Shown here in pieces: positions 1 through 64,000 of a stretch of 64,000 nucleotides of DNA. The stretch lies in NCBI GenBank assembly GCA_947165145.1, contig CAMUZG010000002.1, positions 1 to 64,000 of the forward strand. Reading direction: 5' to 3'. The notes beneath the pieces are model-generated. The model was not told the origin of the DNA, did not search any database, and was given only the letters and a program-made list of their open reading frames with translations. Both the position numbers and the translations under genes were made by a program. The number at the start of each line of letters is the position of its first letter. Position 1 is the stretch's first letter. Origin of the DNA: an uncultured Selenomonadales bacterium (GTDB lineage Bacteria; Bacillota; Negativicutes; Selenomonadales; Selenomonadaceae).

Positions 1-2
1 CC

Positions 3-44
3 ATATCAAAAAATGGATTGTGCTTTCCTTATTACACAATCCAT
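3..44 (-). terminator. Rho-independent terminator, minus strand
   Basis: A perfect 10-bp inverted repeat (13-22 with 35-44) encloses a 12-nt loop. Read on the minus strand, the hairpin is followed directly by a run of six T. It is the first terminator downstream of the minus-strand restriction-modification gene that ends at 412, which would give that transcript a long 3' tail. It could instead serve a gene outside the window. Confidence 0.6.
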
Positions 45-136
45 CTTACACTGTCGAAATTCTTATCGCTCCGTTGTAAAATTCACCTGTCGTTATCCGA
101 CACCGATCTTGCTGATCAAGGAAGGTGGTGATAACG

Positions 137-259
137 GTGAAAAAATCTGGCAAGCGCACCAAAAAATGCGTTAGAGAGATCGTAAAAAGAGTCATGGAAA
201 GCGTCATTGGGCGTTTCATCTACGACGTGCTCAAAAAAATCTTCGAGGATAACGATTGA
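137..259 (+). CDS. Small basic protein, function unknown
   Basis: A 40-codon ORF begins with GTG at 137, or at the in-frame GTG at 128. Two AAGG boxes (118-125) could act as the ribosome binding site. The product is rich in Lys and Arg at its N-terminus (VKKSGKRTKK) and then forms a predicted amphipathic helix with Val, Ile, Phe and Tyr on one face and an acidic end (FEDND). I do not recognise a family. A complete ORF with a ribosome binding site followed by a strong terminator argues for a real small gene. Small basic amphipathic peptides include type I toxins, but no antisense RNA was identified, so that idea is speculation. The first 15 bases of the ORF recur at 338-352. Confidence 0.45.
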   Translation: MKKSGKRTKKCVREIVKRVMESVIGRFIYDVLKKIFEDND

Positions 260-270
260 GCACGAACAAC

Positions 271-331
271 TTGCGCTTAGATAGCGCAACCCCCGAGAGT
301 CTGTATCCAGCAGACATGCTCGGGGGTTTTT
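271..331 (+). terminator. Double hairpin and Rho-independent terminator
   Basis: A 7-bp hairpin (271-277 with 283-289) is followed by a stronger one: CCCCCGAG at 290-297 pairs with CTCGGGGG at 319-326, with an inner GTCTG/CAGAC stem (299-303 with 311-315). A T-run follows at 327-331. It lies 11-30 nt after the stop of the small ORF and should end its transcript. Confidence 0.85.
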
Positions 332-337
332 GCTTTT

Positions 338-364
338 GTGATAACGGTGAAAGAAACCTAGCAA
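338..364 (+). repeat. Partial duplicate of the small-ORF start
   Basis: The 15 bases at 338-352 are identical to 128-142, the start of the upstream small ORF. The similarity continues with one inserted base (a second AGCAAG-like block). Here the reading frame stops within a few codons, so this is a degenerate copy and not a gene. Nothing else is recognised between the terminator and 411. Confidence 0.55.
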
Positions 365-411
365 GATCGTGTACGCGTATTATAAACTGTCCAAAAAACT
401 TTTGCAAGCGT

Positions 412-3400
412 TCAAAACTCCACGTCGGGCAAATTTTCCACGATGTCCAGAGTTTTCAAGCTCACGGTTATCGAACTCAATATCAAGTCCAAAATGTAGC
501 GCGGATTGTTGTGTTCGGTCGCCCAATCGTTCGGGTCGTTGATTATTCCGCTCGCTTTGTCAATTTTTATCTGATAGCGGTCGATTATCCACTCCAACGG
601 ACTGCGCCCATTGACAACGTACTCGAAACTGCGCGGCGGGATATTTTTTATCGTGATGTGCTCGTTGTAAGTCAGCGTCGTCTTATCTTTGGAAAGTTTC
701 ATCTTTTCCACGCGATAATCGCCGTCACCGATAACTTCAACCTGCGCGGGCGGTTGTGATTCGTAATTCAAATGAATTTCGGCTAAATCTCGACCTGCGC
801 GGCTCAACTGCCAAAATTTCTTCACGTCGTCGACCAAAATGATTCGCGGCAACGATTTCTTCAGCTCGTTGGCAAAACGTTCACGATAACTCCGCAAATG
901 CAGGAAGCCGTACACGTAATAGAATATATCTTCCTTGCTCACGTTCGCGCTGTATAAAAATTGCGCCTGCGTCAAAATAAAATCGCTGATTCCGTATTGT
1001 CGCTCCGTGTCACTGCCAAAATCTTTACCCAACGTGCCCTGCACCGATTGCTCGTAATAATACAGCGGATAACATTGCGTGCCGGCGTCTAAAGCGTTCA
1101 CGTCGATAATTTTGTCCGTTATGAAGACTGATAAATCCTTGTCGCCGCCAATTCCGCTTACACAGATTAAAAGATTGTCTTCGCGCCCCGTCGGGAAAAA
1201 TTTCGGCATTTGATAAGTCATTTCGTTCAAATATTTATCGTAGTAAAGATTTGCCTTGCAGAAAGGACGATACATTGCCTCAACAATTTTTGCGGCGTTA
1301 AATTCGATTTCGCGTCCGCGATTTTTATTTTGAACGGTCGAACGCGTCCAAGTGATTTTTTTCGGGTCAATTTCGGTCGGAGAGTGCGAATTATAGTAAT
1401 CAATCGTCGTTCGGACGTTTTGAACCAAATTTTCCCACGAAAAGTTGTAAATCCATGCGTCGCGATTAGTTTTTAGCCCGTTTGAACGTGTCAAGTAAAA
1501 ATTCCCATATATGGGATTTTTCACTTCGTGCAACGGAATGAAGGTTTCAAAGATATTTCCGCGCTGATTAATCCAGTCGCCCTTGTCGTTGGGGATAATC
1601 GTCGCAAAAGATTCGTCGAGTACGTTTGGCGTGCGATTGATGATGTCAAGCTTTTGTTCGCGTGTCAGATAGTTGCCTATGTCGTGATAGTAAATCTTAG
1701 CGTCGCCAACATGCGCAGGATTTTTAACAAGAATCGTAATGGCAATGGGCGCACGTGAGCCGCTGCCGAAAATTTTGCCGCCTTCACGACGAGACATTTC
1801 GCCTTGAGTACGTTGGTTGCCGCGCAGATTATAAACATAAATCTCGCTGAATTCATCTGCAAAACATTTGCGCAAGCCGTCCATAGCCGCTCCGTTAAGC
1901 CAACCGGCATTAGTCACGAAACCGATAACTCCGCCGTCAGAAATTCGGTCGCTAGCCCAGCGAAATGCCTTGATGTAGCTGTCATAAAGCGAATTTTTAT
2001 TGGTGGCGTCGGTTTTAGCGGCGTATGTTGCGGCGATACGGTCTTCAAGCTTGGAATAAGATTGATTTTGGTTGTTGTCGTTGGCAGATTTTTGACCGAC
2101 AGAATAAGGCGGGTTGCCGACAATGATTTCGATTGGAGCATTCTTCTGTTCGTTGACGCGCAGAGAATTTTCTTTCATGATACCTTGAATGTTCAGAGGA
2201 ACTTCTCCGCGTTCATAAAGCTCGAAAGTGTCTGTGAAACAAATTCCGTTGAACGGTTTATAGTCGTCGACGTTCTGCGCGGCGTGAAAAGCGTTTTCGA
2301 TGTTGATGGCGGCAATGTAATAGGCAAGCAGAACAATTTCGTTGGCGTGGAGTTCGCGCTGATATTTACGGAGCAAATCTTTCGAACGAATCAAGCCGCT
2401 TTGAATCAGTCGCACGAGAAAAGTCCCCGTACCCGCGAACGGGTCAAGCACGTGAACATTTTTGTCGGAGAGCGAGCGATTGAAATTTTTCTTGAGTACG
2501 GCGTCGACTGAACGCAAAATAAAATCTACGACTTCGACGGGCGTGTAAACAATTCCGAGTTTTTCGGCGGTTTTCTTCAAAGCAGTGGCGAAAAATTTTT
2601 CGTAAAGTTCAATGATGATATTCTGTTTGTCTTCGGCAGTTTTGGCGATTTTACAACGTTCGCGAACGGAGTCATAAAATTTTTGAAGTTGTTCGTTATC
2701 GGCGGTGTCCTGCGTGTCGAGAACGTTCAAAACTTTTTCAAGCGATTGCGAAACGGGATTTACATTCGCGAAAGAATAATTTTCAAAAATTGCGTTGAAG
2801 ACGGGACGCGTGACGATATGTTGAGCCAATAAATCGACGGCTTCGGCAGGTGTGACGTTCGGATTGAGATTTTGCTGAAGATCGTGGACAAAATTATAAA
2901 ATTCGCGCCGCTGTTCGCCCTCGACTTTGATAAGTTCGTTAATTCGGTCGGTGTGGCGTTTTGCAATGTCGGCAATGTCTTTAGCCCATTGCTCCCAATA
3001 TTTTCGGTTGCCGACGCGCTCAACCATGCGGGCATAAAGAAAATCTTCCCACTCGCCGAAATTCAAAGTGGTTTGATAAGATTCGTCAAGTTCGTCCTCA
3101 TCTTCCGCGCCGCCGAAAAAAATATGCCCGTCATCAGGTGGTTCGCCGTGAATACGTTGCAATTTAATCTGCTCAATGAAAATGTCTACGCGCTTATCGT
3201 GGGCACGCAGGGCGTTAAGAACTTCCCAAATCACTTTGAACTTATCGCTGTTCGCCAAAACGTCTTCGGGATTTTTTTCAAGCGGCACGACGACTGGAAT
3301 AATAATGTAGCCGTATTTCTTATCTTTTGCACGGCGCATGACACGTCCGACAGCTTGAACAATTTCGACTTTGGATTTCTTTGACGACATAAAAATCACG

Positions 3401-5007
3401 GCGTCGAGTGCGGGCACGTCAATTCCTTCGGACAGGCAACGGACGTTCGTCAAAAGTCTGCAATTGTTGCCGTCAAGCGGAGTATTTTTGAGCCACGAAA
3501 GTTTTTTTCCGCGAACACTGCCGCTCATTGTGCCGTCAACGTGTTGCGCGTGAACTTTAAGGAAATTTTCCTTTTTGTCGGCAACGTCGTTGAACATATC
3601 GGAAATTTTCTTCGACTCGGTGATTTTCGGGCAGAAAACAACGCCAGTACGCATGGGCGCGGGGTCGACTTCAACCAAATTTTTCGAGACACCGGTCATT
3701 TTCTTCGACAGCGCGTTGATACAGCCGTCAATCTTGGTTTTGGCGTCGGCATCGGATTTCTTGTCGGCAGAAATTTTTTCGTTGACGGTGAGGACGATAA
3801 CTTTGTAGTCGGTGAGCAGATTTTTTTCCACGGCGTCATTGAAGTCGAGCCGATAAAATTCTTTGCCGTAAATTTTTTTGTCGTCCATGCTCCAAAGTGT
3901 TATGTCGTTGACGGCGGCTTTGGATTTTGCGTCGGAAGTAAACATTCGCGGCGTTGCAGTCATGTACATTCGGCGTTTGGCGTGAATGAAGTCTGCGTCG
4001 TGAACGGCGGTGAATTGCGTTTCGGAGTCTTTAGAAGAACCTGTCGTTCGATGCGCTTCGTCGGCAATCACCAAATCAAACGTCAAGCCGAGCTTGTGAA
4101 CGACTTCGATTGATTGATACGTCGAGAAAATTACGGTCAATCCGTCGGAAGTGAATTTTTTCAGCGCGTCGGAAATTTTTTTGTCGTCAGTCATTGCGGA
4201 CAACGGCAAATTCACTTCGACAACATCTTCATCGACGCTTGAGGCGGTTGAATCTGAGCAAACACACAGTGCGTTAATCGGCTTGGCGGAAAAACTTGCC
4301 CATTCTTCGAGAGTTTGACGCAAAAGAGAGATTGACGGCACGAGAAATAAAATTTTTCCGTCGGGCGCAAGGTTTTCGGCAATTTTGAGCGCAGTGAACG
4401 TTTTGCCCGTCCCGCAAGCCATGATTAATTGCCCGCGATTGTTTGCGGCGTAATGTTCACGAGCGGCTTTGAGTGCGTCAAGCTGATAATCGCGCAGTTC
4501 GCGGACAACAATCGCATCATCTTTAACAAAACCGTTGTCGAGCAAAGCCCAGTTGATTTGAGCGCGGCGCAGAAGTTCGAGGTCGATAATTTTAACTTCG
4601 TGCGACCTGCCCTTGAACATTTCGCGGGCGTTGTCGGTGTAACGGTTGCTTGTCGAAATCCAAACGAACGTGGAAAATTTTTTGCCTCCGCCGAAAGTTC
4701 TGGTTGCGTTCGAGAAAAAGGAATCGACTGCCGATTTGCTGATTGTGGTCGTTTCGGCATAGAATTTGCATTGCGCCGCCCAAAAATCGCCGTCGGCAGT
4801 TTTAACGACCAAATCAATGCCCAAATCTTTGCCACCGAGTTCGTCGCGATAAGGAAAATCTTTCCAACGCCACACGTCGACGATTTTTCCGCGCCAAACA
4901 GGATAAGTCAGCAAAAAATTTTTCATGAGCCGTTCAAAACGTTCGCCCTTCTCAATTTCACTCATCGCAAAAATTTCATAGGACTCCAGCAGTTCGTCAA
5001 TGGTCAT
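412..5007 (-). CDS. Type ISP-like restriction-modification enzyme (nuclease-helicase-methyltransferase)
   Basis: This 1,531-aa single-chain enzyme should cut and methylate DNA by itself. In order it carries an Mrr-like nuclease domain (GID near 65, QCK at 79-81), an SF2 helicase (Walker A MACGTGKT at 196-203, then an IADEAHR box and an SAT-like TATPR motif), a helical spacer, an N6-adenine methyltransferase (DPFAGTGTF and NPPYS) and a C-terminal region expected to recognise DNA. Size and order match the LlaGI/LlaBIII group. The ATG at 5007 was chosen because GGAGAGGAG lies just upstream; an in-frame codon at 5112 has no such site. No separate S, M or R gene accompanies it, as expected when one polypeptide does everything. 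The motifs are seen directly. The target site cannot be predicted. Confidence 0.92.
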   Translation of the reverse strand: MTIDELLESYEIFAMSEIEKGERFERLMKNFLLTYPVWRGKIVDVWRWKDFPYRDELGGKDLGIDLVVKTADGDFWAAQCKFYAETTTISKSAVDSFFSNATRTFGGGKKFSTFVWISTSNRYTDNAREMFKGRSHEVKIIDLELLRRAQINWALLDNGFVKDDAIVVRELRDYQLDALKAAREHYAANNRGQLIMACGTGKTFTALKIAENLAPDGKILFLVPSISLLRQTLEEWASFSAKPINALCVCSDSTASSVDEDVVEVNLPLSAMTDDKKISDALKKFTSDGLTVIFSTYQSIEVVHKLGLTFDLVIADEAHRTTGSSKDSETQFTAVHDADFIHAKRRMYMTATPRMFTSDAKSKAAVNDITLWSMDDKKIYGKEFYRLDFNDAVEKNLLTDYKVIVLTVNEKISADKKSDADAKTKIDGCINALSKKMTGVSKNLVEVDPAPMRTGVVFCPKITESKKISDMFNDVADKKENFLKVHAQHVDGTMSGSVRGKKLSWLKNTPLDGNNCRLLTNVRCLSEGIDVPALDAVIFMSSKKSKVEIVQAVGRVMRRAKDKKYGYIIIPVVVPLEKNPEDVLANSDKFKVIWEVLNALRAHDKRVDIFIEQIKLQRIHGEPPDDGHIFFGGAEDEDELDESYQTTLNFGEWEDFLYARMVERVGNRKYWEQWAKDIADIAKRHTDRINELIKVEGEQRREFYNFVHDLQQNLNPNVTPAEAVDLLAQHIVTRPVFNAIFENYSFANVNPVSQSLEKVLNVLDTQDTADNEQLQKFYDSVRERCKIAKTAEDKQNIIIELYEKFFATALKKTAEKLGIVYTPVEVVDFILRSVDAVLKKNFNRSLSDKNVHVLDPFAGTGTFLVRLIQSGLIRSKDLLRKYQRELHANEIVLLAYYIAAINIENAFHAAQNVDDYKPFNGICFTDTFELYERGEVPLNIQGIMKENSLRVNEQKNAPIEIIVGNPPYSVGQKSANDNNQNQSYSKLEDRIAATYAAKTDATNKNSLYDSYIKAFRWASDRISDGGVIGFVTNAGWLNGAAMDGLRKCFADEFSEIYVYNLRGNQRTQGEMSRREGGKIFGSGSRAPIAITILVKNPAHVGDAKIYYHDIGNYLTREQKLDIINRTPNVLDESFATIIPNDKGDWINQRGNIFETFIPLHEVKNPIYGNFYLTRSNGLKTNRDAWIYNFSWENLVQNVRTTIDYYNSHSPTEIDPKKITWTRSTVQNKNRGREIEFNAAKIVEAMYRPFCKANLYYDKYLNEMTYQMPKFFPTGREDNLLICVSGIGGDKDLSVFITDKIIDVNALDAGTQCYPLYYYEQSVQGTLGKDFGSDTERQYGISDFILTQAQFLYSANVSKEDIFYYVYGFLHLRSYRERFANELKKSLPRIILVDDVKKFWQLSRAGRDLAEIHLNYESQPPAQVEVIGDGDYRVEKMKLSKDKTTLTYNEHITIKNIPPRSFEYVVNGRSPLEWIIDRYQIKIDKASGIINDPNDWATEHNNPRYILDLILSSITVSLKTLDIVENLPDVEF

Positions 5008-5041
5008 GAGCGTTCTCCTCTCCAAAAAATTTTTTGAGCGA

Positions 5042-5070
5042 ATTTTACCACGAAGAATTTGGCTTGAGAA
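5042..5070 (-). promoter_or_regulatory. Candidate promoter of the restriction-modification gene
   Basis: On the minus strand, TTCTCA (5065-5070) and TAAAAT (5042-5047) are separated by 17 nt. This lies 35 nt upstream of the ATG at 5007. The -35 box is weak. Confidence 0.45.
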
Positions 5071-5077
5071 TTCGCGG

Positions 5078-5105
5078 TTGCAAAAAATTTCGCGGCTGAT
5101 ATAAT
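5078..5105 (+). promoter_or_regulatory. Candidate sigma-70-type promoter, FAD oxidoreductase gene
   Basis: TTGCAA (5078-5083) and a perfect TATAAT (5100-5105) are separated by 16 nt, about 30 nt upstream of the start codon at 5137. It is divergent from the restriction-modification promoter, and the two boxes interleave within 65 bp. Confidence 0.65.
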
Positions 5106-5136
5106 TTTGCAATGCTTAACGACTTGACGAATTGAG

Positions 5137-6693
5137 ATGAAATTTTTGCAACGTGTAGTTATAATTGGCGCGGGACCTGCGGGTTTGACGGCGGCTTATG
5201 AGCTGTCGAAGTTCCCCGAAAATTTCTCGGTGACTGTCCTCGAAGAAAGCGACTGTTTCGGCGGAATCGCTCGCACTGTCGAACACAACGGCAATCGCAT
5301 GGACATGGGCGGTCACAGATTTTTTTCAAAAGTGCCCGAAGTCAACGCTTGGTGGGAAAAAATGTTGCCGACTCAAGGTTCGCCCGCCAAAGATTACGTC
5401 GCGCTCGGAAAAAATTGCACAGTCAAAATCGGCGGTCCCGACCCCGAACAAACCGATCGCGTTATGTTGCGCAGAAATCGTCTGTCGAGAATTTTTTTCC
5501 GAAATAAATTTTTCAACTACCCGATAACGCTGAGCCTGTCGACGTTGGAGAACATGGGCTTTGTCACGACGATTGAAGTCGGCTTGAGCTACTTAAAGAG
5601 CGCATTAATCAAGCGGCAGGAAAATTCGCTGGAAGACTTTTACATCAATCGCTTCGGCAAAAAGCTTTACTCGATGTTTTTTGAAAACTACACGGAAAAT
5701 CTTTGGGGCAGACACCCGCGCAACATTTCGCCCGAATGGGGCAAGCAACGCGTCAAAGGTCTGTCGATACTCGTTATCTTGCGGACGATGCTTGAAAAAT
5801 TTTTCCACAAATCGCCGCGCAAAGTCGAAACGTCGCTGATTGAAGAATTCGCATATCCAAAGCTCGGTCCCGGTCAACTGTGGGAGCTCACGGCTCACGA
5901 ATCGCGATTGAACGGCGTCAAGATACTCATGGACGCGAAGGCACTGCGAATCTGCAAGACTGCCAATCACGTCGACACGGTCACTTACATCAAAGACGGC
6001 GCGGAATTCGAGTTGCCCTGCGACATTTTGATTTCGTCAATGCCGCTGAAAGATTTGGTGCTCGGATTGAACGACGTGCCCGAAAATTTCCGCAACATTG
6101 CTGCGGGACTGCCTTATCGCGATTACATGACGGTCGGCGTGCTCGTGTCGAAACTCAACCTTCGCAACGAGACCGAAATAAAAACCGTCGGAAACATCAT
6201 TCCCGACGATTGGGTTTACGTGCACAATCCGAACGTCAAAATGGGTCGCTTCCAAGTCTATAACAACTGGTCGCCGTACATGGTGCGCGATTTGGAGAAT
6301 TTCGTTTGGATGGGCTTGGAATATTTTTGCAACGAAGGCGATGAGCTTTGGCAGCGTTCTGACGAAAATTTTGCCGCGTTCGCTATCGACGAGATGATTA
6401 AAATGAATTTGATTGACGACGCCGGCAAGGTCACCGATTGGCACGTCGAGCGCGTCAAAAAGGCTTATCCCGCTTACTTCGACACGTACAAGGACATCGA
6501 CGCCCTGCGCGGCTACTTGGACACGATTGCGAATTTGTTCTGCGTCGGGCGCAACGGTCAGCACCGTTACAACAACATAGATCATTCAATGTGCACGTCG
6601 TTCGAGGCTGTGAAAAATATTTTGGCGGGCGTCACGGACAAAGCCAACATTTGGAACATCAACACGGAAAAAGAATATCACGAATCGAAATGA
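5137..6693 (+). CDS. NAD(P)/FAD-dependent oxidoreductase, amine oxidase/UDP-galactopyranose mutase-like
   Basis: This 518-aa flavoprotein opens with a Rossmann dinucleotide-binding motif (IIGAGPAGLTAAYEL, about residues 8-22). The GGIARTVEHNG and MGGHRFFSK segments that follow are typical of the protoporphyrinogen oxidase/UDP-galactopyranose mutase superfamily. A C-terminal flavin-contacting segment (FCVGRNGQHRYNNIDHS) is also visible. Members often act on sugars, carotenoids or porphyrins, and the substrate here cannot be told. The absence of a signal peptide points to the cytoplasm. The gene has its own promoter and ends 6 bp before a convergent gene. A surface-glycan role is plausible from the LPS genes further on, but that is inference. 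Confidence 0.75.
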   Translation: MKFLQRVVIIGAGPAGLTAAYELSKFPENFSVTVLEESDCFGGIARTVEHNGNRMDMGGHRFFSKVPEVNAWWEKMLPTQGSPAKDYVALGKNCTVKIGGPDPEQTDRVMLRRNRLSRIFFRNKFFNYPITLSLSTLENMGFVTTIEVGLSYLKSALIKRQENSLEDFYINRFGKKLYSMFFENYTENLWGRHPRNISPEWGKQRVKGLSILVILRTMLEKFFHKSPRKVETSLIEEFAYPKLGPGQLWELTAHESRLNGVKILMDAKALRICKTANHVDTVTYIKDGAEFELPCDILISSMPLKDLVLGLNDVPENFRNIAAGLPYRDYMTVGVLVSKLNLRNETEIKTVGNIIPDDWVYVHNPNVKMGRFQVYNNWSPYMVRDLENFVWMGLEYFCNEGDELWQRSDENFAAFAIDEMIKMNLIDDAGKVTDWHVERVKKAYPAYFDTYKDIDALRGYLDTIANLFCVGRNGQHRYNNIDHSMCTSFEAVKNILAGVTDKANIWNINTEKEYHESK

Positions 6694-6699
6694 CGCCGT

Positions 6700-7107
6700 T
6701 CAGCCGAACATTTTCGACAAGCCTAACAAAATATCGAGTACACCGAGCAAAATTCCGCCCGCAATTACCAACGTCCGTTTGATACCGCTGAGCCGATTTT
6801 GTCCGTCAACTTTAGCGAGACCGTACATCATCAGCAGACAAATCGAACCTTCGACTAAATGCGCGACGGGTTGGCTTTGAATGTACTTTCGTAACGAAGT
6901 CGCAGCGGCGTAGTCATAGCCTTTGAAAATCAAGTAAGCCGAGACGATGATTGCGACAATCACCCAAACTATCAGCGATATGAACGCTAAAATATTTCCG
7001 TGGACAAGGCTCAAGACGTTCGCCCGCCGCGACGTCAACATTTTCCAAAGCGCGTAGACGCAAGGCAAAAAAATCATCACGCCGAAGATAATCAAAATCA
7101 CGCTCAT
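6700..7107 (-). CDS. Small membrane protein, function unknown
   Basis: The 135-aa product has four likely membrane segments: about residues 2-22 (ILIIFGVMIFLPCVYAL), 38-62, 82-100 and 112-130. No known family was recognised. Its ATG overlaps the stop of the acyl-CoA ligase gene by four bases (ATGA), making it the last gene of a translationally coupled four-gene operon. That coupling suggests a role connected with the acyl-CoA pathway encoded upstream, perhaps at the membrane. This is inference from position only. Confidence 0.6.
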   Translation of the reverse strand: MSVILIIFGVMIFLPCVYALWKMLTSRRANVLSLVHGNILAFISLIVWVIVAIIVSAYLIFKGYDYAAATSLRKYIQSQPVAHLVEGSICLLMMYGLAKVDGQNRLSGIKRTLVIAGGILLGVLDILLGLSKMFG

Positions 7108-8210
7108 AAAATTTCCCGCCTTAAAATTTTTTTGTCGACTTTGCCCGCAGCGTTCATTGGCAATGACGGCACGAAAATAATTTCGCGGGGCGATTCGGTT
7201 GGCGAAAGTGCTTGCCGAATTATTTTTTTGTCGACGCGCCCGACGATATACGCTAAAAAATTTTCTCCGCGAATTTTATCGCCGACCTTGACGACAGCTG
7301 CCGACTCGATACCGTCAATCGCAATCAATTTTTCTTCGATAGCCGACGCAAAAATTTTCACGCCGCCGCGATTGATGAAGTCGTCGCCGCGACCAAGGAA
7401 AATCAATTCGCCGCGCTCGTTGAAGTAGCCCATATCGCCGACCGTGCCAGGATTTTCAAAGCCGTTGACGCGGTAAGGCGTGTCGACGTAAATCAGCCCG
7501 TCGCGAACGAAAATTTTTACTCCGTTGAACGCTTTGCCGAGATTGCGAACTTCAGCGGCGTTATCGGCGGAAATTTTTTTGTACGTTATGAAACTCAGTT
7601 CGCTTGCGCCGTAGTACAGGAAAATTTCGGCGGACGGAAATTTTTTCATCAGCGCGAGGCTTTGAGCTTCCGTCAAGACGTGCGAACCCGTGAAGATTGA
7701 GCGAATATTGTGGAGCGGTTGACCCGTCGCGAGCAGTGCCAATTTCGTCGGCACGAGATAAATTGTCGTCGCGTTGTCGATGAGTTCAAGCCACGTTTTC
7801 GGCGCGAATTTATCGGTGGTGATGATTGAGCCGCCCGCGTGAAGTATCGACATCAGCGCGTTCAAATTGCCCGTGAAGTCGAGACTGCCGTGCATGAATA
7901 GCTTAGAATTTTCGTCGACGCGGAAAATTTTGTTCTGCGTCGGGAAAAAATTATTCCAACTCTCGAACGTTCGGCGCAAAATTTTCGGTGCGGAAGTTGA
8001 ACCGCTCGTTGCGACTTCAAAAACATTCGACGGATTATTTTTCTGCTCGGTGAAGAAGTTCCTTGCCTGCGAAAAAAATTTCCCGCCGTCAATCAAGCTG
8101 TCGATTGCCGCTAAAAAATTTTTATAGCTGAAAGTTAGCCCGTCGACCTGCAGAAAAATTTTCTTGCCGAATCGCTGAGCTTGCGTCTTAAGTAAATCGT
8201 AAAAGTTCAC
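7104..8210 (-). CDS. AMP-forming acyl-CoA synthetase/ligase (ANL superfamily)
   Basis: The 368-aa enzyme should activate a carboxylic acid as an acyl-adenylate and pass it to CoA. It shows the ANL motifs TSGSTSAPK (ATP loop), YYGASELS, GDMGYFNERGELIFLGRGDD and the C-terminal lysine motif NAAGKVDKKILRRE. It is shorter than most acyl-CoA ligases (500-550 aa), because the N-terminal domain is reduced, and resembles O-succinylbenzoate ligase-like members. The GTG at 8210 was chosen because it overlaps the thiolase stop by four bases (GTGA). A longer frame exists, but its extra residues are Arg-rich and unlike the family. Coupling with a thiolase and a hotdog protein recalls the vraA-vraB-vraC group of staphylococci. 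The substrate is unknown. Confidence 0.8.
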   Translation of the reverse strand: MNFYDLLKTQAQRFGKKIFLQVDGLTFSYKNFLAAIDSLIDGGKFFSQARNFFTEQKNNPSNVFEVATSGSTSAPKILRRTFESWNNFFPTQNKIFRVDENSKLFMHGSLDFTGNLNALMSILHAGGSIITTDKFAPKTWLELIDNATTIYLVPTKLALLATGQPLHNIRSIFTGSHVLTEAQSLALMKKFPSAEIFLYYGASELSFITYKKISADNAAEVRNLGKAFNGVKIFVRDGLIYVDTPYRVNGFENPGTVGDMGYFNERGELIFLGRGDDFINRGGVKIFASAIEEKLIAIDGIESAAVVKVGDKIRGENFLAYIVGRVDKKIIRQALSPTESPREIIFVPSLPMNAAGKVDKKILRREIL

Positions 8211-9358
8211 GTCATCCCACCAATCAAGATACTTTCGCCGAGACCGCCCGCACCCGCGATACTCATCAAGCCGAGACCGCCGCATTTGAGCACGGCAAGC
8301 AGATGAATCAGCAAAATCGCACCGCTCGCGCCGTAAGGGTGACCGTAAGCCAACGCGCCGCCTAACTGATTGAATTTGTCGACGCAAGCGGGGTGACTGC
8401 GCTCGAACAAGACATCAATCACCGCGAACGCCTCGTTGAATTCAATCGCTGAAAGTTCGTCGTAAGTCAGAGCATTCCGCGACAAAATTTTATCGGCGAC
8501 AACTTGAGCACCACGCGGACTTTCAAGCGGATTGACGCCGAACATTGCCACATCGAGAATCTGCGCGGCGGGCGACAAAAAATTTTCCGCAACGAAATTT
8601 TCACTCGCTAAGACGACGAAGGCAGCCCCGTCATTGATTCGGCAAGCATTGGCGGCAGAAATTTTCGTACCTGCGCCGAGCGGCAACGGTGCGCGATCAG
8701 TCAGTCGACGCGAAATATTTTTTTTGATACCAGTGTCTTCACTAACACCAGAGACCTCAACGATATATTCCCGCAAAAGTTCAGTTGACGCCGCCGCACG
8801 CTGATGACTGCGTAAAGCCCAAACGTCGAGTTCGGCTTTGGAAATGTTTTCGGCGTCCGCGACACGTTGAGCACCTTTGAGCATGGCAAGCGCGTCGAAT
8901 TCCGCTGGGGAAAATTGCGCCGTGCGATAACCGCCTTGAATGCCGTCAGCCGCCGTCAAAGCAAATCGGTCGTCGTTGGGATTGTAAATTCTCAGCGGTT
9001 GCAACGATGAACTTTCCGTGCCGCCCGCGATAATCACATCAGCCAAGCCGCAGGAAATTTTCGCGTAAGCAATCGCAATCGCCGCCGCGCCGCTCGCACA
9101 TTGCCTATCGACAGTCAAAGCCGCCGTCGAATCGTCAAAGCCCGCAATCAACGTCATGAGCCGCGACAAATTTCCGCCAGTACCGACAGCATTGCCGCAA
9201 ATGATTTCGTCGACGCGACTTAGCGAAAATTTTTCACGCAACGAACGCAAAACTTCCGCGCCAAAAATTTCGGGACGAATCTTTTTAAACTTCGTGCCGG
9301 CAACGACAATCGGCGTGCGTGCTCCTCCTAAGACAAAAACTTTGCTCACGACAATCAC
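8207..9358 (-). CDS. Thiolase (acetyl-CoA C-acyltransferase family)
   Basis: This 383-aa thiolase-family enzyme joins or cleaves acyl-CoA units. The nucleophilic cysteine is Cys87 in DRQCASGAA. The other family signatures are NEAFAV, GGALAYGHPYGASGA (catalytic His) and a C-terminal CGG that supplies the second cysteine. All catalytic residues are present and the length is normal. A GTG at 9358 overlaps the preceding stop by four bases; another GTG three codons later is possible. It lies between the hotdog gene and the acyl-CoA ligase in an operon whose genes all overlap by 4 nt, so the products are probably made in fixed ratio for one acyl-CoA pathway. Confidence 0.88.
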   Translation of the reverse strand: MIVVSKVFVLGGARTPIVVAGTKFKKIRPEIFGAEVLRSLREKFSLSRVDEIICGNAVGTGGNLSRLMTLIAGFDDSTAALTVDRQCASGAAAIAIAYAKISCGLADVIIAGGTESSSLQPLRIYNPNDDRFALTAADGIQGGYRTAQFSPAEFDALAMLKGAQRVADAENISKAELDVWALRSHQRAAASTELLREYIVEVSGVSEDTGIKKNISRRLTDRAPLPLGAGTKISAANACRINDGAAFVVLASENFVAENFLSPAAQILDVAMFGVNPLESPRGAQVVADKILSRNALTYDELSAIEFNEAFAVIDVLFERSHPACVDKFNQLGGALAYGHPYGASGAILLIHLLAVLKCGGLGLMSIAGAGGLGESILIGGMT

Positions 9359-9864
9359 TCGACCGTTATCAAAACTTTTCGGACGCCCGCGCTACAAATC
9401 TCGAACTTGTCGCCGATTGGTTGCAACGTCAGCGGTTCGCCCGCCGTGATGAAATTTTTAAACTTGAGCTTGATTGCTCGACACGCCGCGAAGTCCGCGC
9501 AGGTCAATAGCACTTCCAACAGCAAAAGCCCTGGCACAATCGGCGGGTTGAAGCGGTGGATTTTGTTTGTGTCGCCGACAGCCGTCACGAAGTCGAAAAC
9601 TTCCGTTGCCGTGAACACGCGCCAAATATTTTCTGACGATTGAATTCGACAGCCGAGAGCAGCTCGAACTTCCGAACGCGGACGAATCAGTTTGACCGAC
9701 AATTCCGCCGCCGAAGAACTCGCCCGCACGAGAGCCATAGACGCGTGAACTTTTATGACCTGTGCGTCCGCCGTGAACGAGCCGCGTTGAAATTTCAGTT
9801 CTGCCAACACGGTGTCGCTGAACTCGCTGAACGCCGACAATTTCTTTGCAAGGTCTCTAATCAT
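9355..9864 (-). CDS. MaoC-like hotdog-fold dehydratase/thioesterase
   Basis: The 169-aa product has a C-terminal hotdog domain with the (R)-hydratase pattern VGDTNKIHRFNPPIVPGLLLLE, in which Asp and His are the expected catalytic pair. Known MaoC-type enzymes hydrate enoyl-CoA; related forms act as thioesterases. An ATG at 9864 follows a GGGCGG stretch; a GTG two codons upstream is an alternative start. It is the first gene of the thiolase/ligase operon, which would fit hydratase, thiolase and ligase steps on one acyl chain. The operon resembles vraABC in architecture, but sequence orthology was not tested. Confidence 0.7.
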   Translation of the reverse strand: MIRDLAKKLSAFSEFSDTVLAELKFQRGSFTADAQVIKVHASMALVRASSSAAELSVKLIRPRSEVRAALGCRIQSSENIWRVFTATEVFDFVTAVGDTNKIHRFNPPIVPGLLLLEVLLTCADFAACRAIKLKFKNFITAGEPLTLQPIGDKFEICSAGVRKVLITVE

Positions 9865-9881
9865 CTGCACCGCCCGCTTTC

Positions 9882-9915
9882 AAAAAAAATCGCCCGCCGA
9901 CTTCCGACGAGCGGT
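9882..9915 (-). terminator. Terminator of the FliD-like gene
   Basis: On the minus strand a 9-bp stem (about 9891-9914, with G-U pairs) is followed by a run of eight T at 9882-9889. It lies just after the FliD-like stop and 18 nt before the hotdog operon start. The operon therefore needs read-through or a promoter that I did not find. Confidence 0.75.
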
Positions 9916-9936
9916 TTTTTCCTTGAGCAAAATTTT

Positions 9937-10773
9937 TTAGAACATCATGTTGAGAAGATTGCCGATGTTGTTGACGGCAGTAATGTTGCCTATATTTTTG
10001 CTGGAGTACATCGCGGCTTGATTGAATTGGTCGCCGAGCATCACTTTTGCCGAGGGGAAGAGTTGATCTCTTTGCCCGTTCGCGAACTTGATGTGATCTT
10101 CCGTCTTGCCGGCGAGTCCGTCTTTGCCGAGAATGTTTGAAACTTTATCGGGGTCGTTGAGAATCGCGTTAGCTAGCACGCTCTCGTTGATTGTAAATGA
10201 GCCGTCAGTGTTGGTGGTCAAGCCGATTGAAGAGTAATTCGCGGCGCGAAAAGTCGTGTCGCCGAAGGTCGTCGCCATAATGTCTATACGCTTTGACACG
10301 CCAGCATAGTCGCCGAAGAATTGTAACGTGTTGTTGTAGTCTTTGACGAAATCTTTGACGGTATCAATCGCCGCCTTGAGCTCGGTGCTGTATTTGGTCG
10401 TTTCAGTGACGTTGCCGTTCTTGTCGGTGTTGGTGACGGTGGAGATTGCGCCTTCCTTTTCGACGTTGAAGTTGTAATCTTTGAGTTTCGCGGCGGACGC
10501 AGAAAGTTCGCTCATGTTGTCGTCGAAGTCGTTTAAGAATTCGTTCTTGACCTCTTCGTATTTGGCGAGAACGTCTCTGAGACCCGCATTGACTTCGGTA
10601 AAGTCTGCGGTTGAAGTTTCCAAATTGGATTGATAGGAGCTGGCGAGAACGGCTTCAAGGCTCGTGTCGACTCCGTTCAAGCCCGCGAAGGAATCTTGCT
10701 TTTGCGCTTGATTGTTCGTCATGCCGAGTAGCATGTTGGCGTTGAGCAGGTTCGTGTTAAATTGGACTGACAT
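9937..10773 (-). CDS. FliD-like flagellar filament-cap/hook-associated protein
   Basis: The 278-aa product is rich in Asn, Ser, Thr and Asp and free of Cys, like flagellar axial proteins. Its middle part (YSSIGLTTNTDGSFTINESV, then a segment ending DPDKVSNILG) matches the pattern of the FliD C-terminal region, where a short DGS/T-x-I hairpin precedes a helix ending in D-x-V. It is much shorter than FliD (450 aa or more) and may be a variant cap or accessory axial protein. No signal peptide is present, consistent with export by the flagellar system. ATG at 10773 has GGAAGGTG upstream. It is monocistronic, with its own promoter and terminator, and separated from fliI-fliJ by 40 kb. Confidence 0.65.
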   Translation of the reverse strand: MSVQFNTNLLNANMLLGMTNNQAQKQDSFAGLNGVDTSLEAVLASSYQSNLETSTADFTEVNAGLRDVLAKYEEVKNEFLNDFDDNMSELSASAAKLKDYNFNVEKEGAISTVTNTDKNGNVTETTKYSTELKAAIDTVKDFVKDYNNTLQFFGDYAGVSKRIDIMATTFGDTTFRAANYSSIGLTTNTDGSFTINESVLANAILNDPDKVSNILGKDGLAGKTEDHIKFANGQRDQLFPSAKVMLGDQFNQAAMYSSKNIGNITAVNNIGNLLNMMF

Positions 10774-10825
10774 TGTAATCACCTTCCCTGACTGAGTCGA
10801 AAAACTCTCCATGAAACTTTTGTTG

Positions 10826-10854
10826 ATTCTACAATATTTGTCGACTGCTTGCAA
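10826..10854 (-). promoter_or_regulatory. Candidate promoter of the FliD-like gene
   Basis: On the minus strand TTGCAA (10849-10854) and TAGAAT (10826-10831) have 17-nt spacing, 53 nt before the ATG. It reads as a vegetative promoter and not a sigma-28 type. Confidence 0.55.
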
Positions 10855-10870
10855 GAAATTTTTAAAGGCG

Positions 10871-10900
10871 TTGCAGAAATCGTCGAATACCTGCTATAAT
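10871..10900 (+). promoter_or_regulatory. Candidate promoter of the envelope block
   Basis: TTGCAG (10871-10876) and a perfect TATAAT (10895-10900) are separated by 18 nt, 36 nt upstream of the secreted-protein ATG. It could drive the tightly packed genes that follow. Confidence 0.6.
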
Positions 10901-10936
10901 TCGCCGTAGAAATTTTTAGCGCGGAGGGAACTTGTG

Positions 10937-12157
10937 ATGAGTTGGAAAAAAATTTTGGCGTTGCTCGTCGTGCTGATGGCTGTGACGCTCTCGGCTGAAG
11001 CGGCAGTCGACCAATCTGCCAACGCCAAGCTCGCAAGAATCGAAATTGACACTTACGGCTTTGAACAGAGCGGCGCACTCCTCGACAGAATCAGTCGCCT
11101 TGAAAAAGATTTCAGCGGACAAAACATGGCTGGCAACATGAACGCCCGAATCGAAGCCATTTACGACACGCTTTACGACAACGCTGCGGGTCCAGGTCTC
11201 CTCGCCAAAATCAACGCGCTTGAATGGAATGTCAATCACCAAGTCGAAGGCGGCGGCATTGACAGCCGAATCACCACACTTGAAACTACAATCCTCGGCA
11301 AAACCACGCCAGGCACCTTCAACGCGAGAATTCGCGCGCTTGCAAAAAATTCTTACGGCGATGAAATTCTGCCGATAGCTCAAGTGCAAATTCCCGCGAA
11401 CACGCTGATTAAAATCGAAACGACTGCTCCTGTCAGCTCGAAGAACATGTTGGCGGGCGACGTTATCCCCGTGCGCGTAATTGAAGATGTTTTCGTTGAT
11501 GGCAGTCTCATTTTTGCGACGGGCTTGACGGGCGAAGGCACCATTACCCGCGTCGTTCGTGCGACAAATATTTTCAGCAATGGCAAAATCGAAACGGATT
11601 TCCACACACTCAAGGCGATTGACGGACAAAGCGCGAAAACTTTCGTGGGCACGGAATCAATCGAAGAAATGACCGTTAAAGAAATGGCTCGCGGGCTCAG
11701 TCTTGTCGGACAAACTTTTTCGGGCAAGCACAAAGACGTTGAAGAAATTCTTATTCGCGGCAAAAATATCGAACTGCCCGCAGGAATTCAGCTTTACGTG
11801 CAGATTAAGGAGCCGATTGTCGTTTACGGCGTGAGAGCTGACGGCAACGGGCTTTACTTCGACGACAGCATTGCAATCAGTCAATCCGCAGTCAGTCAAC
11901 CTGCCGACGTTCAACCTGCAGACAATCCGCCTGTCAACAATCAACCTGTAGTCGACACGCCGAGTCAACAAACTCAACCGCAACCAAAAACTAATCCGCA
12001 ATTCGGCAACGGCGGGCTTTCCGACGACGAATTAACAATTCAAGCCCCCGACGAACCTGCGGCGAGTTCTCAACCTGATGCGCCCGAACCGCGTCCTGAA
12101 GAAAATAAATCTCCGAACGATGACGGAGAAATTATCGAGATAATTGACGAGGAATGA
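10937..12157 (+). CDS. Secreted protein with helical repeats and Pro/Gln-rich tail
   Basis: The 406-aa product starts with a clear signal peptide (KKILALLVVLMAVTLSAEA). Residues about 25-140 contain four degenerate repeats of roughly 30 residues built around LLxRIxxLE or ARIxAL, suggesting short coiled coils. A beta-rich middle part follows (PANTLIKIETTAPVSSKN and onward). The tail from about residue 310 is low in complexity (Pro, Gln, Asp, Asn) and ends acidic (EIIEIIDEE). No named family was recognised. ATG 10937 follows GGAGGG by 8 nt; a GTG one codon earlier is possible. The LptD-like gene starts one base after its stop, so an outer-membrane or periplasmic assembly role is plausible. Confidence 0.75.
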   Translation: MSWKKILALLVVLMAVTLSAEAAVDQSANAKLARIEIDTYGFEQSGALLDRISRLEKDFSGQNMAGNMNARIEAIYDTLYDNAAGPGLLAKINALEWNVNHQVEGGGIDSRITTLETTILGKTTPGTFNARIRALAKNSYGDEILPIAQVQIPANTLIKIETTAPVSSKNMLAGDVIPVRVIEDVFVDGSLIFATGLTGEGTITRVVRATNIFSNGKIETDFHTLKAIDGQSAKTFVGTESIEEMTVKEMARGLSLVGQTFSGKHKDVEEILIRGKNIELPAGIQLYVQIKEPIVVYGVRADGNGLYFDDSIAISQSAVSQPADVQPADNPPVNNQPVVDTPSQQTQPQPKTNPQFGNGGLSDDELTIQAPDEPAASSQPDAPEPRPEENKSPNDDGEIIEIIDEE

Positions 12158-12158
12158 T

Positions 12159-13688
12159 ATGAAGAAATTTTGGAGCGTTGTGCCTATCTTGACCGCATTG
12201 CTCGTCACGCCGACAGCTGAGGCAGATTACGAATCGAAGTCGGACACGGGCGCAAGTTTTTTCGATTACGTAGAAAATCGCCGCCGCGAAGAACGTGCCA
12301 ACCAACTCACCGAAGAACAAGAGAAATTGCTTGCAGACATTGAAGAGGCTAAAGAACGTCTTCCGCGCGAACCGAAGGAAGGCGACCCAGTTCCTGCCGT
12401 GTTCGAGGGCGATGATCTCGTCTATTATTCTAACAGCGGCGAATTCATTGCGACGGGCAAAGTTGACATCATTCAGCTTGACGGCTACCGTTTCCAGAGC
12501 GAAGAGGCGACCGGCAACATCAAAGAACAAGTCGTCCGCGTGGAGGACAGAGCTCATTTCCTGCAATTCACAGCAAACGCGCCGCGTGTCACGCTTGACG
12601 GCTACAAAACCGTTTACAATTACGGCACGAAGACTGGCACTATGGGCGAAGGCAACGGCAAGGCTGGCGATTATTATCTGACGGGCAAACGTTTTGAATT
12701 TTATCCCGACCACATCGTCGTTTACAACGGCACGCAGACCAAATGCGGCGCGAAAAATCCCGATTATCATCTCAGTGCGGAACGCATGGAGATTTGGCCC
12801 GAACAGGTTATCCGCATGTACAACGTTAAGTTTTGGATTAAGAATAAAGTCGTCGCAACCAAAGAGTACGAAGAAAATCAGCTCGGCGAGAAGAAGAAAA
12901 ATTATTTCCCGCGCGTCGGCTACAATTCTGACCACGGTGCTTACGTCCGCGACAATTTTGAAATTCCGTTGCGCAAACATTTGACTTTGAATATCGGCGC
13001 GTACATCGAGACTAAAAAGGGAATTCGCAGCAACGCGGAGCTTGAATACATCAACCGCGAACTGCGCACCCGCGTCCGATACGGCTTCTACGACGACAGC
13101 GATGCTCGTTGGATTCAAAAGGAACCGTCGCTTAATGTCGCTTACGAAAAACGAATCGGCACGTCGCCTGTAACCTACAGATTTGAAACGGAAATCGGTC
13201 ATTGGCGGCAAAATGCAGTTTCAGCCACGCGGCAGGAGTACGAGCTCTCCTTGTCGCACGACCCAATTTCAATCGGCAAATATTACCTGTTCTTGAACAT
13301 GGGCTACAAAATCACCAAGGAAAATCCTAAAAACGTCAACAGCGGCAACACGACGACTAAAGGTCTGCGCTACAGCTTTTTGGTCGGCAGAGACTTCGAC
13401 GAACGCTTTGCTGCCTACGCGGGCTTTTCCTATGACAAAAACAACTCAACCAATTCCCTGTTCAACTTCGACAACGACAGCTATTCAAAAAAATTTCAGG
13501 CGGGCATAAGCTACTATCTGACGCCAAAAGATCGCTTTGTTATCGGCGTGAAATGGGATGCCGATAATCACAAGATTGACGACATCGACTATTACTGGTA
13601 CCATGACATGCATTGCTCGCAATCGGTTATTCGTTGGCGCGGCAAGCGCAAAAAATTGGAAGTGCATTGGGAGTTCCTGCCGTGGTGA
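12159..13688 (+). CDS. LptD/OstA-like outer-membrane LPS-assembly protein
   Basis: The 509-aa product has a signal peptide (MKKFWSVVPILTALLVTPTAEA), a charged linker and a beta-jelly-roll segment typical of OstA/LptA (VFEGDDLVYYSNSGEFIATG, about residues 80-180). From about residue 245 onward it alternates aromatic strands of an outer-membrane barrel and ends in an aromatic residue (FLPW). Known LptD proteins insert LPS into the outer membrane and are often near 780 aa, so this shorter version may be a lineage-specific form or a paralogue. ATG 12159 follows GAGG. The gene sits among heptose and lipid A-modifying genes, which supports the call. LptE and LptA are not seen in this window. Confidence 0.75.
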   Translation: MKKFWSVVPILTALLVTPTAEADYESKSDTGASFFDYVENRRREERANQLTEEQEKLLADIEEAKERLPREPKEGDPVPAVFEGDDLVYYSNSGEFIATGKVDIIQLDGYRFQSEEATGNIKEQVVRVEDRAHFLQFTANAPRVTLDGYKTVYNYGTKTGTMGEGNGKAGDYYLTGKRFEFYPDHIVVYNGTQTKCGAKNPDYHLSAERMEIWPEQVIRMYNVKFWIKNKVVATKEYEENQLGEKKKNYFPRVGYNSDHGAYVRDNFEIPLRKHLTLNIGAYIETKKGIRSNAELEYINRELRTRVRYGFYDDSDARWIQKEPSLNVAYEKRIGTSPVTYRFETEIGHWRQNAVSATRQEYELSLSHDPISIGKYYLFLNMGYKITKENPKNVNSGNTTTKGLRYSFLVGRDFDERFAAYAGFSYDKNNSTNSLFNFDNDSYSKKFQAGISYYLTPKDRFVIGVKWDADNHKIDDIDYYWYHDMHCSQSVIRWRGKRKKLEVHWEFLPW

Positions 13689-15211
13689 ATTTGTTCTGCC
13701 TGTTCGTCGTTTCGTTGATTATGTTTTTCCTCGGTGCGCATTTGATACCGATAACCGACCCGACCGAATCCGTCTACGCCTTGACGGCAAAAGAAATGCT
13801 CATGGCGGGCGATTGGCTCTCGCCGCACATCTACGGAAATTTCTGGTACGACAAGCCGATAATGTTCTACCTTGAGCTTTTAATCTCGTACAAAATTTTC
13901 GGCGTCGGGGAATTTGCGTCGAGACTATTTCCCGCGATCTTCGCAACGTTCGGCTTGTTCCTGACTTATTTTTTTGGCTCGAAACTCTACAAAAAAAAAA
14001 TCGGCTTCACGTCGGCAATACTTCTCGCGACAACGTTGGAGTATTGGTATTTGTCGCACGCCGTGATAACCGATATGACGTTGCTCGTGATGTTCTCGGT
14101 CACGCTGATGAGTTTCTTTCTCGCCTATCGCGCGGGCAAACCGCAATTTTATATCGTGTCGTTCGCGGCGTCGGCAGTGGCAGTCTTGACGAAAGGTCCC
14201 ATCGGATTTTTTTTGCCTGGACTGATAATTTTAATTTTCTTGGCGTGGCAGGGCGATCTTCGACATTTGAAAAAAATTTTCCGCCCGAAAAATTTGCTGA
14301 CGTTCGTGGCGATTGTCGCGCTGTGGTATCTGCCAATGACGCTGATTCACGGGCGCGAGTTCATAGAAAATTTTTTGGGCGTGCACAACTTTTTGCGGGC
14401 GACGGTCTCCGAATATCCGAAAACGGACGTGTGGTATTATTACATGCTGATTTGCGTTATCGGATTCTTCCCGTGGTCACTTGTGCTGATTCCCGCCGCG
14501 CTGAAAAAATTTTTCCGCAGAGTGGGACTTTTCATCGAAGAAGGACGCTTGCCGATATTCGACGCTCACGAGAAATTTTTAATCGTCTGGGCGTTGACGG
14601 TCGTGATTTTCTTCCAGCTGTGCGCGACAAAATACGTGACTTACACGTTGCCGGCAATGATTCCCGTGGCGATTTTCGTTGCGCGATACTTCGTCAATCG
14701 GTGGAAAATTTTTCTCGGCATAGCGGGTACATCGCTGATAATTTTCCCGTTCACGCTGTATTTCGTGGCGTTGCCGCTAGCTGAAGACAATTCCGCCCGC
14801 CGCGAAGCTCAATTAATTGCGCCGCTCATTGACGACGAAACTTGCGTTGTCAGTCACGGCAAAGAGTATCCAGGCTCACTGCCTTTTTACACTGGCGCGA
14901 AAATTTTCCGCTTGGAGACGCCCGAAAACTTCGCCAAAATCCGTCCGCAGAAATTAGCGTGGACGAGCAAAAATGTTATGCCGTTCATGACCTTTGACGA
15001 ATTGCCCACCGATAAAAAAGTTTTGGCGGTTGTCAGCGTCGCTTACGAAAAAAATTTCCTCGACAATGCCGCAGGTGATTGGAAACTCGTCGGAACCGTC
15101 GACAAGATAAAGCTTGAGGCACGCGTCGAAAACTTTTTCTACGGTCGCCAAAGTCAAGCGATCAAAACAAAAATTTTTGTCAGGGAGAAAACTTATGGCA
15201 ATCATCGTTAA
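13682..15211 (+). CDS. ArnT-like GT83 family integral membrane glycosyltransferase
   Basis: The 509-aa protein carries about ten membrane segments and the family signature near its start (ITDPTESVYALTAKEML, then GNFWYDKPIMFY), corresponding to the acidic first periplasmic loop of ArnT/PMT transferases. Such enzymes move a sugar from a polyprenyl-phosphate donor to lipid A or protein in the periplasm. Start candidates are GTG 13682 and GTG 13685, overlapping the LptD-like stop; GGGAG lies about 8 nt upstream. A longer frame to 13613 would add residues outside the family pattern. The location between LptD-like and heptose genes favours lipid A or LPS core as acceptor. The donor sugar is unknown. 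Confidence 0.8.
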   Translation: MVNLFCLFVVSLIMFFLGAHLIPITDPTESVYALTAKEMLMAGDWLSPHIYGNFWYDKPIMFYLELLISYKIFGVGEFASRLFPAIFATFGLFLTYFFGSKLYKKKIGFTSAILLATTLEYWYLSHAVITDMTLLVMFSVTLMSFFLAYRAGKPQFYIVSFAASAVAVLTKGPIGFFLPGLIILIFLAWQGDLRHLKKIFRPKNLLTFVAIVALWYLPMTLIHGREFIENFLGVHNFLRATVSEYPKTDVWYYYMLICVIGFFPWSLVLIPAALKKFFRRVGLFIEEGRLPIFDAHEKFLIVWALTVVIFFQLCATKYVTYTLPAMIPVAIFVARYFVNRWKIFLGIAGTSLIIFPFTLYFVALPLAEDNSARREAQLIAPLIDDETCVVSHGKEYPGSLPFYTGAKIFRLETPENFAKIRPQKLAWTSKNVMPFMTFDELPTDKKVLAVVSVAYEKNFLDNAAGDWKLVGTVDKIKLEARVENFFYGRQSQAIKTKIFVREKTYGNHR

Positions 15212-15689
15212 AGCTTACGACTCACGCAACGTTCGCGAAGCTATAGAAATTTGGAACGAAGTCGTCCGCGAAGGCATTGCTTTCCCGCAAGAAGACGAAC
15301 TCGACGAAATTACCGGCGACGAATTTTTTAAAGCGCAATCGTTCACGGGGCTTGCCGTCGACGAGGACAGCGGCGAAATTTTGGCGTTGTACATTCTGCA
15401 CCCGAATAACGTCGGTCGTTGCGCTCACATCAGCAACGCAAGCTACGCGGTTCGCTCGAATCTGCGCGGGCGGCACATCGGCGAAATCATCGTCAAAGAT
15501 TGCATTGCTCGTGCGAAGGAATTGGGCTTCCGAATCCTGCAATTTAACGCGGTCGTCGCCACGAACATTCACGCGCGGCATTTGTATCAACGTCTCGGCT
15601 TCACGGAGCTCGGCACAATTCCTGGCGGCTTCCGTATGCCTGACGGTTCGTTTGTAGATATTGTTCCTCAATTCATTGCTTTGACTTAG
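15195..15689 (+). CDS. GNAT family N-acetyltransferase
   Basis: The 164-aa product has the GNAT fold: the acetyl-CoA pyrophosphate loop is RGRHIGEIIV (about residues 93-102), followed by the NIHARHLYQRLGF segment usual near the C-terminus. GNAT enzymes acetylate small molecules, sugars or protein termini using acetyl-CoA; the substrate is unknown. ATG 15195 follows AGGGAG and overlaps the previous gene by 17 nt, so the two are probably co-translated. Its place in an LPS block hints at nucleotide-sugar acetylation. It could also be an unrelated passenger. Confidence 0.8.
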   Translation: MAIIVKAYDSRNVREAIEIWNEVVREGIAFPQEDELDEITGDEFFKAQSFTGLAVDEDSGEILALYILHPNNVGRCAHISNASYAVRSNLRGRHIGEIIVKDCIARAKELGFRILQFNAVVATNIHARHLYQRLGFTELGTIPGGFRMPDGSFVDIVPQFIALT

Positions 15690-15700
15690 GGGGCGAGGAT

Positions 15701-16693
15701 TTGCAAGAGTTAATTAATATAACAAACAATATGCGCGACAAAAAAATTTTGGTCATCGGCGACATAGTTGCTGATGTTTACGTCGACGGGCGAATCTCCC
15801 GCATCTCACGCGAGGCTCCTGTTCTGATTCTCGAAAAAGCCGGTGAACGCGTCGTTGCAGGCGGTGCTGCCAACGTCATCACGAACGCTGCGACACTCGG
15901 CGCGGAAGTCTATGCTGTCGGTGTTATCGGTGACGACAATTACGCGGAGAGTTTGCGCAACATTTTCAAAGACCTTGACGTTCACATCGAAGGGCTTGTT
16001 CGCGACAAATCTCGTCCGACAATTTCAAAGACGCGCATTATCGCAGGCGGTCGCGCAACCGTCAGTCAACAAATCGTCCGCATTGACAGCGAAAGTCACG
16101 ATCCGCTCAGCAAAAAGGTTGAGGCTGAACTTCTCGCCAAGATTGATAAAATTCTGCCTAATGTCGACGGAGTCATCATGAGCGACTACGGTAGCGGCAC
16201 GATTACTTCCAACGCCCGCAAACTCATCACGCGCTTTGCTGGCAAGAAAAAAATTCCAAGTATCGTCGATTCGCGCTACAACATCGGAAAATTCGAGGGC
16301 ATCGGCTACGTCAAGCAGAACGATTCGGAAGTCGGCGCGTTCGTCGGCTTCGAGCTCAATGACGTGACTGATTTAATCAGCGCGGGCACTCAACTTTTGA
16401 CGAAGTTAAACGTTTCGGGCGTGCTGGTTACTCGCGGCGAAAAAGGCATGAGTTTATTTGAACGCAACGGCGCGACGCATCACATTCCCGTCAGCGACAA
16501 AAGCGAAGTTTTCGACGTGTCGGGCGCGGGCGATACGTGCGTGGCGGCTTTTCTGCTTGCATTGACGGCGGGGGCTCAACCTGCTGTTGCGGCGAAAATT
16601 GCCAACTACGCGTCGGGAATTGCTGTTCGCAAACTCGGTACGGCAACCGTCAGCGCGACCGAACTTATTGCGACTTTGGAGCGTGCAAGATGA
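15701..16693 (+). CDS. rfaE1: D-glycero-beta-D-manno-heptose-7-phosphate kinase
   Basis: This 330-aa PfkB/ribokinase-family enzyme phosphorylates heptose 7-phosphate at C1 in the ADP-heptose pathway for LPS core. It shows ILVIGDIVADVYVDGRISRISREAP at the start, the AGGAANV glycine motif and the catalytic DVSGAGDT box near residue 275. It corresponds to the N-terminal half of the E. coli bifunctional HldE. A TTG start at 15701 is supported by AGGGGGCGAGGA upstream and by the extra N-terminal helix found in the family; ATG 15731 is the alternative. The adenylyltransferase half is the next gene, separated by a repeat-derived hairpin. Confidence 0.9.
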   Translation: MQELINITNNMRDKKILVIGDIVADVYVDGRISRISREAPVLILEKAGERVVAGGAANVITNAATLGAEVYAVGVIGDDNYAESLRNIFKDLDVHIEGLVRDKSRPTISKTRIIAGGRATVSQQIVRIDSESHDPLSKKVEAELLAKIDKILPNVDGVIMSDYGSGTITSNARKLITRFAGKKKIPSIVDSRYNIGKFEGIGYVKQNDSEVGAFVGFELNDVTDLISAGTQLLTKLNVSGVLVTRGEKGMSLFERNGATHHIPVSDKSEVFDVSGAGDTCVAAFLLALTAGAQPAVAAKIANYASGIAVRKLGTATVSATELIATLERAR

Positions 16694-16757
16694 GCTATCA
16701 GCTATCAGCTTTCAGGGGGTACGGTTTTATCTGACAGCTGACCCCTGACAGCTAACT
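16694..16757 (+). repeat. Heptamer repeat with large hairpin between rfaE1 and rfaE2
   Basis: The tract starts with tandem AGCTATC heptamers and ends with CAGCTGACCCC-type copies in inverse orientation. AGCTTTCAGGGG can pair with CCCCTGACAGCT (11 of 12 positions), giving a strong stem inside the operon. It belongs to the dispersed repeat family found at about ten sites here. The hairpin has no T-run, so it may act on RNA stability and not on termination. Confidence 0.65.
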
Positions 16758-16771
16758 TGGGAGTAATTCAA

Positions 16772-17239
16772 ATGTTGATTGATAGGAACGACACCGCAAG
16801 CTTTTGCGACGAATTGAGGCTTAGCGGAAAAAAAATCGTCTTCACGAACGGCTGCTTTGACATAATTCACGCGGGACACGTCCGTTACTTGTCGACTGCA
16901 AAAAATTTCGGCGACGTGCTGATTGTCGGGCTCAACACTGATGAATCCGTCCGCAGGCTCAAAGGCAATTCTCGTCCGATTAACAATCAAGACGACCGCG
17001 CGGAAGTTTTGCTCGGCTTGAAGGCTGTTGACCACGTGATTTTTTTCGGCGAGGCGACTGCTGAAAATCTTATCGCTGAAGTCAAACCGAATGTCTACGT
17101 CAAGGGCGGCGATTACACTTTGGCGACGTTGCCTGAAGCTCAAATCGTTCAGCGTTACGGCGGACGCGTAGAGCTTGTCAATTTGGTTGCCGGTCGTTCA
17201 ACAACAAATATCGTCGCAAAGATTTTATCGGAGAAGTGA
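16772..17239 (+). CDS. rfaE2: D-glycero-beta-D-manno-heptose 1-phosphate adenylyltransferase
   Basis: The 155-aa nucleotidyltransferase makes ADP-heptose from heptose 1-phosphate and ATP. The cytidylyltransferase-like motif GCFDIIHAGHVRYL carries the HxGH signature, and the C-terminal segment includes SRPINNQDDRAEVL and VKGGDY. It equals the C-terminal half of HldE. ATG 16772 follows GGGAG by 8 nt. Together with rfaE1 and the heptosyltransferase it forms a heptose unit. Two neighbouring steps (GmhA, GmhB, HldD) are not present in the window. Confidence 0.92.
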   Translation: MLIDRNDTASFCDELRLSGKKIVFTNGCFDIIHAGHVRYLSTAKNFGDVLIVGLNTDESVRRLKGNSRPINNQDDRAEVLLGLKAVDHVIFFGEATAENLIAEVKPNVYVKGGDYTLATLPEAQIVQRYGGRVELVNLVAGRSTTNIVAKILSEK

Positions 17240-17240
17240 C

Positions 17241-18266
17241 ATGGAAGACTTGAAAAACGTTTTAATCGTCAAACTTAGCGCGATGGGCGACGTGATTCAC
17301 GCCCTGCCCGTCAGCTACGCAATAAAAGAAACTTTTCCCGACGCAAAAATTACGTGGGTCGTCGAGCCGCCGTCGTTGCCGTTGCTTGAATTGAATCCCT
17401 GCGTCGACAAAATCCTGCTGTTCAAGAAAAAAGATTTCCGTTCACTGAAAGGTTTCATGCGCGAATTTTTCCCGTTCAAACACGAATTGCAGGAGCAGAG
17501 CTACGACGCGGTGCTTGACTTGCAAGGGCTGTTCAAATCGGCGGCGATTGCTTTCTTTGCGAAGTCGAACATCAAGCTTGGGATTTGCAATATGCGCGAA
17601 CTCAGCGACAAAATTTCAAAGCCCGTCATCGGCGAAAACGCGGAAGGTCACATCGTCGAACGCTACCTTGACACGGCGCGGGCTGTCGGTTGCGTCGTCG
17701 GCAACGTCGTTTTCCCGATTCAAATTCCCGTTGAGCAATCCGAAAAGGCGCGAGTGATTATGGAGCACGCCGGCATTCGCGAAGGCAATCCGTATGTTGT
17801 GTTCGTCGTCGGAGCGAATTGGCCTAACAAACGTTGGCCTACCGAACATTTTGCCGCGTTGGGCGATTGGTTCTATCAACTGGCGGTCGTGCCCATTCTT
17901 GTCGGTAATGGCGATCTCGACGATCAACGCGCTAAAGAAATTGAATCCAAAATGGAAATTCCGCCGATTAATCTTGTCAACCGCACGAACATTCCGCAAC
18001 TGGCGCACGTCATCAGAAGTTCACGGCTAGTTATCGGCGGCGACACGGGACCGGTACATTTAGGCGCGGCTCTCGGCGTGCGGACAATTATGTTAATGGG
18101 ACCGACGAACGCGACGCGCAACGGACCTTTCGGGCAACTGCAAAACGCTATCGAAGTCGAACGGGCTTGCAAAGGCTGTTGGAAACGTTCTTGCCCGAAG
18201 AACGAAATTTGTCTTGAGAAAATCCCCGTCAGTTTCGTGGAGGATAAAATTGCGTCTATGAGTTAA
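17241..18266 (+). CDS. ADP-heptose:LPS heptosyltransferase (GT9)
   Basis: The 341-aa enzyme adds heptose from ADP-heptose to the LPS inner core on the cytoplasmic side. It starts LIVKLSAMGDVIHALPV, the GT9 N-terminal signature, and has the C-terminal donor-binding segment VIGGDTGPVHLGAALGV followed by MGPTNATRNGPFG. Near the end CKGCWKRSCPKNEICL holds four cysteines, common in the WaaF/WaaC group. ATG 17241 lies one base after the rfaE2 stop. Whether it adds heptose I or II cannot be decided. Confidence 0.9.
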   Translation: MEDLKNVLIVKLSAMGDVIHALPVSYAIKETFPDAKITWVVEPPSLPLLELNPCVDKILLFKKKDFRSLKGFMREFFPFKHELQEQSYDAVLDLQGLFKSAAIAFFAKSNIKLGICNMRELSDKISKPVIGENAEGHIVERYLDTARAVGCVVGNVVFPIQIPVEQSEKARVIMEHAGIREGNPYVVFVVGANWPNKRWPTEHFAALGDWFYQLAVVPILVGNGDLDDQRAKEIESKMEIPPINLVNRTNIPQLAHVIRSSRLVIGGDTGPVHLGAALGVRTIMLMGPTNATRNGPFGQLQNAIEVERACKGCWKRSCPKNEICLEKIPVSFVEDKIASMS

Positions 18267-18292
18267 AGCGTTTCGGTAAATCAAAATTATCG

Positions 18293-18329
18293 AGTGACGA
18301 GGAATTTTTTCGGAAAAAGAACCGTCACT
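18293..18329 (+). repeat. Inverted repeat upstream of the LtaS-like gene
   Basis: AGTGACG (18293-18299) pairs with CGTCACT (18323-18329) around a 23-nt AT-rich loop. It lies between the heptosyltransferase stop and the LtaS-like start. It could be an operator or an mRNA hairpin; it lacks a terminator T-run. Confidence 0.35.
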
Positions 18330-18349
18330 ATTTGGGAAGGGGCCTCCGA

Positions 18350-20341
18350 TTGAAGTTCCTGAAAAGATTTTTCGACGGCGTTCAGCGTGACCTGCGGCTG
18401 TTCGTCTTCGTGTTGCTGTTGTTAGAAATTTATCGCGGGTTATTTATTTTTTTCATGTCGAATTTCATGAGCGCGGACTCCGGCACGGCACAAATCGCAA
18501 CGGCAATGTTCGCGGGCTTGCGGCTGAGTTTGAAGACTGCAGGCGCGGTCACGTTGATTTCGTTCGTGCTCGTGACAATCATCGGCTTAAGTTCGCGAAT
18601 TCGATTGCTCATCGGGATTGTAGCGTCGCTGATATTCTCGTTGCTGTTCATGCTACGATTCCCCTACTACCGCGCGTTTCAATCGACATTCGGGCTTGAA
18701 GTCGTGCAGGGCTTCCACGACGATATTTGGTCAATTATCGTCACGATGTTCCAAGAGTACGGCATTGCGTGGAGATTTTTAGTCGCGTTGCTGTTAACGG
18801 TCGCTTGTATCGCGTTGCTTAGTCGGTTGCTGTTGATTAAGTCGTTCCCCTTGCCGAAACTTGAAGGCACGCTGAAGACTGCGGGCTTTGTCGGCGGACT
18901 CGTCGTGGGAATTTTTCTGTTTGGATTGTTCGTGCGATTCGGCGGCAGTTTCACTTACGGTAGCGGAATTAATTGGGAGAATGCTGGCGTCACGCCCGAT
19001 GAATTTTTGAATGAATGTGTGCTTGACGACGTGCAGGCTCTTTATCGTGCTCGGTCTATGGCGAAACGCATGGAGATTGGCGAAATTTCTGGCGTTGACC
19101 CTGATAAAATTCTTGAGTCCGCGCAGATTGTCGCCGTCAACAAAAATCTCACCGAAAAAAATCTCGCGCCGTATCTTGAACGCAAAACTAAGGGCGAACA
19201 CATTCCCAAGCCGCGACATATTTTTATCATTTTGGGCGAAACGTTCATGCAGTGGCCCATGCTCGGCAAGTACGATGAACTTTTGCTCGCCGAAGGTATC
19301 AAGTCGCTCATTGCGGAGGATAAGTGCTACTACAGCCGAAATTTCATGCCAAACGGCGATTTCACGTCGACTGCGGTAACGGGCATTGTCACCGGTCTTC
19401 CCGACGTCAACATCAAAGTCAACTACCAGGCGCGCACGTTCGAGAAACTTTACATCACGTCAGCGGCTCCCGCGTTCAAGGAGTTGGGCTACAAAGTTGA
19501 TTTTTGGTATACTGGCATGCCCAGTTGGGATTCGATTGCAAAGTTGGCGTTGGCACAGGGTTTCAGCAATTTTTACGGTTGCCCCGATTACAACGCGCCT
19601 AAACAAACGACTTGGGGCACGAAGGACGAAAATCTTTTCAATGCATTGTTGTCGCGACTGAATGGTGAGCCGCCGACCGTTCACGTGATTTTGACGACGA
19701 CCAATCACCCGCCTTACAATCTCGATTTGGCGGCGGAAGGTTTCGATTTGGACGCGACGATTGAGAAGTTGAAAAAATTCCCGAACATCGACGACGTGAA
19801 TCAGCTTGCCGTCGAACTCGGTCATTATTGGTACATGGACGAGGTCATCACGAATTTTGTCCGCGCCGCGAGCGAGCGTTGTCCCGAAAGTTTATTCGTC
19901 ATCACGGGCGACCATGCCGTTCGTTGCGACCCGTCGACGCACCCGACAATTTTTGAGCACCAAAGCGTTCCGTTCGTCCTGTACGGCAACGGCGTTACGA
20001 AGGAAATTCTTCCGCCCGATGTTGTCGGAGATCACATTTCGATTGTCCCGACGCTGATTGAGCTTATCGCGCCGAAAGATTTTGCTTACTACTCGATTGC
20101 GCCGAGTCTTTTTGAAAGTGACGGTGTCGGCTTCAACAACGCGGCATTTCTCACGGCGAAAGTTGCGGGGCAAATCGATTCGGACGTTGTGGAGCTGTTG
20201 CCGCACGTCGCCAGTAACGAGCTTAACTCCGTCAATCTTAACGACGAACGCGAACGAGCCATGAAAATTATCGGTGCAATGAGAACCGTCGGTTGGTGGA
20301 TGCTCACGAATGGTTTGTTCTTCGGCGGCAGTGATAATTGA
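18350..20341 (+). CDS. LtaS-like alkaline-phosphatase-superfamily membrane phosphotransferase
   Basis: The 663-aa protein has about five N-terminal membrane segments (to about residue 200) and a large extracytoplasmic sulfatase-fold domain. Visible metal or nucleophile motifs are LGETFM, GDFTSTAVTG and TGDHAVR, plus HYWYMDEVI. The family includes lipoteichoic acid synthases and phosphoethanolamine or phosphoglycerol transferases. In a didermal cell near LPS genes, phosphoethanolamine or phosphoglycerol addition to LPS or glycan is more likely than LTA synthesis. That is inference. The TTG at 18350 was chosen because GGAAGGGG lies 7 nt upstream. A heptamer repeat follows the stop. Confidence 0.8.
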   Translation: MKFLKRFFDGVQRDLRLFVFVLLLLEIYRGLFIFFMSNFMSADSGTAQIATAMFAGLRLSLKTAGAVTLISFVLVTIIGLSSRIRLLIGIVASLIFSLLFMLRFPYYRAFQSTFGLEVVQGFHDDIWSIIVTMFQEYGIAWRFLVALLLTVACIALLSRLLLIKSFPLPKLEGTLKTAGFVGGLVVGIFLFGLFVRFGGSFTYGSGINWENAGVTPDEFLNECVLDDVQALYRARSMAKRMEIGEISGVDPDKILESAQIVAVNKNLTEKNLAPYLERKTKGEHIPKPRHIFIILGETFMQWPMLGKYDELLLAEGIKSLIAEDKCYYSRNFMPNGDFTSTAVTGIVTGLPDVNIKVNYQARTFEKLYITSAAPAFKELGYKVDFWYTGMPSWDSIAKLALAQGFSNFYGCPDYNAPKQTTWGTKDENLFNALLSRLNGEPPTVHVILTTTNHPPYNLDLAAEGFDLDATIEKLKKFPNIDDVNQLAVELGHYWYMDEVITNFVRAASERCPESLFVITGDHAVRCDPSTHPTIFEHQSVPFVLYGNGVTKEILPPDVVGDHISIVPTLIELIAPKDFAYYSIAPSLFESDGVGFNNAAFLTAKVAGQIDSDVVELLPHVASNELNSVNLNDERERAMKIIGAMRTVGWWMLTNGLFFGGSDN

Positions 20342-20413
20342 TTTTAGGTTATAGCTTATAGCTTTTAGGATTACAATTCCTAATTCCAAATTCCAAATTC
20401 CAAATTGTTAAAA
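20342..20413 (+). repeat. Composite heptamer repeat, complete example
   Basis: Module one is TTATAGCTTATAGCTTTTAGG (7-bp period). Module two is a run of ATTCCAA heptamers ending AAATTG. It then merges into TTAAAAGGGAG, which supplies the ribosome binding site of rmlD. Similar composites occur at 28240, 28734 (inverted), 31299 (inverted), 34950, 49258 and 52630. Confidence 0.8.
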
Positions 20414-20430
20414 GGGAGAGTGTTACAAAT

Positions 20431-21273
20431 ATGGTTTTAATCACAGGAATTCTCGGTCAACTCGGCTACGATCTTGCAAAGGAGCTCACGCGTCGCGGTG
20501 TGGAATATATCGCCCCGTCGCTTGAAGAATTGGAGCTGACGACCGAAGCTGGTGCGAAAAATTTTATTCTCGAAAAAAAGCCCGACATAGTTGCTCACTG
20601 CGCGGCGTACACGGCTGTTGACAAGGCGGAGAGCGAAGAAGAACTCGCGCTGACTGTCAACGGATTCGGCACGCGTTGGGTTGCGGAAGCTTGTCGCGAA
20701 GTCGATGCGAAAATGATTTACATCAGCACCGATTACGTTTTCGGCGGCGACGGTCTCCACCCCTACGAAGTCAACGACGAGAAAAAGCCTGTCAACGTCT
20801 ACGGTCGTAGCAAGCTCCTCGGCGAAGACGCGGTCAGCATGATTCTCCACCGCTATTTCATTGTGCGCACGAGTTGGGTTTTCGGAATCAACGGCAACAA
20901 TTTTATCAAGACGATGCTCAAGCTTGCCGAGACGAAAAAGAAATTGAACGTCGTCAACGACCAATTCGGCAGCCCGACTTATACCGTTGACCTTGCGAAG
21001 TTGTTGGCTGATATGGCGGAGACGGAGAAATTCGGCGTCTACCACGCGAGCAACGAAGGTTTCTGCTCATGGTCAGATTTCGCGCGGGAAATTTTTGAGC
21101 AAGCTGGTCTCGACATTGAGGTTGACGGCGTCCCGACGATTGAATATCCGACACCTGCGCGGCGTCCGTTCAATTCGCGACTGAGCAAAAAATCTTTGGA
21201 CGATGCGGGCTTCGACAGACTTCCGCCGTGGCAAGACGCATTGAAAAGATATTTGCTTGAACTCAAAGCGTAA
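20431..21273 (+). CDS. rmlD: dTDP-4-dehydrorhamnose reductase
   Basis: This 280-aa short-chain dehydrogenase-fold enzyme performs the last step of dTDP-L-rhamnose synthesis. The NAD(P) loop is ITGILGQLGYDL, the catalytic part contains STDYVFGGDG and YGRSKLLGE (Tyr-x-x-x-Lys), and the C-terminus has the RmlD pattern ARRPFNSRLSKKSL. ATG 20431 has GGGAGAG upstream. RmlA, RmlB and RmlC are not in the window, so they must be elsewhere. The neighbours fit an O-antigen or core-glycan role. Confidence 0.9.
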   Translation: MVLITGILGQLGYDLAKELTRRGVEYIAPSLEELELTTEAGAKNFILEKKPDIVAHCAAYTAVDKAESEEELALTVNGFGTRWVAEACREVDAKMIYISTDYVFGGDGLHPYEVNDEKKPVNVYGRSKLLGEDAVSMILHRYFIVRTSWVFGINGNNFIKTMLKLAETKKKLNVVNDQFGSPTYTVDLAKLLADMAETEKFGVYHASNEGFCSWSDFAREIFEQAGLDIEVDGVPTIEYPTPARRPFNSRLSKKSLDDAGFDRLPPWQDALKRYLLELKA

Positions 21274-21304
21274 TAATTTGGAATTTGAAATGGAAGGCGA
21301 TTTG

Positions 21305-22393
21305 ATGAAACGAGTTTACAATTTCAATCCTGGTCCCGCGACGTTGCCGTTGGAAGTTCTGCGCGAGGCTCAAGCCGAATTTTTGAACTTCGACGATAGC
21401 GGCATGTCGATTATCGAAATCAGTCACCGCGCCAAACCATACGAACGCGTTCACAATCAGGCGAAGGCAGACATTTTGTCGCTGATGAATTTGGGCGACG
21501 ATTACGATGTGCTGTTCATTCAAGGCGGAGCGTCGTTGCAGTTCGCGATGATTCCGCTGAATTTTGCCACGAAAAAAAATCCCGGCTCTTACGTCTTGAG
21601 CGGGACTTTTTCGTCGAACGCATATAAGGAAGCCGCGATTCTCGGTGTCGGTGAAATTGCCGCCTCGACTAAGGAAGAAAATTTCCGCCGCGTGCCCCGT
21701 CAAGACGAGCTCAACATCAATCCGAACGCCGCTTATCTGCACGTCTGCTACAACAACACGATTTACGGCACGGAATTTCACTACGTCCCCGAAACGGGCA
21801 ATGTGCCGCTTTTCGCCGACATGTCAAGCGATATGCTCAGCCGCCCCGTCGATTTTAAAAAGTTCTCGCTGATTTATGCGGGTGTTCAAAAAAATTTGGG
21901 ACCTGCAGGCGTCGTCATTGTCGTCGCGAAAAAATCGCTCATCGAAAAAAGTTTGGAGACTCTCCCGACGATGTTGCGCTACGACACGTTCTACAAGAAA
22001 AATTCGCTGTACAACACGCCGCCCGCGTTCAGCATTTACATGGTCGGCAAAGTCGCCGCGTGGATAAAAAATTCTGGCGGGCTCGAAGAAATGGCTCGTC
22101 GCAACGCAATCAAAGCCAAGTTGCTATACGACGCGATTGACGATTCCGACGGTTTTTATCGCGGTCATGCCGATAAAGATTCGCGCTCCTTTATGAACGT
22201 GACTTTCCGCCTGCCGAACGAAGATTTGGAGAAAAAATTTGTTGCCGAAGCTCTTGAACACAATCTCAGCGGCGTGAAAGGTCATCGGTCTGTCGGCGGA
22301 ATGCGTGCCTCGATTTACAACGCAATGCCGATTGAAGGCGCGGAAGCTCTCGCGGACTTCATGAATTCGTTCAGAAAATCAAACGCATGGTAA
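21305..22393 (+). CDS. serC: Phosphoserine aminotransferase
   Basis: The 362-aa class V aminotransferase converts 3-phosphohydroxypyruvate and glutamate to phosphoserine. It starts VYNFNPGPATLPLEVL, the family signature. The PLP lysine is in IYAGVQKNLGPAG (about residue 196), and the end has GHRSVGGMRASIYNAMP. ATG 21305 follows GGAAGGCG by about 8 nt; ATG 21290 is a weaker choice. The stop TAA is formed at the first bases of structured element A, which starts at 22392. The heptamer-like AATTTGGAATTTG tract precedes it. Confidence 0.93.
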   Translation: MKRVYNFNPGPATLPLEVLREAQAEFLNFDDSGMSIIEISHRAKPYERVHNQAKADILSLMNLGDDYDVLFIQGGASLQFAMIPLNFATKKNPGSYVLSGTFSSNAYKEAAILGVGEIAASTKEENFRRVPRQDELNINPNAAYLHVCYNNTIYGTEFHYVPETGNVPLFADMSSDMLSRPVDFKKFSLIYAGVQKNLGPAGVVIVVAKKSLIEKSLETLPTMLRYDTFYKKNSLYNTPPAFSIYMVGKVAAWIKNSGGLEEMARRNAIKAKLLYDAIDDSDGFYRGHADKDSRSFMNVTFRLPNEDLEKKFVAEALEHNLSGVKGHRSVGGMRASIYNAMPIEGAEALADFMNSFRKSNAW

Positions 22394-22561
22394 CTTGAGG
22401 CCGCCATGGACGGCGGCCACCGGCAACACGTCCATGGAAAGGACGTTTTGCCGGAACCACAAGCTACGGTTAGTCTCAACGTTGGATTCGTTACGACTGA
22501 ACGCCCCCGCGAGGTGCCTTTTCTTTTGCTACTTTTCTTTGGGCAACGCAAAGAAAAGTAG
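22392..22561 (+). ncRNA. Structured repeat element, copy A (candidate RNA)
   Basis: About 170 bp share a common plan with copy B at 50643. P1 is GGCCGCC (22399-22405) with GGCGGCC (22412-22418). P2 is CCGGCAA/TTGCCGG plus ACGTCC/GGACGT (22420-22454). A nearly invariant 65-nt core runs from AGCTACGG to CGAGGTGCC. P3 pairs 22529-22541 with 22549-22561. In copy B the P2 arms are different but still pair, and P3 has one swapped base pair, which supports a folded molecule. It lies between serC and leuC. It could be a regulatory RNA or a REP/MITE-like mobile element; neither was recognised by name. Confidence 0.6.
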
Positions 22562-22612
22562 ATCAAAAAAAATTTAATCTGCAGATAACGGCTGAAACAG
22601 GAGAGTGACAAC

Positions 22613-22708
22613 ATGGCAATGACAATGAGCGGCAACGTGACGTTGCATCCAGATGTCGCGCCGCAATGTGTCAGCTGTCGAACGTGGCAACCGCGCTTGA
22701 ATCGATAA
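22613..22708 (+). CDS. Small ORF duplicating the leuC start
   Basis: A 31-codon ORF with a strong ribosome binding site (AGGAGAG) starts MAMTMSGN, while leuC starts MAMTMSEK. The first 19 bases of both ORFs are identical. After the shared start comes the palindrome CAACGTGACGTTG, then a short tail with two cysteines. It lacks a Leu run, so it is not a classical leu attenuator peptide. It is probably a partial duplication of the leuC start, perhaps still translated. Confidence 0.45.
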   Translation: MAMTMSGNVTLHPDVAPQCVSCRTWQPRLNR

Positions 22709-22730
22709 ATAATTTTGGGAGGGCAACTTT

Positions 22731-24065
22731 ATGGCAATGACAATGAGCGAAAAAATTCTCGCACGACACGCGGGACTTGACGCCGTCGAAGCAGGTCAAC
22801 TGATAATCTGCGATCTCGACCTCGTCATGGCTAACGACGTGACTGGTCCGCCGTCAATCAAAGAGTTTGAGAAAATCGGACGCCCCGTTTTCGACGCAAA
22901 CAAAATCGCACTGGTTCCCGACCACTTTCAACCTGCCAAAGACATCAAAAGCGCAGACCTCGCCAAAACCATGCGCGACTTCGCACGCAAAAATAAAATT
23001 AAATATTATTTCGAACAGGGACGCGTCGGCATTGAACACGTCATTTTGCCCGAATTCGGCATTGTCGCCCCGGGCATGTTGATTATCGGCGCGGACAGCC
23101 ACACTTGCACTTACGGCGCGGTTAACGCATTTTCGACGGGCGTCGGCACAACTGACTTGGCTGTCGGTTTGGCGACTGGTAAAGCTTGGTTCAAAGTCCC
23201 CGAAGCCATTAACGTTCACTTGACGGGCGAGAAGCCTAAGAACATTTGCGGCAAGGACGTTATTCTTACGCTCATCGGCAAAATCGGCGTCGACGGCGCA
23301 CTTTACAAGGCTCTCGAATTCACAGGCGAAGGCGTCAACGAACTTTCAATGACTGACCGCTTGACGATCTCGAACATGGCGATTGAGGCGGGCGCGAAAG
23401 CTGGCGTCTTCCCGTTCGACGAACGCACGAAGTTTTACGTTGCCAACCGCGTCAAGAAGCCGTTTGAGCCTATTTACGCTGACGAAGATGCAGAATACTG
23501 CGCGACTGTCGAAATCAATTTGAGCGAACTGAAACCCGTCGTTGCACTGCCTCATTTGCCTGAAAACGTCAAACCTGTTGACGAACTCGGCGAAATAAAA
23601 ATCAATCAAGTCGTCATCGGTTCCTGCACGAACGGTCGCCTTGAGGATTTGAGCATTGCGGCGGGAATTCTGCGCGGACGCAAAGTTCATCCCGACGTTC
23701 GCTGCATAATCATTCCTGGCAGTCAAGAAATTTACAAAGAAGCTATGCGTTGCCGTTGGATTGAAATTTTTATTGACGCGGGCTGTGTCGTGAGCTGTCC
23801 GACTTGCGGACCGTGTCTCGGCGGCTACATGGGCATTTTGAGCGCGGGCGAACGTTGTGTTTCGACGACCAATCGCAATTTCCGTGGACGCATGGGACAC
23901 GTTGACAGCGAAGTTTATTTGGCAAGCCCGTTCGTTGCGGCGGCATCTGCAATCACTGGAAAAATTTCTACGCCGGAGGAGGCAATTCAATTTGGAATTA
24001 GGAATTTGGAATTTGGAATTAAAATTCCTAAAAGTTCAAAGCTAATTCGGAATGAGGAATGTTAA
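22731..24065 (+). CDS. leuC: 3-isopropylmalate dehydratase large subunit
   Basis: The 444-aa aconitase-family subunit isomerises 2- to 3-isopropylmalate in leucine synthesis with LeuD. The [4Fe-4S] cysteines lie in GSCTNGR (about residue 302) and [10 protein letters not shown] (about 361-367). The size matches the short, archaeal-type LeuC (about 420 aa) plus a tail. The last ~25 residues (from [11 protein letters not shown]) are encoded by the ATTCC/GGAAT heptamer repeat that has run into the gene, so this tail is not ancestral. ATG 22731 follows GGGAGG. leuD starts at the base after the stop. Homoaconitase-like substrates are possible but less likely. Confidence 0.92.
23984..24050 (+). repeat. 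Heptamer repeat inside the leuC 3' end
   Basis: TTGGAAT/TAGGAAT heptamers repeat through the last 70 bases of leuC and are translated. This is the same sequence class as the intergenic ATTCCAA/ATTCCTA module, in inverted orientation. Confidence 0.8.
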
Positions 24066-24554
24066 ATGAACATTGAAGGCAAAGTCTGGCGTTACGGCGA
24101 CAACATTGACACCGACGTCATAATCCCCGCTCGCTATTTGAACACGTTCGACCCCGCCGAACTCGCTAAGCACTGCATGGTTGACATTGACGAGACCTTT
24201 GCGCCGAACGTCAAGGCAGGCGACATCATGGTTGGCGGAAAAAATTTCGGTTGCGGTTCCAGTCGCGAACACGCTCCCGTTGCGATTAAAGCGTCGGGAA
24301 TCCCCGTGGTTATCGCCGCGAGTTTCGCCAGAATTTTTTATCGCAACGGAATCAATATCGGATTGCCGCTGTTGGAGATTGGTGACGACGTTGAAAAAAT
24401 TTCAGCCGACGACGTGTTGAAAATCGACACTGACACCGGCACGATTGAAAATCTCACGACGGGCGACACATTCCACGCGCACCCGTTGCCGGCTTTCGTT
24501 CAGGAGATTGCCAAAGCGGGCGGGCTCATCAACTACATCAAAAGCAAAAATTAA
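24066..24554 (+). CDS. leuD: 3-isopropylmalate dehydratase small subunit
   Basis: The 162-aa swivel-domain partner of LeuC shows the family pattern [18 protein letters not shown] at the start and the substrate-binding loop [15 protein letters not shown] (about residues 58-72). Its length is typical of the short archaeal-type LeuD. It begins directly after leuC with no gap. Its stop overlaps that of the convergent comF gene by four bases. Confidence 0.94.
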
Positions 24555-25234
24555 TCGTCGAATTTCTTGCCGAAGTCTGACGCGAACGCCAACACGAAAA
24601 CTTTTTCCGCGCCCAACGACTTCAAAACTTTTGCACACTCGCGGCAAGTCGTACCGGTTGTAAAAATGTCATCAACGAGCAAAATTTTTTTCCCGCTCAA
24701 GTCAAGCTCTTCAACTGCCGTAAACGCTCCGCTCAAAATTTTTTCACGTTCCGATTTACCGAAACTGTAAAGCCTGGGCGTCTCGACTGTGCGAATCAAA
24801 ATGTTTTTCAGCGGAAGATTTTTCTTCGCGAACCATTCGGCAAAAATTTCTTCGGTCTGGTTGAATCCGCGTTCTGCCAAACGACTTTGATGTAGCGGCA
24901 CCGGCACGACGAAATCGATACCGTTCAATAACGATAAAATTTCCTCACGGCGGTCAACGTCGTCGAGGATTTTTTTTAGCGCGGGCACGACTCTTAAATT
25001 GTTGTCGAACTTGAGCTTGCGGAGCAGGTCACGCGTTCCGCCGCGATATTTCGTCACGCGCAAAACTCTGTCAATTAAATGAAATTTTTCGTTGCTGAAA
25101 TCGACATGCAAAATTTTTCCGGCACACTTTGAGCAAATCTGATAGCGTTCATCGACAATTTCGCGGCAGACGGGGCACCTTGGCGGGAATAAAAAATAAA
25201 TCAACGCCTCCCACAGCTCGTGCAACAAATTCAC
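24551..25234 (-). CDS. comF: ComF-family phosphoribosyltransferase-like protein
   Basis: The 227-aa protein has an N-terminal zinc ribbon ([20 protein letters not shown]), a middle segment with [19 protein letters not shown] and the C-terminal PRPP loop [13 protein letters not shown]. Known ComF proteins take part in DNA uptake for transformation. The GTG at 25234 follows GGGGG and is preferred over ATG 25264, which lies inside a TATAAT-like box. No other competence gene is near, so function in uptake is family knowledge only. Confidence 0.85.
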
Positions 25235-25262
25235 GTCGGCACCCCCGAAAAATTTTTCTGCC

Positions 25263-25305
25263 ATTATAACAAAAAAAAGCCCGCTCTGAATTCGGAACGA
25301 GCCAA
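25263..25305 (-). terminator. Terminator with overlapping TATAAT box before comF
   Basis: On the minus strand GCTCGTTC and GAGCGGGC pair (8 bp with G-U) around an 8-nt loop, followed by a run of T. This ends the small-gene operon upstream. A perfect TATAAT lies directly after it (25263-25268) and may be the -10 box of the comF promoter. Confidence 0.7.
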
Positions 25306-25321
25306 AAATTTTTTATCTGCC

Positions 25322-25498
25322 TTAACCGATAAAATGTTTGATAACCAGAACGAAAAAAGAACCTCCTGCAACAGGCATGGCGAACGGTTCCAGCGGCGTG
25401 AAACAAAGCACACAACTCACAATAAATACTGTCCAAACAATTCCTTTTGGCACTGCCAATGCCAAGAGCACGAACGGAAGAATTATGAATATTTCCAT
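25322..25498 (-). CDS. Small hydrophobic membrane protein
   Basis: The 58-aa product is almost all membrane segment: MEIFIILPFVLLALAVPKG and IVWTVFIVSCVLCF, then a Pro-containing turn and a third hydrophobic stretch. The family is unknown. ATG 25498 is preceded by CAGGGG. It is the last gene of a minus-strand group that includes an HNH nuclease, and it ends just before a terminator. Confidence 0.55.
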   Translation of the reverse strand: MEIFIILPFVLLALAVPKGIVWTVFIVSCVLCFTPLEPFAMPVAGGSFFVLVIKHFIG

Positions 25499-25511
25499 GA
25501 CGATACCCCTG

Positions 25512-25781
25512 TCAGTCGCCGAAAATTTTTCTGCGGGCACGGTCAGCGTTGTTGCGCAGGTAGTCGCCCGCCGTGTCGCGCAAGCTGTCCTGTTTTGAGC
25601 GGTTGCAGTGTTTGCACAGGCATTGCAGGTTGTCGAGCCCGTCGCCGCCGCCGTAACTTTGCGGCAAGATGTGATCGATGTCCGCGTCGTCTCTACGCAA
25701 TTTCCTGCCGCAATGCACGCACGTGTACCAGCCGTGATTGGAAGGATTTTCGTTAAAATATCTGTCGCGGTAATTCGGCAT
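25512..25781 (-). CDS. HNH endonuclease
   Basis: The 89-aa protein is a compact HNH nuclease: zinc ligands C21-x-x-C24 and C56-x-x-C59, the D36-H37 metal and catalytic pair, N51 and N60. It should nick or cut DNA. It resembles the small free-standing HNH proteins often seen near phages or accessory DNA; no phage terminase is nearby. ATG 25781 has AAGGAGGAG at a good distance. The group of small genes around it may be an accessory insertion. Confidence 0.88.
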   Translation of the reverse strand: MPNYRDRYFNENPSNHGWYTCVHCGRKLRRDDADIDHILPQSYGGGDGLDNLQCLCKHCNRSKQDSLRDTAGDYLRNNADRARRKIFGD

Positions 25782-25793
25782 GTCAACTCCTCC

Positions 25794-26141
25794 TTACAAT
25801 ACGCCGCGTTCTTTCAAGATGCTCATCGCCGCCATTTTCCGCAGGCCCGAACTGTGATCCAAAATCCAACGCACTCGCTCATCGTCGTAACGGCTGAACT
25901 CGGCTTTGAATTCGTTGAGCTCATCAGCTTTTTCGACAGCTTTATCGTAAGCCGCCTTGCCGAATTCAAAAGCCGTAGCTGCAACTGCACCTGCCGCTGT
26001 GCCAACCGCTTTGCCCGTGATTTTTCCAACTGCCTCAAGCGTCGTATCGCTGCCGGTTTTTTTACGCGCCTTTCTTGCCGAACGTTTTGCCGAGCGTTTG
26101 GCGTCGTCGAATTTATCGGCAAGGTTGTCAAAAAATCCCAT
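25794..26141 (-). CDS. Hypothetical protein with Lys/Arg-rich and Ala/Gly-rich parts
   Basis: The 115-aa product starts MGFFDNLADKFDDAKRSAKR, has a basic stretch (RKARKKTGS), an Ala/Gly segment that could insert in a membrane (VGTAAGAVAATAFEFG) and a charged helical end. No family was recognised. ATG 26141 follows GGAGGCGG. It lies 12 bp upstream of the HNH gene and is probably co-transcribed with it. Confidence 0.6.
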   Translation of the reverse strand: MGFFDNLADKFDDAKRSAKRSARKARKKTGSDTTLEAVGKITGKAVGTAAGAVAATAFEFGKAAYDKAVEKADELNEFKAEFSRYDDERVRWILDHSSGLRKMAAMSILKERGVL

Positions 26142-26165
26142 GTGTACCGCCTCCAAAATGTTGCC

Positions 26166-26327
26166 TCAATTTTGCGTCGTGACACGAATTCTGCCTTTGC
26201 CCGCGACAATTGTATAACGTTTCTTGCAATGCGGACAGGTGCCGTGCGTGACGTGTTCATTGTCGCTGTCGACGCGCCGCGCACCTAAATTTTTGCCGCA
26301 GGTGCAAATCGCTTGAGCCGTCTGCAT
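26166..26327 (-). CDS. Small zinc-ribbon protein
   Basis: A 53-codon ORF with a strong ribosome binding site (GAGGAGG, 8 nt before ATG 26327) encodes C8-x-C10 and C31-x-x-C34 in a ribbon-like layout (ICTCGKNLG, then GTCPHCKKRY). The C-terminus is basic (KGRIRV). Small single zinc ribbons bind nucleic acid or protein, and the partner is unknown. It lies between the XRE regulator and the 115-aa gene in one direction. Confidence 0.65.
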   Translation of the reverse strand: MQTAQAICTCGKNLGARRVDSDNEHVTHGTCPHCKKRYTIVAGKGRIRVTTQN

Positions 26328-26357
26328 AATTTTTACCTCCTCGTGACGAAAAATTTT

Positions 26358-26621
26358 TTATCGACTGTTAAGCCAAATTTTTTCTTCTTCTTCGCTGAAA
26401 GTGACGAGCGCGCTTAAATCGGTGCCTAAACCTTCGGCGATGTCGAGCAATGTGGAAATCGGAACGCCGCTACTGTATTTGCCACGTTCAATGCGCCCGA
26501 TGCTACTGCGGCTCATGTGAATGCGTTCAGCAAGCTCATCTTGCGTCATTTGCTGAATTGTTCGGTAGTAAGCAATCTTCGCGCCGATTTGCTTGTAAAT
26601 CAGATCTTTCTTGCGTTCCAT
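26358..26621 (-). CDS. XRE-family transcriptional regulator
   Basis: The 87-aa protein is essentially one helix-turn-helix domain (TQDELAERIHMSRSSIGRIERGKYSSG, about residues 28-54), with a second conserved helix (STLLDIAEGLGTDLSAL). ATG 26621 follows GGGAG by 6 nt; an upstream ATG precedes that site. It heads the small-gene group with the zinc ribbon, the 115-aa protein and the HNH nuclease, and could control it. Confidence 0.85.
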   Translation of the reverse strand: MERKKDLIYKQIGAKIAYYRTIQQMTQDELAERIHMSRSSIGRIERGKYSSGVPISTLLDIAEGLGTDLSALVTFSEEEEKIWLNSR

Positions 26622-26741
26622 GTGCGGCTCCCTTCTCATTTGTACAATTTAATTTATTTTAGCACGCAAATCGACTCTGGCTTAAACTAGATGTGCCGCA
26701 TTTGAACAAAGAGTTGCCGCAAATGACGATTCGGATTATAT

Positions 26742-26790
26742 AAAAAAAATTTCGCCGTGTGACTTACCTCGCGGGTACACTCGGCGAAAA
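26742..26790 (-). terminator. Terminator of the Ser/Thr kinase gene
   Basis: On the minus strand CGCC-GA-GTGT pairs with ACAC-GGCG around an 18-nt loop, followed by a run of eight T. It lies directly after the kinase stop at 26795. Confidence 0.7.
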
Positions 26791-26794
26791 AATT

Positions 26795-28195
26795 TCAATC
26801 GACAATGTCAAACCATATCGCCCAATAATGTTCGTTCATCTTGCTTTTGTCGCCGTTCAGGTAAATTTGAATGTAAGCGTGCGTTCGCGACCTGTCGGAG
26901 ACTTTGAACAGATTGAACGGAATTTCAAAGGTTGCGGATTCTCCTGCGGCAAGCGCGGGCAAAATTTTCGTGTCGGTGAATTTGTCGCCCCAATTCTGCC
27001 CGAAAATAAATTTTATCGTCGGCGACTGCCAAACGCTGCCAGTGTCGTTGATTACGCGCAGACTTACGCGACTTTGCAACCACTCGGCACGAGAAATTTT
27101 CTGGTGATTGTTAAGATGTTCATTCTGATTGTAAGCGACGCCGTTCAGATAAAATTCAGTCTTGAGCAGTCCCGAAAATTTTTTTTGCGGCGGTGAAACT
27201 GTTTGCGGCAATTCGATTGCGGGTATCGGCGACTCGACAATTTCGGGCAACGTGAACGGTTCAAACTGCGCGGGCTCCGAAATTTTTTCGACAGGCTTTT
27301 TCGTTGCGGACGGCGTTGAAATTTTTGGCGGCTCGGAAATTTCGGCGCGGTGCAGTGTAGAAGTCGTTGCCAATAAAAAAATTCCTACGGTCAAAAGGAA
27401 TAGCCTCGTATGAAAATTTTTGCTAATCATGAACCACAAAAGATTTATCGCCACGGAAATCAATGCTCTGCGCGATGACGTCGATTCTGTTTCCGGTTCG
27501 TCGAATTCTTCAATCGTCAACGCCTCCTTGAGTTCGTCGACGTCTTGAAAGCGATTCTTCGGGTCAAGCTCCGTGCATTTATCCAAAACATTTTTCAAGC
27601 CGCCGTCATGTCCGCCGAGCAAAATTTTCATCGTGACGCCAAGCGCGTAAATGTCACTGCGCGGGTCAGTCTGTCCGCTGCCGAACTGTTCGGGCGGTGC
27701 GTAGCCGCGTGTGCCCAAAGTTTTCGTGTCGCTCTCTTGACCAGGCTTGAAAAGTCTTGCCGCGTCGAAGTCGATAAGCCGAATCTTGTCGCCCTGCAAA
27801 ATCATATTCGACGGCTTGATGTCGCGGTGAATGATGTCGTGCGCGTGCAGTTCGGCGAGTCCGTCACACATCTGCAACAAAATTTCTCGCGCTTGAGTTT
27901 CGGTTAAAAAGTCGCGTCGTTCAAGGCGTGCCGATAAATTTTCGCCGTGAATGAATTCTTCGACGATGACCGTTTCGATGTTGTCTTGCGCCGTGAAAAA
28001 AATTTCTGCGGGCAATTTGAATTTGTGTTGCCGCAAAATTTCGTAGGGCAAATCGGTTGCTGACACGCGCTTAATCACGACGAGGTTGCCGCTTTGAAGT
28101 TCTCGTGCCAGCCACACTTCGCCGCGAGCCGTTTGCTTGAGCAACTGAATTTTTTTGAACTTGAAGTCGAGAAATTCCGCGACGTTTTTTTTCAT
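26795..28195 (-). CDS. Membrane Ser/Thr protein kinase (Hanks type)
   Basis: The 466-aa protein has a cytoplasmic kinase domain (residues ~10-240): VVIKRV with Lys42, HRDIKPSN with Asp125, and a metal motif DFD at 142-144 where most kinases have DFG. GTRGYAPPEQFG is the activation end. One membrane helix follows (about 270-290), then a Pro-rich spacer and an extracytoplasmic beta domain (about 350-466). ATG 28195 is preferred because GGCAAGG lies upstream. It is divergent from an HTH regulator gene. It probably senses an envelope signal and phosphorylates cytoplasmic proteins; targets are unknown. Confidence 0.88.
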   Translation of the reverse strand: MKKNVAEFLDFKFKKIQLLKQTARGEVWLARELQSGNLVVIKRVSATDLPYEILRQHKFKLPAEIFFTAQDNIETVIVEEFIHGENLSARLERRDFLTETQAREILLQMCDGLAELHAHDIIHRDIKPSNMILQGDKIRLIDFDAARLFKPGQESDTKTLGTRGYAPPEQFGSGQTDPRSDIYALGVTMKILLGGHDGGLKNVLDKCTELDPKNRFQDVDELKEALTIEEFDEPETESTSSRRALISVAINLLWFMISKNFHTRLFLLTVGIFLLATTSTLHRAEISEPPKISTPSATKKPVEKISEPAQFEPFTLPEIVESPIPAIELPQTVSPPQKKFSGLLKTEFYLNGVAYNQNEHLNNHQKISRAEWLQSRVSLRVINDTGSVWQSPTIKFIFGQNWGDKFTDTKILPALAAGESATFEIPFNLFKVSDRSRTHAYIQIYLNGDKSKMNEHYWAIWFDIVD

Positions 28196-28239
28196 CAGCG
28201 CACCTTGCCTTTCAATCGGTCGTGCGATAACATTCATTG

Positions 28240-28290
28240 TTAACTGTCAGCTATCAGCTGTCAGCATGATAACTCCAAACTGTTAAAACG
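28240..28290 (+). repeat. Heptamer repeat between kinase and regulator genes
   Basis: TGTCAGCTATCAGCTGTCAGC (split as 7-bp units) followed by AACTCCAAACTGTTAAAACGGGGG. The end supplies the ribosome binding site of the gene at 28302. Same order of modules as at 20342. Confidence 0.65.
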
Positions 28291-28301
28291 GGGGCGATAA
28301 C

Positions 28302-28736
28302 GTGAGTGCCAAGGACACCGCTCAGCTTGAAAACGATTTGACTGCTTCGGACGACGTGAAAAAATTCCTGACCGATAACGCGGAAAATCTTCGGGAATTC
28401 ACGTTGGCGCAGTATCTGAAGAAATTGCTTGACGAAAAAAATTTGACGCGTGCGCAAGTGATTCGCGATTCGCAACTGGACGAAGGTTACGCTCAACACA
28501 TTTTCGGCGGCAGAAAAAATCCTTCGCGCGAAAAAATTTTGTCGCTCGCTTTGGCAATGAAACTGTCGCCCAAAGAGGCTGATTATCTTTTGTACTACGC
28601 GGGGCACGAAAAACTTTACGCCCGCAACAGCCGCGACGATGTGATTGCTTACGCGCTGAACACGCAGAAAACCGTTTTGCAGACGAACGAGCTTTTGACG
28701 GACTTGCAGTTAAAGCCTTTGCTTGACGACAATTAG
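28302..28736 (+). CDS. Helix-turn-helix regulator-like protein
   Basis: The 144-aa protein contains an XRE-like HTH (LTRAQVIRDSQLDEGYAQHI, about residues 48-67, then GGRKNPSREKILSLALAMKL). The rest is helical. GTG 28302 follows GGGGG by 8 nt. It is divergent from the Ser/Thr kinase gene, separated by a heptamer repeat. This pairing suggests that the kinase phosphorylates the regulator or that the regulator controls the kinase; both are inference. Confidence 0.7.
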   Translation: MSAKDTAQLENDLTASDDVKKFLTDNAENLREFTLAQYLKKLLDEKNLTRAQVIRDSQLDEGYAQHIFGGRKNPSREKILSLALAMKLSPKEADYLLYYAGHEKLYARNSRDDVIAYALNTQKTVLQTNELLTDLQLKPLLDDN

Positions 28737-28783
28737 GAATTAGGAATTAAGAACCTATAAGCTATAAGCTAACAGCTAAAAAA
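28734..28783 (-). repeat. Heptamer repeat, inverted copy
   Basis: GGAATTAGGAATTAAG followed by CTATAAGCTATAAGCTAACAGC. It is the reverse orientation of the element at 20342 and lies between two convergent genes, where it can form neither gene's leader. Confidence 0.7.
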
Positions 28784-29543
28784 TTCCGTACAATCTTGCG
28801 GCGTTCGCGGCGGTGTATTCGGCTACTTCTTCCAAAGTTTCGTTGCGAATCTCCGCCAATTTTTTCGCGACTTCCACGACGTAAGCCGGCTCATTGCGTT
28901 TGCCGCGATGCGGTACCGGTGCAAGATACGGCGCGTCAGTTTCAATCAAAATCATGTCCTGCGGCGCGAACTTCACGACTTCGGGCAACTTCGCCGAATT
29001 TTTGAACGTCAACGGTCCGTCCACGCCGATTAGCCAACCTAACTTGAAAACTTCCCGTGCTGTCTCCAAACTTCCTGAATAACAATGCAGGACGCCGCGC
29101 AGGTCTCGTGCCTCCGATTGCAAAATTTTCAACGTGTCGGCGTGAGCGTCGCGGTCATGCACGCAAACCGGCAACTTCAACTGCCGCGCCAAATCCAACT
29201 GCTCAATAAAAATTTTCTGCTGAAGAAGTCGTCGCGCCGAATCTTTTTCCCAATGATAATCTAAACCGATTTCGCCGATTGCAACGACTTTTTCAGCGGC
29301 TGCCAACGCGGCGAGTTTGTCGCAGGTTGTGGCGTCGAACTCGTCAATTTCTTCGGGGTGAATTCCAACGCCAGCATAAAGTTCGGGAATTGTCGTCAGC
29401 TCCGTGACGGCGATTGAACTTTGCAACGTGCTACCGAAGTTGATGATTCGTTCGACGCCTGCGGCTTTGGCGCGTTTCAAAACTTCTGCGCGGTCTGCGG
29501 AAAAATTTTCGTCCTCCAAATGGCAATGCGTATCAATGAACAT
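28776..29543 (-). CDS. tatD: TatD-family metal-dependent hydrolase/DNase
   Basis: This 255-aa TIM-barrel enzyme has all TatD metal motifs: DTHCHLED at the start, GEIGLDYHW, VHDRDAH, LHCYSG and ETDAPYLAP. Known members are 3'-5' exonucleases or deoxyribonucleases, and the length is standard. Start ATG 29543. It is transcribed towards the HTH regulator gene and divergent from the hybrid histidine kinase. Confidence 0.92.
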   Translation of the reverse strand: MFIDTHCHLEDENFSADRAEVLKRAKAAGVERIINFGSTLQSSIAVTELTTIPELYAGVGIHPEEIDEFDATTCDKLAALAAAEKVVAIGEIGLDYHWEKDSARRLLQQKIFIEQLDLARQLKLPVCVHDRDAHADTLKILQSEARDLRGVLHCYSGSLETAREVFKLGWLIGVDGPLTFKNSAKLPEVVKFAPQDMILIETDAPYLAPVPHRGKRNEPAYVVEVAKKLAEIRNETLEEVAEYTAANAARLYGIF

Positions 29544-29626
29544 CTTGTTGCCTCCGTTTGCAATGAAAAAATTTTTGCAGACATTTTAGCAGAAATTAAA
29601 CCCGATATGACCGCTCAAAAAATTTT

Positions 29627-29656
29627 TTGTACAAATTCGCTGACGTGTGGTATCAT
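29627..29656 (+). promoter_or_regulatory. Candidate promoter of the signalling module
   Basis: TTGTAC (29627-29632) and TATCAT (29651-29656) with 18-nt spacing, 39 nt before ATG 29695. Confidence 0.45.
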
Positions 29657-29694
29657 TGCCGCTGAAAAAAATTTTCGCTTTGGTGGAGGGCACA

Positions 29695-31302
29695 ATGGGC
29701 AAAAATTTTCGTGAAATCCTGCCGATGTTGAAGTGGGTCGCCGAACATTTGCCTGGCGGGTTTTTTGTCTATTCAGCCGAAGAGCCGTTCGATATTTTCT
29801 ACGTCAACAGCGAAGTGCTCAACATCTACGGCTGCAAAAATCTCGACGAGTTCCGCAAGCTGACGGGCTACACTTTTCGAGGCATGGTTCATCCCGACGA
29901 TTTTGCCGCAATTCAACGATCAATCGAAGAACAAATCGCCAATACCGATAACAACAGTCTCGACCACGTGGAATATCGTATCACGCGCAAAGACGGTACT
30001 GTTCGCTGGATTGACGACTACGGGCATTTCGCGACGTTCCCCGAACATGGCGACGTCTTCTACGTTTTCATCAGCGACATCACCGAGCGGCGAATGATTC
30101 AAGAGGAGAAGCTACGTATGGAAATGGAATTGGACAAGCAGAAACAGGCGAACGAAATCAAAGCGACGTTCCTGTTCAACATCTCCCACGACATTTTGAC
30201 GCCGCTAAACGCAATCCGCGGTTTCACGGAATTGGCAATGCGACATCTGAATGAACCGGAGCTTTTGAACGACTACCTAGGCAAAGTCGACGAATCAAGC
30301 CGCCAAATGCTCACGCTCATTAACGACCTGCTTGACATGAGCAAAATCACTTACGGCAAGACACAGCTACGAACCGAAGTTTGCGATTTGGAAGAACAGG
30401 TGCTGGCTGTCGTGCAAGCCTTCAAACCAAAAGCTGAGGCAAAAAATATCGCGTTGGAATGCGTTATCAACCTGCCGCACAAAATGGTTTACACCGACGA
30501 CGTCAACTTCCGCAAAATTCTTTCCGCGCTCCTCGACAACGCTATAAAATTCACGCCCGCGGGTGGTCACGTCAAACTTTCCGCACGCAAGAAAAAAGTT
30601 TCAGACTCCGGCTATTTCCGTTGCGAATTCATCATTGAGGACAGCGGCGTCGGCATGAGCGAAGATTTCATGAAGCGGATGTACGAGACTTTTGAACGCG
30701 AAGAGACTTCGACGAAGACGGGGCACATCAGCGCAGGATTGGGGCTTGCAATCGCGAAAAAACTTCTCGATGCAATGGGCGGTTCAATCGACGCGGTCAG
30801 CACAAAAGGCGTCGGCACGACATTTACCGTTGCCCTGCCGTTTAAAATTGTTCGCGACGAAACGACTGATAATGCGCCAATCGAGACTGTCGCCACTGAT
30901 AGCAATTACGCGCACAGGATTTTGCTTGTCGACGACATCGAACTCAATCGCATGTTGGCTGAAACGATTTTGCAAGAATCGGGCTTTTCGGTTGAGACTG
31001 TCGCTGACGGTTGCGAGGCTGTCGAAGTTTTCGTCAAGCACCCGCCAGGCTACTACGACCTTGTTTTAATGGATATACAAATGCCGATAATGAACGGCTA
31101 CGAGGCGACGCGGGCAATCCGTTCGCTTGATCGTCCCGACGCAAAAGTTTTGCCGATAATCGCGCTGAGTGCGAACTCTCGCGACGAGGATAAACGTATG
31201 AGCATGGAGAGCGGCATGAACTACCACATTGCCAAACCGTTTGACGTGGTGCAACTTATCGCCGCCGTCAACAAATACATCGCCGCACGACATGATAATT
31301 AG
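29695..31302 (+). CDS. PAS-containing soluble hybrid histidine kinase
   Basis: The 535-aa protein has a PAS fold (residues ~20-135), a HisKA helix pair with the phospho-His in FNISHDILTPLNA (His165), an HATPase domain (about 280-400; EDSGVGMSEDFM and GLGLAIAKKLL), and a C-terminal receiver (about 415-530; phospho-Asp in DLVLMDIQMPIMNG). It has no membrane segment, so it senses an internal signal. ATG 29695 follows GGAGGG; an earlier in-frame codon at 29647 lies inside the promoter. No separate output protein with a DNA-binding domain follows. The adjacent STAS/ATPase/SpoIIE genes suggest crosstalk with a partner-switching pathway. Confidence 0.92.
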   Translation: MGKNFREILPMLKWVAEHLPGGFFVYSAEEPFDIFYVNSEVLNIYGCKNLDEFRKLTGYTFRGMVHPDDFAAIQRSIEEQIANTDNNSLDHVEYRITRKDGTVRWIDDYGHFATFPEHGDVFYVFISDITERRMIQEEKLRMEMELDKQKQANEIKATFLFNISHDILTPLNAIRGFTELAMRHLNEPELLNDYLGKVDESSRQMLTLINDLLDMSKITYGKTQLRTEVCDLEEQVLAVVQAFKPKAEAKNIALECVINLPHKMVYTDDVNFRKILSALLDNAIKFTPAGGHVKLSARKKKVSDSGYFRCEFIIEDSGVGMSEDFMKRMYETFEREETSTKTGHISAGLGLAIAKKLLDAMGGSIDAVSTKGVGTTFTVALPFKIVRDETTDNAPIETVATDSNYAHRILLVDDIELNRMLAETILQESGFSVETVADGCEAVEVFVKHPPGYYDLVLMDIQMPIMNGYEATRAIRSLDRPDAKVLPIIALSANSRDEDKRMSMESGMNYHIAKPFDVVQLIAAVNKYIAARHDN

Positions 31303-31362
31303 GAATTAGGAATTTGAAATTACAAAACCTAAAACCTATAAGCTATAAGCTACATTTCAATC
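31299..31362 (-). repeat. Heptamer repeat, inverted copy
   Basis: TTAGGAATTAGGAATTTG, then ACCTATAAGCTATAAGCTAC. The order of modules is reversed relative to 20342, so the element is inserted in the opposite orientation, between the hybrid kinase and the STAS gene. Confidence 0.7.
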
Positions 31363-31379
31363 ACAAAGGAGTTATCAGC

Positions 31380-31676
31380 ATGGAAATCAAAAAGGAACAA
31401 AACGGCTCAGCATTGACGATTCACGTTATCGGCAGACTCGACGCAGGTAGCGCACCCGATTTGTCGAAAGAATTGACCACCGCACTCGACGGCGTGACCG
31501 ATTTAACGTTTGACTTCGCCGAACTGAAATACATCGCCTCGGCAGGTCTGCGCGTCTTGCTCGTCGCTCAAAAACGCATGAACAAACAGGGCTCAATGAA
31601 ACTTATCCACGTCAGCGAAGCGGTTATGGAAGTTCTCGACATGACGGGTTTCGCAAGCTTGATGACGATAGAATGA
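31380..31676 (+). CDS. STAS-domain anti-sigma factor antagonist
   Basis: The 98-aa single STAS domain has the phosphorylatable serine in YIASAGLRVLL (Ser54) and ends MTGFASLMTIE, as in SpoIIAA/RsbV. Unphosphorylated STAS proteins bind the anti-sigma kinase and release its target. ATG 31380 follows AAGGAG. It is followed by the matching ATPase (31692) and SpoIIE phosphatase (32109), a complete partner-switching set. Confidence 0.92.
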   Translation: MEIKKEQNGSALTIHVIGRLDAGSAPDLSKELTTALDGVTDLTFDFAELKYIASAGLRVLLVAQKRMNKQGSMKLIHVSEAVMEVLDMTGFASLMTIE

Positions 31677-31691
31677 TCGGAGATTTTTTCT

Positions 31692-32099
31692 ATGCACAAG
31701 ATCACAGTTGAAGCGGTAGTCGAAAATCTCCAAACGGTTATCGACTTCGCAACGGAACATCTCGAAGAACAGGATTGCCCAATGAAAACCGCCATGCAAA
31801 TGGAACTTGTCATCGAAGAAATTTTCGTCAACATCGCCAATTACGCTTACAATCCCGAAGTCGGCATGGCGACTTTCTGCATTGAATTTGAGGAAAGACC
31901 TTCCGCTATTTTGATGACGTTCATTGACAACGGCAAACCTTACAATCCGCTGGAGAAGTCCGACCCCGACACGACGCTTGACATTGACGAACGCGACATT
32001 GGCGGACTGGGGATTTTCCTGGTCAAAAAGAACGTCGACGAAATTGATTACAAGTACGAAGGCGGCAAAAATATTCTCTCCATGAAAAAATTTTTTTGA
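31692..32099 (+). CDS. Anti-sigma-factor-type serine kinase (GHKL ATPase, RsbW-like)
   Basis: The 135-aa HATPase shows the N box (MELVIEEIFVNIANYAY, Glu and Asn) and the G boxes (TFIDNGKPYNP and GGLGIFLVKK), the layout of SpoIIAB/RsbW. It probably phosphorylates the STAS protein encoded just upstream and holds a sigma factor or other partner. It ends 9 bp before the SpoIIE phosphatase. No sigma-factor gene is adjacent, so the output target is unknown. Confidence 0.88.
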   Translation: MHKITVEAVVENLQTVIDFATEHLEEQDCPMKTAMQMELVIEEIFVNIANYAYNPEVGMATFCIEFEERPSAILMTFIDNGKPYNPLEKSDPDTTLDIDERDIGGLGIFLVKKNVDEIDYKYEGGKNILSMKKFF

Positions 32100-32108
32100 G
32101 GTCGTCCA

Positions 32109-34295
32109 ATGAAGTGGAACATTCAAAAAAGACTGCTCGTCCTCGTCTTGGCTGCGGGGATATTGTCATTCTTGACGCTGAGCGGTCTTTCTTTTTACGG
32201 CATGAGCATCGTCCGCAACGAGCTGAAATCTCTCGGCAACGATTTAGGCGCGGCTGGCGCAAGCTTGACGCAAAGCCTAATCGAATCGCAGATAAAACGG
32301 ACGCTTGTCGAAGTGGCAAAGGCTCGCTCCGAATTCATAAGGCACGAAACCGATTTAATTTCCGACGACGTTAAGATTATGTCGCGCATGATGTCACGAA
32401 TCGCCATGAATCCCAACAACTACAAGCCGATTAAACTTCTCGACCCGCGTTTCGACAAAGTCAAACATTTTCAGCCGTACATAATCTACAGCCCCGACAC
32501 CTACGCAAACGGCATGTCGCCCGAAAAATTGTCGGCAGACTTGCGTCGCGAAATTGAAATTAACGCTAACATCAACACGACGCTTTACTCAATCTCGAAA
32601 ACTTTTGAGGGTTTTAACTCGTCTTTCTACGTCGGCTCAAGCAAAGGTTATTTCATTTGCATAAGTCTTTATCCCGAAACGAACGGTGCGCTTGAATTCG
32701 ACAACAACGAACTTTACGGCTACGATTGCCGCGAACGTCCCTGGTACAAGACGGCGATTAATGCCACGAAGCCTGTCTTCTCCGATTTGTACACGAACTT
32801 CGACGACGACGGCTATCAGATTATCAGCTGCTCAATGCCTTACTACGACGCAAACGGCGTGGCGGGCGTTGTCGGGCTTGACGTTGCTAACAGCGACATT
32901 TACTCCGCAATCACTGAAACTAGCATCGGCGAACACGGGTTCAGTTTCGTCATCAACGACAAGGGAAAAGTCATTTTCTCTTCGCGCAAAGATGGCGACC
33001 TTTCAACTCAACAAACCGACAGTGATTTGAGAAATTCCGTCGAAGGAACTTTAGCGACTGCCGCAAAGAAAATGGTTGCTGGCGAACACGGGATATTGCC
33101 CGTTATCGTCGACGGCGAACAATATTTGCTGGCATTCGCGCCCGTGGAAAACACTGGCTGGAGTTTCGGCACACTCGCTTTGCACAATGACATCGTTGCC
33201 GCTGCCGAAGACGGTAAAAGTTATTTCCTCAAGCAAATTGACGGATTCAACTCGCGGTTGCAAAAAGAATTTTTCCTCTTCACGTTTATCTCCGCGCTGA
33301 TTTTTATCGGGTTGCTGTACGTTCTCTTCCCCGCAAGCAATAACCTTGCTCATCGTTTCGTCAAGCCGATTAACGAACTCTCTGACGGCGTGCGCGAAAT
33401 AACTAACGGCAATTTCGATAAGAAGTTGGAGATTCAAACGGGCGACGAGATTCAACACTTGGCGATATGTTTCAACGCAATGACCGACGAACTTAAAACG
33501 CAAATGGCGAACTTGACGAAGGCGACCGCCGAAAAGGAACGCATTGCCACGGAGCTCAACGTTGCCAAAGATATTCAGAACGGAATGTTGCCGAAAGATT
33601 TTCCAAATCGTGATGACGTTGAACTTTTGGCGACAATGACGCCCGCAAAGGAAGTTGGCGGCGACTTCTACGATTTCTACTTTATCGACGAGACGCACCT
33701 CGCGATAACTGTTGCTGACGTTTCTGGCAAAGGAATTTCTGCCGCGCTGTTCATGGTCATTGCCAAAACGATTCTGAATAACTTCGCCGTGTCCACGCTC
33801 AACCGCGACGGTCTTGCCGAAGTCGTCGCCGCCACTAACGATAAACTCTGCGCGAACAACGACGCGATGATGTTCGTCACAGTTTTTATCGGCGTGCTTG
33901 ACTTGGAGACCGGTGAATTTATTTATGTCAACGGCGGGCACAATCCGCCCGTGATTTATCACGCTGAAGAAAATCGTTGCGACTTCCTTGACGTCAAGAA
34001 AAATTTCGTGCTCGGACCGATGGACGGTATTCCTTTCGTTGAACAGCGCGTAACGTTCAAGCCTGGCGATTTGATTTTTATGTATACCGACGGCGTCACG
34101 GAGGCTTTGAACGTCAAGGACGAAGAATATCTGCCTGACAGATTGATTGCCTTCATGAACAAGACTGATTGTCGCGTCGACCTGCACGAATTGCTTAAAA
34201 ATGTTCGCGCTGATGTTGCGGCACATGTCGGCGAGGCTGAACAATCCGACGATATAACAATGTTCGCGTTGAGGTTCAAAGGTAAAGCTAATTGA
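32109..34295 (+). CDS. Membrane sensor phosphatase: dCache-HAMP-SpoIIE/PP2C
   Basis: The 728-aa protein has a membrane helix near residue 10-30, an extracytoplasmic dCache-like sensor (about 40-380; CRERPWYKTAINATK and VVGLDVANSDI), a second helix (about 395-415), a HAMP linker (about 415-470) and a PP2C SpoIIE domain (about 500-725) with Asp-rich metal motifs (EVGGDFYDFY, VADVSGKG, YTDGVTEAL). It should dephosphorylate the STAS protein in response to an outside ligand. Start ATG 32109. A duplicated piece of its 3' end lies after the stop. Confidence 0.93.
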   Translation: MKWNIQKRLLVLVLAAGILSFLTLSGLSFYGMSIVRNELKSLGNDLGAAGASLTQSLIESQIKRTLVEVAKARSEFIRHETDLISDDVKIMSRMMSRIAMNPNNYKPIKLLDPRFDKVKHFQPYIIYSPDTYANGMSPEKLSADLRREIEINANINTTLYSISKTFEGFNSSFYVGSSKGYFICISLYPETNGALEFDNNELYGYDCRERPWYKTAINATKPVFSDLYTNFDDDGYQIISCSMPYYDANGVAGVVGLDVANSDIYSAITETSIGEHGFSFVINDKGKVIFSSRKDGDLSTQQTDSDLRNSVEGTLATAAKKMVAGEHGILPVIVDGEQYLLAFAPVENTGWSFGTLALHNDIVAAAEDGKSYFLKQIDGFNSRLQKEFFLFTFISALIFIGLLYVLFPASNNLAHRFVKPINELSDGVREITNGNFDKKLEIQTGDEIQHLAICFNAMTDELKTQMANLTKATAEKERIATELNVAKDIQNGMLPKDFPNRDDVELLATMTPAKEVGGDFYDFYFIDETHLAITVADVSGKGISAALFMVIAKTILNNFAVSTLNRDGLAEVVAATNDKLCANNDAMMFVTVFIGVLDLETGEFIYVNGGHNPPVIYHAEENRCDFLDVKKNFVLGPMDGIPFVEQRVTFKPGDLIFMYTDGVTEALNVKDEEYLPDRLIAFMNKTDCRVDLHELLKNVRADVAAHVGEAEQSDDITMFALRFKGKAN

Positions 34296-34312
34296 TTACA
34301 ACGTCACGTTGC

Positions 34313-34344
34313 TGTTTGCGTTGAGATTTAAAGGCAAAGCATAA
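34313..34344 (+). pseudogene. Remnant 3' end of a second SpoIIE-type gene
   Basis: In the frame from 34310 it reads LFALRFKGKA and a stop. The phosphatase gene ends MFALRFKGKAN. Five base differences between the 29-base copies (34261-34289 and 34313-34341) are nearly all synonymous, so the copy diverged while it was coding. It is the last 10 codons of a lost tandem paralogue. The palindrome CAACGTCACGTTG (34299-34311) lies between the copies. Confidence 0.6.
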
Positions 34345-34360
34345 GGAGCTTGACTTATTA

Positions 34361-34951
34361 ATGAACAGAAGAAATTTTTTTGAACTCGCGGCGTTGACGC
34401 TTGCGGGTTTCTTTTTTGGCAACGAAAAAGCGTCCGCCGATTACGTCTTAGATACTTGGGAACCGCCGATAAAAAAATTATTTTTGAAGTTCACGGAGTA
34501 CGAAGAACGCTCGACGACCGAGGTTATCGTGATTCACCACGCGGGCTTCCCCGACGCCGACAAAGATTCTTCCGCCGAAGACATTCACAAATTTCATCAA
34601 GAAGTCAACGGTTGGGCGGGTATCGGCTATCACTACGTCATTCGCAAGGACGGCACGATTGAACAAGGTCGTCGCCCGAAAGCTGTCGGTGCTCACGCCT
34701 ATCAGCACAACAAAAATTCAATCGGGATTTGCGTCGCGGGAAATTTCAATCTTGCCAAACCGAACACTAAGCAAATGGAATCGCTAAAACTTCTGACGGC
34801 GTGGCTTTGTAAAAAATATCGGCTCAACCCGATGAGTAAAGGCGTTATCGTCGGGCACAGAGACTTTAACGACACGGCTTGCCCAGGCGACAATCTTTAC
34901 TCGCGATTGGGCGAAGTGCGGCGTTGGTGTCGAGATTTTCTCAAGGATTAG
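34361..34951 (+). CDS. N-acetylmuramoyl-L-alanine amidase, PGRP-like, with twin-arginine signal
   Basis: The 196-aa enzyme should cut the bond between muramic acid and the stem peptide in peptidoglycan. Zinc ligands are in VIVIHHAGF and GHRDFNDTACPG; the middle has YHYVIRKDGTIEQGR. The N-terminus is MNRRNFFELAALTLAGFFFG, with an RRNFF twin-arginine motif and a hydrophobic stretch, then a likely cleavage after KASA. Tat export is inferred. Start ATG 34361. It has AAGGAG about 10 nt upstream, embedded in the duplicated phosphatase tail. Confidence 0.9.
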   Translation: MNRRNFFELAALTLAGFFFGNEKASADYVLDTWEPPIKKLFLKFTEYEERSTTEVIVIHHAGFPDADKDSSAEDIHKFHQEVNGWAGIGYHYVIRKDGTIEQGRRPKAVGAHAYQHNKNSIGICVAGNFNLAKPNTKQMESLKLLTAWLCKKYRLNPMSKGVIVGHRDFNDTACPGDNLYSRLGEVRRWCRDFLKD

Positions 34952-35012
34952 CTTTAAGCTGTTAGCTTTTAGGTTTTTAACTCCTAATTCCAAATTCCTA
35001 ATTCCAAATTGA
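34950..35012 (+). repeat. Composite heptamer repeat before rpsO
   Basis: TTTAAGCTGTTAGCTTTTAGG followed by AACTCCTAATTCCAAATTCC and a second CTAATTCCAAATTG unit. Forward orientation, directly upstream of the rpsO promoter. Confidence 0.8.
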
Positions 35013-35018
35013 ACTGGC

Positions 35019-35047
35019 TTGACGGCAAAAAAATCTTATGTTAAACT
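35019..35047 (+). promoter_or_regulatory. Promoter of rpsO
   Basis: TTGACG (35019-35024) and TAAACT (35042-35047) with a 17-nt spacer, well placed for the leader described next. Confidence 0.65.
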
Positions 35048-35062
35048 GCGTCAATCTTAACC

Positions 35063-35102
35063 GTGGCGCGGTTCGTCGACACTCCGACGCGGACTTTGCC
35101 AC
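35063..35102 (+). promoter_or_regulatory. Candidate S15 autoregulatory leader hairpin
   Basis: GTGGC (35063-35067) pairs with GCCAC (35098-35102), and CGTCG (35074-35078) with CGACG (35085-35089), forming a two-part stem in the 5' UTR of rpsO. In many bacteria S15 binds its own leader and represses translation. This fold is consistent with that, but it was not matched to a known S15 leader class. Confidence 0.45.
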
Positions 35103-35133
35103 AGGACAAACTTTTTTCGCAGGAGGATTCGAC

Positions 35134-35400
35134 ATGTTAGACAAACAAGCAAAACAGGAGATTATGGAGAAATTCGCGGTGCACGAAGGCGACACCGGTT
35201 CGCCCGAAGTTCAAATCGCTCTGCTCACGGCTCGCATTTCCTATTTGACGGAACATCTCAAACAGCACAAAAAGGATCATCATTCCCGCCGAGGCTTGCT
35301 GAAAATGGTCGGTCAACGTCGCCGCCTTTTGAGCTACCTCAACAAAAAAGACATCAACCGTTACCGCGAAATCTTGTCGCAACTCAATCTCCGCAAATAA
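35134..35400 (+). CDS. rpsO: Ribosomal protein S15
   Basis: The 88-aa protein is the small-subunit protein that binds the 16S rRNA central domain. The family core is [20 protein letters not shown], with [12 protein letters not shown] and the C-terminal LVGQRRRLL-type helix. Length is normal. ATG 35134 follows AGGAGG; a longer frame to 35038 is leader. It is monocistronic with promoter, leader and terminator; pnp does not follow. Confidence 0.97.
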
Positions 35401-35421
35401 TTTCAACAGAATACAAAAACG

Positions 35422-35455
35422 CCTTCCGACTTCCAAAAAGTTCGGAAGGTTTTTT
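35422..35455 (+). terminator. Terminator of rpsO
   Basis: CCTTCCGA (35422-35429) pairs with TCGGAAGG (35442-35449), followed by six T. Confidence 0.9.
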
Positions 35456-35476
35456 AGTGCGACAACGCCTAAATCG

Positions 35477-35505
35477 TTGCGTTAATCGCGGCAAGCATGT
35501 ACAAT
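35477..35505 (+). promoter_or_regulatory. Promoter of the PTS permease gene
   Basis: TTGCGT (35477-35482) and TACAAT (35500-35505), 17-nt spacer. Transcription would start near 35512, downstream of the only canonical in-frame start codon (GTG 35457), which matters for choosing the true start. Confidence 0.6.
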
Positions 35506-35537
35506 CGGCGGCAGTAATTTTCAAGGAGACGATTGAC

Positions 35538-36866
35538 ATTAACAACGACGAACTTGCAAAAAAAATTCTCGAACTCGTCGGCAAGCAGAATGTTTTGAGC
35601 GCGACGAATTGTATGACACGACTGAGACTTCAGCTCACCGACCGCAACGACGACATGATTGCCGCGTTGAAGAAAATCTACGGCGTGTTAGGCGTGAACA
35701 TTGACGGCGACGAAGTTCAAATCATTTTAGGCGTCGGCAAGGCGACAACTGTCACCAACGCGGTCAACAAAATTTTGGAGACGAACACCGTTAAAGTCGG
35801 CGACGCAAAAGCACTGCACGAAAAAATTCGTGCCCGCAACGCTACGCCCATCAAACTGTTCTTCAAAAAAATTTCAAGCATTTTCACACCGCTGATACCT
35901 GGCTTTATCGCGTGCGGACTCATCACGGGAATCATCGGACTGCTGATAAAAATTTCGCCCGCGCTCGTCGACGAACCTACAATCAAGCTCGCAATGATTG
36001 CCGGCAACGCGGTCTTCTGGGGCATGAATTTGTTCGTCGGCATTAACGCGGCAAAAATTTTCGGCGGAACACCGATTCTCGGAGGCGTGCTTGCGGCGAT
36101 AATGTCGCACCCTGCTCTTGCTGACGTGAACTTTTTCGGCGCGGAATTCGTTCCAGGTCGTGGCGGCGTTATCTCCGTGATAATCGTTGCGGCGTTCGCG
36201 GCGTGGCTCGAAAAGAAATTGCACGTGATTATCCCCGAAATGTTCGACCTGTTCTTGACACCGCTCGTGACGGTCATCATCGCGGGAACTGTCGCGATTT
36301 TCCTGTTGCAACCGATTGGCGGCGCGTTATCAGATGCTGTCGGTTCTGCGGCGACAACTGCTGTACAATCGGGCGGAGCGTTCGTCGGATTCATTTTGGC
36401 GGGGATTTGGTTACCGCTCGTGATGTTGGGAATTCACCAAGCAATGACACCGATTCACGTCGATTTAATTTCGCAGTTCGGCGTGACGATTTTGTTGCCG
36501 ATTTTGGCTATGGCGGGCGCAGGTCAAGTCGGAGCGTCAATCGCCGTTTACTTCAAGACAAAGAACAAATTTTTGAAGAAGACAATCGCGTCGGCGTTAC
36601 CTGTCGGCATGATGGGCGTTGGTGAGCCACTGATTTACGGCGTGACTTTTCCGCTGTTCAAACCGTTTATCGGCGCGTGTATCGGCGGAGCGTGCGGCGG
36701 TGCGATTCAAGCAACGTTCACTGTCGGCGCGGCGACTTTGGGAATTTCGGGCTTACCGCTTGCCGCAACTACCAACAACGTCGCAATTTACTTTGTCGGC
36801 TTGATTACGGCTTATGTTGTCGGATTCGTCGCAACGTGGCTTATCGGTTTCGACGACCCAACTTGA
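35538..36866 (+). CDS. PTS system EIIBC permease (sucrose/MurP-type glucose superfamily)
   Basis: The ~442-aa permease brings a sugar in and phosphorylates it. The EIIB domain has the phospho-cysteine in ATNCMTRLRL (Cys25), then a linker (about 90-110) and an EIIC domain with about ten membrane segments, GEPLIYGVTFPLF and an IPGFIACGL start. NCMTRLR resembles N-acetylmuramate (MurP) permeases; sucrose or trehalose are alternatives. No EIIA or hydrolase gene is next to it. The family begins close to NNDELAKKILELVG, so the start is probably the ATT at 35538, 9 nt after AAGGAG and after the promoter. The GTG at 35457 would add 27 odd residues. Confidence 0.82.
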   Translation: MNNDELAKKILELVGKQNVLSATNCMTRLRLQLTDRNDDMIAALKKIYGVLGVNIDGDEVQIILGVGKATTVTNAVNKILETNTVKVGDAKALHEKIRARNATPIKLFFKKISSIFTPLIPGFIACGLITGIIGLLIKISPALVDEPTIKLAMIAGNAVFWGMNLFVGINAAKIFGGTPILGGVLAAIMSHPALADVNFFGAEFVPGRGGVISVIIVAAFAAWLEKKLHVIIPEMFDLFLTPLVTVIIAGTVAIFLLQPIGGALSDAVGSAATTAVQSGGAFVGFILAGIWLPLVMLGIHQAMTPIHVDLISQFGVTILLPILAMAGAGQVGASIAVYFKTKNKFLKKTIASALPVGMMGVGEPLIYGVTFPLFKPFIGACIGGACGGAIQATFTVGAATLGISGLPLAATTNNVAIYFVGLITAYVVGFVATWLIGFDDPT

Positions 36867-36907
36867 ATTCAAAACACCAGCAACCTTAAATTAAAAAGCG
36901 TCGACTG

Positions 36908-36936
36908 TTGATTTTGGAATATCTACGTGCTAAAAT
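36908..36936 (+). promoter_or_regulatory. Promoter of the propionate block
   Basis: TTGATT (36908-36913) and TAAAAT (36931-36936) with exactly 17 nt between, 48 nt before the CoA-transferase ATG. Confidence 0.65.
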
Positions 36937-36983
36937 TTTCGCGCAAAGCTATAACTTATTACGCAAAGGAGGACGAGATTTTA

Positions 36984-38489
36984 ATGATTGATATTACCGA
37001 CAGAGTGCGCAACAAAGATTTGCTGAGCAAAATTGTTAGCGCGGAAGAAGTCGCCGATTGGGTTCAACCGGATTGGACGATTGCCTGTAGCGGCTTCACG
37101 GCTTCCGCTTATCCCAAAGCTGTTCCGCTCGCGTTGGCTGAACGCATGAAGAAAAATCCCTTCCAAGTCAACATGTGGACGGGTGCTTCGACCGGTCCCG
37201 AATTCGACGGCGCACTTGCCGAGGTCAAAGGTATCAAACAGCGTCTGCCTTATCAAACTGACGGCAAACTTCGTCCGCTCATCAACGACGGCACCGTTGA
37301 TTATCTCGACCTGCATTTGAGCGAGTCCGCGCAGTTGACACGTACGGGCTTTATCAAAAAGAAAATCGACTTTGCGTTGGTTGAGGCGTGCGCCATCACC
37401 GAGGAAGGTAATTTGATTCCGACAACATCGCTCGGCAACGCGGCAAGCTACGTTCAGAGCGCGGACACCGTCGTTGTCGAAGTCAACACAACGCAACCGC
37501 TTGAGCTTGAAGGTATGCACGACGTTTACATTCCACTTGACCCGCCGAACAGATTGCCGATACCGATTGTTCACGCCGACGACAGAATCGGCACGACGTT
37601 TATCCCCTGCACGCCCGACAAAATCAAATTCATCGTGCCTTGCGACATCAAAGACCATACACGCGACCTTTCGCCGATTGATGACAATTCAAAGAAGATG
37701 GCGGAGTTCACGCTCGAATTCTTGAAAGCCGAGATTAAAGCTGGTCGTATGCCCAAAGGTTTGTTACCGCTTCAATCGGGCGTCGGCAACGTCGCAAACG
37801 CGGTGCTTGAAGGTTTTGTCGAAGGCGACATGAGCGACTTGATTGTCTACACCGAAGTTATTCAGGACGCAATGCTTGACCTTATCGACGCGGGCAAGTT
37901 GAAGTTCGCAAGCGGCACGGCGTTCAGTCCGTCGCCCGCAGGCATGGACAGATTTTATAAAGACATCGACACCTATCGCAAATATATTCTGCTTCGTCCC
38001 GAAGAAGTTTCAAATTCCCCCGAAGTCGTGCGTCGTCTCGGCGTCATCGCAATGAACACCGCGCTTGAAGTCGACATTTACGGCAACATCAATTCCACGC
38101 ACGTCACGGGTACGAAGATGATGAACGGTATCGGCGGCAGCGGCGACTTTGCCCGCAACGCTTACTTGACGATTTTCTACACTCCGTCGACTGCCAAGGG
38201 CGGCAAAATTTCTTCCGTGGTACCGTTCTGCTCGCATATCGACCACACCGAACACGATGTTGACGTTATCATCAGCGAATACGGCATTGCTGACCTGCGC
38301 GGACTCGAACCGCGTCGTCGTGCGTTGGAAGTCATCAACAAATGTGCTCACCCCGATTATCGTCCGTTGCTGTTGGATTACTATGAACGTGCACTTGCCG
38401 CAACTAAAAAGGCTGCGACACCGCACCTTTTGAACGAGGCTTTGAGTTTCCACACAAGATTTATTGAGACAGGAGACATGAGAAAATGA
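36984..38489 (+). CDS. Succinyl-CoA:acetate/propionyl-CoA:succinate CoA-transferase
   Basis: The 501-aa enzyme belongs to the acetyl-CoA hydrolase/transferase family (Cat1, AarC, ScpC). It shows QSGVGNVANAVLEGF, the catalytic glutamate region YTEVIQDAMLDLIDAGK and the C-terminal EYGIADLRG. In propionate-forming anaerobes it moves CoA between succinate, acetate and propionate. ATG 36984 follows AAGGAGG; an earlier in-frame codon at 36927 lies in the promoter. It is the first gene of a block with methylmalonyl-CoA epimerase and decarboxylase, so a succinate-to-propionate role is strongly suggested. Confidence 0.9.
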   Translation: MIDITDRVRNKDLLSKIVSAEEVADWVQPDWTIACSGFTASAYPKAVPLALAERMKKNPFQVNMWTGASTGPEFDGALAEVKGIKQRLPYQTDGKLRPLINDGTVDYLDLHLSESAQLTRTGFIKKKIDFALVEACAITEEGNLIPTTSLGNAASYVQSADTVVVEVNTTQPLELEGMHDVYIPLDPPNRLPIPIVHADDRIGTTFIPCTPDKIKFIVPCDIKDHTRDLSPIDDNSKKMAEFTLEFLKAEIKAGRMPKGLLPLQSGVGNVANAVLEGFVEGDMSDLIVYTEVIQDAMLDLIDAGKLKFASGTAFSPSPAGMDRFYKDIDTYRKYILLRPEEVSNSPEVVRRLGVIAMNTALEVDIYGNINSTHVTGTKMMNGIGGSGDFARNAYLTIFYTPSTAKGGKISSVVPFCSHIDHTEHDVDVIISEYGIADLRGLEPRRRALEVINKCAHPDYRPLLLDYYERALAATKKAATPHLLNEALSFHTRFIETGDMRK

Positions 38490-39091
38490 ACAGCTTTCAA
38501 GAGGCAGTCACAAACCGCCGCTCAATCTACAAACTCGGCAGAAATATTCCCGTCCTGCAATCGCAGATAATCGCGGCTGTCGAACGCATGGTTAAAGATG
38601 TCCCGTCGCCGTTCAACATGCAATCGGCTCGCGTCGTCGTGACAATGCTTGACCATCACGAAAACGTTTGGCACATCACCAAAAGCGCACTCAAATCCGT
38701 TGTCCCCGCCGATAAATTTGCTGAGACCGAAGCGAAAATCGACAGTTTCGAGGCGGCTTACGGCACGATTCTTTTCTTCGAGTCCAGCAACATGATAAAG
38801 GCAATGCAGGATCAAATTTCCGAATACGCCGCCAATTTCCCGACATGGGCAATGCAGGCTAACGGCATGTTGCAATTCGCGATTTGGACGGCTCTGGAAG
38901 ATTTAGGGCTCGGCGTCAACATTCAGCACTACAACCCGCTGATTGACGAAGACATCAAGAAAATTTTCGACCTGCCTGAAAGTTGGGATTTGGTTGCGCA
39001 AATGGTCTTTGGTGAAAAACTCGAAGATCCGCCTTCGCCGCCCAAAGTTCCGACTGGTACGCGTGTTAAAATTTTCCGCGACATTTATTGA
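38486..39091 (+). CDS. Nitroreductase-family (HBN1/Frm2-like) flavoprotein
   Basis: The 201-aa protein starts with the nitroreductase pattern NSFQEAVTNRRSIYKLG and has the flavin-binding middle (ESSNMIKAMQDQISEYAANFPTWA) and the ALEDLGLGVNIQHYNP segment of the oxidoreductase HBN1 group. It probably uses FMN to reduce nitro compounds, quinones or fatty-acid-derived substrates. Start ATG 38486 overlaps the CoA-transferase stop by four bases. A role in propionate metabolism is not known; the coupling may only reflect redox balance. Confidence 0.82.
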   Translation: MNSFQEAVTNRRSIYKLGRNIPVLQSQIIAAVERMVKDVPSPFNMQSARVVVTMLDHHENVWHITKSALKSVVPADKFAETEAKIDSFEAAYGTILFFESSNMIKAMQDQISEYAANFPTWAMQANGMLQFAIWTALEDLGLGVNIQHYNPLIDEDIKKIFDLPESWDLVAQMVFGEKLEDPPSPPKVPTGTRVKIFRDIY

Positions 39092-39115
39092 TTTGAATTC
39101 GGAGGGTTTAACGAA

Positions 39116-39535
39116 ATGTTTAAAATTCTCGGCGTAGATCATATCGGCATTGCGTCCACAAGTTTAGAAGACGGCGAATTCTGGAAAACTCTCGGTTTGA
39201 CATGTACCGGCGAAGAAACCGTTGCCGAACAGAAAGTCACCACGGCGTTTTATCCTACGACTGACGATAAAGAACACGGCGAAATTGAATTGCTCGTTGC
39301 AAGTGAAGCGGGTAGCCCGATTGAAAAATTCATCGAGAAAAACGGCGGTCGCGGCGGCATTCAACATATCGCGTTGCGCGTCGACAATCTCGAAGCGGCT
39401 CTTGCTGACCTTCAGGAAAAAGGTGTTAAGCTCATCGACACGAAACCGCGCAAGGGTGCAGGCGGCGCGTCAATCGCGTTCATTCACCCGAAGGCAACTC
39501 ACGGCGTCCTCCTTGAACTCTGCCAGCGCGATTAA
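39116..39535 (+). CDS. mce: Methylmalonyl-CoA epimerase
   Basis: The 139-aa vicinal-oxygen-chelate enzyme interconverts (R)- and (S)-methylmalonyl-CoA, required between mutase and decarboxylase. Expected metal residues are His9 (VDHIGIA), His84 (GIQHIALRV) and Glu134 (LLELCQ). The family motif IEKNGGRGGIQHIA is present. It is the third gene of the propionate block. The decarboxylase alpha gene would be expected next; a secreted amidinotransferase lies in between. Confidence 0.93.
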   Translation: MFKILGVDHIGIASTSLEDGEFWKTLGLTCTGEETVAEQKVTTAFYPTTDDKEHGEIELLVASEAGSPIEKFIEKNGGRGGIQHIALRVDNLEAALADLQEKGVKLIDTKPRKGAGGASIAFIHPKATHGVLLELCQRD

Positions 39536-39632
39536 GTCAATAACCCCGCGCATCATAATTCGCCCTGCTCGCTTTATGGCGAAAAAATTTTAAGGAGGTA
39601 AGCGGCTCACTGTTTTACGCCGCGCAGTTGTG

Positions 39633-39667
39633 ATGAAAATCGGTAAAGTAAAAAAATAATTAAGCGA
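39633..39667 (+). other. Out-of-frame N-terminal signal-peptide segment with A-AAA-AAA slippery run
   Basis: From ATG 39633 the frame reads MKIGKVKK and stops at TAA (39657-39659), directly after seven A. A shift of -1 at this run continues as IIKR and joins the amidinotransferase frame at 39668. The result is a textbook signal peptide with a basic start and hydrophobic core. It may be programmed frameshifting, transcript slippage, phase variation or a sequencing error. No good ribosome binding site precedes the ATG. Confidence 0.5.
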
Positions 39668-40678
39668 ATGCTTGTCGCCTCTTTGACCGCAGGACTTTTA
39701 GTCGGAACATTTGGCGTAAGTTCGGCGGCGGCAGAAAAGGTTTATGTCGAAAGTGAATTCGCTCCGCTCAAGCGTGTTGTACTGACGCAGACAGAGGTTG
39801 TCCTCGGCAAAAACACCGAAAAATATGTCGATGAGAATGCGAAGGTTCCGGAAATTACGGACAAGTACATGGCGGAATGGGCGAACGAACGGGAAAATCT
39901 GAAACGCATATTGGAAAAATACGGCGTCGAAGTGCAAAGACCGCGTTTGCTCACGGAATACGAAAAAATGCTTGGTAATGTTGAAGGCGGTTACACAGAA
40001 GCCTCCGGTATCAGCAACTTTTTTGCCAGAGATCCGTTCATAACGATTGGCAACCACATCATCGAATGCTCATTTTTTTCACTCTACCGCAGATTGGAAG
40101 TTCTTCCGATTCGACCCATTTTGCAGAAAGAAGCGGAAGAAAGCGGTTGCTATTACGTGTCGATACCGCAAGCTGATATTTCCAACGGCAATGATTCGAC
40201 AGTCGGCCCTTTCCTTGAAGGCGGCGATGTGCTGGTTTACGGGAAAACCGTTTTTGTCGGCAATTCGGGAAGAGCAACCAACCATGCGGGCATTGTCTGG
40301 CTCAGAAACTATTTAGGTCATTTCGGTTATAACGTTGTCGAAGTCAAAATGGATAAAGATATTTTGCACCTCGATTGCATACTAAGTTTTCCACGCGACG
40401 GCTTGATGATTGTATGTGAAGATGCCATGCCCGAAGGTCTTCCGGAAGAGTTAAAATCGTGGGATAAAATTCTCGTCACCAAAGACGAAGCGCAGGCATT
40501 GGCAACGAACGGTCTGCCCATTGACGACCACACGTATATAACGGATATTGCCTTTAAGGACACGGTTGGCAAGGAACTTGAGCGGCGCGGTATCCATGTC
40601 GAATACATTGATTATAAGTTGTCGAGATTTGCGGGCGGAGCCTTTCGTTGCAGCACACAGCCGTTGCTTAGAGAATAA
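39668..40678 (+). CDS. Secreted amidinotransferase/arginine- or agmatine-deiminase-like protein
   Basis: The 336-aa product from ATG 39668 starts with the hydrophobic part of a signal peptide (LVASLTAGLLVGTFGVSSAAA) lacking a basic region; that part is in another frame upstream. The mature part has the guanidino-modifying fold: FLEGGDVLVYG (acidic), HLDCILSF (His) and GGAFRCSTQPLLRE with the nucleophilic Cys near the end. Family members hydrolyse or transfer the amidino group of arginine-like compounds; the substrate is unknown. Codon use (many ATA, GGA, CAT codons) differs from neighbours. A transfer into the propionate block is inferred. Confidence 0.78.
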   Translation: MLVASLTAGLLVGTFGVSSAAAEKVYVESEFAPLKRVVLTQTEVVLGKNTEKYVDENAKVPEITDKYMAEWANERENLKRILEKYGVEVQRPRLLTEYEKMLGNVEGGYTEASGISNFFARDPFITIGNHIIECSFFSLYRRLEVLPIRPILQKEAEESGCYYVSIPQADISNGNDSTVGPFLEGGDVLVYGKTVFVGNSGRATNHAGIVWLRNYLGHFGYNVVEVKMDKDILHLDCILSFPRDGLMIVCEDAMPEGLPEELKSWDKILVTKDEAQALATNGLPIDDHTYITDIAFKDTVGKELERRGIHVEYIDYKLSRFAGGAFRCSTQPLLRE

Positions 40679-40687
40679 TCAATCCTT

Positions 40688-40765
40688 ATGAACGACAAAC
40701 TCAAGCTCTATATCTTGCAAAAATTTACAGACGCTCAAATTGTCCTGCGGCACTCAACGCGATAA
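40688..40765 (+). CDS. Tiny ORF or gene remnant after the amidinotransferase
   Basis: A 25-codon ORF (MNDKLKLYILQKFTDAQIVL start) has no clear ribosome binding site or match. The following 80 bp before mmdA contain no gene. It may be leftover from the event that brought in the amidinotransferase. Confidence 0.2.
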   Translation: MNDKLKLYILQKFTDAQIVLRHSTR

Positions 40766-40850
40766 AACGTTACGGCGACGCTTACATCAAAAATCGCGTG
40801 TATACAAACTTTGGAAGACTCGGCACGGCAAATAAAAAGGAGAAGATTTA

Positions 40851-42380
40851 ATGGCGACAGTTCAAGAAAAGATTGACTTAATGCACGCCAAGAAAGATAA
40901 AATCCTTCAAGGCGGCGGCAAGTCTCGAATTGATAAACAGCACGAAAAAGGCAAACTGACGGCTCGCGAACGTATTGAAATGTTTTTCGACGAGGGAACT
41001 TTCGTTGAACTCGATATGTTCGTCAAACACCGTTGCACCAATTTCGGGCAGGACAAAAAAGATTTACCAGGCGAAGGCGTCGTCACTGGCTACGGCACTG
41101 TTGACGGGCGGCTTGTCTATGCTTTTGCGCAAGACTTCACCGTTGAGGGCGGCTCACTCGGCGAAAAACACGCGCATAAAATCTGGAAGGTCATGGATCT
41201 TGCCATGAAAATGGGCGCACCGCTTATCGGCATTAACGATTCAGGCGGCGCACGCATTCAAGAGGCAGTCGATGCTTTGAGCGGCTACGCGGGAATTTTC
41301 TTCCGCAATACGGCGGCTTCGGGCGTCATTCCGCAAATTTCCGTCATCATGGGTCCTTGCGCGGGCGGTGCAGTTTATTCACCTGCCATAACCGATTTTA
41401 TTTACATGGTCAAAAACACCAGCCAGATGTTCATCACCGGTCCGCAGGTCATCAAGTCCGTCACTGCCGAAGAAGTCACTGCTGAAGAACTCGGCGGCGC
41501 AATGACTCACAACAGTCGTTCGGGCGTGGCACATTTCGCGGCGGAAGATGAGGAAGATTGTATCAAGCAGATTCGTTACCTGCTCAGCTTCCTGCCCAGC
41601 AACAACCTTGAGGACGCGCCGCTTGTTGAAACTGATGACGACCCCGACCGTCAAGACGACGAACTCAACACTATTATCCCCGACAATCCCAATGCGCCTT
41701 ACGACATGAAAGATGTTATCCGCATGATCGTCGACAATGGCGAGTTCTACGAAGTTCATCAACATTTCGCGACGAACATCATCACTTGCTTTGCACGTTT
41801 CGGCGGACGCAGTGTCGGCATTATCGCAAATCAGCCGTCGGTTATGGCGGGTTGTCTCGATGTTGACGCTTCCGATAAATCTGCACGGTTCATCAGATTC
41901 TGCGACGCGTTCAATCTGCCGCTCGTGAATTTGGTTGACGTGCCAGGATTTTTGCCCGGCGTCGACCAAGAATACAACGGTATCATTCGTCACGGCGCGA
42001 AAATGCTTTACGCTTACAGTGAGGCGACTGTTCCGAAAGTCACGGTCATCACGCGCAAAGCTTACGGCGGTTCGTATATCGCGATGTGTTGCCGTGAACT
42101 CGGTGCCGATCAAGTTATGGCGTGGCCTTCAGCTGAAATTGCGGTTATGGGACCTGCGGGTGCGGCGAATATCATTTTCCGCAAAGACCCCGACAAAGAT
42201 CAGAAAACCGCTGAATATGTCGACGAATTCGCGACGCCGTACAAAGCAGCTGAACGCGGTTATGCCGACATGGTTATCGAGCCGAAGGAAACTCGTCCGC
42301 TGATCATTACTGCGCTCAATGCTCTCGCCAGCAAACGCGAAGTTGGTCCCGCCAAGAAGCATGGAAATATTCCGCTCTAA
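40851..42380 (+). CDS. mmdA: Methylmalonyl-CoA decarboxylase alpha (carboxyltransferase) subunit
   Basis: The 509-aa carboxyltransferase-fold subunit moves the carboxyl group of methylmalonyl-CoA to biotin, giving propionyl-CoA. It has the acyl-CoA carboxyltransferase motifs GINDSGGARIQEAVDALSGY, IMGPCAGGAVYSPA and PGFLPGVDQEYNGIIRHGAK near the biotin site. The length is normal for the decarboxylase. ATG 40851 follows AAGGAG. Known complexes are sodium pumps with subunits alpha, beta, gamma, delta (and epsilon). Only alpha, an epsilon-like protein and the biotin carrier are encoded here. Confidence 0.94.
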   Translation: MATVQEKIDLMHAKKDKILQGGGKSRIDKQHEKGKLTARERIEMFFDEGTFVELDMFVKHRCTNFGQDKKDLPGEGVVTGYGTVDGRLVYAFAQDFTVEGGSLGEKHAHKIWKVMDLAMKMGAPLIGINDSGGARIQEAVDALSGYAGIFFRNTAASGVIPQISVIMGPCAGGAVYSPAITDFIYMVKNTSQMFITGPQVIKSVTAEEVTAEELGGAMTHNSRSGVAHFAAEDEEDCIKQIRYLLSFLPSNNLEDAPLVETDDDPDRQDDELNTIIPDNPNAPYDMKDVIRMIVDNGEFYEVHQHFATNIITCFARFGGRSVGIIANQPSVMAGCLDVDASDKSARFIRFCDAFNLPLVNLVDVPGFLPGVDQEYNGIIRHGAKMLYAYSEATVPKVTVITRKAYGGSYIAMCCRELGADQVMAWPSAEIAVMGPAGAANIIFRKDPDKDQKTAEYVDEFATPYKAAERGYADMVIEPKETRPLIITALNALASKREVGPAKKHGNIPL

Positions 42381-42392
42381 GGAGGAATTCCC

Positions 42393-42530
42393 GTGGCTGA
42401 ACAAATCAAACCCGAAATCATCGCGGCGATTGCAGCGGCAGTTCAAGCAATGACGGGCGGCGGCAAAGTCGTTTCCGTCAAAATCAAACGCAACGACACG
42501 TGGACTCTCGCCGGCAGACTCAGCAAATAA
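42393..42530 (+). CDS. mmdE: Methylmalonyl-CoA decarboxylase epsilon-like small subunit
   Basis: A 45-aa ORF with GTG 42393 after AAGGAGG sits between mmdA and the biotin carrier. Its start is a short Ala-rich helix and its end, VVSVKIKRNDTWTLAGRLSK, resembles the C-terminal part of the delta subunit and the epsilon subunit known from Veillonella. The expected role is stabilising the complex. No membrane anchor is present in this short form. The call rests on position and that C-terminal pattern. Confidence 0.7.
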   Translation: MAEQIKPEIIAAIAAAVQAMTGGGKVVSVKIKRNDTWTLAGRLSK

Positions 42531-42548
42531 ATCGGAGGTAATACGTCA

Positions 42549-42941
42549 ATGGCAATGAAAAAATTTAACGTCACCGTAAACGGTACGACCTACGAAGTCG
42601 AAGTCGAAGAAGTCAAAGCGGCGGGCGGCGCACCTAAGGCGGCACCTGCACCGAAGGCGGCACCTGCACCTGCTCCCGCACCGAAAGCGGCTCCTGCAGC
42701 TGCTCCAAAAGTTGCGGCGGGCGCGGGTGAACACTCAATCGATGCTCCAATGCCCGGCAAAGTTGTCAAGCTTGTCGCTAATGAAGGCGCAACAGTCAAA
42801 GCCGGCGAAGTTTTGCTGATTCTCGAAGCAATGAAAATGCAGAACGAAATCACCGCAGACGCTGACGGCACCGTCAAAAAGTTCAACGTTGCGGCAGGAC
42901 AATCCGTCAAAGCTCACGAGTCGCTTGTCATTCTCGGCTGA
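42549..42941 (+). CDS. mmdC: Biotin carrier (gamma) subunit of methylmalonyl-CoA decarboxylase
   Basis: The 130-aa carrier has a folded N-terminus ([20 protein letters not shown]), a Pro/Ala hinge (about 25-58) and a biotinyl domain with EAMKM (biotin on Lys96). The hinge lets the biotin travel between alpha and beta subunits. ATG 42549 follows GGAGG. A terminator follows directly, so the beta subunit is not in this operon. Confidence 0.93.
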
Positions 42942-42964
42942 AATTTTCGTCGTCTAATAAAAAT

Positions 42965-42999
42965 AAAAGCGGTCTTGCTTAACGGCAGGATCGCTTTTA
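42965..42999 (+). terminator. Terminator of the propionate block
   Basis: AAAAGCG-x-TC-x-TGC pairs with GCA-x-GA-x-CGCTTTT around a short loop; the pyrimidine end includes the T-run. Confidence 0.75.
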
Positions 43000-43041
43000 T
43001 AATTCTACGAGCAAACAATTTCATCAAAGGAGCGGTTCACA

Positions 43042-43449
43042 ATGACATACGTACAAAATCCGAGCGTGTTCGATGTCGGCAAGCCGTTGCCCGAACAATT
43101 CAGCAAATATTTTATTGGGCAGGCGTATTTGAATCCATTGACCAAAGTCGGCGGCGCGATTGCCAACGTGACGTTCTCGCCTGGTTGTCGCAATAATTGG
43201 CACATTCACCATAAGGGCGGACAAATTCTTCTCGTGACGGGCGGACGAGGTTGGTATCAAGAATGGGGCAAAGCTCCGCAGTCGTTGAAGCCTGGCGATG
43301 TCGTCAACATTGCGCCCGAAGTCAAGCATTGGCACGGCGCGGCGGCTGATAGTTGGTTTTCTCATTTGGCGGTTGAAATTCCCGCTGAAGATGCCTCGAA
43401 CGAATGGCTTGAGCCCGTCGACGACGAACAGTATGCCAAGCTCAAATAA
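43042..43449 (+). CDS. Cupin-domain protein
   Basis: The 135-aa single cupin has the metal-binding motifs WHIHHKGGQILLVTGGRGWYQ and PGDVVNIAPEVKHWHGA. Close relatives act beside carboxymuconolactone decarboxylase-like proteins or as quercetinase-type enzymes; substrate unknown. ATG 43042 follows AAGGAG. Its last 17 bases overlap the start of the Dam methylase gene, which would tie the expression of a metabolic gene to a restriction system. Confidence 0.82.
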   Translation: MTYVQNPSVFDVGKPLPEQFSKYFIGQAYLNPLTKVGGAIANVTFSPGCRNNWHIHHKGGQILLVTGGRGWYQEWGKAPQSLKPGDVVNIAPEVKHWHGAAADSWFSHLAVEIPAEDASNEWLEPVDDEQYAKLK

Positions 43450-44275
43450 TCCTGATGTCGCGCCCGTGTTGAAATGGGTCGGTGGTAAGCGTCAACTTTT
43501 TGAAACTTTCAAGCCGTTGTTCCCGAAAAAAATCAGTCCCTACTGCGAACCGTTTCTCGGCGGCGGCGCAATTTTTTTCAAGCTCCAACCCCGCACAGCG
43601 TTCATCAACGACATAAACGAAGATTTGATGTTGGTTTACAGAGTTATTCGCGAAGACGTGGAGAAACTCATCGCGGCTCTTTCGACGTACAAAAACGACG
43701 CCGAGACTTTTTACGCCGTCAGAGATTTGGATCGCGACAAAGAAAAATTTTCTGCACTGCCCGAATGGGAACGTGCCGCCAGGATTATTTACCTCAACAA
43801 AACGTGCTTCAACGGACTTTATCGCGTCAACAACGCTGGAGAATTCAACACGCCGTTTGGCAAATATCTCAACCCGAACATCGTGAACGAGCAAACGTTG
43901 CGAGCCGTCAGCAAATATCTGCAATCGCCGAGAATTACCATTACTGTCTGCGACTACGCGGAAGTTTTGAGCCGCATTCCGAAAAGAACGTTCGTCTATC
44001 TCGACCCGCCGTATGATCCCGTTTCGACGACAGCCAATTTCACGGGCTACGTCAAGGGCGGCTTTAATCGCGACGAGCAAATCAGATTGCGGGATTGTTG
44101 CAACGACTTGACCGAGCGCAAGATTAAATTCATGCTCTCGAATTCCGACACCGAATTTATCCGCGAACTTTACGCCGCTTACGAAATTATTTCGGTGCAG
44201 GCGCGACGCATGGTCAATTCCGTTGCAAGCAGGCGCGGCGATGTCAACGAGCTGGTGATTAGAAATTATGACTAA
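43433..44275 (+). CDS. DNA adenine methyltransferase (Dam/DpnM type)
   Basis: The 280-aa N6-adenine methylase has motif X (VLKWVGGKRQLF), motif I (EPFLGGGAIFF) and motif IV (YLDPPYDP), in the class D12/Dam order. Many members methylate GATC. ATG 43433 overlaps the cupin gene; its ribosome binding site is weak, so coupling is probable. The restriction gene begins inside its last codons (8-nt overlap). Together they form a type II restriction-modification system. Confidence 0.9.
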   Translation: MPSSNNPDVAPVLKWVGGKRQLFETFKPLFPKKISPYCEPFLGGGAIFFKLQPRTAFINDINEDLMLVYRVIREDVEKLIAALSTYKNDAETFYAVRDLDRDKEKFSALPEWERAARIIYLNKTCFNGLYRVNNAGEFNTPFGKYLNPNIVNEQTLRAVSKYLQSPRITITVCDYAEVLSRIPKRTFVYLDPPYDPVSTTANFTGYVKGGFNRDEQIRLRDCCNDLTERKIKFMLSNSDTEFIRELYAAYEIISVQARRMVNSVASRRGDVNELVIRNYD

Positions 44276-45560
44276 GAACGACGAGGCATGGGAAAAACTT
44301 TTCCGCGAACATGAAATTTTGTCGCGCGTGGAACGTGACGGCTTTTTTGAAATTTCAGCCACGCAGATAAAGAAATTTCGCGAGCCGCGGCTCATGACAA
44401 AATTCGACCACAAAATCAATCTCCCCGAAAAATTTTTGAGCAACGATCTGTCAATCTTGCCGATAACGCGCGGCGATTATGTGATTGCCCATTTCGACAC
44501 GTGGCATAATTTTGAGCCGAACGAATCGCAAATTGTTCAAGCGTCGTTGCCCGAACATCTTCAAAGTTTGGATTCAAGAGACATATTCAGCGAAGCCGTT
44601 GCCTTGAATTGCGCGTTTGCGTCGGGGATTATCGCGGACTTCACGGGCGACGAAAAAATTTTTCCTGCCGTGTCGGGGCGCATGTCCTCTGGTTCGTTCA
44701 AATTCAAGATAAACGATACGCGCAGAAATCGTCGATACGTCCTCAACGTGAACAACGCGCAGATTGAGATTGACGCCGCCTTTGAGGGAATAAATTTTTT
44801 GACGCTGATAGAAGCCAAGCGCGATTTGTCGGATGATTTTTTGGTTCGCCAGATTTATTATCCGTATCGCACGTGGCAAGGCAAAGTAACCAAGCCGATT
44901 AAACCGATTTTTCTTGTTTACTCGAACGGAATTTTTTATCTGCGCGAATACGCTTTCGACGAGCCCGATGATTACAATTCAATCCGTCTTGTGCGCCGCA
45001 AAAAGTATTCCGTCGAGTGCACCAAAATAACTTTGGACGACGTCAAAGAAATTTTGTTCAGGCAAGATTTGTTCAGCATGTTTCCGAACGCTGAGCCGCC
45101 AATCCCTTTTCCGCAAGCCGATAAATTTGAACGCGTCATAAACATTTGCGAACTGCTCAACGAAAAAATTTTAAGCAAAACCGACGTCACTGCAGAATAC
45201 GCTTTCGACGCCCGACAAACGAATTACTACGTTGACGCCGCCCGTTATCTTGGCTTGGTGGAAAAATTTTCGAGCAACGGCACCGTCACGTACGCTCTGA
45301 GCAATTTGGGTAGAAAAATTTTGCGGCGCGGATTTAGAGAACGACAGCTGAGTTATTGCCGATGTATTTTGTCGCACAGAGTTTTTGCCGAAACCTTCAA
45401 GATTTTTCTTGAACACGGGCAAATGCCGTCCGACGCGACGATTATCCGCCTGATGAAAAATTCCGCCTTGTATAAAATCAACAGCGACAGCACTTTTGCC
45501 CGCCGCGCCTCGACGATTAAAGGTTGGTTGAATTGGATAATCGGATTGATTAACGAATAA
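44268..45560 (+). CDS. Type II restriction endonuclease (PD-(D/E)XK) partner of the Dam methylase
   Basis: The 430-aa protein carries a PD-(D/E)XK core: E167-x-D169 and E182-A-K184 in QIEIDAAFEG...LIEAKRD, followed by VRQIYYPYR. The C-terminal third (about 290-430) includes a winged-helix-like region. Its position, overlap with the methylase and nuclease core support restriction activity. It is longer than DpnII-type enzymes. Recognition of GATC is inferred from the methylase only. Confidence 0.8.
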   Translation: MTKNDEAWEKLFREHEILSRVERDGFFEISATQIKKFREPRLMTKFDHKINLPEKFLSNDLSILPITRGDYVIAHFDTWHNFEPNESQIVQASLPEHLQSLDSRDIFSEAVALNCAFASGIIADFTGDEKIFPAVSGRMSSGSFKFKINDTRRNRRYVLNVNNAQIEIDAAFEGINFLTLIEAKRDLSDDFLVRQIYYPYRTWQGKVTKPIKPIFLVYSNGIFYLREYAFDEPDDYNSIRLVRRKKYSVECTKITLDDVKEILFRQDLFSMFPNAEPPIPFPQADKFERVINICELLNEKILSKTDVTAEYAFDARQTNYYVDAARYLGLVEKFSSNGTVTYALSNLGRKILRRGFRERQLSYCRCILSHRVFAETFKIFLEHGQMPSDATIIRLMKNSALYKINSDSTFARRASTIKGWLNWIIGLINE

Positions 45561-45579
45561 ATTGATAGGAGGAAATTTT

Positions 45580-47445
45580 TTGTTTATAGCCGACAAATAC
45601 GACGTGATAGTTATCGGTGCGGGACACGCCGGCATTGAAGCAGCATTGGCAGCGGCGCGACTTGGTTGCAAAACTCTGCTGACGACGCTGTCACTTGAAA
45701 ACCTGGCGATGATGCCGTGCAACCCGTCAATCGGTGGTCCCGCGAAAGGTCATCTCGTCCGCGAAATCGATGCGCTTGGTGGACAAATGGGAATCGCCGC
45801 CGATGAAACTTGCATACAATTCCGCACGCTCAACACCGGCAAAGGTCCCGCAGTCAGAGCTTTACGTGCTCAAGCCGACAAAAAAATTTATCAAGCCGTG
45901 ATGAAACGCGTCTGCGAAAACGTCGACAATCTCGACCTCAAACAACTGCTCATTGAAAATATTTTGGTCGACAAAAATAAAATCGCCGGTGTCAGCGCGG
46001 AGACCGGCGAAACTTTTTTGGCGGACGCGGTCATTTTGGCGAGCGGAACTTATTTGAGCGGACGAATCATCATCGGCGAAAGTATTTTCGACGGCGGTCC
46101 CAACGGTCAACGTGCCGCGCTCAAACTCTCCGACGCGCTCAAAAATCTCGGCGTAAAGCTCATGCGTTTCAAGACGGGCACTCCCGCACGTGTCGACGCT
46201 AGAACTTTGGACTTCGACAAAATGGAAATTCAGCAGGGCGACGAGCCACCGCAAAATTTTTCTTTCATGACGCGTGAACCCGTCGTCAATCGCGTGAATT
46301 GCTACTTGACGTACACCAACGAGCGCACACACGAAATTTTACGCCGCAACTTGCACCGTGCACCAATGGCGAACGGAATCATTGAAGGTATCGGACCGCG
46401 CTATTGTCCGTCAATCGAATCGAAAATTATCCGTTTCCCCGACAAAGATCGCCATCAACTTTTTCTTGAGCCCGAAGGTTTGAACACGCAGGAATATTAC
46501 GTTCAAGGCATGTCGACTTCAATGCCAATGGACGTGCAAATCGACTTCCTGCACACGATACCAGGACTCGAACGCGCCAAAATCATGCGGGCGGGCTACG
46601 CGATTGAATACGATTGCCTTGACCCGTTGCAACTCAAGCCGACGTTAGAATTCAAGACGATTGCAGGATTTTTTTCGGCGGGACAATCCAACGGCACGTC
46701 AGGTTACGAGGAGGCGGCAGCTCAAGGTTTAATCGCGGGAATCAACGCCGCCGCTTACGTCAAAAATTCCGAACCGCTGATTCTCAAACGTTCCGAAGCT
46801 TATATCGGCGTGCTGATTGATGATCTTGTCACGAAGGGCACCAACGAGCCTTACCGCATGATGACTTCTCGCGCGGAATATCGGTTACTCCTCCGACAGG
46901 ACAACGCTGACTTACGCTTGACGCCGCACGCAATCAGAATTGGTCTTGCCACGCCCGAACGTCAGAAAATTTTCGAGAGCAAACGAGCTGAAATTTTGTC
47001 GACAACCGCACGTCTCAACGAGATTAAATTGACGCCGAGTGCCGAAATTAACCGCAAGCTTATCGAACTTGATTGCGGGGAAATTCATAACGCGATGCCG
47101 CTTGCCGAACTTCTGCGCCGACCGAACGTCACTTATGAAAAAATTCGTTCAGCGTTCGACTTGCCGCAAATTTCCGCTGATGCCGCCGCGCAAGTTGAGA
47201 TTGGCATTTTCTACGAAGGTTACATTCGCAAGCAGGCTGAACTTGCTTACAAACTCGACCGTCTCGAAGCCAAACTGATTCCCGACAGCGTTGATTACAA
47301 TGCGCTGAAAAATTTGCGTGTCGAAGCTCGCGAAAAATTATCGGCGATTCGTCCGCGTTCAATCGGTCAAGCGTCGCGGATTTCGGGTGTGTCGCCGGCT
47401 GATATTTCCGTCCTGCTCGTTTGGCTCGAAACTCTGCGCGGCTGA
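45580..47445 (+). CDS. mnmG: tRNA uridine-5-carboxymethylaminomethyl modification enzyme MnmG
   Basis: The 621-aa FAD protein, with MnmE, modifies the wobble uridine of several tRNAs. It starts DVIVIGAGHAGIEAALAAARLG, has CNPSIGGPAKGHLVREIDALGG and the C-terminal helical region (PRSIGQASRISGVSPADISVLL). TTG 45580 follows AGGAGG by 7 nt; a TTG at 45562 lies before that site. Length is normal. It follows the restriction gene and precedes rsmG. Confidence 0.96.
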   Translation: MFIADKYDVIVIGAGHAGIEAALAAARLGCKTLLTTLSLENLAMMPCNPSIGGPAKGHLVREIDALGGQMGIAADETCIQFRTLNTGKGPAVRALRAQADKKIYQAVMKRVCENVDNLDLKQLLIENILVDKNKIAGVSAETGETFLADAVILASGTYLSGRIIIGESIFDGGPNGQRAALKLSDALKNLGVKLMRFKTGTPARVDARTLDFDKMEIQQGDEPPQNFSFMTREPVVNRVNCYLTYTNERTHEILRRNLHRAPMANGIIEGIGPRYCPSIESKIIRFPDKDRHQLFLEPEGLNTQEYYVQGMSTSMPMDVQIDFLHTIPGLERAKIMRAGYAIEYDCLDPLQLKPTLEFKTIAGFFSAGQSNGTSGYEEAAAQGLIAGINAAAYVKNSEPLILKRSEAYIGVLIDDLVTKGTNEPYRMMTSRAEYRLLLRQDNADLRLTPHAIRIGLATPERQKIFESKRAEILSTTARLNEIKLTPSAEINRKLIELDCGEIHNAMPLAELLRRPNVTYEKIRSAFDLPQISADAAAQVEIGIFYEGYIRKQAELAYKLDRLEAKLIPDSVDYNALKNLRVEAREKLSAIRPRSIGQASRISGVSPADISVLLVWLETLRG

Positions 47446-47454
47446 AAATTTTTC

Positions 47455-47483
47455 TTGCAATGATTTTGTCGGCAAATTAAAAT
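47455..47483 (+). promoter_or_regulatory. Candidate promoter of rsmG
   Basis: TTGCAA (47455-47460) and TAAAAT (47478-47483), 17-nt spacer, 20 nt before ATG 47503. Confidence 0.5.
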
Positions 47484-47502
47484 AGTCGCGGAGATGATTT
47501 GA

Positions 47503-48216
47503 ATGATTGGCGAATTGACGGCGGCAACAAAACTTTTCGGTCTTGAACTCGACGCCACGCAACTCGACAGGTTCGACACGTTCTATCGGCTGGTCATCGA
47601 AGTCAATCAACACATGAATTTGACGACGATAACCGAGCCGCGTGAGTTCGCGATAAAACATGTTGTCGACTCGTTGAGCGCGTGGGACGAAAAAATTTTC
47701 GGCGGCGTCGAACGAGTAATTGACATCGGAACGGGCGCAGGATTTCCCGCCATTCCGCTGAAAATTTTCTGCCCGCAACTGAAATTCTGTCTGATTGATT
47801 CGCTGGCAAAACGCGTCGACTTCCTTAAACGTGTCGTGACGGAACTTGAACTTGACGGCATAGAAATTTTTCACGGACGAGCAGAAGATTTAGCGCGACA
47901 AAAAATTTTCCGCGAACAATTCGACATCGCAACATCGCGAGCCGTCGCACGCTTGAACATCTTGGCGGAATACTGTTTGCCCTTCGTGAAAGTCGGCGGT
48001 CATTTTGTCGCGCTGAAAGGCAGAACTTTTCGCGAAGAACTCGACGAGGCACGACCCGCAATTAAAATTCTCGGCGGCGGTGAAATCGTCGTTCGCGAAG
48101 TGAAATTGCCGACACTCGACGACAAACGCGCAGTCATTTCCGTCAAAAAAAATTTTTCGACGCCGAAGAAATTTCCGCGTCGCGAGCATTTAATCCGAAC
48201 AATACAGCTGAAATGA
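47503..48216 (+). CDS. rsmG: 16S rRNA (guanine527-N7)-methyltransferase
   Basis: The 237-aa methyltransferase modifies G527 in 16S rRNA. It has the SAM loop VIDIGTGAGFPAIPLKIF and the preceding HVVDSLSAW family motif, with CLIDSLAKRVDFL and ATSRAVARL after. It follows mnmG as in many genomes. parA/parB do not follow, so this is not the usual origin neighbourhood. Confidence 0.95.
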   Translation: MIGELTAATKLFGLELDATQLDRFDTFYRLVIEVNQHMNLTTITEPREFAIKHVVDSLSAWDEKIFGGVERVIDIGTGAGFPAIPLKIFCPQLKFCLIDSLAKRVDFLKRVVTELELDGIEIFHGRAEDLARQKIFREQFDIATSRAVARLNILAEYCLPFVKVGGHFVALKGRTFREELDEARPAIKILGGGEIVVREVKLPTLDDKRAVISVKKNFSTPKKFPRREHLIRTIQLK

Positions 48217-48225
48217 GGAATTCGC

Positions 48226-49260
48226 GTGAGAAAAAAATTTATAGCGGGCGCGGCGATTCTCGCGTTGCTGATGAATTCGCCGCAAGTCTCGGCGGACGAC
48301 GACGTTGTAATTTTCGGCGGGGAATTTGACGACGAAGCCGATCAACCTGCACCAAAGAAAATCGAAAAGCCTAAACCCGTCGAGCAACCTAAACCCGTCA
48401 AAGAAGTTCCTAAGCCCGTCGAGCAACCTAAGCCCGTCGAACAATCTAAACCCGTCGAACAACCTAAACCCGTCGAACAATCTAAACCCGTCGAACAACC
48501 TAAACCCGTCGAACAACCTAAACCCGTCGAACAACCTAAACAAATTGAAGTAGATCGACCGTTCGAGCAGCCAACGGAAATTTCTGGCGGACAAGAACCC
48601 GTCAAAGTAGTGCCACCGCCCGCGCAGATAATCAATCAACCGAAACCCGAACCTATCACTGAGCCGCCGCAACAAATTCAACCGCGACAAATTCAACCGC
48701 GACAAGTTCAGCCGCCGCAGAAATTGAAAGTGCTCAAGCCGCGTTTCATCAAGTTGGCGGTCGACGAAACGTACACTTACTATCTGGACAAAAATTCCGT
48801 GCAGTGGCGCAAGATGCCGTACTCGTCGAGCGAATACATTGCTGACGTTTGGATTCGTTTGGTTGAGCGTGCGCCCAAAAAGCTTGACGGTGACATGGCG
48901 GCTTACGGCGAGGACAATTTCAGCGCGGAAATTGCTTTGGCACGCGACAAAGGCTATCAGTATGCGCCCGAAGATTTGCAGGTTTTGCGCAGTCAAGCTT
49001 ACGTGTTGGAGCATTATTATCTGCGCCCGAAGACAAATCAAGTGCAATTTCTCTGTGAGCTGGAAGTTTTTGGTCGTCCTCAGAACACGATTAACGAACG
49101 CGCTTACGATTACAAGAATTGGGAAAACCTGGTGCCCGGCAGCGTTGAATCGGTTGTGTACGAGGCGACGATTAAAATTATCGGCAAGTCGAAGGCAAGC
49201 GAACGCGGTCACATGACTTTTAGCGATATGCTTGACGAATACTTGAGAATTTCTCTGTGA
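48226..49260 (+). CDS. Secreted Pro-rich repeat protein
   Basis: The 344-aa product has a signal peptide (KKFIAGAAILALLMNSPQVSA), an acidic start, then a KPVEQP-type hexapeptide repeat (about residues 47-106), a Pro/Gln linker and a conserved-looking domain from about 170 (FIKLAVDETYTYYLDKNSVQW, then ADVWIRLVE). The C-terminal domain resembles small beta domains seen in other secreted proteins of this window, but no family is named. GTG 48226 follows AGGA. The repeat could span peptidoglycan, holding the domain near the outer membrane. Confidence 0.75.
   Translation: MRKKFIAGAAILALLMNSPQVSADDDVVIFGGEFDDEADQPAPKKIEKPKPVEQPKPVKEVPKPVEQPKPVEQSKPVEQPKPVEQSKPVEQPKPVEQPKPVEQPKQIEVDRPFEQPTEISGGQEPVKVVPPPAQIINQPKPEPITEPPQQIQPRQIQPRQVQPPQKLKVLKPRFIKLAVDETYTYYLDKNSVQWRKMPYSSSEYIADVWIRLVERAPKKLDGDMAAYGEDNFSAEIALARDKGYQYAPEDLQVLRSQAYVLEHYYLRPKTNQVQFLCELEVFGRPQNTINERAYDYKNWENLVPGSVESVVYEATIKIIGKSKASERGHMTFSDMLDEYLRISL
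48367..48540 (+). repeat. 18-bp minisatellite coding KPVEQP
   Basis: CCTAAACCCGTCGAACAA and close variants repeat about nine times in frame. Some units differ by one codon (CAATCT for CAACCT). An in-frame repeat of this kind can change length by slippage without breaking the gene. Confidence 0.9.
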
Positions 49261-49325
49261 TTAGCTTTTAGCTTTGAGCTGTTAGGATTACAACTCCTAA
49301 CTCCAAATTCCTAACTGTTAGAAGG
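49258..49325 (+). repeat. Composite heptamer repeat before the CorC-like gene
   Basis: TTAGCTTTTAGCTTTGAGCTG, then AACTCCTAACTCCAAATTCC and TAACTGTTAGAAGGG. Forward orientation; supplies the ribosome binding site of the next gene. Confidence 0.75.
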
Positions 49326-49337
49326 GTTTGAATTTTT

Positions 49338-50615
49338 TTGGAAACGTCACTAATCCCGCCTGCGCTGATAATTTTATTGGCGGCGGTAAACGGATACTTT
49401 TCGTTGATTGAAACCGCGCTGATAGAATCTCTCCGCGGGCGACTAGAAAAATTATCGGAAGACGGCGACGCAAATGCCGACGAAGTCTTGACAATGCTTG
49501 AATCACCCGTACCGCTTTCGGTTGCGCAAATCGGAATCACCTGCACGGGAATTTTGGCGGGCGTATGCGCTGTGCTGTCGATACCGCCAATCTCCGCCAT
49601 ACTCAACAACTATTTCGGGCAAGAAAAAATAATTTCGGGCGTGATAGCCGTGAGCGTCACGACGTTTATTTTTTTGCTGTTCGGAGAATTTTTGCCTAAA
49701 CAAGCCGCTAAGCTCGACCCCGAAGGTTTTCTGCTCAATCATTACAAATCGTTCCGCGTGATAGTCAAGCTGATGACTCCGTTCGTTATCGCGCTGTCGA
49801 AAATTGCGGACGCAGTGTCATTTATCTTAGGCGTGAACATTTCGCGGAACGACACCGTCACCGAGGACGAAGTTAAAGATTTGATTGAGCAAGGCACCGA
49901 GGACGGCACGATTGAAAAATCCGAACAGGAAATGGTCGACAGGATTTTTGATGTCGGCGACGAGACCGCTTATTCGCTGATGACGCCGCGCGTTAAAATT
50001 GTTTGGCTCGACTTGGACGACGATTTGGAAAAAAATTTGCAGGTCGTGCAGGACAGCCCGTACACAATTTTTCCCGTCGGCGCAGGCAGTCTGGACGATT
50101 GTCGCGGGCTCATCTACGCTAAAGATTTGCTCAACGCCGTGTTGCAGAACGGTCGCTCAATCGATTTTAACGCGCTGATTCGCAAGGCAAATTACGTTCC
50201 ACGAACAATGGAGGCATTCCGCATTGTCGAAAAGTTTCGTTCAAGCGGCATAACCGAGGCGATGGTCAACGACGAATACGGCGGCATTATCGGCTTTATC
50301 ACTCTCGATGATATTTTGGGCGAGATTGTCGACATTGCCGGCGATGAGGTCGTTGATCAGCAATTCAAGCGCAACAAAGATAATTCTTGGACTGTCGACG
50401 GCTTGTGCGACATTGACGAATTCAAAGAGCGTTTCGACATTGAAACATTGCCCGAAGAGGAACGCGACCATTTTCAGACGATGGGCGGCTTTTTGACTTC
50501 GCGTTTCGGCTACATTCCTAAAGTCGGCGAAACTTGCGATTGGAACGGTTTCCGCTTCAAAGTCAAGGAAATGGACGGCGTGCGTATCGGAAAAATTTTG
50601 ATTACCAAAATTTAG
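49338..50615 (+). CDS. CorC/HlyC-family membrane CBS-domain protein
   Basis: The 425-aa protein has a DUF21/CNNM membrane domain (about residues 1-150; IETALIESLRGRLEKL and FGEFLPKQAA), two CBS domains (about 205-330; SLMTPRVKIVWLDLDD and YGGIIGFITLDDIL) and a CorC_HlyC C-terminal domain. Relatives are linked to magnesium or cobalt efflux; some are called hemolysins without proof. TTG 49338 is preceded by GAAGGG from the heptamer repeat. It is followed by an isolated start codon and structured element B. Confidence 0.88.
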   Translation: METSLIPPALIILLAAVNGYFSLIETALIESLRGRLEKLSEDGDANADEVLTMLESPVPLSVAQIGITCTGILAGVCAVLSIPPISAILNNYFGQEKIISGVIAVSVTTFIFLLFGEFLPKQAAKLDPEGFLLNHYKSFRVIVKLMTPFVIALSKIADAVSFILGVNISRNDTVTEDEVKDLIEQGTEDGTIEKSEQEMVDRIFDVGDETAYSLMTPRVKIVWLDLDDDLEKNLQVVQDSPYTIFPVGAGSLDDCRGLIYAKDLLNAVLQNGRSIDFNALIRKANYVPRTMEAFRIVEKFRSSGITEAMVNDEYGGIIGFITLDDILGEIVDIAGDEVVDQQFKRNKDNSWTVDGLCDIDEFKERFDIETLPEEERDHFQTMGGFLTSRFGYIPKVGETCDWNGFRFKVKEMDGVRIGKILITKI

Positions 50616-50628
50616 GAGGCAAACAATC

Positions 50629-50649
50629 ATGTCCAACGAAGAAACTTGA
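50629..50649 (+). pseudogene. Truncated ORF start cut by structured element B
   Basis: AGGAGG, then ATG 50629 and five more codons (MSNEET), then a TGA formed inside the element (ACTTGAGG). A strong ribosome binding site with almost no ORF suggests a gene interrupted or replaced by the element. A very short leader peptide is the alternative. Confidence 0.5.
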
Positions 50650-50814
50650 GGCCGCCAAGGACGGCGGCCGTCCCGTCGCCCAGAAAACGTGATGTTTTCG
50701 AAGGCGACAACCACGAGCTACGGGTAATCTCAACGTTGGAATCGTTTGGACTGAACGCCCCCGCGAGGTGCCTTTTCTTTTGCAACTTTTCTTTGGGCAT
50801 GCAAAGAAAAGTTG
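50643..50814 (+). ncRNA. Structured repeat element, copy B (candidate RNA)
   Basis: It has the same plan as copy A. P1 is GGCCGCC (50650-50656) with GGCGGCC (50663-50669). P2 is GTCGCC/GGCGAC with an inner GAAAAC/GTTTTC (50675-50708), unlike copy A in sequence but equal in form. The invariant core with CTGAACGCCCCCGCGAGGTG follows. P3 pairs 50783-50795 with 50802-50814. It lies 45 nt before the fliI ATG and so could be in the fliI leader. Confidence 0.6.
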
Positions 50815-50858
50815 ATTAACGGATTTTAATCTACCAAGACGCTCTAATCGGAGGTATC

Positions 50859-52184
50859 ATGATTAAAAACGAAATCAACCTTCAAAAGCTCCGCAACGCA
50901 ATCAGCGAATGCAACACGATTAAATTGACGGGCAAAGTCACTCAAGTAGTTGGATTGGTTATCGAGACGCAAGGTCCCGCCGTCAGCGTTGGCGAACTCT
51001 GTTATATCTCGTCGCGATTTCCGAACGTGCCGCCCATTCCCGCCGAAGTCGTTGGGTTCCGCGAAGGTTTCGTCATGCTCATGCCGATTGGCGAAATGCA
51101 AGGCGTCGGACCCGGTTGTGAAGTTGTTGCCGCACAGAAAACACTTCAAGTCAAAGTCGGCGACGAACTTCTCGGACGCGTGCTTGACGGTCTCGGCAAC
51201 CCGATGGACAATCTCGGACCGCTGCTTTCGACGACGCAATATCCACTGCAAGCACCGCCACCGCATCCGCTCACGAGACCGCGAATCAAACAAAATCTTT
51301 ATGTCGGTGTCCGCGCAGTCGACGGGCTCATCACAATGGGCGACGGTCAACGTATCGGAATTATGGCGGGCTCAGGCGTCGGCAAGTCAACGTTGCTGTC
51401 GATGATTGCACGCAACACGGAGGCTGACATCAGCGTCATTGCACTTATAGGCGAACGCGGGCGCGAAGTTCGTGACTTCATTGAACGCGATTTAGGCGAA
51501 GCTGGACTTAAACGTGCTGTTGTCGTCGTGGCAACTTCAGATCAACCTGCTCTCGTGCGTATCAAAGGCGCGATGACTGCCACCGCCATTGCCGAATATT
51601 TCCGCGACCAAGGACACAAAGTTATTCTGATGATGGATTCAGTCACACGCTTTGCAATGGCTCAACGTGAAGTCGGCTTGACAATCGGCGAGCCGCCCGC
51701 AACTAGAGGTTACACGCCGTCAGTCTTTGCACTGTTGCCGAAACTTTTGGAACGCGCGGGAACTTCTGACACCGGTTCAATCACGGGCATTTACACTGTC
51801 CTTGTCGACGGCGACGACATGAACGAGCCGATTGCCGACGCTGTTCGCTCAATTCTCGACGGGCACATTGTCTTGAGCCGCTCAATCGCCGCGCAGAATC
51901 ATTTCCCCGCCATTGACGTTTTAGGCAGTGTCAGCCGCGTCATGAATGAAGTCGTCAGCAAAGAACATCTTCAAGCCGCGCAGAAAATGCGTGCGTTAAT
52001 GGCGGTCTACAAGGACGCTGAAGACTTGATTCACATCGGCGCGTACGTCAAAGGCTCAAGCAAGCGCATTGACGAGGCGATAAGCAAAATCGATTCTATT
52101 AACGAGTTTCTCTGCCAAGGCATTTTCGAGGTCGACAGCTACGACGTGACCAGGCAGAAGCTCTTAAAGATTTCCGGTAAGTGA
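50859..52184 (+). CDS. fliI: Flagellar export ATPase FliI
   Basis: The 441-aa F1-like ATPase powers substrate handling by the flagellar type III secretion system. Walker A is GIMAGSGVGKSTLL (about residues 165-178). The ATPase signature ends in PKLLERAGTSDTGSITG, and the N-terminal beta barrel is normal. ATG 50859 follows GGAGG. fliJ comes next with one base between. The fliE-F-G-H genes that normally precede it are absent; structured element B is there instead. Confidence 0.94.
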   Translation: MIKNEINLQKLRNAISECNTIKLTGKVTQVVGLVIETQGPAVSVGELCYISSRFPNVPPIPAEVVGFREGFVMLMPIGEMQGVGPGCEVVAAQKTLQVKVGDELLGRVLDGLGNPMDNLGPLLSTTQYPLQAPPPHPLTRPRIKQNLYVGVRAVDGLITMGDGQRIGIMAGSGVGKSTLLSMIARNTEADISVIALIGERGREVRDFIERDLGEAGLKRAVVVVATSDQPALVRIKGAMTATAIAEYFRDQGHKVILMMDSVTRFAMAQREVGLTIGEPPATRGYTPSVFALLPKLLERAGTSDTGSITGIYTVLVDGDDMNEPIADAVRSILDGHIVLSRSIAAQNHFPAIDVLGSVSRVMNEVVSKEHLQAAQKMRALMAVYKDAEDLIHIGAYVKGSSKRIDEAISKIDSINEFLCQGIFEVDSYDVTRQKLLKISGK

Positions 52185-52185
52185 T

Positions 52186-52632
52186 ATGAAAAAATTTAAA
52201 TTCCAACTTGAAACGTTGCTGAAGGTCACCAAACGCAAGAAGGACGACGCTGAACAACAATTTGCCGAGTCATCGCGCAAGCTAGAGGAATATCGCGCCC
52301 AACTGCAAGTTTTAATGCGTGAACTGTCCGAAGGTCAAGCAGAGTTCGCCGAAAAGACTTCCGCAGGCAAAACAATTACCGTTGACGTGATAATGATGTA
52401 CAACCAATTTTTCAACTGGAAACGTCATCAAATCGAACAGCAGCAGGATTTAATCATCAAGGCGACACAGGACAAGCAACAGAAGCTGAAACTTTTGATG
52501 AAGGTTATGACGTACCTAAAGAGCATTGAGCAACTGAAAGAAAAGCGGCTCAATGAGTACAACGCGGAATTGCTTTTCGAGGAACAAAAGATGCTTGACG
52601 AAATCGGATTGCAACTTTCCATGCGTCACTAA
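52186..52632 (+). CDS. fliJ: Flagellar export chaperone FliJ
   Basis: The 148-aa protein is almost entirely coiled coil, as FliJ is. It starts MKKFKFQLETLLKVTKRKKD, a family pattern, and continues with heptads to the end. FliJ sits in the ATPase ring like a rotor stalk and escorts export chaperones. Its start lies directly after fliI. Confidence 0.88.
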   Translation: MKKFKFQLETLLKVTKRKKDDAEQQFAESSRKLEEYRAQLQVLMRELSEGQAEFAEKTSAGKTITVDVIMMYNQFFNWKRHQIEQQQDLIIKATQDKQQKLKLLMKVMTYLKSIEQLKEKRLNEYNAELLFEEQKMLDEIGLQLSMRH

Positions 52633-52662
52633 TTCCTAATTCCTAATTCCACATTGTTAAAA
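52630..52662 (+). repeat. Heptamer repeat, short form
   Basis: Three AATTCCT heptamers plus CACATTGTTAAAAAGGAG. Only module two is present; its end gives the ribosome binding site of the transglycosylase gene. Confidence 0.75.
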
Positions 52663-52675
52663 AGGAGTGATTACA

Positions 52676-53545
52676 TTGATTGAGATTCAACCGATTGAAC
52701 GCGTCGATATGGCGCAGAGGATTGACCAAGTTCGGCGACGTATAACCGAAATCGAAGAGAAAATCGGTATCGGCAACGGCGACTTTCAAGCGAAACTCGA
52801 ACGCGAAATTGCTCGGCAAATGGCGATTAATCCCGTGCAACCAACGCAATCTGTGCAACCCGTCAAGCCCGCGCAGAAGCCAACTGAAGCACCGAAATTG
52901 CCTGGCGAAACGCAACCCGTCAATGCAAACGAGGCTGCCAACGCCGCCAAGATTGCTCAAGCATTGCGCGACGCTGACAGATCTAATCCGAATCAATCGC
53001 CGCAATCGCCGACCGAATCGCAAAGATCCGACAACGTTGCACCCGACAGAGTCAATTCGCAACAACAAAATCCGCCGACAATCAATCGTATCGACATTCC
53101 CGACGTTGAGCCGAATGTTCCGAGTCGCGACGAACAAATTCCCGACAACAATTATATCGGCAGGAACGCAGACATCACGCCGACCGAAGATCTCATCATG
53201 CAGACGGCTTACGAATACGGCGTCGACCCGCGACTCGTTCGCGCAATCGCCATTGCCGAATCCGATATGAATCAATCCGAAATTTCACCCGCAGGCGCAA
53301 TCGGCGTTATGCAACTCATGCCCGAAACTGCGGCAAGTTTGGGCGTCGACCCCTACGACAGGGCGGAGAATATCGTTGGCGGCACGCGATATATCCGCAA
53401 CATGCTTGACACCTTCGACGGCAACGTTCCTCTTGCGGTCGCGGCGTACAATGCTGGTCCCGGCGCGGTCAAACGTTACGGCGGCATTCCACCCTATTCC
53501 GAAACTCGCAACTATGTCGGGCGCGTTATGGATTTGTTCCAATGA
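52676..53545 (+). CDS. Lytic transglycosylase without signal peptide, flagellar context
   Basis: The 289-aa protein has an N-terminal charged coiled part, a Gln/Pro/Asn linker (about residues 50-160) and a C-terminal SLT goose-lysozyme-like domain with catalytic Glu in IAIAESDMNQSEISPAGAIG and VAAYNAGPGAVKRYGG. It cleaves peptidoglycan glycan strands. It has no signal peptide, although its substrate is outside. The TTG at 52676 was chosen (AAGGAG, 10 nt); GTG 52667 is too close to the site. Following fliI-fliJ, it may be exported by the flagellar apparatus to open the wall for the rod. This is inference. Confidence 0.85.
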   Translation: MIEIQPIERVDMAQRIDQVRRRITEIEEKIGIGNGDFQAKLEREIARQMAINPVQPTQSVQPVKPAQKPTEAPKLPGETQPVNANEAANAAKIAQALRDADRSNPNQSPQSPTESQRSDNVAPDRVNSQQQNPPTINRIDIPDVEPNVPSRDEQIPDNNYIGRNADITPTEDLIMQTAYEYGVDPRLVRAIAIAESDMNQSEISPAGAIGVMQLMPETAASLGVDPYDRAENIVGGTRYIRNMLDTFDGNVPLAVAAYNAGPGAVKRYGGIPPYSETRNYVGRVMDLFQ

Positions 53546-54186
53546 AAAAAATATTTTTAATCTGCGCGGCGATAATTTTTATGGCGTTGACCGCTCACGC
53601 CGAAGAAAAAATTTTTGAAGACCATTTCATCACGTGGACGAATCACCGCGACGAATTGATTGACGAATACACGCTCAAGCATTACGGGAAATTTTGTCGC
53701 GAAATTGTTCCCAAAGCCGTGGTCGTTCATTGGACAGCGTTCGGTACTCTCGAATCCGTTCACAAATTTTTCGACGCTGAAGAAATGCCCGACGATGAAG
53801 GCAGACTTAATGTCGCGTCGCAATTCCTCGTTGGTCGTGACGGCACGATTTGGCGGCTCATGCCCGAAACGAAATTCGCACGCCACGCAATCGGCTACAA
53901 TCACTGCGCAATCGGCATTGAGAATATCGGCGGCTTTGACGGTCGCGAAGATTTGACGGACGAGCAACTTGCCGCGAACGTCCGCTTGATAAAATATCTG
54001 CACGCGAAGTATCCGACGATTGAATTTGTTTTCGGTCATTATCAGCAGGATGCGGCGCGGGCGAGCGGGCTTTACATTGAACACGTTGCGGACTATTACG
54101 CCGGCAAGCCTGACCCCGGTCCGAAGTTCATGCGCGGATTGCGTGAGCAACTTGAAAGCGACGGTTTGAAGTTCTATGACAGTTGA
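53542..54186 (+). CDS. N-acetylmuramoyl-L-alanine amidase with signal peptide
   Basis: The 214-aa amidase_2-type enzyme has a Sec signal (MKKIFLICAAIIFMALTAHA) and the zinc motifs VVVHWTAFGT and EFVFGHYQQDAAR. NVASQFLVGRDGTIW matches the substrate loop. It starts inside the transglycosylase stop (ATGA), so the two wall hydrolases are translationally coupled and probably act together. Confidence 0.88.
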   Translation: MKKIFLICAAIIFMALTAHAEEKIFEDHFITWTNHRDELIDEYTLKHYGKFCREIVPKAVVVHWTAFGTLESVHKFFDAEEMPDDEGRLNVASQFLVGRDGTIWRLMPETKFARHAIGYNHCAIGIENIGGFDGREDLTDEQLAANVRLIKYLHAKYPTIEFVFGHYQQDAARASGLYIEHVADYYAGKPDPGPKFMRGLREQLESDGLKFYDS

Positions 54187-54889
54187 GAATCGGCAAGCAC
54201 TGATGGACGGTTTCCGCGACGGCACGCCAATCGGCTTGGGATATTTCGTCGTGGGATTTTCGCTTGGCATTGTCGCAAAATACGTTGGGCTCAGTCCGTT
54301 GCAAGGCTTTGTTATCAGTCTGCTCAACAACGCGTCGGCGGGCGAGTACGCGGCGTTTACGGTCATCGGTTCGGACGCGCCTTACTTTGAAATTGCAATC
54401 TTGACGCTCATCGCCAATGCCCGATATGTTTTGATGAGTACCGTTTTGAGTCAAAAATTTTCGCCCGACACGCCGTTTTACCACAGAATTTTTGTTGGCT
54501 TCGACGTGACGGACGAAATCTTTGGAATATCGATTGCCCGCGGCGGACGCTGGCTTAATCCCTTTTACAATTACGGCGCGATGTTGACGGCGTTGCCTGG
54601 CTGGTCGATTGGGACTGCGTGCGGAATTGTCGCGTGGAATTTTTTTTCGGCGTCGGCGGTCAGTGCATTGAGTGTCGCGCTTTACGGAATGTTTCTTGCC
54701 GTGATAATCCCACCTGCACGCAAAGACAAAATTATCGGCGGCGCGGTCGTCGTGAGTTTCCTGCTGAGTTATTTGGCGCAAATGTTCTTCCCTGAAGTGT
54801 CAGCGGGCAATCGAACAATCGCGTTGACAATTTTAATTGCGGGCGCGGCGGCAATCTTGTATCCCGTCAAGGAGGACGACGAAAATTGA
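54176..54889 (+). CDS. azlC: AzlC-family branched-chain amino acid exporter, large subunit
   Basis: The 237-aa protein has about seven membrane segments and the family start DGFRDGTPIGLGYFVVGFSLG. With AzlD it exports branched-chain amino acids or their analogues. ATG 54176 overlaps the amidase stop by 11 bases. azlD starts at its stop. Operon joining with wall hydrolases may be chance packing. Confidence 0.92.
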   Translation: MTVENRQALMDGFRDGTPIGLGYFVVGFSLGIVAKYVGLSPLQGFVISLLNNASAGEYAAFTVIGSDAPYFEIAILTLIANARYVLMSTVLSQKFSPDTPFYHRIFVGFDVTDEIFGISIARGGRWLNPFYNYGAMLTALPGWSIGTACGIVAWNFFSASAVSALSVALYGMFLAVIIPPARKDKIIGGAVVVSFLLSYLAQMFFPEVSAGNRTIALTILIAGAAAILYPVKEDDEN

Positions 54890-55191
54890 CGCACGACATC
54901 AACGTTTACATTTTGGTTGCGAGCGCGGTGACTTTGGCGATAAAAATTTTGCCGTTGACTTTGATTCGCGGCGAAATAAAAAACGTGACGATTCGCTCGT
55001 TCTTGCATTACGTGCCGTATGTGACGCTGGCAGTGATGACTTTCCCCGCGATAATCGACGCCACGCAATCGCAAATATCGGGCGCACTAGCTTTAGTCGC
55101 GGGGATTGTTGCGGCGTGGTTCGGAGCAAGTTTGTTCAAAGTCGCGTTGCTGTGTTGCACGGTGGTTTTCGTCACGGAACTTTTTATTTAA
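54886..55191 (+). CDS. azlD: AzlD-family transporter, small subunit
   Basis: The 101-aa protein has four membrane segments and the conserved FLHYVPYVTLAVMTFP. A TTG start (54886) overlaps the azlC stop; AAGGAGG is upstream. It completes the AzlCD exporter. It converges on the lipoprotein gene at 55203. Confidence 0.92.
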   Translation: MTHDINVYILVASAVTLAIKILPLTLIRGEIKNVTIRSFLHYVPYVTLAVMTFPAIIDATQSQISGALALVAGIVAAWFGASLFKVALLCCTVVFVTELFI

Positions 55192-55202
55192 ATTTTTCTA
55201 AT

Positions 55203-56021
55203 TCACGGGGCAACGGCGGAGATTATGTCCGCGTCAGTGAAATTTATCGGGGCAAATAGCATGTACGCCGAAATTATCGCCAACGCGATGAAAATCCCGC
55301 CGAACACGTTGCGTTTGAACGTCAAGTCTTTCGCGAGACTCTCGGATTCTTCTGCACGGGCTTTGCGGAAAAAAAATATCGTCGCGGCAATCAACAGCAA
55401 TTCAATCAGCGCGGTTATCGTGACGTTGTCGCGGTGCCACAGCTTGAATTGCGTGCGCATGTGCTTATCGGCAATCGAACCGATCATCACGGGCGCAAGG
55501 TGCCACGTCAGCATTTTATTTAACGCGTCGGCTTTGTCGGCATTGTGATTTTCGGCGGAGTAAGGTAGCTCAATCACGAGGTCGAACGAAACTTGCGACA
55601 ACATGCTTTGAACGGCGGCGGCTTCACTCGGCGAAAATTTTCTGTCGCCCGTGGTCATCAAATCGAAATTGTACGTGTCGAAAAACCAACCGCGTTTGCG
55701 TTGAATGCCCTTGCACTTGCCGTCCTGCGCCAAATAAAGCGGATTGCCTTCAGCCGCGAACGCCTCAATGCTCGGATAATGGACACGAACTTCGTAGCCG
55801 CTCATGTTGTTTTCGGCGACGGGGGAAATTTCCGCGTTGGGTTTATTCTCGAAACTTTTGCGGAACGTCTCAATCGAATCAGCAATCAGCGGCACGCCGA
55901 TTAACCTGTTGCGCATGAAAACTTCGCCGTCGTCGGTGATTATGAGATGGGAGCCGCCTTGAAAGCAGCCCGCGCAGTTCACGCAGAAAAAAATCGTGAT
56001 GGCGAGCAAAAATTTTTTCAT
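55203..56021 (-). CDS. Putative lipoprotein with C-terminal membrane helices
   Basis: The 272-aa product starts MKKFLLAITIFFCVNCAGCFQGG, a signal with a lipobox-like end (acyl Cys probably in AGC). Two membrane helices lie at the C-terminus (about 205-227 and 245-265). The middle contains VFMRNRLIGVPLIADSIETF. Family not recognised with confidence. ATG 56021 follows GGAGG and overlaps the phoH stop by four bases. Third gene of the operon that starts at 56991. Confidence 0.68.
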   Translation of the reverse strand: MKKFLLAITIFFCVNCAGCFQGGSHLIITDDGEVFMRNRLIGVPLIADSIETFRKSFENKPNAEISPVAENNMSGYEVRVHYPSIEAFAAEGNPLYLAQDGKCKGIQRKRGWFFDTYNFDLMTTGDRKFSPSEAAAVQSMLSQVSFDLVIELPYSAENHNADKADALNKMLTWHLAPVMIGSIADKHMRTQFKLWHRDNVTITALIELLLIAATIFFFRKARAEESESLAKDLTFKRNVFGGIFIALAIISAYMLFAPINFTDADIISAVAP

Positions 56022-56734
56022 CGGACAATCCTCCTTGCGCACTCAAAATCATCGTAAGCCTTGACGATTCGCGAAACGACTTCGTGACGAACAACATCGC
56101 CCGCACCAAGTTCAGCAAGTCCGACGCCTTTAATGTTCTGCAGAATTTCAATCGCCTCAGCAAGTCCCGACGTAATTCCGCGCGGCAAATCGATTTGACT
56201 CAAGTCGCCCGTGATGACCATTCGCGAACCGAAGCCCAATCGCGTCAGAAACATTTTCATTTGCTTAGGCGTAGTGTTTTGTGCCTCGTCCAAAATGATG
56301 AAGGCGTCGCTTAACGTTCGTCCGCGCATGTAAGCGAGCGGTGCAATTTCTATCACGCTGCGGTTGAAAAATTTTTGATAAAGGTCGAAGCCCCAAATTT
56401 CTTTGAGCGCGTCGTAAAGCGGTCGCAGGTACGGATCAACTTTCTCCTGCATGTCGCCAGGCAGAAAGCCGAGACGTTCACCAGCCTCAACTGCCGGACG
56501 TGTCAAAATAATTTTCCGAACTTCTTTGACGCGCAGATAGTAAGCCGCCATCGCAACCGCCAGAAAAGTTTTGCCTGTGCCCGCCGCGCCAATTCCGAAA
56601 GTCACGACGTTTCTGCGCATGGTGTCAACGTAATTTTGTTGACCGACGCTCTTCGCCTGAACGTGGACGCCGTTCGCCGTCACGATAATTGTTTCGCCGA
56701 AAAATTTTTCAGCGTCGCTGTTAGTGTTGTTCAT
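56018..56734 (-). CDS. PhoH-family ATPase, short form
   Basis: The 238-aa P-loop protein has Walker A GAAGTGKTFLAV, GEVxxF-type ERLGFLPGDMQEKV and Walker B AFIILDEAQNTT, as in PhoH/PhoL, which are linked to RNA metabolism and ribosome assembly. Typical PhoL proteins have about 320 residues with an N-terminal RNA-binding part; that part is missing here, and ybeY does not follow. ATG 56734 overlaps the previous stop by one base. Confidence 0.88.
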   Translation of the reverse strand: MNNTNSDAEKFFGETIIVTANGVHVQAKSVGQQNYVDTMRRNVVTFGIGAAGTGKTFLAVAMAAYYLRVKEVRKIILTRPAVEAGERLGFLPGDMQEKVDPYLRPLYDALKEIWGFDLYQKFFNRSVIEIAPLAYMRGRTLSDAFIILDEAQNTTPKQMKMFLTRLGFGSRMVITGDLSQIDLPRGITSGLAEAIEILQNIKGVGLAELGAGDVVRHEVVSRIVKAYDDFECARRIVR

Positions 56735-56991
56735 CAACGCTCTTGGAAATTGATGCGACCGAGCTTGCGAATCAAAAACATTTCGTCCAGTTCGGCAAGC
56801 TTGTCGTCCAAATCAAAATCAGCGTCTTCCTCGTCGAACTGAAAAATTTCTTCGCTGGTCTTCGTTTCGACGAACAAGTAACGATATTCTTCGTCGTCAT
56901 CGTTCCAATCGGTGCCGAGCCCGTAGCTGACAATTTCATCGACGTTGATGCGCGTGTCGTCGAGCTGTATGAATCGTGGTAAATCTCTCAT
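56734..56991 (-). CDS. Small acidic protein, function unknown
   Basis: The 85-aa product is strongly acidic (WNDDDEEYRYLF and FDEEDADFDLDDKLAELDE). It starts MRDLPRFIQLDDTRINVDEI, and no known family was identified. ATG 56991 follows AAAGGAG by 9 nt; an earlier ATG at 57009 lies before that site. It heads the operon with the PhoH-type ATPase and the lipoprotein. Confidence 0.6.
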   Translation of the reverse strand: MRDLPRFIQLDDTRINVDEIVSYGLGTDWNDDDEEYRYLFVETKTSEEIFQFDEEDADFDLDDKLAELDEMFLIRKLGRINFQER

Positions 56992-57063
56992 GTTAATCGC
57001 TCCTTTCATTGCGGGGAAATTCTACAACCTTCCCGTGCGCGTGTCAAAAATTTTTCTCGTGAT

Positions 57064-57100
57064 TGAAAAAAATCTCCGCCGTTTGACGGAGAAATTTTTT
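57064..57100 (-). terminator. Terminator of the FadR-type gene (bidirectional shape)
   Basis: CTCCG (57074-57078) pairs with CGGAG (57087-57091), extended by TC/GA. T-runs lie on both sides, so it could work in either direction; here it follows the regulator gene on the minus strand. Confidence 0.75.
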
Positions 57101-57832
57101 TTATTTACGCAAAGTGTTGTAGCGGTAGAAGTAACCTTCGACGAGCAGTTTTCGCGCGGAAGTGTCGTTCTTGTCCTTGACGATGTTGAAAAGATTTTCG
57201 TGCGCCTGCTTGAGTTCGTCGCCCTTGCCGTTCTTAATCATGTTGGTAATTGTGTGCATGCGCATTTCGCTTGTTAGCGTTCGGACGAGCCTTGCAATTT
57301 GCGCTAGCAGCGAATTGTGTGCGGCGACTGAAATTGCCTCGTGAAAGTGGTCGTCGGTGATAAAAACTTTTTGAACGTTGCCGCCGCCGATTGCCGCTAA
57401 TAATTTATTCAGCTGGTCCTCAAGTTGGAAGATGTCTTCGGGCGCGGCTTTTTCGATTGCCAATTCGAGAATTCCTAGGTCAACCCACTCGCGCAGCTCT
57501 TTAAGCGAATCGATTGAATCGGATTGGTCGAGAATAATGCCGTAAAGCAATGGGTTAATCATCTTGTCGGAGAAGCCGTTTGCGACGAATGTGCCTTCGG
57601 GGCGGCGAATGTCGAGCACGCCGAACGAAACGAGAATTTTTATTGCCTCACGAATTGAATTGCGTCCGACGCCGAAACTTGCCGCAAGTTCCATTTCGGT
57701 CGGCAATTTGTCGCCCGGGCGCAGTTCTTTGTAAATCATCGCGTAGGTCAAACGGTCTATCACTTGCTGAACGATAGACGTGTTATCAATCGGGCGCAGG
57801 AAACTTTTTTCAACGGGTTCGCCGACTTCCAT
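57101..57832 (-). CDS. FadR/GntR-family transcriptional regulator
   Basis: The 243-aa repressor-type protein has a winged helix (IVQQVIDRLTYAMIYKELRPGDKL, then TEMELAASFGVGRNSIREAI) and a FadR C-terminal helical domain (FCD; DDHFHEAISVAAHNSLL with metal-binding His). FCD regulators respond to organic acids or sugar acids. ATG 57832 follows AAAGGACG; an earlier in-frame start at 57850 precedes that site. It has a strong promoter and a likely operator. Confidence 0.88.
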   Translation of the reverse strand: MEVGEPVEKSFLRPIDNTSIVQQVIDRLTYAMIYKELRPGDKLPTEMELAASFGVGRNSIREAIKILVSFGVLDIRRPEGTFVANGFSDKMINPLLYGIILDQSDSIDSLKELREWVDLGILELAIEKAAPEDIFQLEDQLNKLLAAIGGGNVQKVFITDDHFHEAISVAAHNSLLAQIARLVRTLTSEMRMHTITNMIKNGKGDELKQAHENLFNIVKDKNDTSARKLLVEGYFYRYNTLRK

Positions 57833-57865
57833 AAGGCAACGTCCTTTCAAAAAAACTTTGTGTCA

Positions 57866-57919
57866 ATTATAACTTGCAAACGTTTCTTGTCAAGGAATTG
57901 TCCTCAAATGTTCAGGACA
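57866..57919 (-). promoter_or_regulatory. Consensus promoter with upstream palindromic operator candidate
   Basis: On the minus strand TTGACA (57888-57893), 16 nt and TATAAT (57866-57871) form a perfect-consensus promoter. Upstream of it TGTCCT (57899-57904) and AGGACA (57914-57919) form an inverted repeat with a 9-nt centre. A FadR-type autoregulator could bind there; this is inference. Confidence 0.65.
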
Positions 57920-57949
57920 CGATTTAAGAAGTTCGGCTACGCGATTAAG

Positions 57950-60037
57950 TTAAGGCTCCGATGCGGGCTCGTAAGTTAAGCCGTTTTCTTCCAGACGTTC
58001 GAGTAATCGCAAAAGTTTTTCGCATTGGAATGGTTGCGGGATTTTCATAGGGATTTTCATTGCAGTTTTCAACGCAGAATTTTCTTCGGCGGACAACAAA
58101 TGCCGTGCCGTGGCGTCCAGAAAAATTTTTTTCCACGTCTCGCCGCTGAACGATAAAACTTTTGCTTGGGCGTCAACTTCAAAGCTTGTCTTTTGAATTT
58201 CTTCGGAAGTTTTCTTTTCTGAGCGAAGTTCTTTACCGCTGATTGTCCACCGCGAAAAATCGGCAGGCAATTCTATTTGCAAGGAATCTTTCATGCGTTT
58301 CCAACATGATTCCTGTTTACACCATTGCGTAACGTTTGAGATTGGTCGGTCGCCTGTAATGAAGTTGTTCACCGACAAAGCTATATCCGCAAAAATTTTC
58401 TCAAAGTCGGGCGGTAATTCCTGCGCTGTCCACACGGCAAGCAAATTCAATTCTCTGTCGGGAAATTTTTTCTTTAGCGCATGATGAAATATTGCTAGCG
58501 AATACGTAACGATATTTGCGCGATAGGATTTTGTTCGTTGATACCACTCTTGTCGCGAAACCAATGTTTCCACTGCGTGAAAGATTATCGCCAGAGCAAC
58601 CGTTTCCCTGAAGTAATGGTCGTTGAATTGAGTTTTGTCTTTGTCCCATGCCGTGCCGATTTCTTCCGCGAATTTCATAAAATTTGCCTGCGCGCCTTTG
58701 CTGACAATATCGGGTCGTTCCTGCCAACTCATGCGGTACTTTGCGAAATCGGTTTTGCTTAGGACTTGCGATTTTGGATTTTTACGTTGGAAAATTTTCT
58801 TTTCACGTTCGGTCATTTTCATTTGCTCTTGAACATATTGCCCGCGTGCCCGCTCGTAAAACCATTGCGTTTGAGATTGTTCGCCTTTTTTGGGTTGTGC
58901 GAAGATTCTACGAGAAATTTTTTCCATTTCGACATGAAAAGGATGCGTCGAAAAGAAATCAGCTTCACTGACTTTGTTTTGGCTGTTCGACGAGCGCGAA
59001 ATTTCCCCGATTAGTTTGTCCTGTTCGCCGGTTTCCATTTCGCCGATTTGCGTCAACTTCATTTGCACGAAAATTTTTTCTAGAGAAACTTTGTCTTTGA
59101 GCCGTGCGTTTAAAAGCAAAGCAGTTGTTTGACCGCCGTTGATGATTTGAAAATCCGTTGCCGCAGTGAGACGAATTCCGTCATCAACATTTTCAAATTC
59201 AAGTTGCTTGGCGGTTGCGGCAATTCCGTTGTTGAAAGCGAAAAACATTTCGGGTCTGTTTAAAATGGTCGCACGAATTTTTTTGTTGACGGCGCGTTTT
59301 GTCGAAAGGAAGGAACGAACGTTGCCCTCCAAAAGCCGGCTACCGTATTGCTCGTAAATGTCGGCAAGAATTTTTCCAGGAATGACGCACAAAAAACTTT
59401 TGCATTCGTTGCCGATGGTTGCGGCTTTCAAACAGGGCAGTCCGTCGGCACATGCCTTGAAATCGATTTTTATCGGTTCGCGAACTTGCAGGGAAGTGAA
59501 CGCCTCAAAAATTCTTTCAATGTCCCAAATTTGGCAGTCAACCTCGGCGTCGCGCACGAAAAATTTTTTTAGCTCCTTGCGTTGAACACTACGTTTGGCG
59601 TTCGTCAGCAAGATGAATTTGATTTTAACGTCGGGCGTCTTCAAAATTTCTGCAAGTTCGGCAACGGTTGTTGATTCCTCGAAAGTTTCGCTTAGCTTTG
59701 TCGTAAGGATTGCGTCGACGAATTCCGCAATCATTTTGAAATTACTTTCCGCCAAAAGTTGCGTCATGTTTTCACGGGCATCGACGTAGCAGACAGCAAA
59801 CAGGATTAACGAATCGTCAGTCTCGTCTTGAATGAAGCCGTCCACTCGCAAATTACTTTTTCTGCGCGGGTGAACTCCTTTAAAGAAGGACGCCTGATAA
59901 TCGCCGTTGAGATATTCCGCGTCGCGCATCATTGCAGTTATTTTTTCGGCGAACGCTGCCGTCGTGCCGTGTCCAAAGTCCAGAGCGTTTCTGCCGACTT
60001 CAGCCTCCAAATCCGCTCGGAATTCCTCAAGGGTCAT
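57950..60037 (-). CDS. AIPR-family (abortive phage infection) protein
   Basis: The 695-aa protein carries the AIPR core (residues ~215-560) with the recurring motifs MFFAFNNGIAATAKQLEF, FQIINGGQTTALLLNARL and EISRSSNSQNKVSEADFF. These proteins occur in restriction-like phage-defence cassettes; their biochemical action is not settled. ATG 60037 overlaps the upstream stop by four bases. It is the last of four coupled genes and ends 117 bp before the FadR gene. Confidence 0.88.
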   Translation of the reverse strand: MTLEEFRADLEAEVGRNALDFGHGTTAAFAEKITAMMRDAEYLNGDYQASFFKGVHPRRKSNLRVDGFIQDETDDSLILFAVCYVDARENMTQLLAESNFKMIAEFVDAILTTKLSETFEESTTVAELAEILKTPDVKIKFILLTNAKRSVQRKELKKFFVRDAEVDCQIWDIERIFEAFTSLQVREPIKIDFKACADGLPCLKAATIGNECKSFLCVIPGKILADIYEQYGSRLLEGNVRSFLSTKRAVNKKIRATILNRPEMFFAFNNGIAATAKQLEFENVDDGIRLTAATDFQIINGGQTTALLLNARLKDKVSLEKIFVQMKLTQIGEMETGEQDKLIGEISRSSNSQNKVSEADFFSTHPFHVEMEKISRRIFAQPKKGEQSQTQWFYERARGQYVQEQMKMTEREKKIFQRKNPKSQVLSKTDFAKYRMSWQERPDIVSKGAQANFMKFAEEIGTAWDKDKTQFNDHYFRETVALAIIFHAVETLVSRQEWYQRTKSYRANIVTYSLAIFHHALKKKFPDRELNLLAVWTAQELPPDFEKIFADIALSVNNFITGDRPISNVTQWCKQESCWKRMKDSLQIELPADFSRWTISGKELRSEKKTSEEIQKTSFEVDAQAKVLSFSGETWKKIFLDATARHLLSAEENSALKTAMKIPMKIPQPFQCEKLLRLLERLEENGLTYEPASEP

Positions 60038-60954
60038 TTATTATTCACCTCTTTGAGTTCGCGCAGATTCAACGAATACGACGCCTCGACTATTGCTGGC
60101 GACAAAGATTTTTTTGTAAGTCGCGGAAAATTTTCGTCTACCGTGAAGCGCATGGTTTCCAAAAGCCGATAACTTTGCTCGTCGTATTCTTCGTGCTCGA
60201 CATAACCCGCCGTGAATAAAAGAGCCTCGAATTTCTGCGCTGCGACTGAACTTTTGCTCAGCAGTTGCAAAAGATTTTTTACCAGAGAATTCAGCGTGAA
60301 GCCGTCCGAAGTTTTCGCCAGACGAAAGACTATCAATTTACCGACCGTTTCAATCGACAGTTGCTCAAGGGAAGGTATTCTGATTTTTTCCGCCTGTTCC
60401 ATGACGGTTTTAATTTCAAACCATGTATCGCCGTAGGAAAAATCTTGCGGCTCTTTCAAAGGTCCCAACCAACCTGTGACGGATTCTTTCAGCGGGCGAT
60501 TGTTTGTTATTTGTTCGCGCAGAAACAGTAATTCGCCGATTAAGCCGCGTTGTTGTTCGGGCGTGAGCAAATTGTTTTTTGCGGCAACGAAGAGATTTTG
60601 CCAATGAGCGTACCTTTGCCAAAAATTTTTTAACGCTGTAACTTCGTCCCGTGTTCCCTCGGCAAAGGTGAGCAGGTCGCGGCACATTTCAAGGAAAACC
60701 GATGATTCTGCCTCCGACATCAAACTCAACGTAAGCGAAAATTTTCCGTCCTTGCGTTGCCGAAAATTTATCTCGACACTTTTGGACGACTGAGGAATTT
60801 TTGTTTCGCGCTTGGTTAGGATTAGCAATGTTCGTCTCAATTTTTCATCATAACCGATATAACATTCCAGCGGCTGTGTATCGACCAACGTGTAGCCGCG
60901 CTCAATTCGTAACGTATTTTCCCACTGCCCGCGAAGTTTTTCAAAGTCAATCAT
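60034..60954 (-). CDS. PD-(D/E)XK nuclease-like protein (DUF4420)
   Basis: The 306-aa protein has the REase-fold residues E141 (GLIGELLFL), D176 and E180-I-K182 (YGDTWFEIKTV), the pattern of the DUF4420 family. It should be the DNA-cutting part of the cassette. It is coupled on both sides by ATGA overlaps to the Z1 ATPase and the AIPR protein, so all three are expected in a fixed ratio. Confidence 0.88.
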   Translation of the reverse strand: MIDFEKLRGQWENTLRIERGYTLVDTQPLECYIGYDEKLRRTLLILTKRETKIPQSSKSVEINFRQRKDGKFSLTLSLMSEAESSVFLEMCRDLLTFAEGTRDEVTALKNFWQRYAHWQNLFVAAKNNLLTPEQQRGLIGELLFLREQITNNRPLKESVTGWLGPLKEPQDFSYGDTWFEIKTVMEQAEKIRIPSLEQLSIETVGKLIVFRLAKTSDGFTLNSLVKNLLQLLSKSSVAAQKFEALLFTAGYVEHEEYDEQSYRLLETMRFTVDENFPRLTKKSLSPAIVEASYSLNLRELKEVNNK

Positions 60955-63662
60955 TCTTCAATATCCTCCTCGTTGCCGACTGCGTTAACAATGAACCTGG
61001 CGGTTTTAACCTGTGATTCGGAAATTGTCGGATCAAGCGCGGGGAAACCGACGCCCAATGCGAACAAAATTTCGGGGATATTGCCGGAGAGTTTTGTTTT
61101 AGGACGAATGGCGAATATAACCAAAAGCGGGCGACGACCATGAATCAGATAGGCATTTTCCGAAACGGATTTGTCTTTCTTCAGCTTGTGGAAGTCTTCT
61201 TCTGCCTGTTTAATTTGTTCCTTCGTCAAACCTGCTTGCGTAGTTGTTGGTGTGCCGACTTGCAAATTTTGTCCGCCGATTTTAATTTCGTCATCGTCAA
61301 CGGTAACGGAACGTTCGACAGGTTTGAACTTGATTTCTTTCCCGCTGACCGTCAAGCCGTCGTAAGTAGCCCCCAAACCTTCGGGAATATACACGTCCCA
61401 AAAATCTTCTTCCAATTCGTAAATGTATTCGCTTATCGGTCGTGCTTGATACCTCGCCCAACTGCCGGTTTTGAAGTTCAGCACGAGTTGCGCGACAAGA
61501 TTTTTTGGTACGTTGCACCATAATTTTTTGGAGTCTTCAGGCTTGGTAAAATTTCCGAGTCCGTCAACGAACTCGCGAATCAAATTGTTATTGGCGTCAA
61601 AAATTTTTTTGTCGTTGATGAGACGTGGCGTCTCCAGGAAAATTCGATTGAGTTCCACGGGACAAACGACTGCGGTGCCGGAACGAATCTTGTTCCTCGC
61701 GGTGATCTCCAAAGTGTCGGGATGGCGACGAACTTTCAAGCCGAAATCTTGCGGAATTTTATTGTAATTTTCCATGCGCATAATCTCTCGCTTGAGTTCG
61801 TTTGAAACTTTTGCGACGTAGCCATACCAGTCGATAATTTCCTGCGAAGTCCAAAGTCGGCAAAGATCGTCATAATTCGGACGATAACCAAACCAACGCC
61901 CCATTTGCATAAGCGTATCATAGAATTTTGAGTTGCGATAGAAATACGTGACGCATAAACCTTCCAACGTCAAGCCGCGCGTGAAACTATTTCCGCCTAT
62001 TGCAATTATGCGCAGACCGTTCGGATTTTGCTCGTAGCTGAAAGTATGTTCGCCGGAAGAATTACGCAATCCGATTTGAATCGGCTCGACGGCACTGCGA
62101 AGGTATTCGTGCAAAATTTTTTCCCACGTCACTCCACTGATTTCTTTCAGATTGTGCGTGTCAAAAACTCTGTGCAGATTTTTAATACAGTCGCTTTCAC
62201 GTTCGGCGTCCGCAACGGGCAGAGCCGCATAAGCCCGCAACTCACTGACAATTTCATGAAGGCGCACGTTGACCAAATCATAAATCTGCGCGTGAACACT
62301 CTTGAATCGGCTGACGTGAATCAACATTGTACGATGCGTTTTCTTGTCGCCGCGCAGATCGCGAATCGCATTGACTAACAGGAAGTAATCCATTGCCGTG
62401 CAAAGACTTTCGGGCAGACCGTCCACCTGCAATGCTATCCGATGATTTTTCGGGAAATAATTTTCCACGTCGGGATAATCAAGCGGAGTTATCGGCACGA
62501 GGAAACTTTTGTACTTGCCGTCTTCGTCGAAAATTGCGTCGGCTCCGATATAATTGTTCGGCACGTCCAGCGAATAAATAAAATCCTTCGGGAACAGGTC
62601 GTCGTTGAGCATACCTTGTTCGTCGAAGGGCATAATGAAAATATTCGCGAAAGGCGTGGCAGTCACGCCTATATAAGTAGTGCGGCTGAAGAGATTTAAA
62701 ATTTTTCGGATAAGATTATTTATGGCAGTCGGTTCCTCGTCCTCGTCGTGCGTGTTTATCGAGGCGTTATCGGCTTCGTCGTCGAGCAAAAGTAGAGAAT
62801 GATTTATCTTGCCCGTGCCGAACTTCACGGAATATTTTTTCAGCCAGTCGAAGAGATTTTTCAAAATGCTTTTGTTCTTCTTGACGACTAAAAGTACCGT
62901 GCCGCTCAAATTTTGCAAACCGAGCTTGAGATTATCGAGCGTCGGGGCTTTGAAGTCCGAAATAACCGACGTGAACTGCGCAATGTCTTTTGTCTGACCG
63001 TATTTCGCCACGCCGACAGGTCTGTTCCTTAAGGTATTGTCTTTCGTCGAGAGAAAAATTTGACTTTCACGACCTGCAAATTCTAAATCCAGTCGCGCTT
63101 GAGTTTGACGGCGCAAGTCTTCAAGCGTTCCCGTAAGAACGATGATAATTTTGTAACCGGTGTCGGCAGCTTTGGCGCACAACGCGGTATAAGTGGCGGT
63201 CTTACCGCTTTGCACTTCTCCGATAATCAACCCGCGGCGATTGAAACTGTCCGTCGAGTTCGGATTTCCCATAAGGTCAAGAATTTTATTCGTTGTCGTG
63301 TTGAGTGCGGCAGTCAAAGCGGGCAACCATTTTTTATCGTGGCGCAAATAATTTTCGTAACGCGTCCAGAAAAACCAGTCGAGATTGCTCTTGACGGAAT
63401 CGAGCCATTTTTTATGTTCGCCGCCCTCGATAAAAGCTTCTTCGCCGTCCATTTGTACAGTAAAATTGGCACGAACCGTGCGCAAAATTTTTTCAAATTC
63501 TTCGTCGGAAACAGTATAGCCCAAAATCGGAAGGATCTGCTTGACTTTCGCGGCAGAAACATTGAATTCGTTATCGCTCGGCGGACGTTCTGCGGAGTTG
63601 GTCAAGTTGATGATGTTGTCGAACACAATGTTTTTCGCAACTTCAAATTCATTTTCTGTCAT
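60951..63662 (-). CDS. Z1-domain SF2-like ATPase of a defence cassette
   Basis: The 903-aa protein has Walker A GEVQSGKT (148-155), Walker B LLLLDDEADN (about 290-300), YIGVTATPFANIF (motif III-like) and the Z1 domain core (EPIQIGLRNS, GGNSFTRGLTLEGLCVTYFYR, MQMGRWFGYRPNY). Z1 ATPases occur with GHKL ATPases, nucleases and AIPR proteins in restriction-like operons. ATG 63662 overlaps the upstream stop by one base (TAATG). Confidence 0.92.
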   Translation of the reverse strand: MTENEFEVAKNIVFDNIINLTNSAERPPSDNEFNVSAAKVKQILPILGYTVSDEEFEKILRTVRANFTVQMDGEEAFIEGGEHKKWLDSVKSNLDWFFWTRYENYLRHDKKWLPALTAALNTTTNKILDLMGNPNSTDSFNRRGLIIGEVQSGKTATYTALCAKAADTGYKIIIVLTGTLEDLRRQTQARLDLEFAGRESQIFLSTKDNTLRNRPVGVAKYGQTKDIAQFTSVISDFKAPTLDNLKLGLQNLSGTVLLVVKKNKSILKNLFDWLKKYSVKFGTGKINHSLLLLDDEADNASINTHDEDEEPTAINNLIRKILNLFSRTTYIGVTATPFANIFIMPFDEQGMLNDDLFPKDFIYSLDVPNNYIGADAIFDEDGKYKSFLVPITPLDYPDVENYFPKNHRIALQVDGLPESLCTAMDYFLLVNAIRDLRGDKKTHRTMLIHVSRFKSVHAQIYDLVNVRLHEIVSELRAYAALPVADAERESDCIKNLHRVFDTHNLKEISGVTWEKILHEYLRSAVEPIQIGLRNSSGEHTFSYEQNPNGLRIIAIGGNSFTRGLTLEGLCVTYFYRNSKFYDTLMQMGRWFGYRPNYDDLCRLWTSQEIIDWYGYVAKVSNELKREIMRMENYNKIPQDFGLKVRRHPDTLEITARNKIRSGTAVVCPVELNRIFLETPRLINDKKIFDANNNLIREFVDGLGNFTKPEDSKKLWCNVPKNLVAQLVLNFKTGSWARYQARPISEYIYELEEDFWDVYIPEGLGATYDGLTVSGKEIKFKPVERSVTVDDDEIKIGGQNLQVGTPTTTQAGLTKEQIKQAEEDFHKLKKDKSVSENAYLIHGRRPLLVIFAIRPKTKLSGNIPEILFALGVGFPALDPTISESQVKTARFIVNAVGNEEDIEE

Positions 63663-64000
63663 TAATCGACACCCCTTAACTTAAACTCTTCGAGTAATTG
63701 CGAATGATGCTTGAATATGTCGTCCTTGGCAAGTGAATTGAGCAACTTTAACACTTCGGCTTTGGACAGTCCTTCCAAGAAGACTTTCAAAATTTTTCGC
63801 GCCTCTTCCTCGGAATACAGTGTGGAATTTTTTATTTCATCACTGCCGTGAAAATCAATCATCAGCTGGTTTATCGGTAATGACGCGGATATTAATTTCA
63901 GCAGGTTTTTGAAATTTTCTTCACAGGCAGGGAATTTTTCAATGAGTCTCAGGAAAATAGGATGGCTTTCGTTTATCTCGTAAGTGATTCCTCCGTCGCG
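63662..64000 (-). CDS. C-terminal part of a GHKL/MORC-like ATPase (partial at window edge)
   Basis: An open frame runs from the window end to a TAA at 63662, at least 112 codons. It reads GGITYEINESHPIFLRLIEKF, then LISASLPINQLMIDFHGSDE and a helical tail (YSEEEARKILKVFLEG). The internal Met at 63862 is not the start, because the frame is open upstream of it. Position before Z1 matches the ATPase seen in GHKL-Z1-nuclease-AIPR operons, and the tail resembles the C-terminal region of that family. The ATPase domain itself would be outside the window. Confidence 0.65.
   Translation of the reverse strand, partial: RDGGITYEINESHPIFLRLIEKFPACEENFKNLLKLISASLPINQLMIDFHGSDEIKNSTLYSEEEARKILKVFLEGLSKAEVLKLLNSLAKDDIFKHHSQLLEEFKLRGVD

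Follow-up and report, generated by a model that had tools for sequence, protein, structure and literature searches.

Short tandemly repeated repetitive sequences (STRR) of cyanobacteria are tandem arrays of heptamers that are dispersed over the genome in intergenic regions, and the repeats considered here are alike in these respects. To our knowledge, STRR have never been described as two-armed, looped elements or as in-frame replacements of coding sequence. The TAACTGA direct repeats of Beggiatoaceae, Cyanobacteria and Bacteroidetes (MacGregor 2015, PMC4679880) also form many dispersed intergenic sets of a 7-bp unit, located mostly just upstream of start codons, in some cases on the upstream stop codon, with a scattered phylogeny, as is found here. 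The TAACTGA sets are direct repeats, with one inverted set reported, near-variants are rare and a Shine-Dalgarno sequence is found in only about 10% of the repeat-bearing gaps (PMC4679880). In contrast, the repeats described below form quasi-palindromes and multi-unit composites with variable spacers, display an end that bears a Shine-Dalgarno sequence and replace sequence in frame in housekeeping genes. Their units, i.e., GGAATnn, AGCTnnn and TAGGTTT, differ from TAACTGA.

Another heptameric group, the GGGNATC and GGGGA(C/T)T repeats of Xanthomonas and Nostoc (Rehm 2015, PMC4692102), is similar in that about 90% of the repeats in Xanthomonas are intergenic and some form inverted pairs, but differs in being G-rich and G-quadruplex-forming. 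Furthermore, 90% are found between the same genes in two xanthomonads (PMC4692102), whereas here both occupancy and unit vary between sister species. The Rickettsia palindromic elements (reviewed in PMC10969869) resemble the present repeats in being short palindromes of several families that reside in frame in unrelated genes without destroying them. However, these elements are about 150 bp long and have no heptamer arrays; the repeats described here instead have 7-bp units, take the place of native residues and lie for the most part between genes.

The window, i.e., the whole stretch of 64,000 nucleotides that was analysed, comprises bases 1−64000 of contig 2 of a 1.94-Mb metagenome-assembled genome (G000; 43 contigs, 82.8% complete). 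The main sample was 844 kb of this genome (the window and 39 other stretches) and a further 354 kb was held out, such that nothing was derived from it; together the two samples make up 1.2 Mb, about 62% of the genome. Genes were called using a home-made hexamer caller, and tracts were detected with Tandem Repeats Finder (TRF), a lag-7 scan and a two-unit motif scan; ten window coordinates were also read directly. The sister genomes used for comparison are partly fragmented. Because a Selenomonadaceae contig from sheep duodenum (L128) displays mostly 77−81% identity to the window across kilobases, the host is, on sequence grounds, most likely an uncultured Selenomonadaceae of the ruminant gut.

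A preliminary description of the window had reported ten tracts combining two 7-bp modules and had proposed a genome-wide search. The 7-bp repeats are real and genome-wide: 103 period-7 tracts were found in the 844 kb and 43 in the hold-out, i.e., 146 in 1.2 Mb, and intergenic DNA accounts for 81% (main sample) and 84% (hold-out) of the tract bases, compared to 8.4% and 8.3% of the genome, respectively. Period 7 dominates, with its 103 tracts in 844 kb against 0−12 at each of periods 5, 6, 8−13 and 15. In 94 kb of intergenic DNA the motif ATTCC..ATTCC occurs 337 times (0.4 in dinucleotide shuffles), AGCT...AGCT 128 times (2.4) and TAGG...TAGG 95 times (0.9), and lag-7 tracts number 114 (0.2). 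The motifs are thus almost absent from shuffled intergenic DNA, and the lack of excess that would have spoken against the preliminary description was not observed. Across G000, AATTCCAAATTCC occurs 131 times and its reversed control 0 times. Two features of bacterial heptameric repeats, i.e., tandem 7-bp units above chance and genome-wide, mainly intergenic dispersal, were therefore found. An assembly artefact is an unlikely source, because copies inside genes read in frame and the same class of repeat is found in sister species and named genomes.

Within the window, matches to the two-unit motifs are almost confined to the ten reported sites (Table 1), the exceptions being 48210 (at a gene edge) and 62952 (coding). 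TRF reports period-7 arrays at nearly all ten. Nine of these sites are clear, while that at 21270 is weak, and most are composites. No Rfam match at gathering score and no tRNA match was found in the window. A stable RNA hairpin is not a common feature of the sites; most z-scores are weak and a few are near −3.

Table 1. Heptamer elements in the window.
Position	Site as first reported	Strand	Element	Relation to genes
16690..16756	16694	.	AGCTATC-type quasi-hairpin: left arm AGCTATC AGCTATC AGCTTTC, right arm CTGACAGCTGACCCCTGACAGCTAAC	starts at stop codon of gene 15701−16693, ends just before Shine-Dalgarno of 16772
20339..20412	20342	.	composite: TTAGGTTATAGCTTATAGCTTTTAGG arm, loop ATTACA, ATTCCTA/ATTCCAA arm, end AATTGTTAAAAGGG (common Shine-Dalgarno-bearing end)	
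21273..21291	21270	.	marginal remnant, about two degenerate GGAATTW units	ahead of serC-like gene
23986..24060	23984	.	GGAATTW array with AGCT/GGAAT remnants	in frame, as C-terminus of leuC-like gene (aconitase family; ORF 22731−24065)
28240..28265	28240	.	AGCTATC/AGCTGTC tract	divergent gap
28729..28781	28734	.	composite: GGAATTA arm, then CCTATAAGCTATAAGCT arm	convergent gene pair; overlaps upstream stop codon
31296..31354	31299	.	composite: GGAATTA arm, loop, CCTAAAACCTATAAGCTATAAGCT arm	overlaps stop codon of hybrid histidine kinase gene, ends ahead of Shine-Dalgarno of STAS-domain gene
34948..35011	34950	.	composite: TTAGCTT arm, TTTTAGG, then ACTCCTA/ATTCCAA arm	starts at amidase gene stop codon
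49258..49320	49258	.	composite: TTAGCTT arm, TTAGGATTACAA, ACTCCTA/ACTCCAA/ATTCCTA arm, end AACTGTTAGAAGG	
52625..52656	52630	.	right half-element: CTAATTC x3, then ACATTGTTAAAAAGGAG	from stop codon to next start

Other features of the window include a gene (412−5007, minus strand) for a 1531-residue single-chain Type ISP restriction-modification enzyme with Mrr-like nuclease, helicase, methylase and Type_ISP_C specificity domains; enzymes of this type recognise asymmetric sites of 6−7 bp. An 18-bp unit is repeated 9.8 times at 48362−48541 within a 344-residue ORF (48226−49260) that has no Pfam match, and Ala/Pro-rich coding repeats are found at 42630−42706 in a gene for a biotin-lipoyl carrier protein.

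The anatomy of all sites indicates that the ATTCCAA and AGCTTAT modules are arms of two-armed or composite elements. The original picture of a dispersed, composite 7-bp repeat in both orientations is retained, but two separate modules are too simple a description: ATTCC and GGAAT units are the two strands of a single arm type, and both modules belong to one quasi-palindromic family. Its general plan is [GGAATnn]n, loop, [ATTCCnn]n, accompanied by half-elements and by composites with AGCTnnn or TAGGTTT arms. The basic element is roughly 60−85 bp long and is composed of CAATTwGG(AATTwGG)n, a loop and ATTCC(wAATTCC)n, often with AATTG(T/A)TARAAGG at the end. In the G000 samples 51 copies are two-armed; each arm typically has four units, and the loops, the longer of which frequently contain TGACGC, measure 3−24 nt (usually 4−17). 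The palindromic form known from Rickettsia palindromic elements and MITEs is thus seen in these 51, many other copies being halves or composites. The order of units is common across elements beyond what composition predicts (2.34 vs 2.09 ± 0.05 identical units of six), a modest excess that could in part stem from recombination among old copies.

The hairpins of the two-armed elements in G000 are 5-bp helices interrupted every 7 nt. Compensatory pairing of the variable 2-nt spacers between opposite arms was considered and rejected, as G000 displays the opposite: the spacers of the 51 elements are complementary less often than expected by chance (0.150 vs 0.303; hold-out p 0.002; p 0.017 with similar elements removed), as if perfect palindromes were selected against in this genome. 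The small sets of elements from other species and phyla did not show the effect, and we therefore make no general claim about spacer complementarity.

A minor 8-bp family, TAACCTnn / AGGTTAnn, is found beside the 7-bp family at L208:6800−6868, L211:15318−15386, L226:12665−12743 and ten other places; its longest copies are two-armed like the 7-bp elements. Twelve of the 13 period-8 tracts are intergenic, and one of the 13 (L352:16170) looks unrelated. The repeat period may equal a paired core of 5 or 6 nucleotides plus a 2-nt spacer.

In gaps between co-directional genes the tracts occupy the stretch from the stop codon to the Shine-Dalgarno sequence, in agreement with the initial remark that several run into the next ribosome binding site. 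Among 94 tracts in such gaps, 44 end 13−25 nt ahead of the start codon (14.5 expected for uniform placement) and 44 begin directly at the stop codon, compared to 24 expected. Many tracts terminate in the same non-repeat sequence, TTG(T/A)TARAAGG, in which the Shine-Dalgarno sequence starts; the shorter form TTG[TA]TA[AG]AA is found at 19 of 72 genes with upstream heptamers and at one of 665 without (hold-out, 8/27 and 0/279). This end seems to be part of the element itself, because it also follows copies away from start codons, including that in rpoB.

Alternatively, such precise placement and the common end may have been selected for a function in translation: an RNA-binding protein would recognise the repeat and its Shine-Dalgarno end, or the repeat would serve as an intercistronic spacer or standby site. 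A role in RNA-level control was proposed by MacGregor for the similarly placed TAACTGA repeats (PMC4679880). However, there is no preferred orientation relative to the next gene (p 0.27−1), a point the preliminary description had raised; RNA structure is weak or absent at most window sites, copies are found also between convergent genes and within coding regions, and species of one genus carry between 0 and 359 copies. Taken together, we regard translational or post-transcriptional control as a rather unlikely explanation.

The statement that the repeats are mostly found between genes holds overall, but not for the leuC site of Table 1 or for other copies that lie in frame in housekeeping genes. 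The genes harboring in-frame copies have Pfam matches for RNA polymerase beta, DNA polymerase III alpha (finger domain), a UvrD-type helicase-nuclease, a peptidase U32, a TPP enzyme resembling IorA, an amidotransferase resembling CobB, a radical-SAM protein and LeuC. Full hairpins replace native residues in rpoB, dnaE and the addA-like (UvrD/AddA-like), U32-peptidase and radical-SAM genes. RpoB homologues with solved structures align to residue 1060 and again from 1090, having about 2 residues where this protein has 29. In dnaE, a native segment of about 33 bp (FIxxKxGxxxxxYLH in 13/13 same-genus relatives compared) is replaced by a hairpin of about 81 bp in G000. This dnaE element (L047:13137−13198) replaces a segment that is conserved in the same-genus DnaE proteins compared, reading GKHGxK in most relatives; contig 3 has another DNA polymerase III alpha-like match, which is more distant. 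Only two arm substitutions separate the rpoB element from that in dnaE, the main difference being in the loop; such similarity is hard to account for without copying of whole elements.

In-frame residence, as in Rickettsia palindromic elements (PMC10969869) and MITEs, together with the quasi-palindromic form and the burst-like copy number in some species, would be consistent with mobilisation by a dedicated, unrecognised enzyme, i.e., a MITE-like family whose autonomous partner is absent from the assembly or is an unknown protein. Yet, no target-site duplication or clean insertion is visible at the compared sites, where dnaE and iorA display replacement of native sequence, and Y1_Tnp (PF01797; Y1/RAYT, TnpA-REP), the transposase that a REP/RAYT system calls for, has no match in the 82.8% complete G000. 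We consider this explanation very doubtful. A reverse transcriptase as a correlate of the repeats is not supported either; the sole copy in G000 has no counterpart in the heptamer-rich G015.

Orthologous sites in sister species are filled differently. In iorA, heptamers are found in G000 and G015, while G010 and G012 have ordinary codons of equal length. The linker in cobB is non-repeat in G001 and consists of a different period-7 filler in each of five other species: GGAATTW (G000), ATTCCTA (G015), CCACTAA (G014), CCATTTC (G012) and TTGTCCC (G010). Between leuC and leuD there is no gap in G010 and G012, where the genes overlap, while G000, G015 and G013 have differing composites. At the U32 linker, hairpins are present in G000 as well as G015, G012 has a short tract, and G010 and G005 have nothing. 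Time and again it is the same dispensable positions that are filled, each species using its own typical set of units. That related species carry different 7-base modules at the same spots suggests a spreading or self-copying repeat rather than a regulator.

Within the family the motif was seen in just 3 of the 30 genera sampled, but GGAATTW tracts are found in many phyla, including a cyanobacterium. Since these tracts span phyla while module sets vary between species of one genus, the proposed status as an independent version of the cyanobacterial repeats is doubtful, although the likeness in kind to cyanobacterial and other bacterial heptamer repeats stands. The genomes with these tracts also harbor further heptamer units (e.g., CAATTTT, AACTGTC, CACCTGA, AACTTCC and TAATTCG), often in inverted pairs, in many phyla (genome_contigs loci L050−L164).

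The different fillers of the one cobB linker, the strict dominance of period 7 and the variable copy numbers of tracts would also be expected of ordinary simple-sequence repeats that arise locally, at unconstrained sites and without copying between sites, by polymerase slippage with a favoured 7-nt step. Heptamer over-representation across bacteria has earlier been ascribed to slippage, at least in the older work as cited in PMC4692102 and PMC4679880. Slippage is nevertheless unlikely here: within one genome, well over a hundred sites draw on the same handful of units, which recur in other phyla; different sites also agree in their non-repeat loops and ends; rpoB and dnaE carry a near-identical element; a local process would not be expected to yield paired inverted arms with loops; and a minor 8-bp family also exists.

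The common unit order, loop motifs and non-repeat end together with the near-identical rpoB and dnaE arms point to whole-element copying. On balance we slightly favour a dispersed, non-autonomous family that is copied as whole elements, remodelled in its arms by 7 bp at a time and retained at tolerated, dispensable sites. Copies would be pasted through recombination or template switching on short common modules, with no DDE or Y1 transposase involved, and arms would lengthen and shorten in 7-bp steps. Selection would leave copies at dispensable positions, i.e., gaps between stop codon and ribosome binding site, linkers, surface loops and C-termini, and where the copied end carries a Shine-Dalgarno sequence it may replace that of the gene itself. 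The equal-length replacement in iorA, which is unlike a classical insertion, counts against such a copying family, as do the negative searches for a mobilising enzyme (Y1_Tnp in the incomplete G000, a consistent reverse transcriptase) and for target-site duplications at the compared sites. A quite improbable alternative is a dedicated activity that introduces period-7 quasi-hairpins at dispensable positions, e.g., through templated synthesis or repair with a template or preferred unit that changes between species; the cobB linker would then acquire a different array in each species and units would be concerted genome-wide, even in rpoB and dnaE.

Heptamer over-representation and the TAACTGA and GGGNATC repeats (PMC4692102, PMC4679880) as well as the in-frame palindromes of Rickettsia (PMC10969869) are already published. 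In the literature searched, there appears to be no description of quasi-palindromic heptamer arms combined with an end that bears a Shine-Dalgarno sequence and with in-frame replacement in rpoB and dnaE, and a search for the unit sequences and their typical peptides found no paper.

Heptameric repeats are over-represented in many bacteria, yet their origin has so far not been explained convincingly. In this genus, an orthologous site may be empty in one sister species and hold one or another unit in others, and the native sequence is known for the in-frame copies in rpoB and dnaE. With such contrasts at orthologous sites, slippage, copying and selection become directly distinguishable. The observations suggest that repeats of this kind can reshape conserved proteins and provide ribosome binding sites.

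Follow-up and report, generated by a model that had tools for sequence, protein, structure and literature searches.

In the 64,000 nucleotides of DNA analysed here (the window), which originate from an uncultured Selenomonadales bacterium, a structured element occurs twice with a hairpin, P2, that is formed by unrelated sequences in the two copies, which raises the question of what is conserved in this element and to which end. A sequence-only reading had placed the copies at 22392-22561 and 50643-50814 and had taken the full pairing of both P2 hairpins, next to a shared hairpin P1, a nearly invariant core of ~65 nucleotides and a shared terminal hairpin (P3 in that reading, S2 in the following), as the mark of selected folding. 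Both copies are present at these positions, and P1, P2 and the terminal hairpin pair in either of them as claimed. The main structural feature of the element, a predicted triple-helix pseudoknot at the 3' end, was absent from this account. The parts of both copies are located as follows.

22392..22561, + strand: copy A of the dispersed element, directly adjoining the stop codon (22391-22393) with which a 378-aa ORF ends; the next ORF is at 22731
22399..22418, + strand: copy A, P1 hairpin with the loop ATGGAC (A-N-GGA-Y)
22420..22454, + strand: copy A, P2 hairpin of type I (CCGGCAA..TTGCCGG, ACGTCC/GGACGT, loop ATGGAAA)
22472..22498, + strand: copy A, small third hairpin (AGTC/GACT, AACG/CGTT, loop TTGGATT)
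22515..22518, + strand: copy A, S1 5' strand TGCC, which pairs with GGCA at 22542-22545 to give a pseudoknot, as assigned from sequence and covariation
22520..22527, + strand: copy A, predicted third strand L1 TTTCTTTT, matching the purine strand AAAGAAAA at 22550-22557 in parallel
22529..22541, + strand: copy A, S2 5' arm CTACTTTTCTTTG, assigned from covariation
22542..22545, + strand: copy A, S1 3' strand GGCA inside the S2 loop, assigned from covariation
22549..22561, + strand: copy A, S2 3' arm CAAAGAAAAGTAG, predicted to supply the triplex with its purine strand, assigned from covariation
50643..50814, + strand: copy B of the element, following the ORF 49338-50615 and preceding the ORF at 50859
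50650..50669, + strand: copy B, P1 hairpin with the loop AAGGAC
50675..50708, + strand: copy B, P2 hairpin of type II (GTCGCC/GGCGAC, GAAAAC/GTTTTC, loop GTGAT)
50769..50772, + strand: copy B, S1 5' strand TGCC, partner GGCA at 50796-50799
50774..50781, + strand: copy B, predicted third strand L1 TTTCTTTT, matching AAAGAAAA at 50803-50810 in parallel
50783..50814, + strand: copy B, S2 hairpin CAACTTTTCTTTG / CAAAGAAAAGTTG, whose loop contains the S1 3' strand (50796-50799)

We take the 378-aa ORF preceding copy A to be serC-like and the ORF at 50859, on the 3' side of copy B, to be fliI-like, both names being assigned by reading and not by family models. Compared to dinucleotide shuffles, the energies of the RNA folds correspond to z values of -4.9 for copy A and -2.8 for copy B.

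A DNA search with copy A as query identified 37 copies in the source genome, a draft of 1.94 Mb in 43 contigs that is 82.8% complete. The description as a two-copy element thus holds within the window but not for the genome, and the core, nearly invariant between A and B, is far less so across the 37 copies. Sequence comparison assigns the element to a large bacterial repeat family whose copies are dispersed and lie mostly between genes. Throughout the 37 copies, P1 is 100% paired and its loop reads A(N)GGAY (37/37), and the pairing of P1, S1 and S2 together extends to 98.4% of 925 cells, compared to 37-55% in slid-register controls. Two-sided changes in the same three stems number 70, against 17.5 in shuffles. 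A swapped base pair in the terminal hairpin (T22530-A22560 in copy A, A50784-T50813 in copy B), to which the earlier reading had pointed, was confirmed and is found repeatedly across the family, where the column pair 156/188 is A-U in 19 and U-A in 16 cases. The proposed covariation is found in P1, S1 and S2 of the 37 copies, but not in P2 of the two window copies. Both P2 hairpins do pair, yet their contrast is mainly a choice among few hairpin types that are each near-constant in the genome, with P2 belonging to type I, II or III except for one outlier. These types are not tied to particular triplex classes, which makes the copies mosaic, and we attribute the P2 contrast between A and B to an exchange of hairpins between copies; the idea that P2 covaries gradually in this genome was abandoned in favour of discrete types. 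GGA is contained in most P2 loops, whereas about 10 of the 37, including the one of copy B, read GTGAT and lack it. The small third hairpin is weaker and varies more among the genome's copies. A helix with wobble pairs on the minus strand around this hairpin was rejected, as its partners do not co-vary upon inspection of the alignment.

At its 3' end, every one of the 37 copies reads GGTGCC-TTTTCTTTTG-CTACTTTTCTTTG-GGCA-CG-CAAAGAAAAGTAG or a variant thereof. The segment preceding the first pyrimidine tract pairs with the loop of the S2 hairpin to form S1 (TGCC/GGCA), thus defining an H-type pseudoknot, of which both stems are supported by covariation. The tract L1 (TTTCTTTT) is a mirror of the S2 5' arm. 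Its match to the purine strand AAAGAAAA is therefore a parallel one, the orientation needed for U.A-U and C+.G-C triples, so that three tracts are found in a Hoogsteen-compatible (mirror) register on one strand. For copy A, seven U.A-U triples and one C+.G-C triple are predicted. The parallel match between L1 and purine strand is seen in 37/37 copies, which fall into the classes (3,4), (4,3), (3,5), (4,4) and (3,3), and a purine arm AAAAGAAAG is accompanied by a tract TTTTCTTT and a purine arm AAAGAAAAA by a tract TTTCTTTTT, a rule that is kept in all 37. The same rule is obeyed in relatives (A5GA4/U5CU4, A6GA3/U6CU3) and by tracts with two C at loci matching the Rfam family TwoAYGGAY, described below (e.g. 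AAGAGAAAG/TTCTCTTT). By its pattern of pairing, the 3' end of the + strand is an H-type pseudoknot with L1 in parallel register to the purine strand of S2, and we infer that L1 forms a major-groove pyrimidine triple helix with S2.

As control for this register we considered an antiparallel arrangement, with L1 substituting for the S2 arm and not acting as third strand. This alternative is contradicted by run lengths, both in asymmetric hairpins, where 74 are mirror and none direct, and in an anchored register test, carried out on sets that had been fetched without any triplex-shaped query. In this test, the parallel match was found in 36/38 cases in the own genome, 67/73 in relatives and 23/25 at TwoAYGGAY loci, and direct-only matches in none. 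The maxima in 1000 permutations were 32, 46 and 17, respectively, which disregard descent and, the own copies being kin, overstate independence within the genome, and the stronger argument thus lies in the spread across unrelated sets. On these T-rich tracts, a longest-common-substring form of the mirror test had no discriminatory power, unlike the anchored form. Covariation and register tests together provide good support for the original proposal that the folding of a single strand is under selection. At loci L324, L326, L333, L335 and L336 of genome G028, we observed a variant triplex that has a CTA triloop, no room for S1 and 10 predicted triples (U5CU4/A5GA4, U6CU3/A6GA3).

Among the closest 60 genomes, including the source genome, 28 contain a match, all from the same genus and many spanning the 3' part only, and the full 170-nt element type was found in the Selenomonad group only among the genomes searched. 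A pattern scan of species genomes retrieved at least 120 stretches, which were selected by mirror shape and hence left out of the evidence for the triplex; the matches listed include Paraburkholderia, Xanthomonadales, Stutzerimonas, Aeromonas, Methylomonas, Pasteurella, Desulfobacterales, Bacteroidota, Selenomonadaceae and others. Defined by its predicted fold, the triplex module is shared by Proteobacteria, Bacteroidota and Selenomonadales. The pattern had left S1 free, and in 73 unique elements from other groups this stem is 84% Watson-Crick paired, compared to 39% (maximum 47%) in shuffled sequences, comprises 15 distinct perfect 4-bp stems and covaries across phyla. Phage records contained no match to the element, and plasmid records matched its short triplex part only. 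On the IMG/VR contigs L359 and L364, a GGA hairpin is followed by a triplex module, suggesting that carriage by phages or prophages is possible. In L131, L138 and L088 from Proteobacteria, an apparent second small pseudoknot was recognized by eye just 3' of the triplex (e.g. CTCGGCTGTCGGGCCGAGACCCGAC), with a stem CTCGG/CCGAG and a loop GTCGGG that pairs with CCCGAC, and with the variants GCCGGG/CCCGGC and GTGGGT/ACCCAC.

The sequence-only reading had recognized no known family, and the window is indeed without a match in Rfam at gathering score. The covariance model of TwoAYGGAY (RF01731) reaches 29.9 bits on copy A at a cut-off of 43, and 18 further loci, 15 of them copies from the own genome, showed no Rfam match at E<=0.5, TwoAYGGAY included, so that the element is not a formal member of this family. 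Weak Rfam matches of the miRNA type were discarded as low-complexity noise. The likeness to TwoAYGGAY consists in two hairpins with AYGGAY-type loops, present in copy A and most other copies, with the P2 loop of copy B being GTGAT, and in the frequent location of its gammaproteobacterial matches directly 5' of a triplex module, whereas the Rfam consensus, as displayed with the match to copy A, does not contain matching pyrimidine tracts. In 18 of 30 TwoAYGGAY matches examined, a strict triplex module follows within 220 nt on the same strand, a proportion that comes from genomes picked for having the module and is no rate for the whole Rfam family, and several of the other matches are followed by a shortened or interrupted module. 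A link between TwoAYGGAY and a 3' triplex was not found to be mentioned in the open-access literature. TwoAYGGAY has been predicted by Gardner and Eldai to bind CsrA (PMC4333381). Upstream of the module, hairpins with GGA loops number 1.8 per own copy compared to 0.15 in shuffles, 1.5 compared to 0.12 in relatives and 0.75 compared to 0.24 elsewhere. The host genome contains a CsrA gene, and GGA in hairpin loops combined with CsrA in the host is the arrangement looked for in sRNAs of the CsrB/RsmZ type. The loops of P1 and P2 are perhaps docking sites of the CsrA type (ANGGA).

The genomic surroundings bear on the way the element spreads. Copy A is part of a 340-nt gap between the ORF ending at 22393 and the ORF starting at 22731, and in the relative genome G001 the same gene pair is separated by 22 nt that contain no element. 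No conserved genomic position was found in relatives, which mostly do not share the gene order and are thus rarely comparable. In the own genome, 22 copies are sense and 2 antisense to both neighbours (two-sided sign test about 4e-5, calculated by hand on genes called by a codon-usage script and not a gene finder). A general sense orientation was rejected, since relatives show no sense bias and since other groups are distributed as ++34, --29, +-29 and -+9, with convergent exceeding divergent sites by 29 to 9 as in REP repeats. The GGA hairpins contain few wobble pairs, which would be expected of pairing that is maintained at the level of DNA. No match to the Y1 (RAYT-type) transposase PF01797 was obtained in the draft genome (82.8% complete), and no gene recurs among 315 neighbours. 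Inverted head-to-head pairs are found in Paraburkholderia and Pseudomaricurvus; in the former (L099, L101, L122, L135, L160, L164) and in contigs of G479, they are ~280-640 bp apart with the triplex ends pointing outward, as in BIMEs. Going by the placement of its copies, the family spreads like a REP/MITE repeat. Such a dispersed repeat had initially been set against the idea of selected folding, provided that it did not covary beyond the two copies; the element is a repeat of this kind but covaries well beyond two copies.

We consider it somewhat better than an even chance that these observations are, as a whole, best explained by a dispersed triplex-pseudoknot repeat with a possible role as mRNA clamp linked to CsrA. 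In such a mechanism, genes would be transcribed through the element, as would hold for both copies in the window, 3'-to-5' exonucleases would be stopped by the triplex pseudoknot in the inter-gene mRNA, the GGA loops would serve as docking sites for CsrA, the stability or translation of neighbouring cistrons would track CsrA status, and copies would disperse in the manner of REP/MITE repeats. A function at the level of RNA is suggested by the CsrA-type loops upstream, which are strongest in Selenomonads, by CsrA in the host and by the sense bias in the source genome, and one at the level of DNA by the few wobble pairs, the lack of a general orientation and the REP-like spread; the missing sense bias in relatives and other groups argues against a general mRNA role, and the P2 loops that lack GGA likewise count against the clamp. 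Taken alone, we infer the clamp mechanism with a confidence clearly below even and regard a selfish DNA repeat as about as likely. Latter would be a REP/MITE-like sequence without host role, which folds in single-stranded DNA of the lagging strand or of a transposition intermediate and is mobilized by an enzyme acting in trans, a sizeable possibility that still falls short of an even chance. It would account for dispersed copies at non-orthologous positions, for the gap between the serC-like and the next gene that is empty in G001 and filled in the source genome, for the lack of an orientation bias and the rarity of divergent sites in other groups, for the scarcity of wobble pairs and for the inverted pairs, but it is at odds with the lack of a Y1 transposase in the draft genome and of a recurrent neighbour, with CsrA-type loops common to different groups and with the strong sense bias in the source genome.

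We deem it improbable that the copies act as a CsrA sponge, being transcribed as small RNAs that jointly titrate the protein with 3' ends shielded by the triplex, since they are scattered, mosaic and mostly located between co-directional genes instead of forming free-standing units, and since similar modules are found in records of Bacteroidota, which to our knowledge generally do not contain CsrA. Consistent with a sponge are the invariant A(N)GGAY loop of P1, GGA in most P2 loops, CsrA in the host and the CsrA binding predicted for TwoAYGGAY (PMC4333381). For BoxC/PIT repeats, a triplex within one DNA molecule (H-DNA-like or intrastrand) has been proposed to arrest replication or transcription. 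Such a role of the element would require exactly the mirror symmetry that is kept and has precedents among bacterial repeats, but is quite improbable as S1 and the GGA hairpins, neither of which duplex H-DNA needs, covary independently and as BoxC triplexes were undetected in vivo (PMC4666352).

Intrastrand triplex repeats known in bacteria comprise PIT, BoxC and TM-ECO and are collected in the ITxF database (PMC4666352). These are likewise dispersed and allow a triplex from one strand, but BoxC and TM-ECO are G/C-rich and of the purine motif, and loops in the ITxF search were restricted to 1-6 nt, a range that excludes the 7-9 nt loops of the element type; the word pseudoknot is absent from that paper (PMC4666352). 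Whereas the BoxC/PIT/TM-ECO pattern is CCCTCNCCC..GGGNGAGGG..GGGNGAGGG, the tracts of the element are T/C, T/C and A/G. The pseudoknotted pyrimidine type is thus a new variant of a principle already known. With REP/BIME and MITE repeats, the element has in common that it is short, intergenic, palindromic, multicopy and mosaic with some inverted pairs, but no RAYT gene was found in this draft genome, and we know of no triplex pseudoknot as REP feature. U.A-U major-groove triples are found in MALAT1/ENE and in the H-type triplex pseudoknots of telomerase RNA and of the SAM-II/SAM-V and guanidine-III riboswitches. Like these, the element is predicted to contain U.A-U triples, which reside in H-type pseudoknots or at RNA 3' ends, but no sequence relation was seen, and the element is multicopy and carries GGA hairpins. 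ENE triplexes shield RNA from decay (e.g. PMC12501189). It appears less likely than not that the cassette represents, across several phyla, a bacterial equivalent of MALAT1/ENE in the form of a mobile RNA with a pseudoknot-locked triplex end that shields against 3' exonucleases and is coupled to CsrA, of which TwoAYGGAY would be the 5' half. If the triplex forms, bacteria would hold a natural pyrimidine triple-helix pseudoknot in many copies, with triples that can be tracked by covariation, which is rare, the orphan TwoAYGGAY RNA would be extended with a testable function suggested for it, and the three separate topics of triplex repeats, REP-like repeats and CsrA regulation would be joined.

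The window contains further repeats. The stretch that separates copy A from the next gene is flanked by a 19-nt direct repeat ATGGCAATGACAATGAGCG (22614-22632 and 22731-22749); it also contains CAACGTGACGTTGCATCCA, which recurs in locus L260, suggesting another repeat. A different dispersed family, TTAGCTTTTAGG...CTAATTCCAAATTCC, is found at 20328-20397, 34932-35001 and 49245-49314 and inverted at 28731-28781 and 31325-31352, and 18-nt tandem repeats CCTAAACCCGTCGAACAA of the PKPVEQ type extend over 48335-48571 within the ORF 48226-49260. Finally, a six-codon ORF ATGTCCAACGAAGAAACTTGA at 50629-50649, located behind a Shine-Dalgarno-like GGAGG, terminates with a TGA within the start of copy B.

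What the first reader, a model, noticed from the sequence alone, without database searches (positions are those of the whole stretch)
39633..39700. Signal peptide split at an A-AAA-AAA slippery run
MKIGKVKK stops at TAA right after seven A. A -1 slip on the run joins it to IIKRMLVASLTAG..., producing a perfect signal peptide for the amidinotransferase. The main frame from ATG 39668 lacks the basic start. This is either programmed slippage or phase variation controlling secretion, or a one-base sequencing error.
Basis: partly seen in the sequence, partly recalled or inferred. Interest (0 to 1): 0.65.

Follow-up and report, generated by a model that had tools for sequence, protein, structure and literature searches.

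The report
Frameshifted start in secreted-enzyme gene
The first few amino acids of an exported enzyme's gene are cut off from the rest by a run of seven A's that looks one base short, an ordinary kind of slip near a gene's start that may switch secretion off, and nothing suggests a new mechanism.

Summary
In detail: ATG 39633 opens MKIGKVKK, ends at TAA 39657 right after A7 (39650-39656), and the main ORF (39668-40678) lies in the -1 frame with KKIIKR in frame just upstream of its ATG. The enzyme belongs to the arginine deiminase/amidinotransferase superfamily. It sits between mce and mmdA, which are at most 406 bases apart in the 28 relatives where the gap could be measured, so it looks laterally acquired. 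Three Selenomonas homologues (about 90% aa) have one continuous signal peptide starting SD-ATG-A8. I read the window as a one-base contraction of a 5' poly(A) tract, like the known A7/A6 tract of Listeria inlA (also an 8-residue remnant). A real allele is somewhat likelier than an assembly error: 0 of 85 A/T runs of 7 or more in conserved coding DNA showed a frameshift (63 of 85 detectable). Programmed -1 frameshifting is poorly supported: no stimulator, weak site. The bare geometry is near chance (5 of 412 genes, 1.75 expected). No reads were available, so switching is untested.

The parts
39592..39599 (+). Shine-Dalgarno AAGGAGGT, 33 nt upstream of ATG 39633
   Evidence: read directly; homologues carry AAGGAGG about 7 nt before their ATG
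39602..39623 (+). possible 5-bp hairpin GCGGC/GCCGC between the Shine-Dalgarno and the mini-ORF start; folding it out would leave about 11 nt of spacing
   Evidence: predicted in MFE and centroid, but the region is no more stable than shuffles (z 0.82 and 0.33)
39633..39659 (+). mini-ORF MKIGKVKK-stop (GTG 39630 is in frame just before it)
39650..39656 (+). A7 homopolymer, 0-frame A_AAA_AAA followed by TAA
39647..39667 (+). main-frame codons SKKIIKR upstream of ATG 39668, no standard start codon; ATT 39659 overlaps the mini-ORF stop
39668..40678 (+). main ORF, 336 aa: hydrophobic core and AXA-type cleavage region, then a mature guanidino-modifying enzyme (D122, H234, C328 motifs)
39728..40678 (+). 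mature region homologous to Selenomonas genes (83% nt); homology begins at the signal-peptide cleavage region

Best explanation
The gene's proper start is the ATG (or GTG) of the mini-ORF. A replication slip shortened the 5' poly(A) tract in the n-region codons by one base, so in the assembled genome the start is out of frame with a laterally acquired, exported guanidino-modifying enzyme. In this state most translation ends after 8 residues. Some enzyme may still be made from ATG 39668, which lies 8 nt past the stop and gives a signal peptide without basic residues, or by rare slippage. Because the run is a homopolymer the change is in principle reversible, so this would be an OFF or leaky allele of the inlA kind. 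Shown: the geometry, the homologues' continuous signal peptides, the clean runs elsewhere in this genome. Inferred: that the allele is real in the population, the reinitiation, the reversibility.
For: Three of three close homologues (L004, L005, L026) encode one continuous basic signal peptide beginning SD-ATG-A8. The main frame carries KKIIKR directly upstream of its ATG without a start codon. ATG 39668 has no Shine-Dalgarno and no basic residue; in the 514 kb sampled, 17 of 22 signal-like N-termini have at least one K/R in the n-region, and the 5 without look to me like membrane proteins. Mature region under purifying selection against L004 (dN/dS 0.08). 0 of 85 A/T runs of 7 or more in 123 kb of conserved coding DNA showed a frameshift, with 63 of 85 simulated one-base losses detected, so a general indel problem in the assembly is unlikely. 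Precedent: Listeria inlA, A7 in frame, A6 giving a stop after residue 8 (PMC2831843, sections 9 and 13).
Against: No reads or second strain were seen, so an error at this one run is not excluded (upper 95% bound about 4.8% per run by the rule of three on 63 detectable runs). The Shine-Dalgarno is also misplaced relative to ATG 39633 (33 nt), so the mini-ORF may not be the true start or the 5' region may have more than one defect. The signal-peptide region is not alignable with the homologues, so the ancestral run length is inferred, not observed. The geometry alone is near chance.
Confidence: 0.47

Rival explanations
1. Consensus or sequencing error: the organism's run keeps the frame and the gene is an ordinary exported enzyme.
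For: The genome is a draft assembly (43 contigs, 82.78% complete). Homopolymers are the usual site of such errors (general knowledge). Homologues have continuous frames.
Against: 0 of 85 comparable runs in conserved coding DNA are broken (sensitivity 63 of 85). Errors should strike conserved and accessory genes alike.
Confidence: 0.22
2. No frameshift at all: translation of the 336-aa ORF starts at ATG 39668 (perhaps by reinitiation after the mini-ORF) or at the rare start ATT 39659, which would give MKRMLVASL..., a normal short signal peptide.
For: Stop TAA 39657 lies 8 nt before ATG 39668 and overlaps ATT 39659; the hydrophobic core and cleavage region are complete from either start. The mini-ORF geometry occurs near chance level.
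Against: No Shine-Dalgarno before either start. Start at ATG 39668 lacks basic residues, unlike the homologues; ATT starts are rare (recalled).
Confidence: 0.19
3. Programmed -1 ribosomal frameshifting or transcriptional slippage on A_AAA_AAA makes the joined protein at a set ratio.
For: Correct phasing of the heptamer with a 0-frame stop directly after it.
Against: No stimulatory structure (z -0.82, 0.22, 1.04), no nearby upstream Shine-Dalgarno; A_AAA_AAA much less shift-prone than A_AAA_AAG in E. coli (PMC5009743 passage); selection against slippage-prone runs is evident at nine bases in many genomes and a run of eight is called non-slippery (PMC1088944 passages); arrangement not found in the five homologues read.
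Confidence: 0.07

Closest known systems
Listeria monocytogenes inlA 5' poly(A) tract (Orsi et al. 2010, PMC2831843; abstract and sections 9 and 13 read)
   Same: 5' A-tract in the first codons of an exported protein; one-base contraction gives a stop after residue 8
   Different: inlA has population data and measured reversion; here one assembly only, and the tract is A7 off against an inferred longer on state, where inlA is A6 off, A7 on
Transcriptional-slippage 'pseudo pseudogenes' with A9 runs (Baranov et al. 2005, PMC1088944; passages read)
   Same: ORF disrupted at an A-run that slippage could rejoin
   Different: run here is A7, shorter than the nine bases reported as slippage-prone
Bifidobacterium breve pilus replication-slippage switch (PMC9187656; search listing and start of abstract only)
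   Same: from the listing: ON/OFF replication slippage in a gut commensal surface structure
   Different: details not read; no switching shown here
Guanidino-modifying enzyme superfamily (SxtG 6u1r, HsvA 5wpi, inosamine-phosphate amidinotransferase 1bwd, AGAT; arginine deiminase, DDAH)
   Same: superfamily match over the mature enzyme, catalytic motifs kept
   Different: weak identity, exported, substrate unknown; fails the curated cut-offs of the NCBIfam equivalogs

Membership tests
5' homopolymer phase-variable gene (inlA type) | A/T homopolymer near the 5' end whose one-base change breaks the frame | tested here: met
   the joined frame gives a complete signal peptide
5' homopolymer phase-variable gene (inlA type) | tract-length variation within a population, reversible | not testable with these tools
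   one genome per species, no reads
5' homopolymer phase-variable gene (inlA type) | in-frame state in relatives | tested here: met
   3 of 3 close homologues in frame with A8 after ATG; not the same alignable tract
-1 programmed ribosomal frameshift | X_XXY_YYZ heptamer in 0 frame | tested here: met
-1 programmed ribosomal frameshift | downstream structure or upstream Shine-Dalgarno stimulator | tested here: not met
   z-scores; sequence upstream of the heptamer
-1 programmed ribosomal frameshift | conservation of site in homologues | tested here: not met
   the five homologues read (L003/L028, L004, L005, L026, L027) have continuous frames
Guanidino-modifying enzyme superfamily (ADI / DDAH / amidinotransferase) | profile match above Pfam gathering score | tested here: met
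   PF02274 42.1 bits (cut-off 22.8), PF19420 36.9 (cut-off 23)
Guanidino-modifying enzyme superfamily (ADI / DDAH / amidinotransferase) | catalytic Asp/His/Cys motifs | tested here: met
   RDPF D122, LHLD H234, FRCST C328; roles recalled for AGAT-like enzymes
dimethylargininase or arginine deiminase equivalog (NCBIfam) | curated cut-off score | tested here: not met
   45.4 against 340 and 26.4 against 489.1 bits

The most novel reading that the evidence does not exclude
In an uncultured Selenomonadaceae lineage, slip-strand variation of a signal-peptide poly(A) tract switches one laterally acquired guanidino enzyme between an exported form (full signal peptide) and a form started at the internal ATG whose export is impaired, so run length decides the compartment of the enzyme and not just whether it is made.
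Probability: 0.08. Interest if true: 0.55.

Novelty: new member of a known kind. Interest (0 to 1): 0.24.

Why it matters
If the allele is real it adds a commensal anaerobe's exported enzyme to the list of genes whose 5' poly(A) tracts can be switched off by one-base slips. If it is an error, it is an example of how draft assemblies hide signal peptides. Either way the annotated protein would lack its basic n-region and may be mis-scored for secretion.

Tried and rejected
Programmed frameshift with stimulator: folded three downstream stretches, none beyond chance. 5' region fold as a regulatory structure: 151 nt, z 0.82. Origin of the unalignable signal-peptide DNA elsewhere in the genus: DNA search of 66 genomes at E up to 10 gave only short matches apart from the window itself, many at the Shine-Dalgarno stretch; in the own genome only two weak protein matches besides itself. 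Viral contigs: no relative. Plasmids: 36 records, all under 60% identity; nothing close. A sharp recombination border at 39728 was considered; at dS about 0.87 fast signal-peptide divergence explains it equally well, so I do not claim a recombination. The frameshift scan printed four candidates: two I put down to the relative's frame (a fused ORF in G034; an ORF of L034 that ends early while the window's mmdA is intact), one is an antisense ORF, and one (C21) is an internal deletion of about 200 residues in a chemoreceptor; none lies at a homopolymer loss in the window's genome. Paper searches for Selenomonas with phase variation (10 papers) or amidinotransferase (3 papers) gave listings with nothing relevant.

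Full report
Observation. The window reads ATG AAA ATC GGT AAA GTA AAA AAA TAA from 39633, with seven A at 39650-39656; the 336-aa ORF starts at ATG 39668 in the -1 frame. In that frame the sequence is open only back to 39647 and reads SKKIIKR before the ATG, without ATG, GTG or TTG. The window lies on contig 2 of a 43-contig draft of 1.94 Mb, 82.78% complete. A strong Shine-Dalgarno (39592-39599) lies 33 nt before ATG 39633; a 5-bp hairpin (39602-39623) could shorten the effective spacing to about 11 nt, but the region is not more stable than shuffles.

Chance. In 514,028 bases of this genome (27% of it, window included), 5 of 412 ORFs of 100 aa or more show the same strict mini-ORF/A-run/stop geometry, the focal gene being one; 20 Markov resamplings of upstream DNA gave a mean of 1.75 (range 0-6) (ORFs with fewer than 170 bases of upstream sequence were left out). 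A looser scan gave 65 start-run pairs over 374 ORFs of 150 aa or more. The geometry alone is therefore weak evidence; the signal-peptide sense of the joined frame carries the case.

The gene. Pfam: ADI (42.1 bits, E 7.5e-11) and DDAH_eukar (36.9 bits, E 3.2e-9). NCBIfam equivalogs are far under cut-off. Nearest solved structures by sequence: SxtG (E 9.9e-9), HsvA, inosamine-phosphate amidinotransferase, AGAT. The D122, H234 and C328 motifs are present (catalytic roles recalled). Hence an exported guanidino-modifying enzyme of unknown substrate; no claim is made that it takes part in any toxin pathway.

Relatives. In the genus 3 of 66 genomes have it, the window's own included; the other two are only 57-59% identical. 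In the class sample 22 of 380 match at E 1e-3 or better, own included, three of them at about 90% identity; in the family sample 6 of 189 match at E 1e-30 or better, own included. One search matched mce in 49 of 66 genomes; 30 became loci, own included. The window has 1,315 bases there, so the gene looks laterally gained. The three close homologues start AAGGAGGCAAACAG-ATG-A8-G and run continuously through the signal peptide. DNA homology with them begins at 39728, the cleavage region, at 83%; dN 0.072, dS 0.87, ratio 0.08 against L004 over 316 codons.

Error or allele. I compared 1,005 ORFs from stretches of genus relatives with the 514 kb; 122,777 bases were covered by matches, with 85 A/T runs of 7 or more. 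Four frame-change candidates were printed; none was a homopolymer indel in the window's genome (see Tried and rejected). Deleting one base at each of the 85 runs was detected in 63; intact runs gave 0 of 85. This puts the per-run frameshift rate under about 4.8% (95%, rule of three). Errors should strike conserved genes as often as accessory ones, real inactivation should not, so the result tilts towards a real allele without proving it.

Signal peptide. A crude scan found 22 signal-like N-termini among 228 genes with a Shine-Dalgarno of 5 or more bases; the K/R count in the n-region was 0 in 5, 1 in 4, 2 or more in 13. By eye the five with none look like membrane proteins. The start at 39668 has none; the joined reading has six.

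Mechanism. I take the window as an OFF or leaky state made by one-base contraction of the tract. Literature seen: Orsi et al. 2010 (abstract, sections 9 and 13; [quoted passage not shown] Baranov et al. 2005 (passages) put the length at which selection against slippage is evident at nine in a large proportion of genomes. Atkins et al. [quoted passage not shown] coli. With no stimulator found, set-ratio recoding is unlikely.

Verdict. Observation confirmed; interpretation partly supported; a new member of a known kind, of modest interest, with an error still possible.

Noticed in passing
window 40690-40845: Relic of a small Ada metal-binding-domain gene between the enzyme and mmdA: 64% over 28 aa to the intact copy in L049; intact-looking copies lie in the same gap in L038, L048 and L049 and begin there in L031.
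   Followed up: partly
L035, L041, L044, L045, L046, L059 (mce-mmdA gaps): The gap in several genus relatives is filled with short imperfect direct repeats that are self-complementary, e.g. TAGGAATTAGGA-like units.
   Followed up: no
L004 3785-3825; L005 3690-3720: A palindrome (ACTACTCCCGC...GCGGGAGTAGT) that looks like an insertion-sequence end lies upstream of the Selenomonas homologue; upstream DNA differs between L004, L005 and L026 up to a shared GGTATACTACACTTTAAGGAGG.
   Followed up: no
G000 contig 21, about 5327: A chemoreceptor gene lacks about 200 internal residues relative to a genus relative and changes frame at the joint.
   Followed up: partly
L043 (G034 contig 17): Nitroreductase and methylmalonyl-CoA epimerase lie in one open frame (361 aa) in this relative, separate in the window.
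   Followed up: no
window 43042-44275: A cupin-like ORF (43042-43449) overlaps the start of a 325-aa ORF (43298-44275) with a DPPY motif that looks like a DNA adenine methylase (family recalled, not searched).
   Followed up: no

Follow-up and report, generated by a model that had tools for sequence, protein, structure and literature searches.

An intact MORC/Z1-type operon with a C5 methyltransferase, probably a methylation-guarded anti-phage system, in a Selenomonadaceae genome

The window analyzed here comprises the first 64,000 bp of a 114,028-bp contig (C2) from an uncultured member of the Selenomonadaceae, and the contig was also read on past the window edge. Four minus-strand genes close the window (Table 1). 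An initial annotation had described them as overlapping by 1 to 4 bases, which the open reading frames bear out (in AIPR-to-GHKL order, ATGA over 4 bp, ATGA over 4 bp, and TAATG over 1 bp), although with such short overlaps the "fully overlapping" of its title was an overstatement. Its domain calls for AIPR, PF14390/DUF4420, Z1, and GHKL were correct by Pfam. As it had noted, the first gene is cut by the window edge; upstream sequence completes it as a GHKL ATPase with a MORC motif, and the methyltransferase that it had guessed might lie farther upstream is indeed there, a C5-cytosine methyltransferase gene with a TTG start codon, 10 bp upstream of the GHKL ATG. On the upstream side of the methyltransferase gene, and divergent from it, lies groES-groEL, while genes for a GntR/FCD regulator and phoH lie downstream of the operon. 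All five operon genes are uninterrupted in this genome, and alignment of their products against 38 to 50 homologues showed that essentially all invariant catalytic residues are kept. The five-gene operon is a complete, intact copy of a MORC/Z1-type system.

Table 1. Genes of the MORC/Z1-type operon; positions are those of the window or, with the prefix C2, of the contig.
Feature	Position	Strand	Size and profile matches
AIPR-family protein, MzaE-like	57950..60037	(-)	695 aa; AIPR (PF10592) 7e-94, AIPR_N (PF22879) 4e-21
DUF4420 PD-(D/E)XK nuclease (predicted), MzaD-like	60034..60954	(-)	306 aa; PF14390 7e-60
Z1 superfamily-2 helicase/translocase (predicted), MzaC-like	60951..63662	(-)	903 aa; PF10593 8e-75, ResIII 1e-4
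GHKL/MORC-type ATPase, C-terminal 112 residues, MzaB-like	63662..64000	(-)	rest beyond window
GHKL/MORC-type ATPase, full gene	C2:63662-65119	(-)	485 aa; HATPase_c_3 6e-34
C5-cytosine methyltransferase	C2:65130-66215		361 aa; PF00145 2e-69; outside window

The GHKL protein carries the MORC-specific S5 motif (GhXhhpXXRhl) as GFYVYRNKRLI at residues 276 to 286, with G276, Y280, R281, and R284 invariant in 47 sequences. Also kept in the alignment are the N-box (D30-x2-D33-N34-S35), the G1 (D58-x-G60-x-G62-M63) and G2 (LGRFGLGMK) motifs, and the S5 lysines K323/K324. A sequence search of the PDB returned MORC4, MORC2, and MORC3 as the nearest solved structures, ahead of or level with MutL; together with the S5 motif, this substantiates the link drawn earlier to operons around MORC/MutL-type GHKL ATPases. 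In MutL and most GHKL proteins, a catalytic Glu occupies the position four before the N-box Asn. The equivalent position, which by motif we take to be residue 30 (C2:65030-65032, beyond the window), is Asp here and in 98% of the family. In the Z1 protein, the motifs kept relative to homologues are a Walker A (GxVQSGKT, 148 to 155), DDExD (294 to 298), TATP (334 to 337), and an exact instance of DThhQXuRhFG (DTLMQMGRWFG, 582 to 592); its Pfam match to the ResIII helicase domain is weak (1e-4), and a sequence search of the PDB with this protein returned no relatives. The methyltransferase keeps its PC, ENV, and QxRxR motifs. Three more C5 methyltransferase genes or fragments occur in the same genome (G000:C5:37554-38528, C30:13454-13813, and C27:27831-29372).

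Two proteins of the operon have structural models that resemble restriction endonucleases, and they differ in their active sites. In DUF4420, the residues E141, D171, E180, K182, and Q198 are invariant in 50 relatives, the first four making up an E-D-ExK active site; the model gave weak restriction-fold matches over residues 129 to 306 (SPARDA nuclease, Z 6.1; EcoRV, Z 5.0). We infer that DUF4420 is the cutting enzyme of the system. The AIPR model (mean pLDDT 83, pTM 0.50) has a restriction-endonuclease fold over approximately residues 1 to 186 when compared by VIA-align (AF1548, Z 10.3; AspBHI, 9.5; FokI, 8.7), and this domain is probably not catalytic, because ExK is absent from the corresponding stretch in the aligned relatives. 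Approximately residues 204 to 354 of the model resemble the N-terminal domains of several ParB-family chains, with a best Z of 6.7 (95 residues, rmsd 3.1) that, lying below 8, falls short of proof, and this segment is tentatively read as a ParB-like domain. A near-invariant motif, QI[IV]NGGQT, falls at a strand-helix turn (here QIINGGQTT, 297 to 305), and the remaining C-terminal part is modeled as helical. Foldseek alone found nothing at an E value of ≤0.001 for either the DUF4420 or the AIPR model, and a sequence search of the PDB with AIPR found no relatives. The ParB-like reading is in line with a connection made previously between AIPR and DndB (PMC3506569) and with the finding that DndB is ParB-like (PMC12704722), whereas the restriction fold modeled here conflicts with the assignment of the AIPR N terminus to HEPN RNases (PMC3506569). 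We propose that AIPR is a ParB-like, nucleotide-binding subunit with a regulatory role or one in contacting DNA, and not the main nuclease.

A scan of genome contigs recovered 40 homologous loci in Bacteroidota, Campylobacterota, Bacillota, Acidobacteria, and Proteobacteria, 31 of them long (at least 14 kb). The four core genes were present in 29 of the 31 long loci, 28 of which had a C5 methyltransferase as well; Vsr was found in 13. Such repeated occurrence of the same set (28 of the 31) in unrelated phyla means that it is not a random cluster of genes. Within the host family, the distribution is patchy, with a Z1 homologue in 12 of 151 genomes. With a GC content of 0.448, the operon sits at the bottom of the range seen over 84 kb (regional mean, 0.490 ± 0.013), which is consistent with acquisition, and homology to relatives ends at about 57.90 kb on the GntR side and about 66.33 kb on the groES side. 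A clean empty site was not found among the relatives searched: GntR and groES are adjacent in none of them, and one has 13 kb between the two. The operon is probably horizontally mobile.

Comparison of pairwise distances across the window's locus and 26 loci with a methyltransferase within 300 bp revealed that the four core proteins co-diverge: GHKL, DUF4420, and AIPR distances correlated with those of Z1 at 0.86 to 0.91 (none of 1,000 permutations was as high), whereas methyltransferase distances correlated with core distances at only 0.08 to 0.19. The methyltransferase gene also varies in position among loci (up- or downstream, on either strand, and in several length classes), and its tree resolves into deep types, inside each of which the methyltransferase follows the core, but one type has at times been swapped for another. 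The lineage of the window illustrates such a swap. Its core groups with those of Subdoligranulum and Acetoanaerobium (Z1 46 to 48% identical), whose methyltransferases are long and only ~30% identical to the one here; its methyltransferase instead groups with that of Methylotenera (55%), the core of which is distant. Swapping of methyltransferase types is real yet occasional. A stronger idea, that the methyltransferase is freely exchangeable, had to be softened, since the methyltransferase and core trees have many recent splits in common (7 to 8 supported splits with GHKL, Z1, and AIPR; 4 with DUF4420). A search for a core segment that tracks the methyltransferase gave Z1 676 to 736 as the best candidate, which was rejected (r = 0.26, below the permutation 95% limit of 0.27). 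As methyltransferase type does not track the core at deep distances, a fixed common recognition sequence fits poorly. It is conceivable, if rather unlikely, that AIPR combines a ParB-fold nucleotide switch with a dead restriction-fold domain for DNA binding, and that the complex reads C5 methylation in general, which would make C5 methyltransferases swappable.

Copies in the same genus, which are apparently draft assemblies in which single defects could be assembly errors, are damaged in different ways; of the five members of the genus that gave a match in the sample, only the genome of the window has an intact copy. In the two closest relatives (G134 and G121; Z1 71% and 67% identical), an HNH-like open reading frame on the opposite strand stands in place of the methyltransferase 3' end and of the ATPase-encoding part of GHKL; either these copies no longer function, or the system can do without GHKL. 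This frame (L095:1129-1839, minus strand; L096:8682-9392, plus strand) encodes 236 aa, matches PF01844 just under the cut-off, and has differing deletion endpoints in the two genomes. A homologue of it (59%) with one internal stop lies near a partial C5 methyltransferase frame in a third genus member (G070). Elsewhere in the genus, one copy (G117, L097) has GHKL, Z1, and AIPR, with DUF4420 and the methyltransferase not found near it, and another (G040, L114) has Z1 split by a frameshift, and a search of 13 kb there found no AIPR, GHKL, or methyltransferase gene.

We consider, at a probability of about 0.75, that the operon is a methylation-guarded, ATP-driven, restriction-modification-like anti-phage system of the MORC/Z1 type. 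That reading starts from what was observed (which genes are present, their order and overlaps, the retention of catalytic residues, the repeated occurrence of the set, and co-divergence of the core), and its functional steps, which we infer, reach beyond residue conservation. The patchy distribution in the host family, the low GC content, and the reported validation of the related Mza system also speak for it; against it stand the scores below the Mza cut-offs, a methyltransferase type that fails to track the core at deep distances, and the loss of the GHKL ATPase domain in the two nearest relatives. The C5 methyltransferase would mark host DNA and so guard it, while the four core proteins would form one complex with phage as the target. 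The GHKL/MORC protein may be a DNA clamp gated by ATP, and the Z1 protein a translocase powered by ATP; the two would load onto unmarked (phage) DNA, travel along it, and license cleavage by DUF4420. An action in which DUF4420 cuts, and MORC clamps, DNA without the host mark at the expense of ATP appears most likely because the Z1 protein is homologous to that of CglI/NgoAVII, which depends on its R partner to hydrolyze ATP on unmethylated cognate DNA and is required for cleavage (PMC4267653). The ATPase activity of the homologous N.CglI is stimulated by DNA and requires the R partner; N.CglI dimerizes via Z1 and drives cleavage (PMC4267653).

An alternative in which GHKL and Z1 sense phage DNA, AIPR is the toxic effector, causing cell death or arrest, and the methyltransferase is an antitoxin-like guard draws on the name of AIPR (abortive infection), on the frequent occurrence of AbiU/AIPR genes beside restriction-modification genes (PMC3506569), and on a match of the AbiU model to the AIPR protein of the window at 6e-21. 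We judge it quite improbable, given that the AIPR N terminus is modeled as a restriction fold without ExK rather than as the HEPN RNase of that account, and that DUF4420, with its invariant active site, is the better nuclease candidate. Another possibility, that the locus is a decaying or non-defense remnant of a mobile island without current function, would suit the genus copies described above, with their losses of GHKL, of DUF4420 and the methyltransferase, or of an unbroken Z1. It seems very improbable for the genome of the window, in which five uninterrupted genes retain the residues expected of active proteins.

Eukaryotic MORC chromatin proteins have been proposed to be related to, and to have originated from, bacterial MORC proteins. 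An intact five-gene copy and neighbors missing single parts together form a natural series for asking which parts are needed, and the pattern of methyltransferase swaps leads to a testable prediction on recognition of self-DNA. The initial annotation had called the mechanism of such operons little known, and the literature searched indeed yielded no account of how a bacterial restriction system of the MORC/Z1 kind works; the operon type itself is less mysterious, having been described in 2008 (PMC2292703) and 2022 (PMC9523054).

In the first of these accounts, by Iyer, Abhiman, and Aravind, the prokaryotic MORC restriction operons include a third type (PMC2292703), which shares with the operon here a MORC GHKL+S5 ATPase, a superfamily-2 helicase with Z1 and DThhQXuRhFG, a restriction-fold E-D-ExK protein, a cytosine methylase, and AIPR. 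Its GHKL+S5 motif, helicase motif, E-D-ExK residues, and neighboring cytosine methylase were all found at this locus; the one difference found is the lack of a Vsr endonuclease in the operon, and none was found in the 83%-complete genome assembly. Miller et al. re-found the set in 2022 as a putative "type II" defense system reminiscent of Mza, which is called validated there (PMC9523054). The match to that "type II" set is one of domain content only, covering Z1, DUF4420, C5 methyltransferase, AIPR, and a MORC-family gene.

Mza itself (mzaABCDE) is reportedly from Gao et al. (2020). PADLOC and NCBIfam models of MzaB, MzaC, MzaD, and MzaE match GHKL, Z1, DUF4420, and AIPR, respectively, with gene order also shared (PADLOC 8e-77, 3e-117, 3e-23, and 4e-71), but all four miss the NCBIfam equivalog cut-offs, at 313/850, 472/1,500, 128/420, and 309/1,050 bits, or 29 to 37% of the required scores. 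A C5 methyltransferase gene heads the operon here and no mzaA sigma-factor gene adjoins it, groES being the gene upstream of the methyltransferase; the MzaA model matched only the C-terminal part of sigma-factor-like genes on other contigs, as it did in most control genomes. The operon is therefore a relative of Mza and not Mza proper. With CglI, NgoAVII, and BceSIV, it shares the pairing of a Z1-helicase ATPase with a C5 methyltransferase, whereas their nuclease, a PLD-B3 R-protein, is replaced here by DUF4420, MORC, and AIPR (PMC4267653); Pfam found no PLD or B3 domain in any operon protein. The system is thus of a type already known, with no sign of a novel kind, and the present analysis makes modest additions to it: co-divergence of the core with methyltransferase swaps, and a restriction-fold domain and a tentative ParB-like domain in AIPR.
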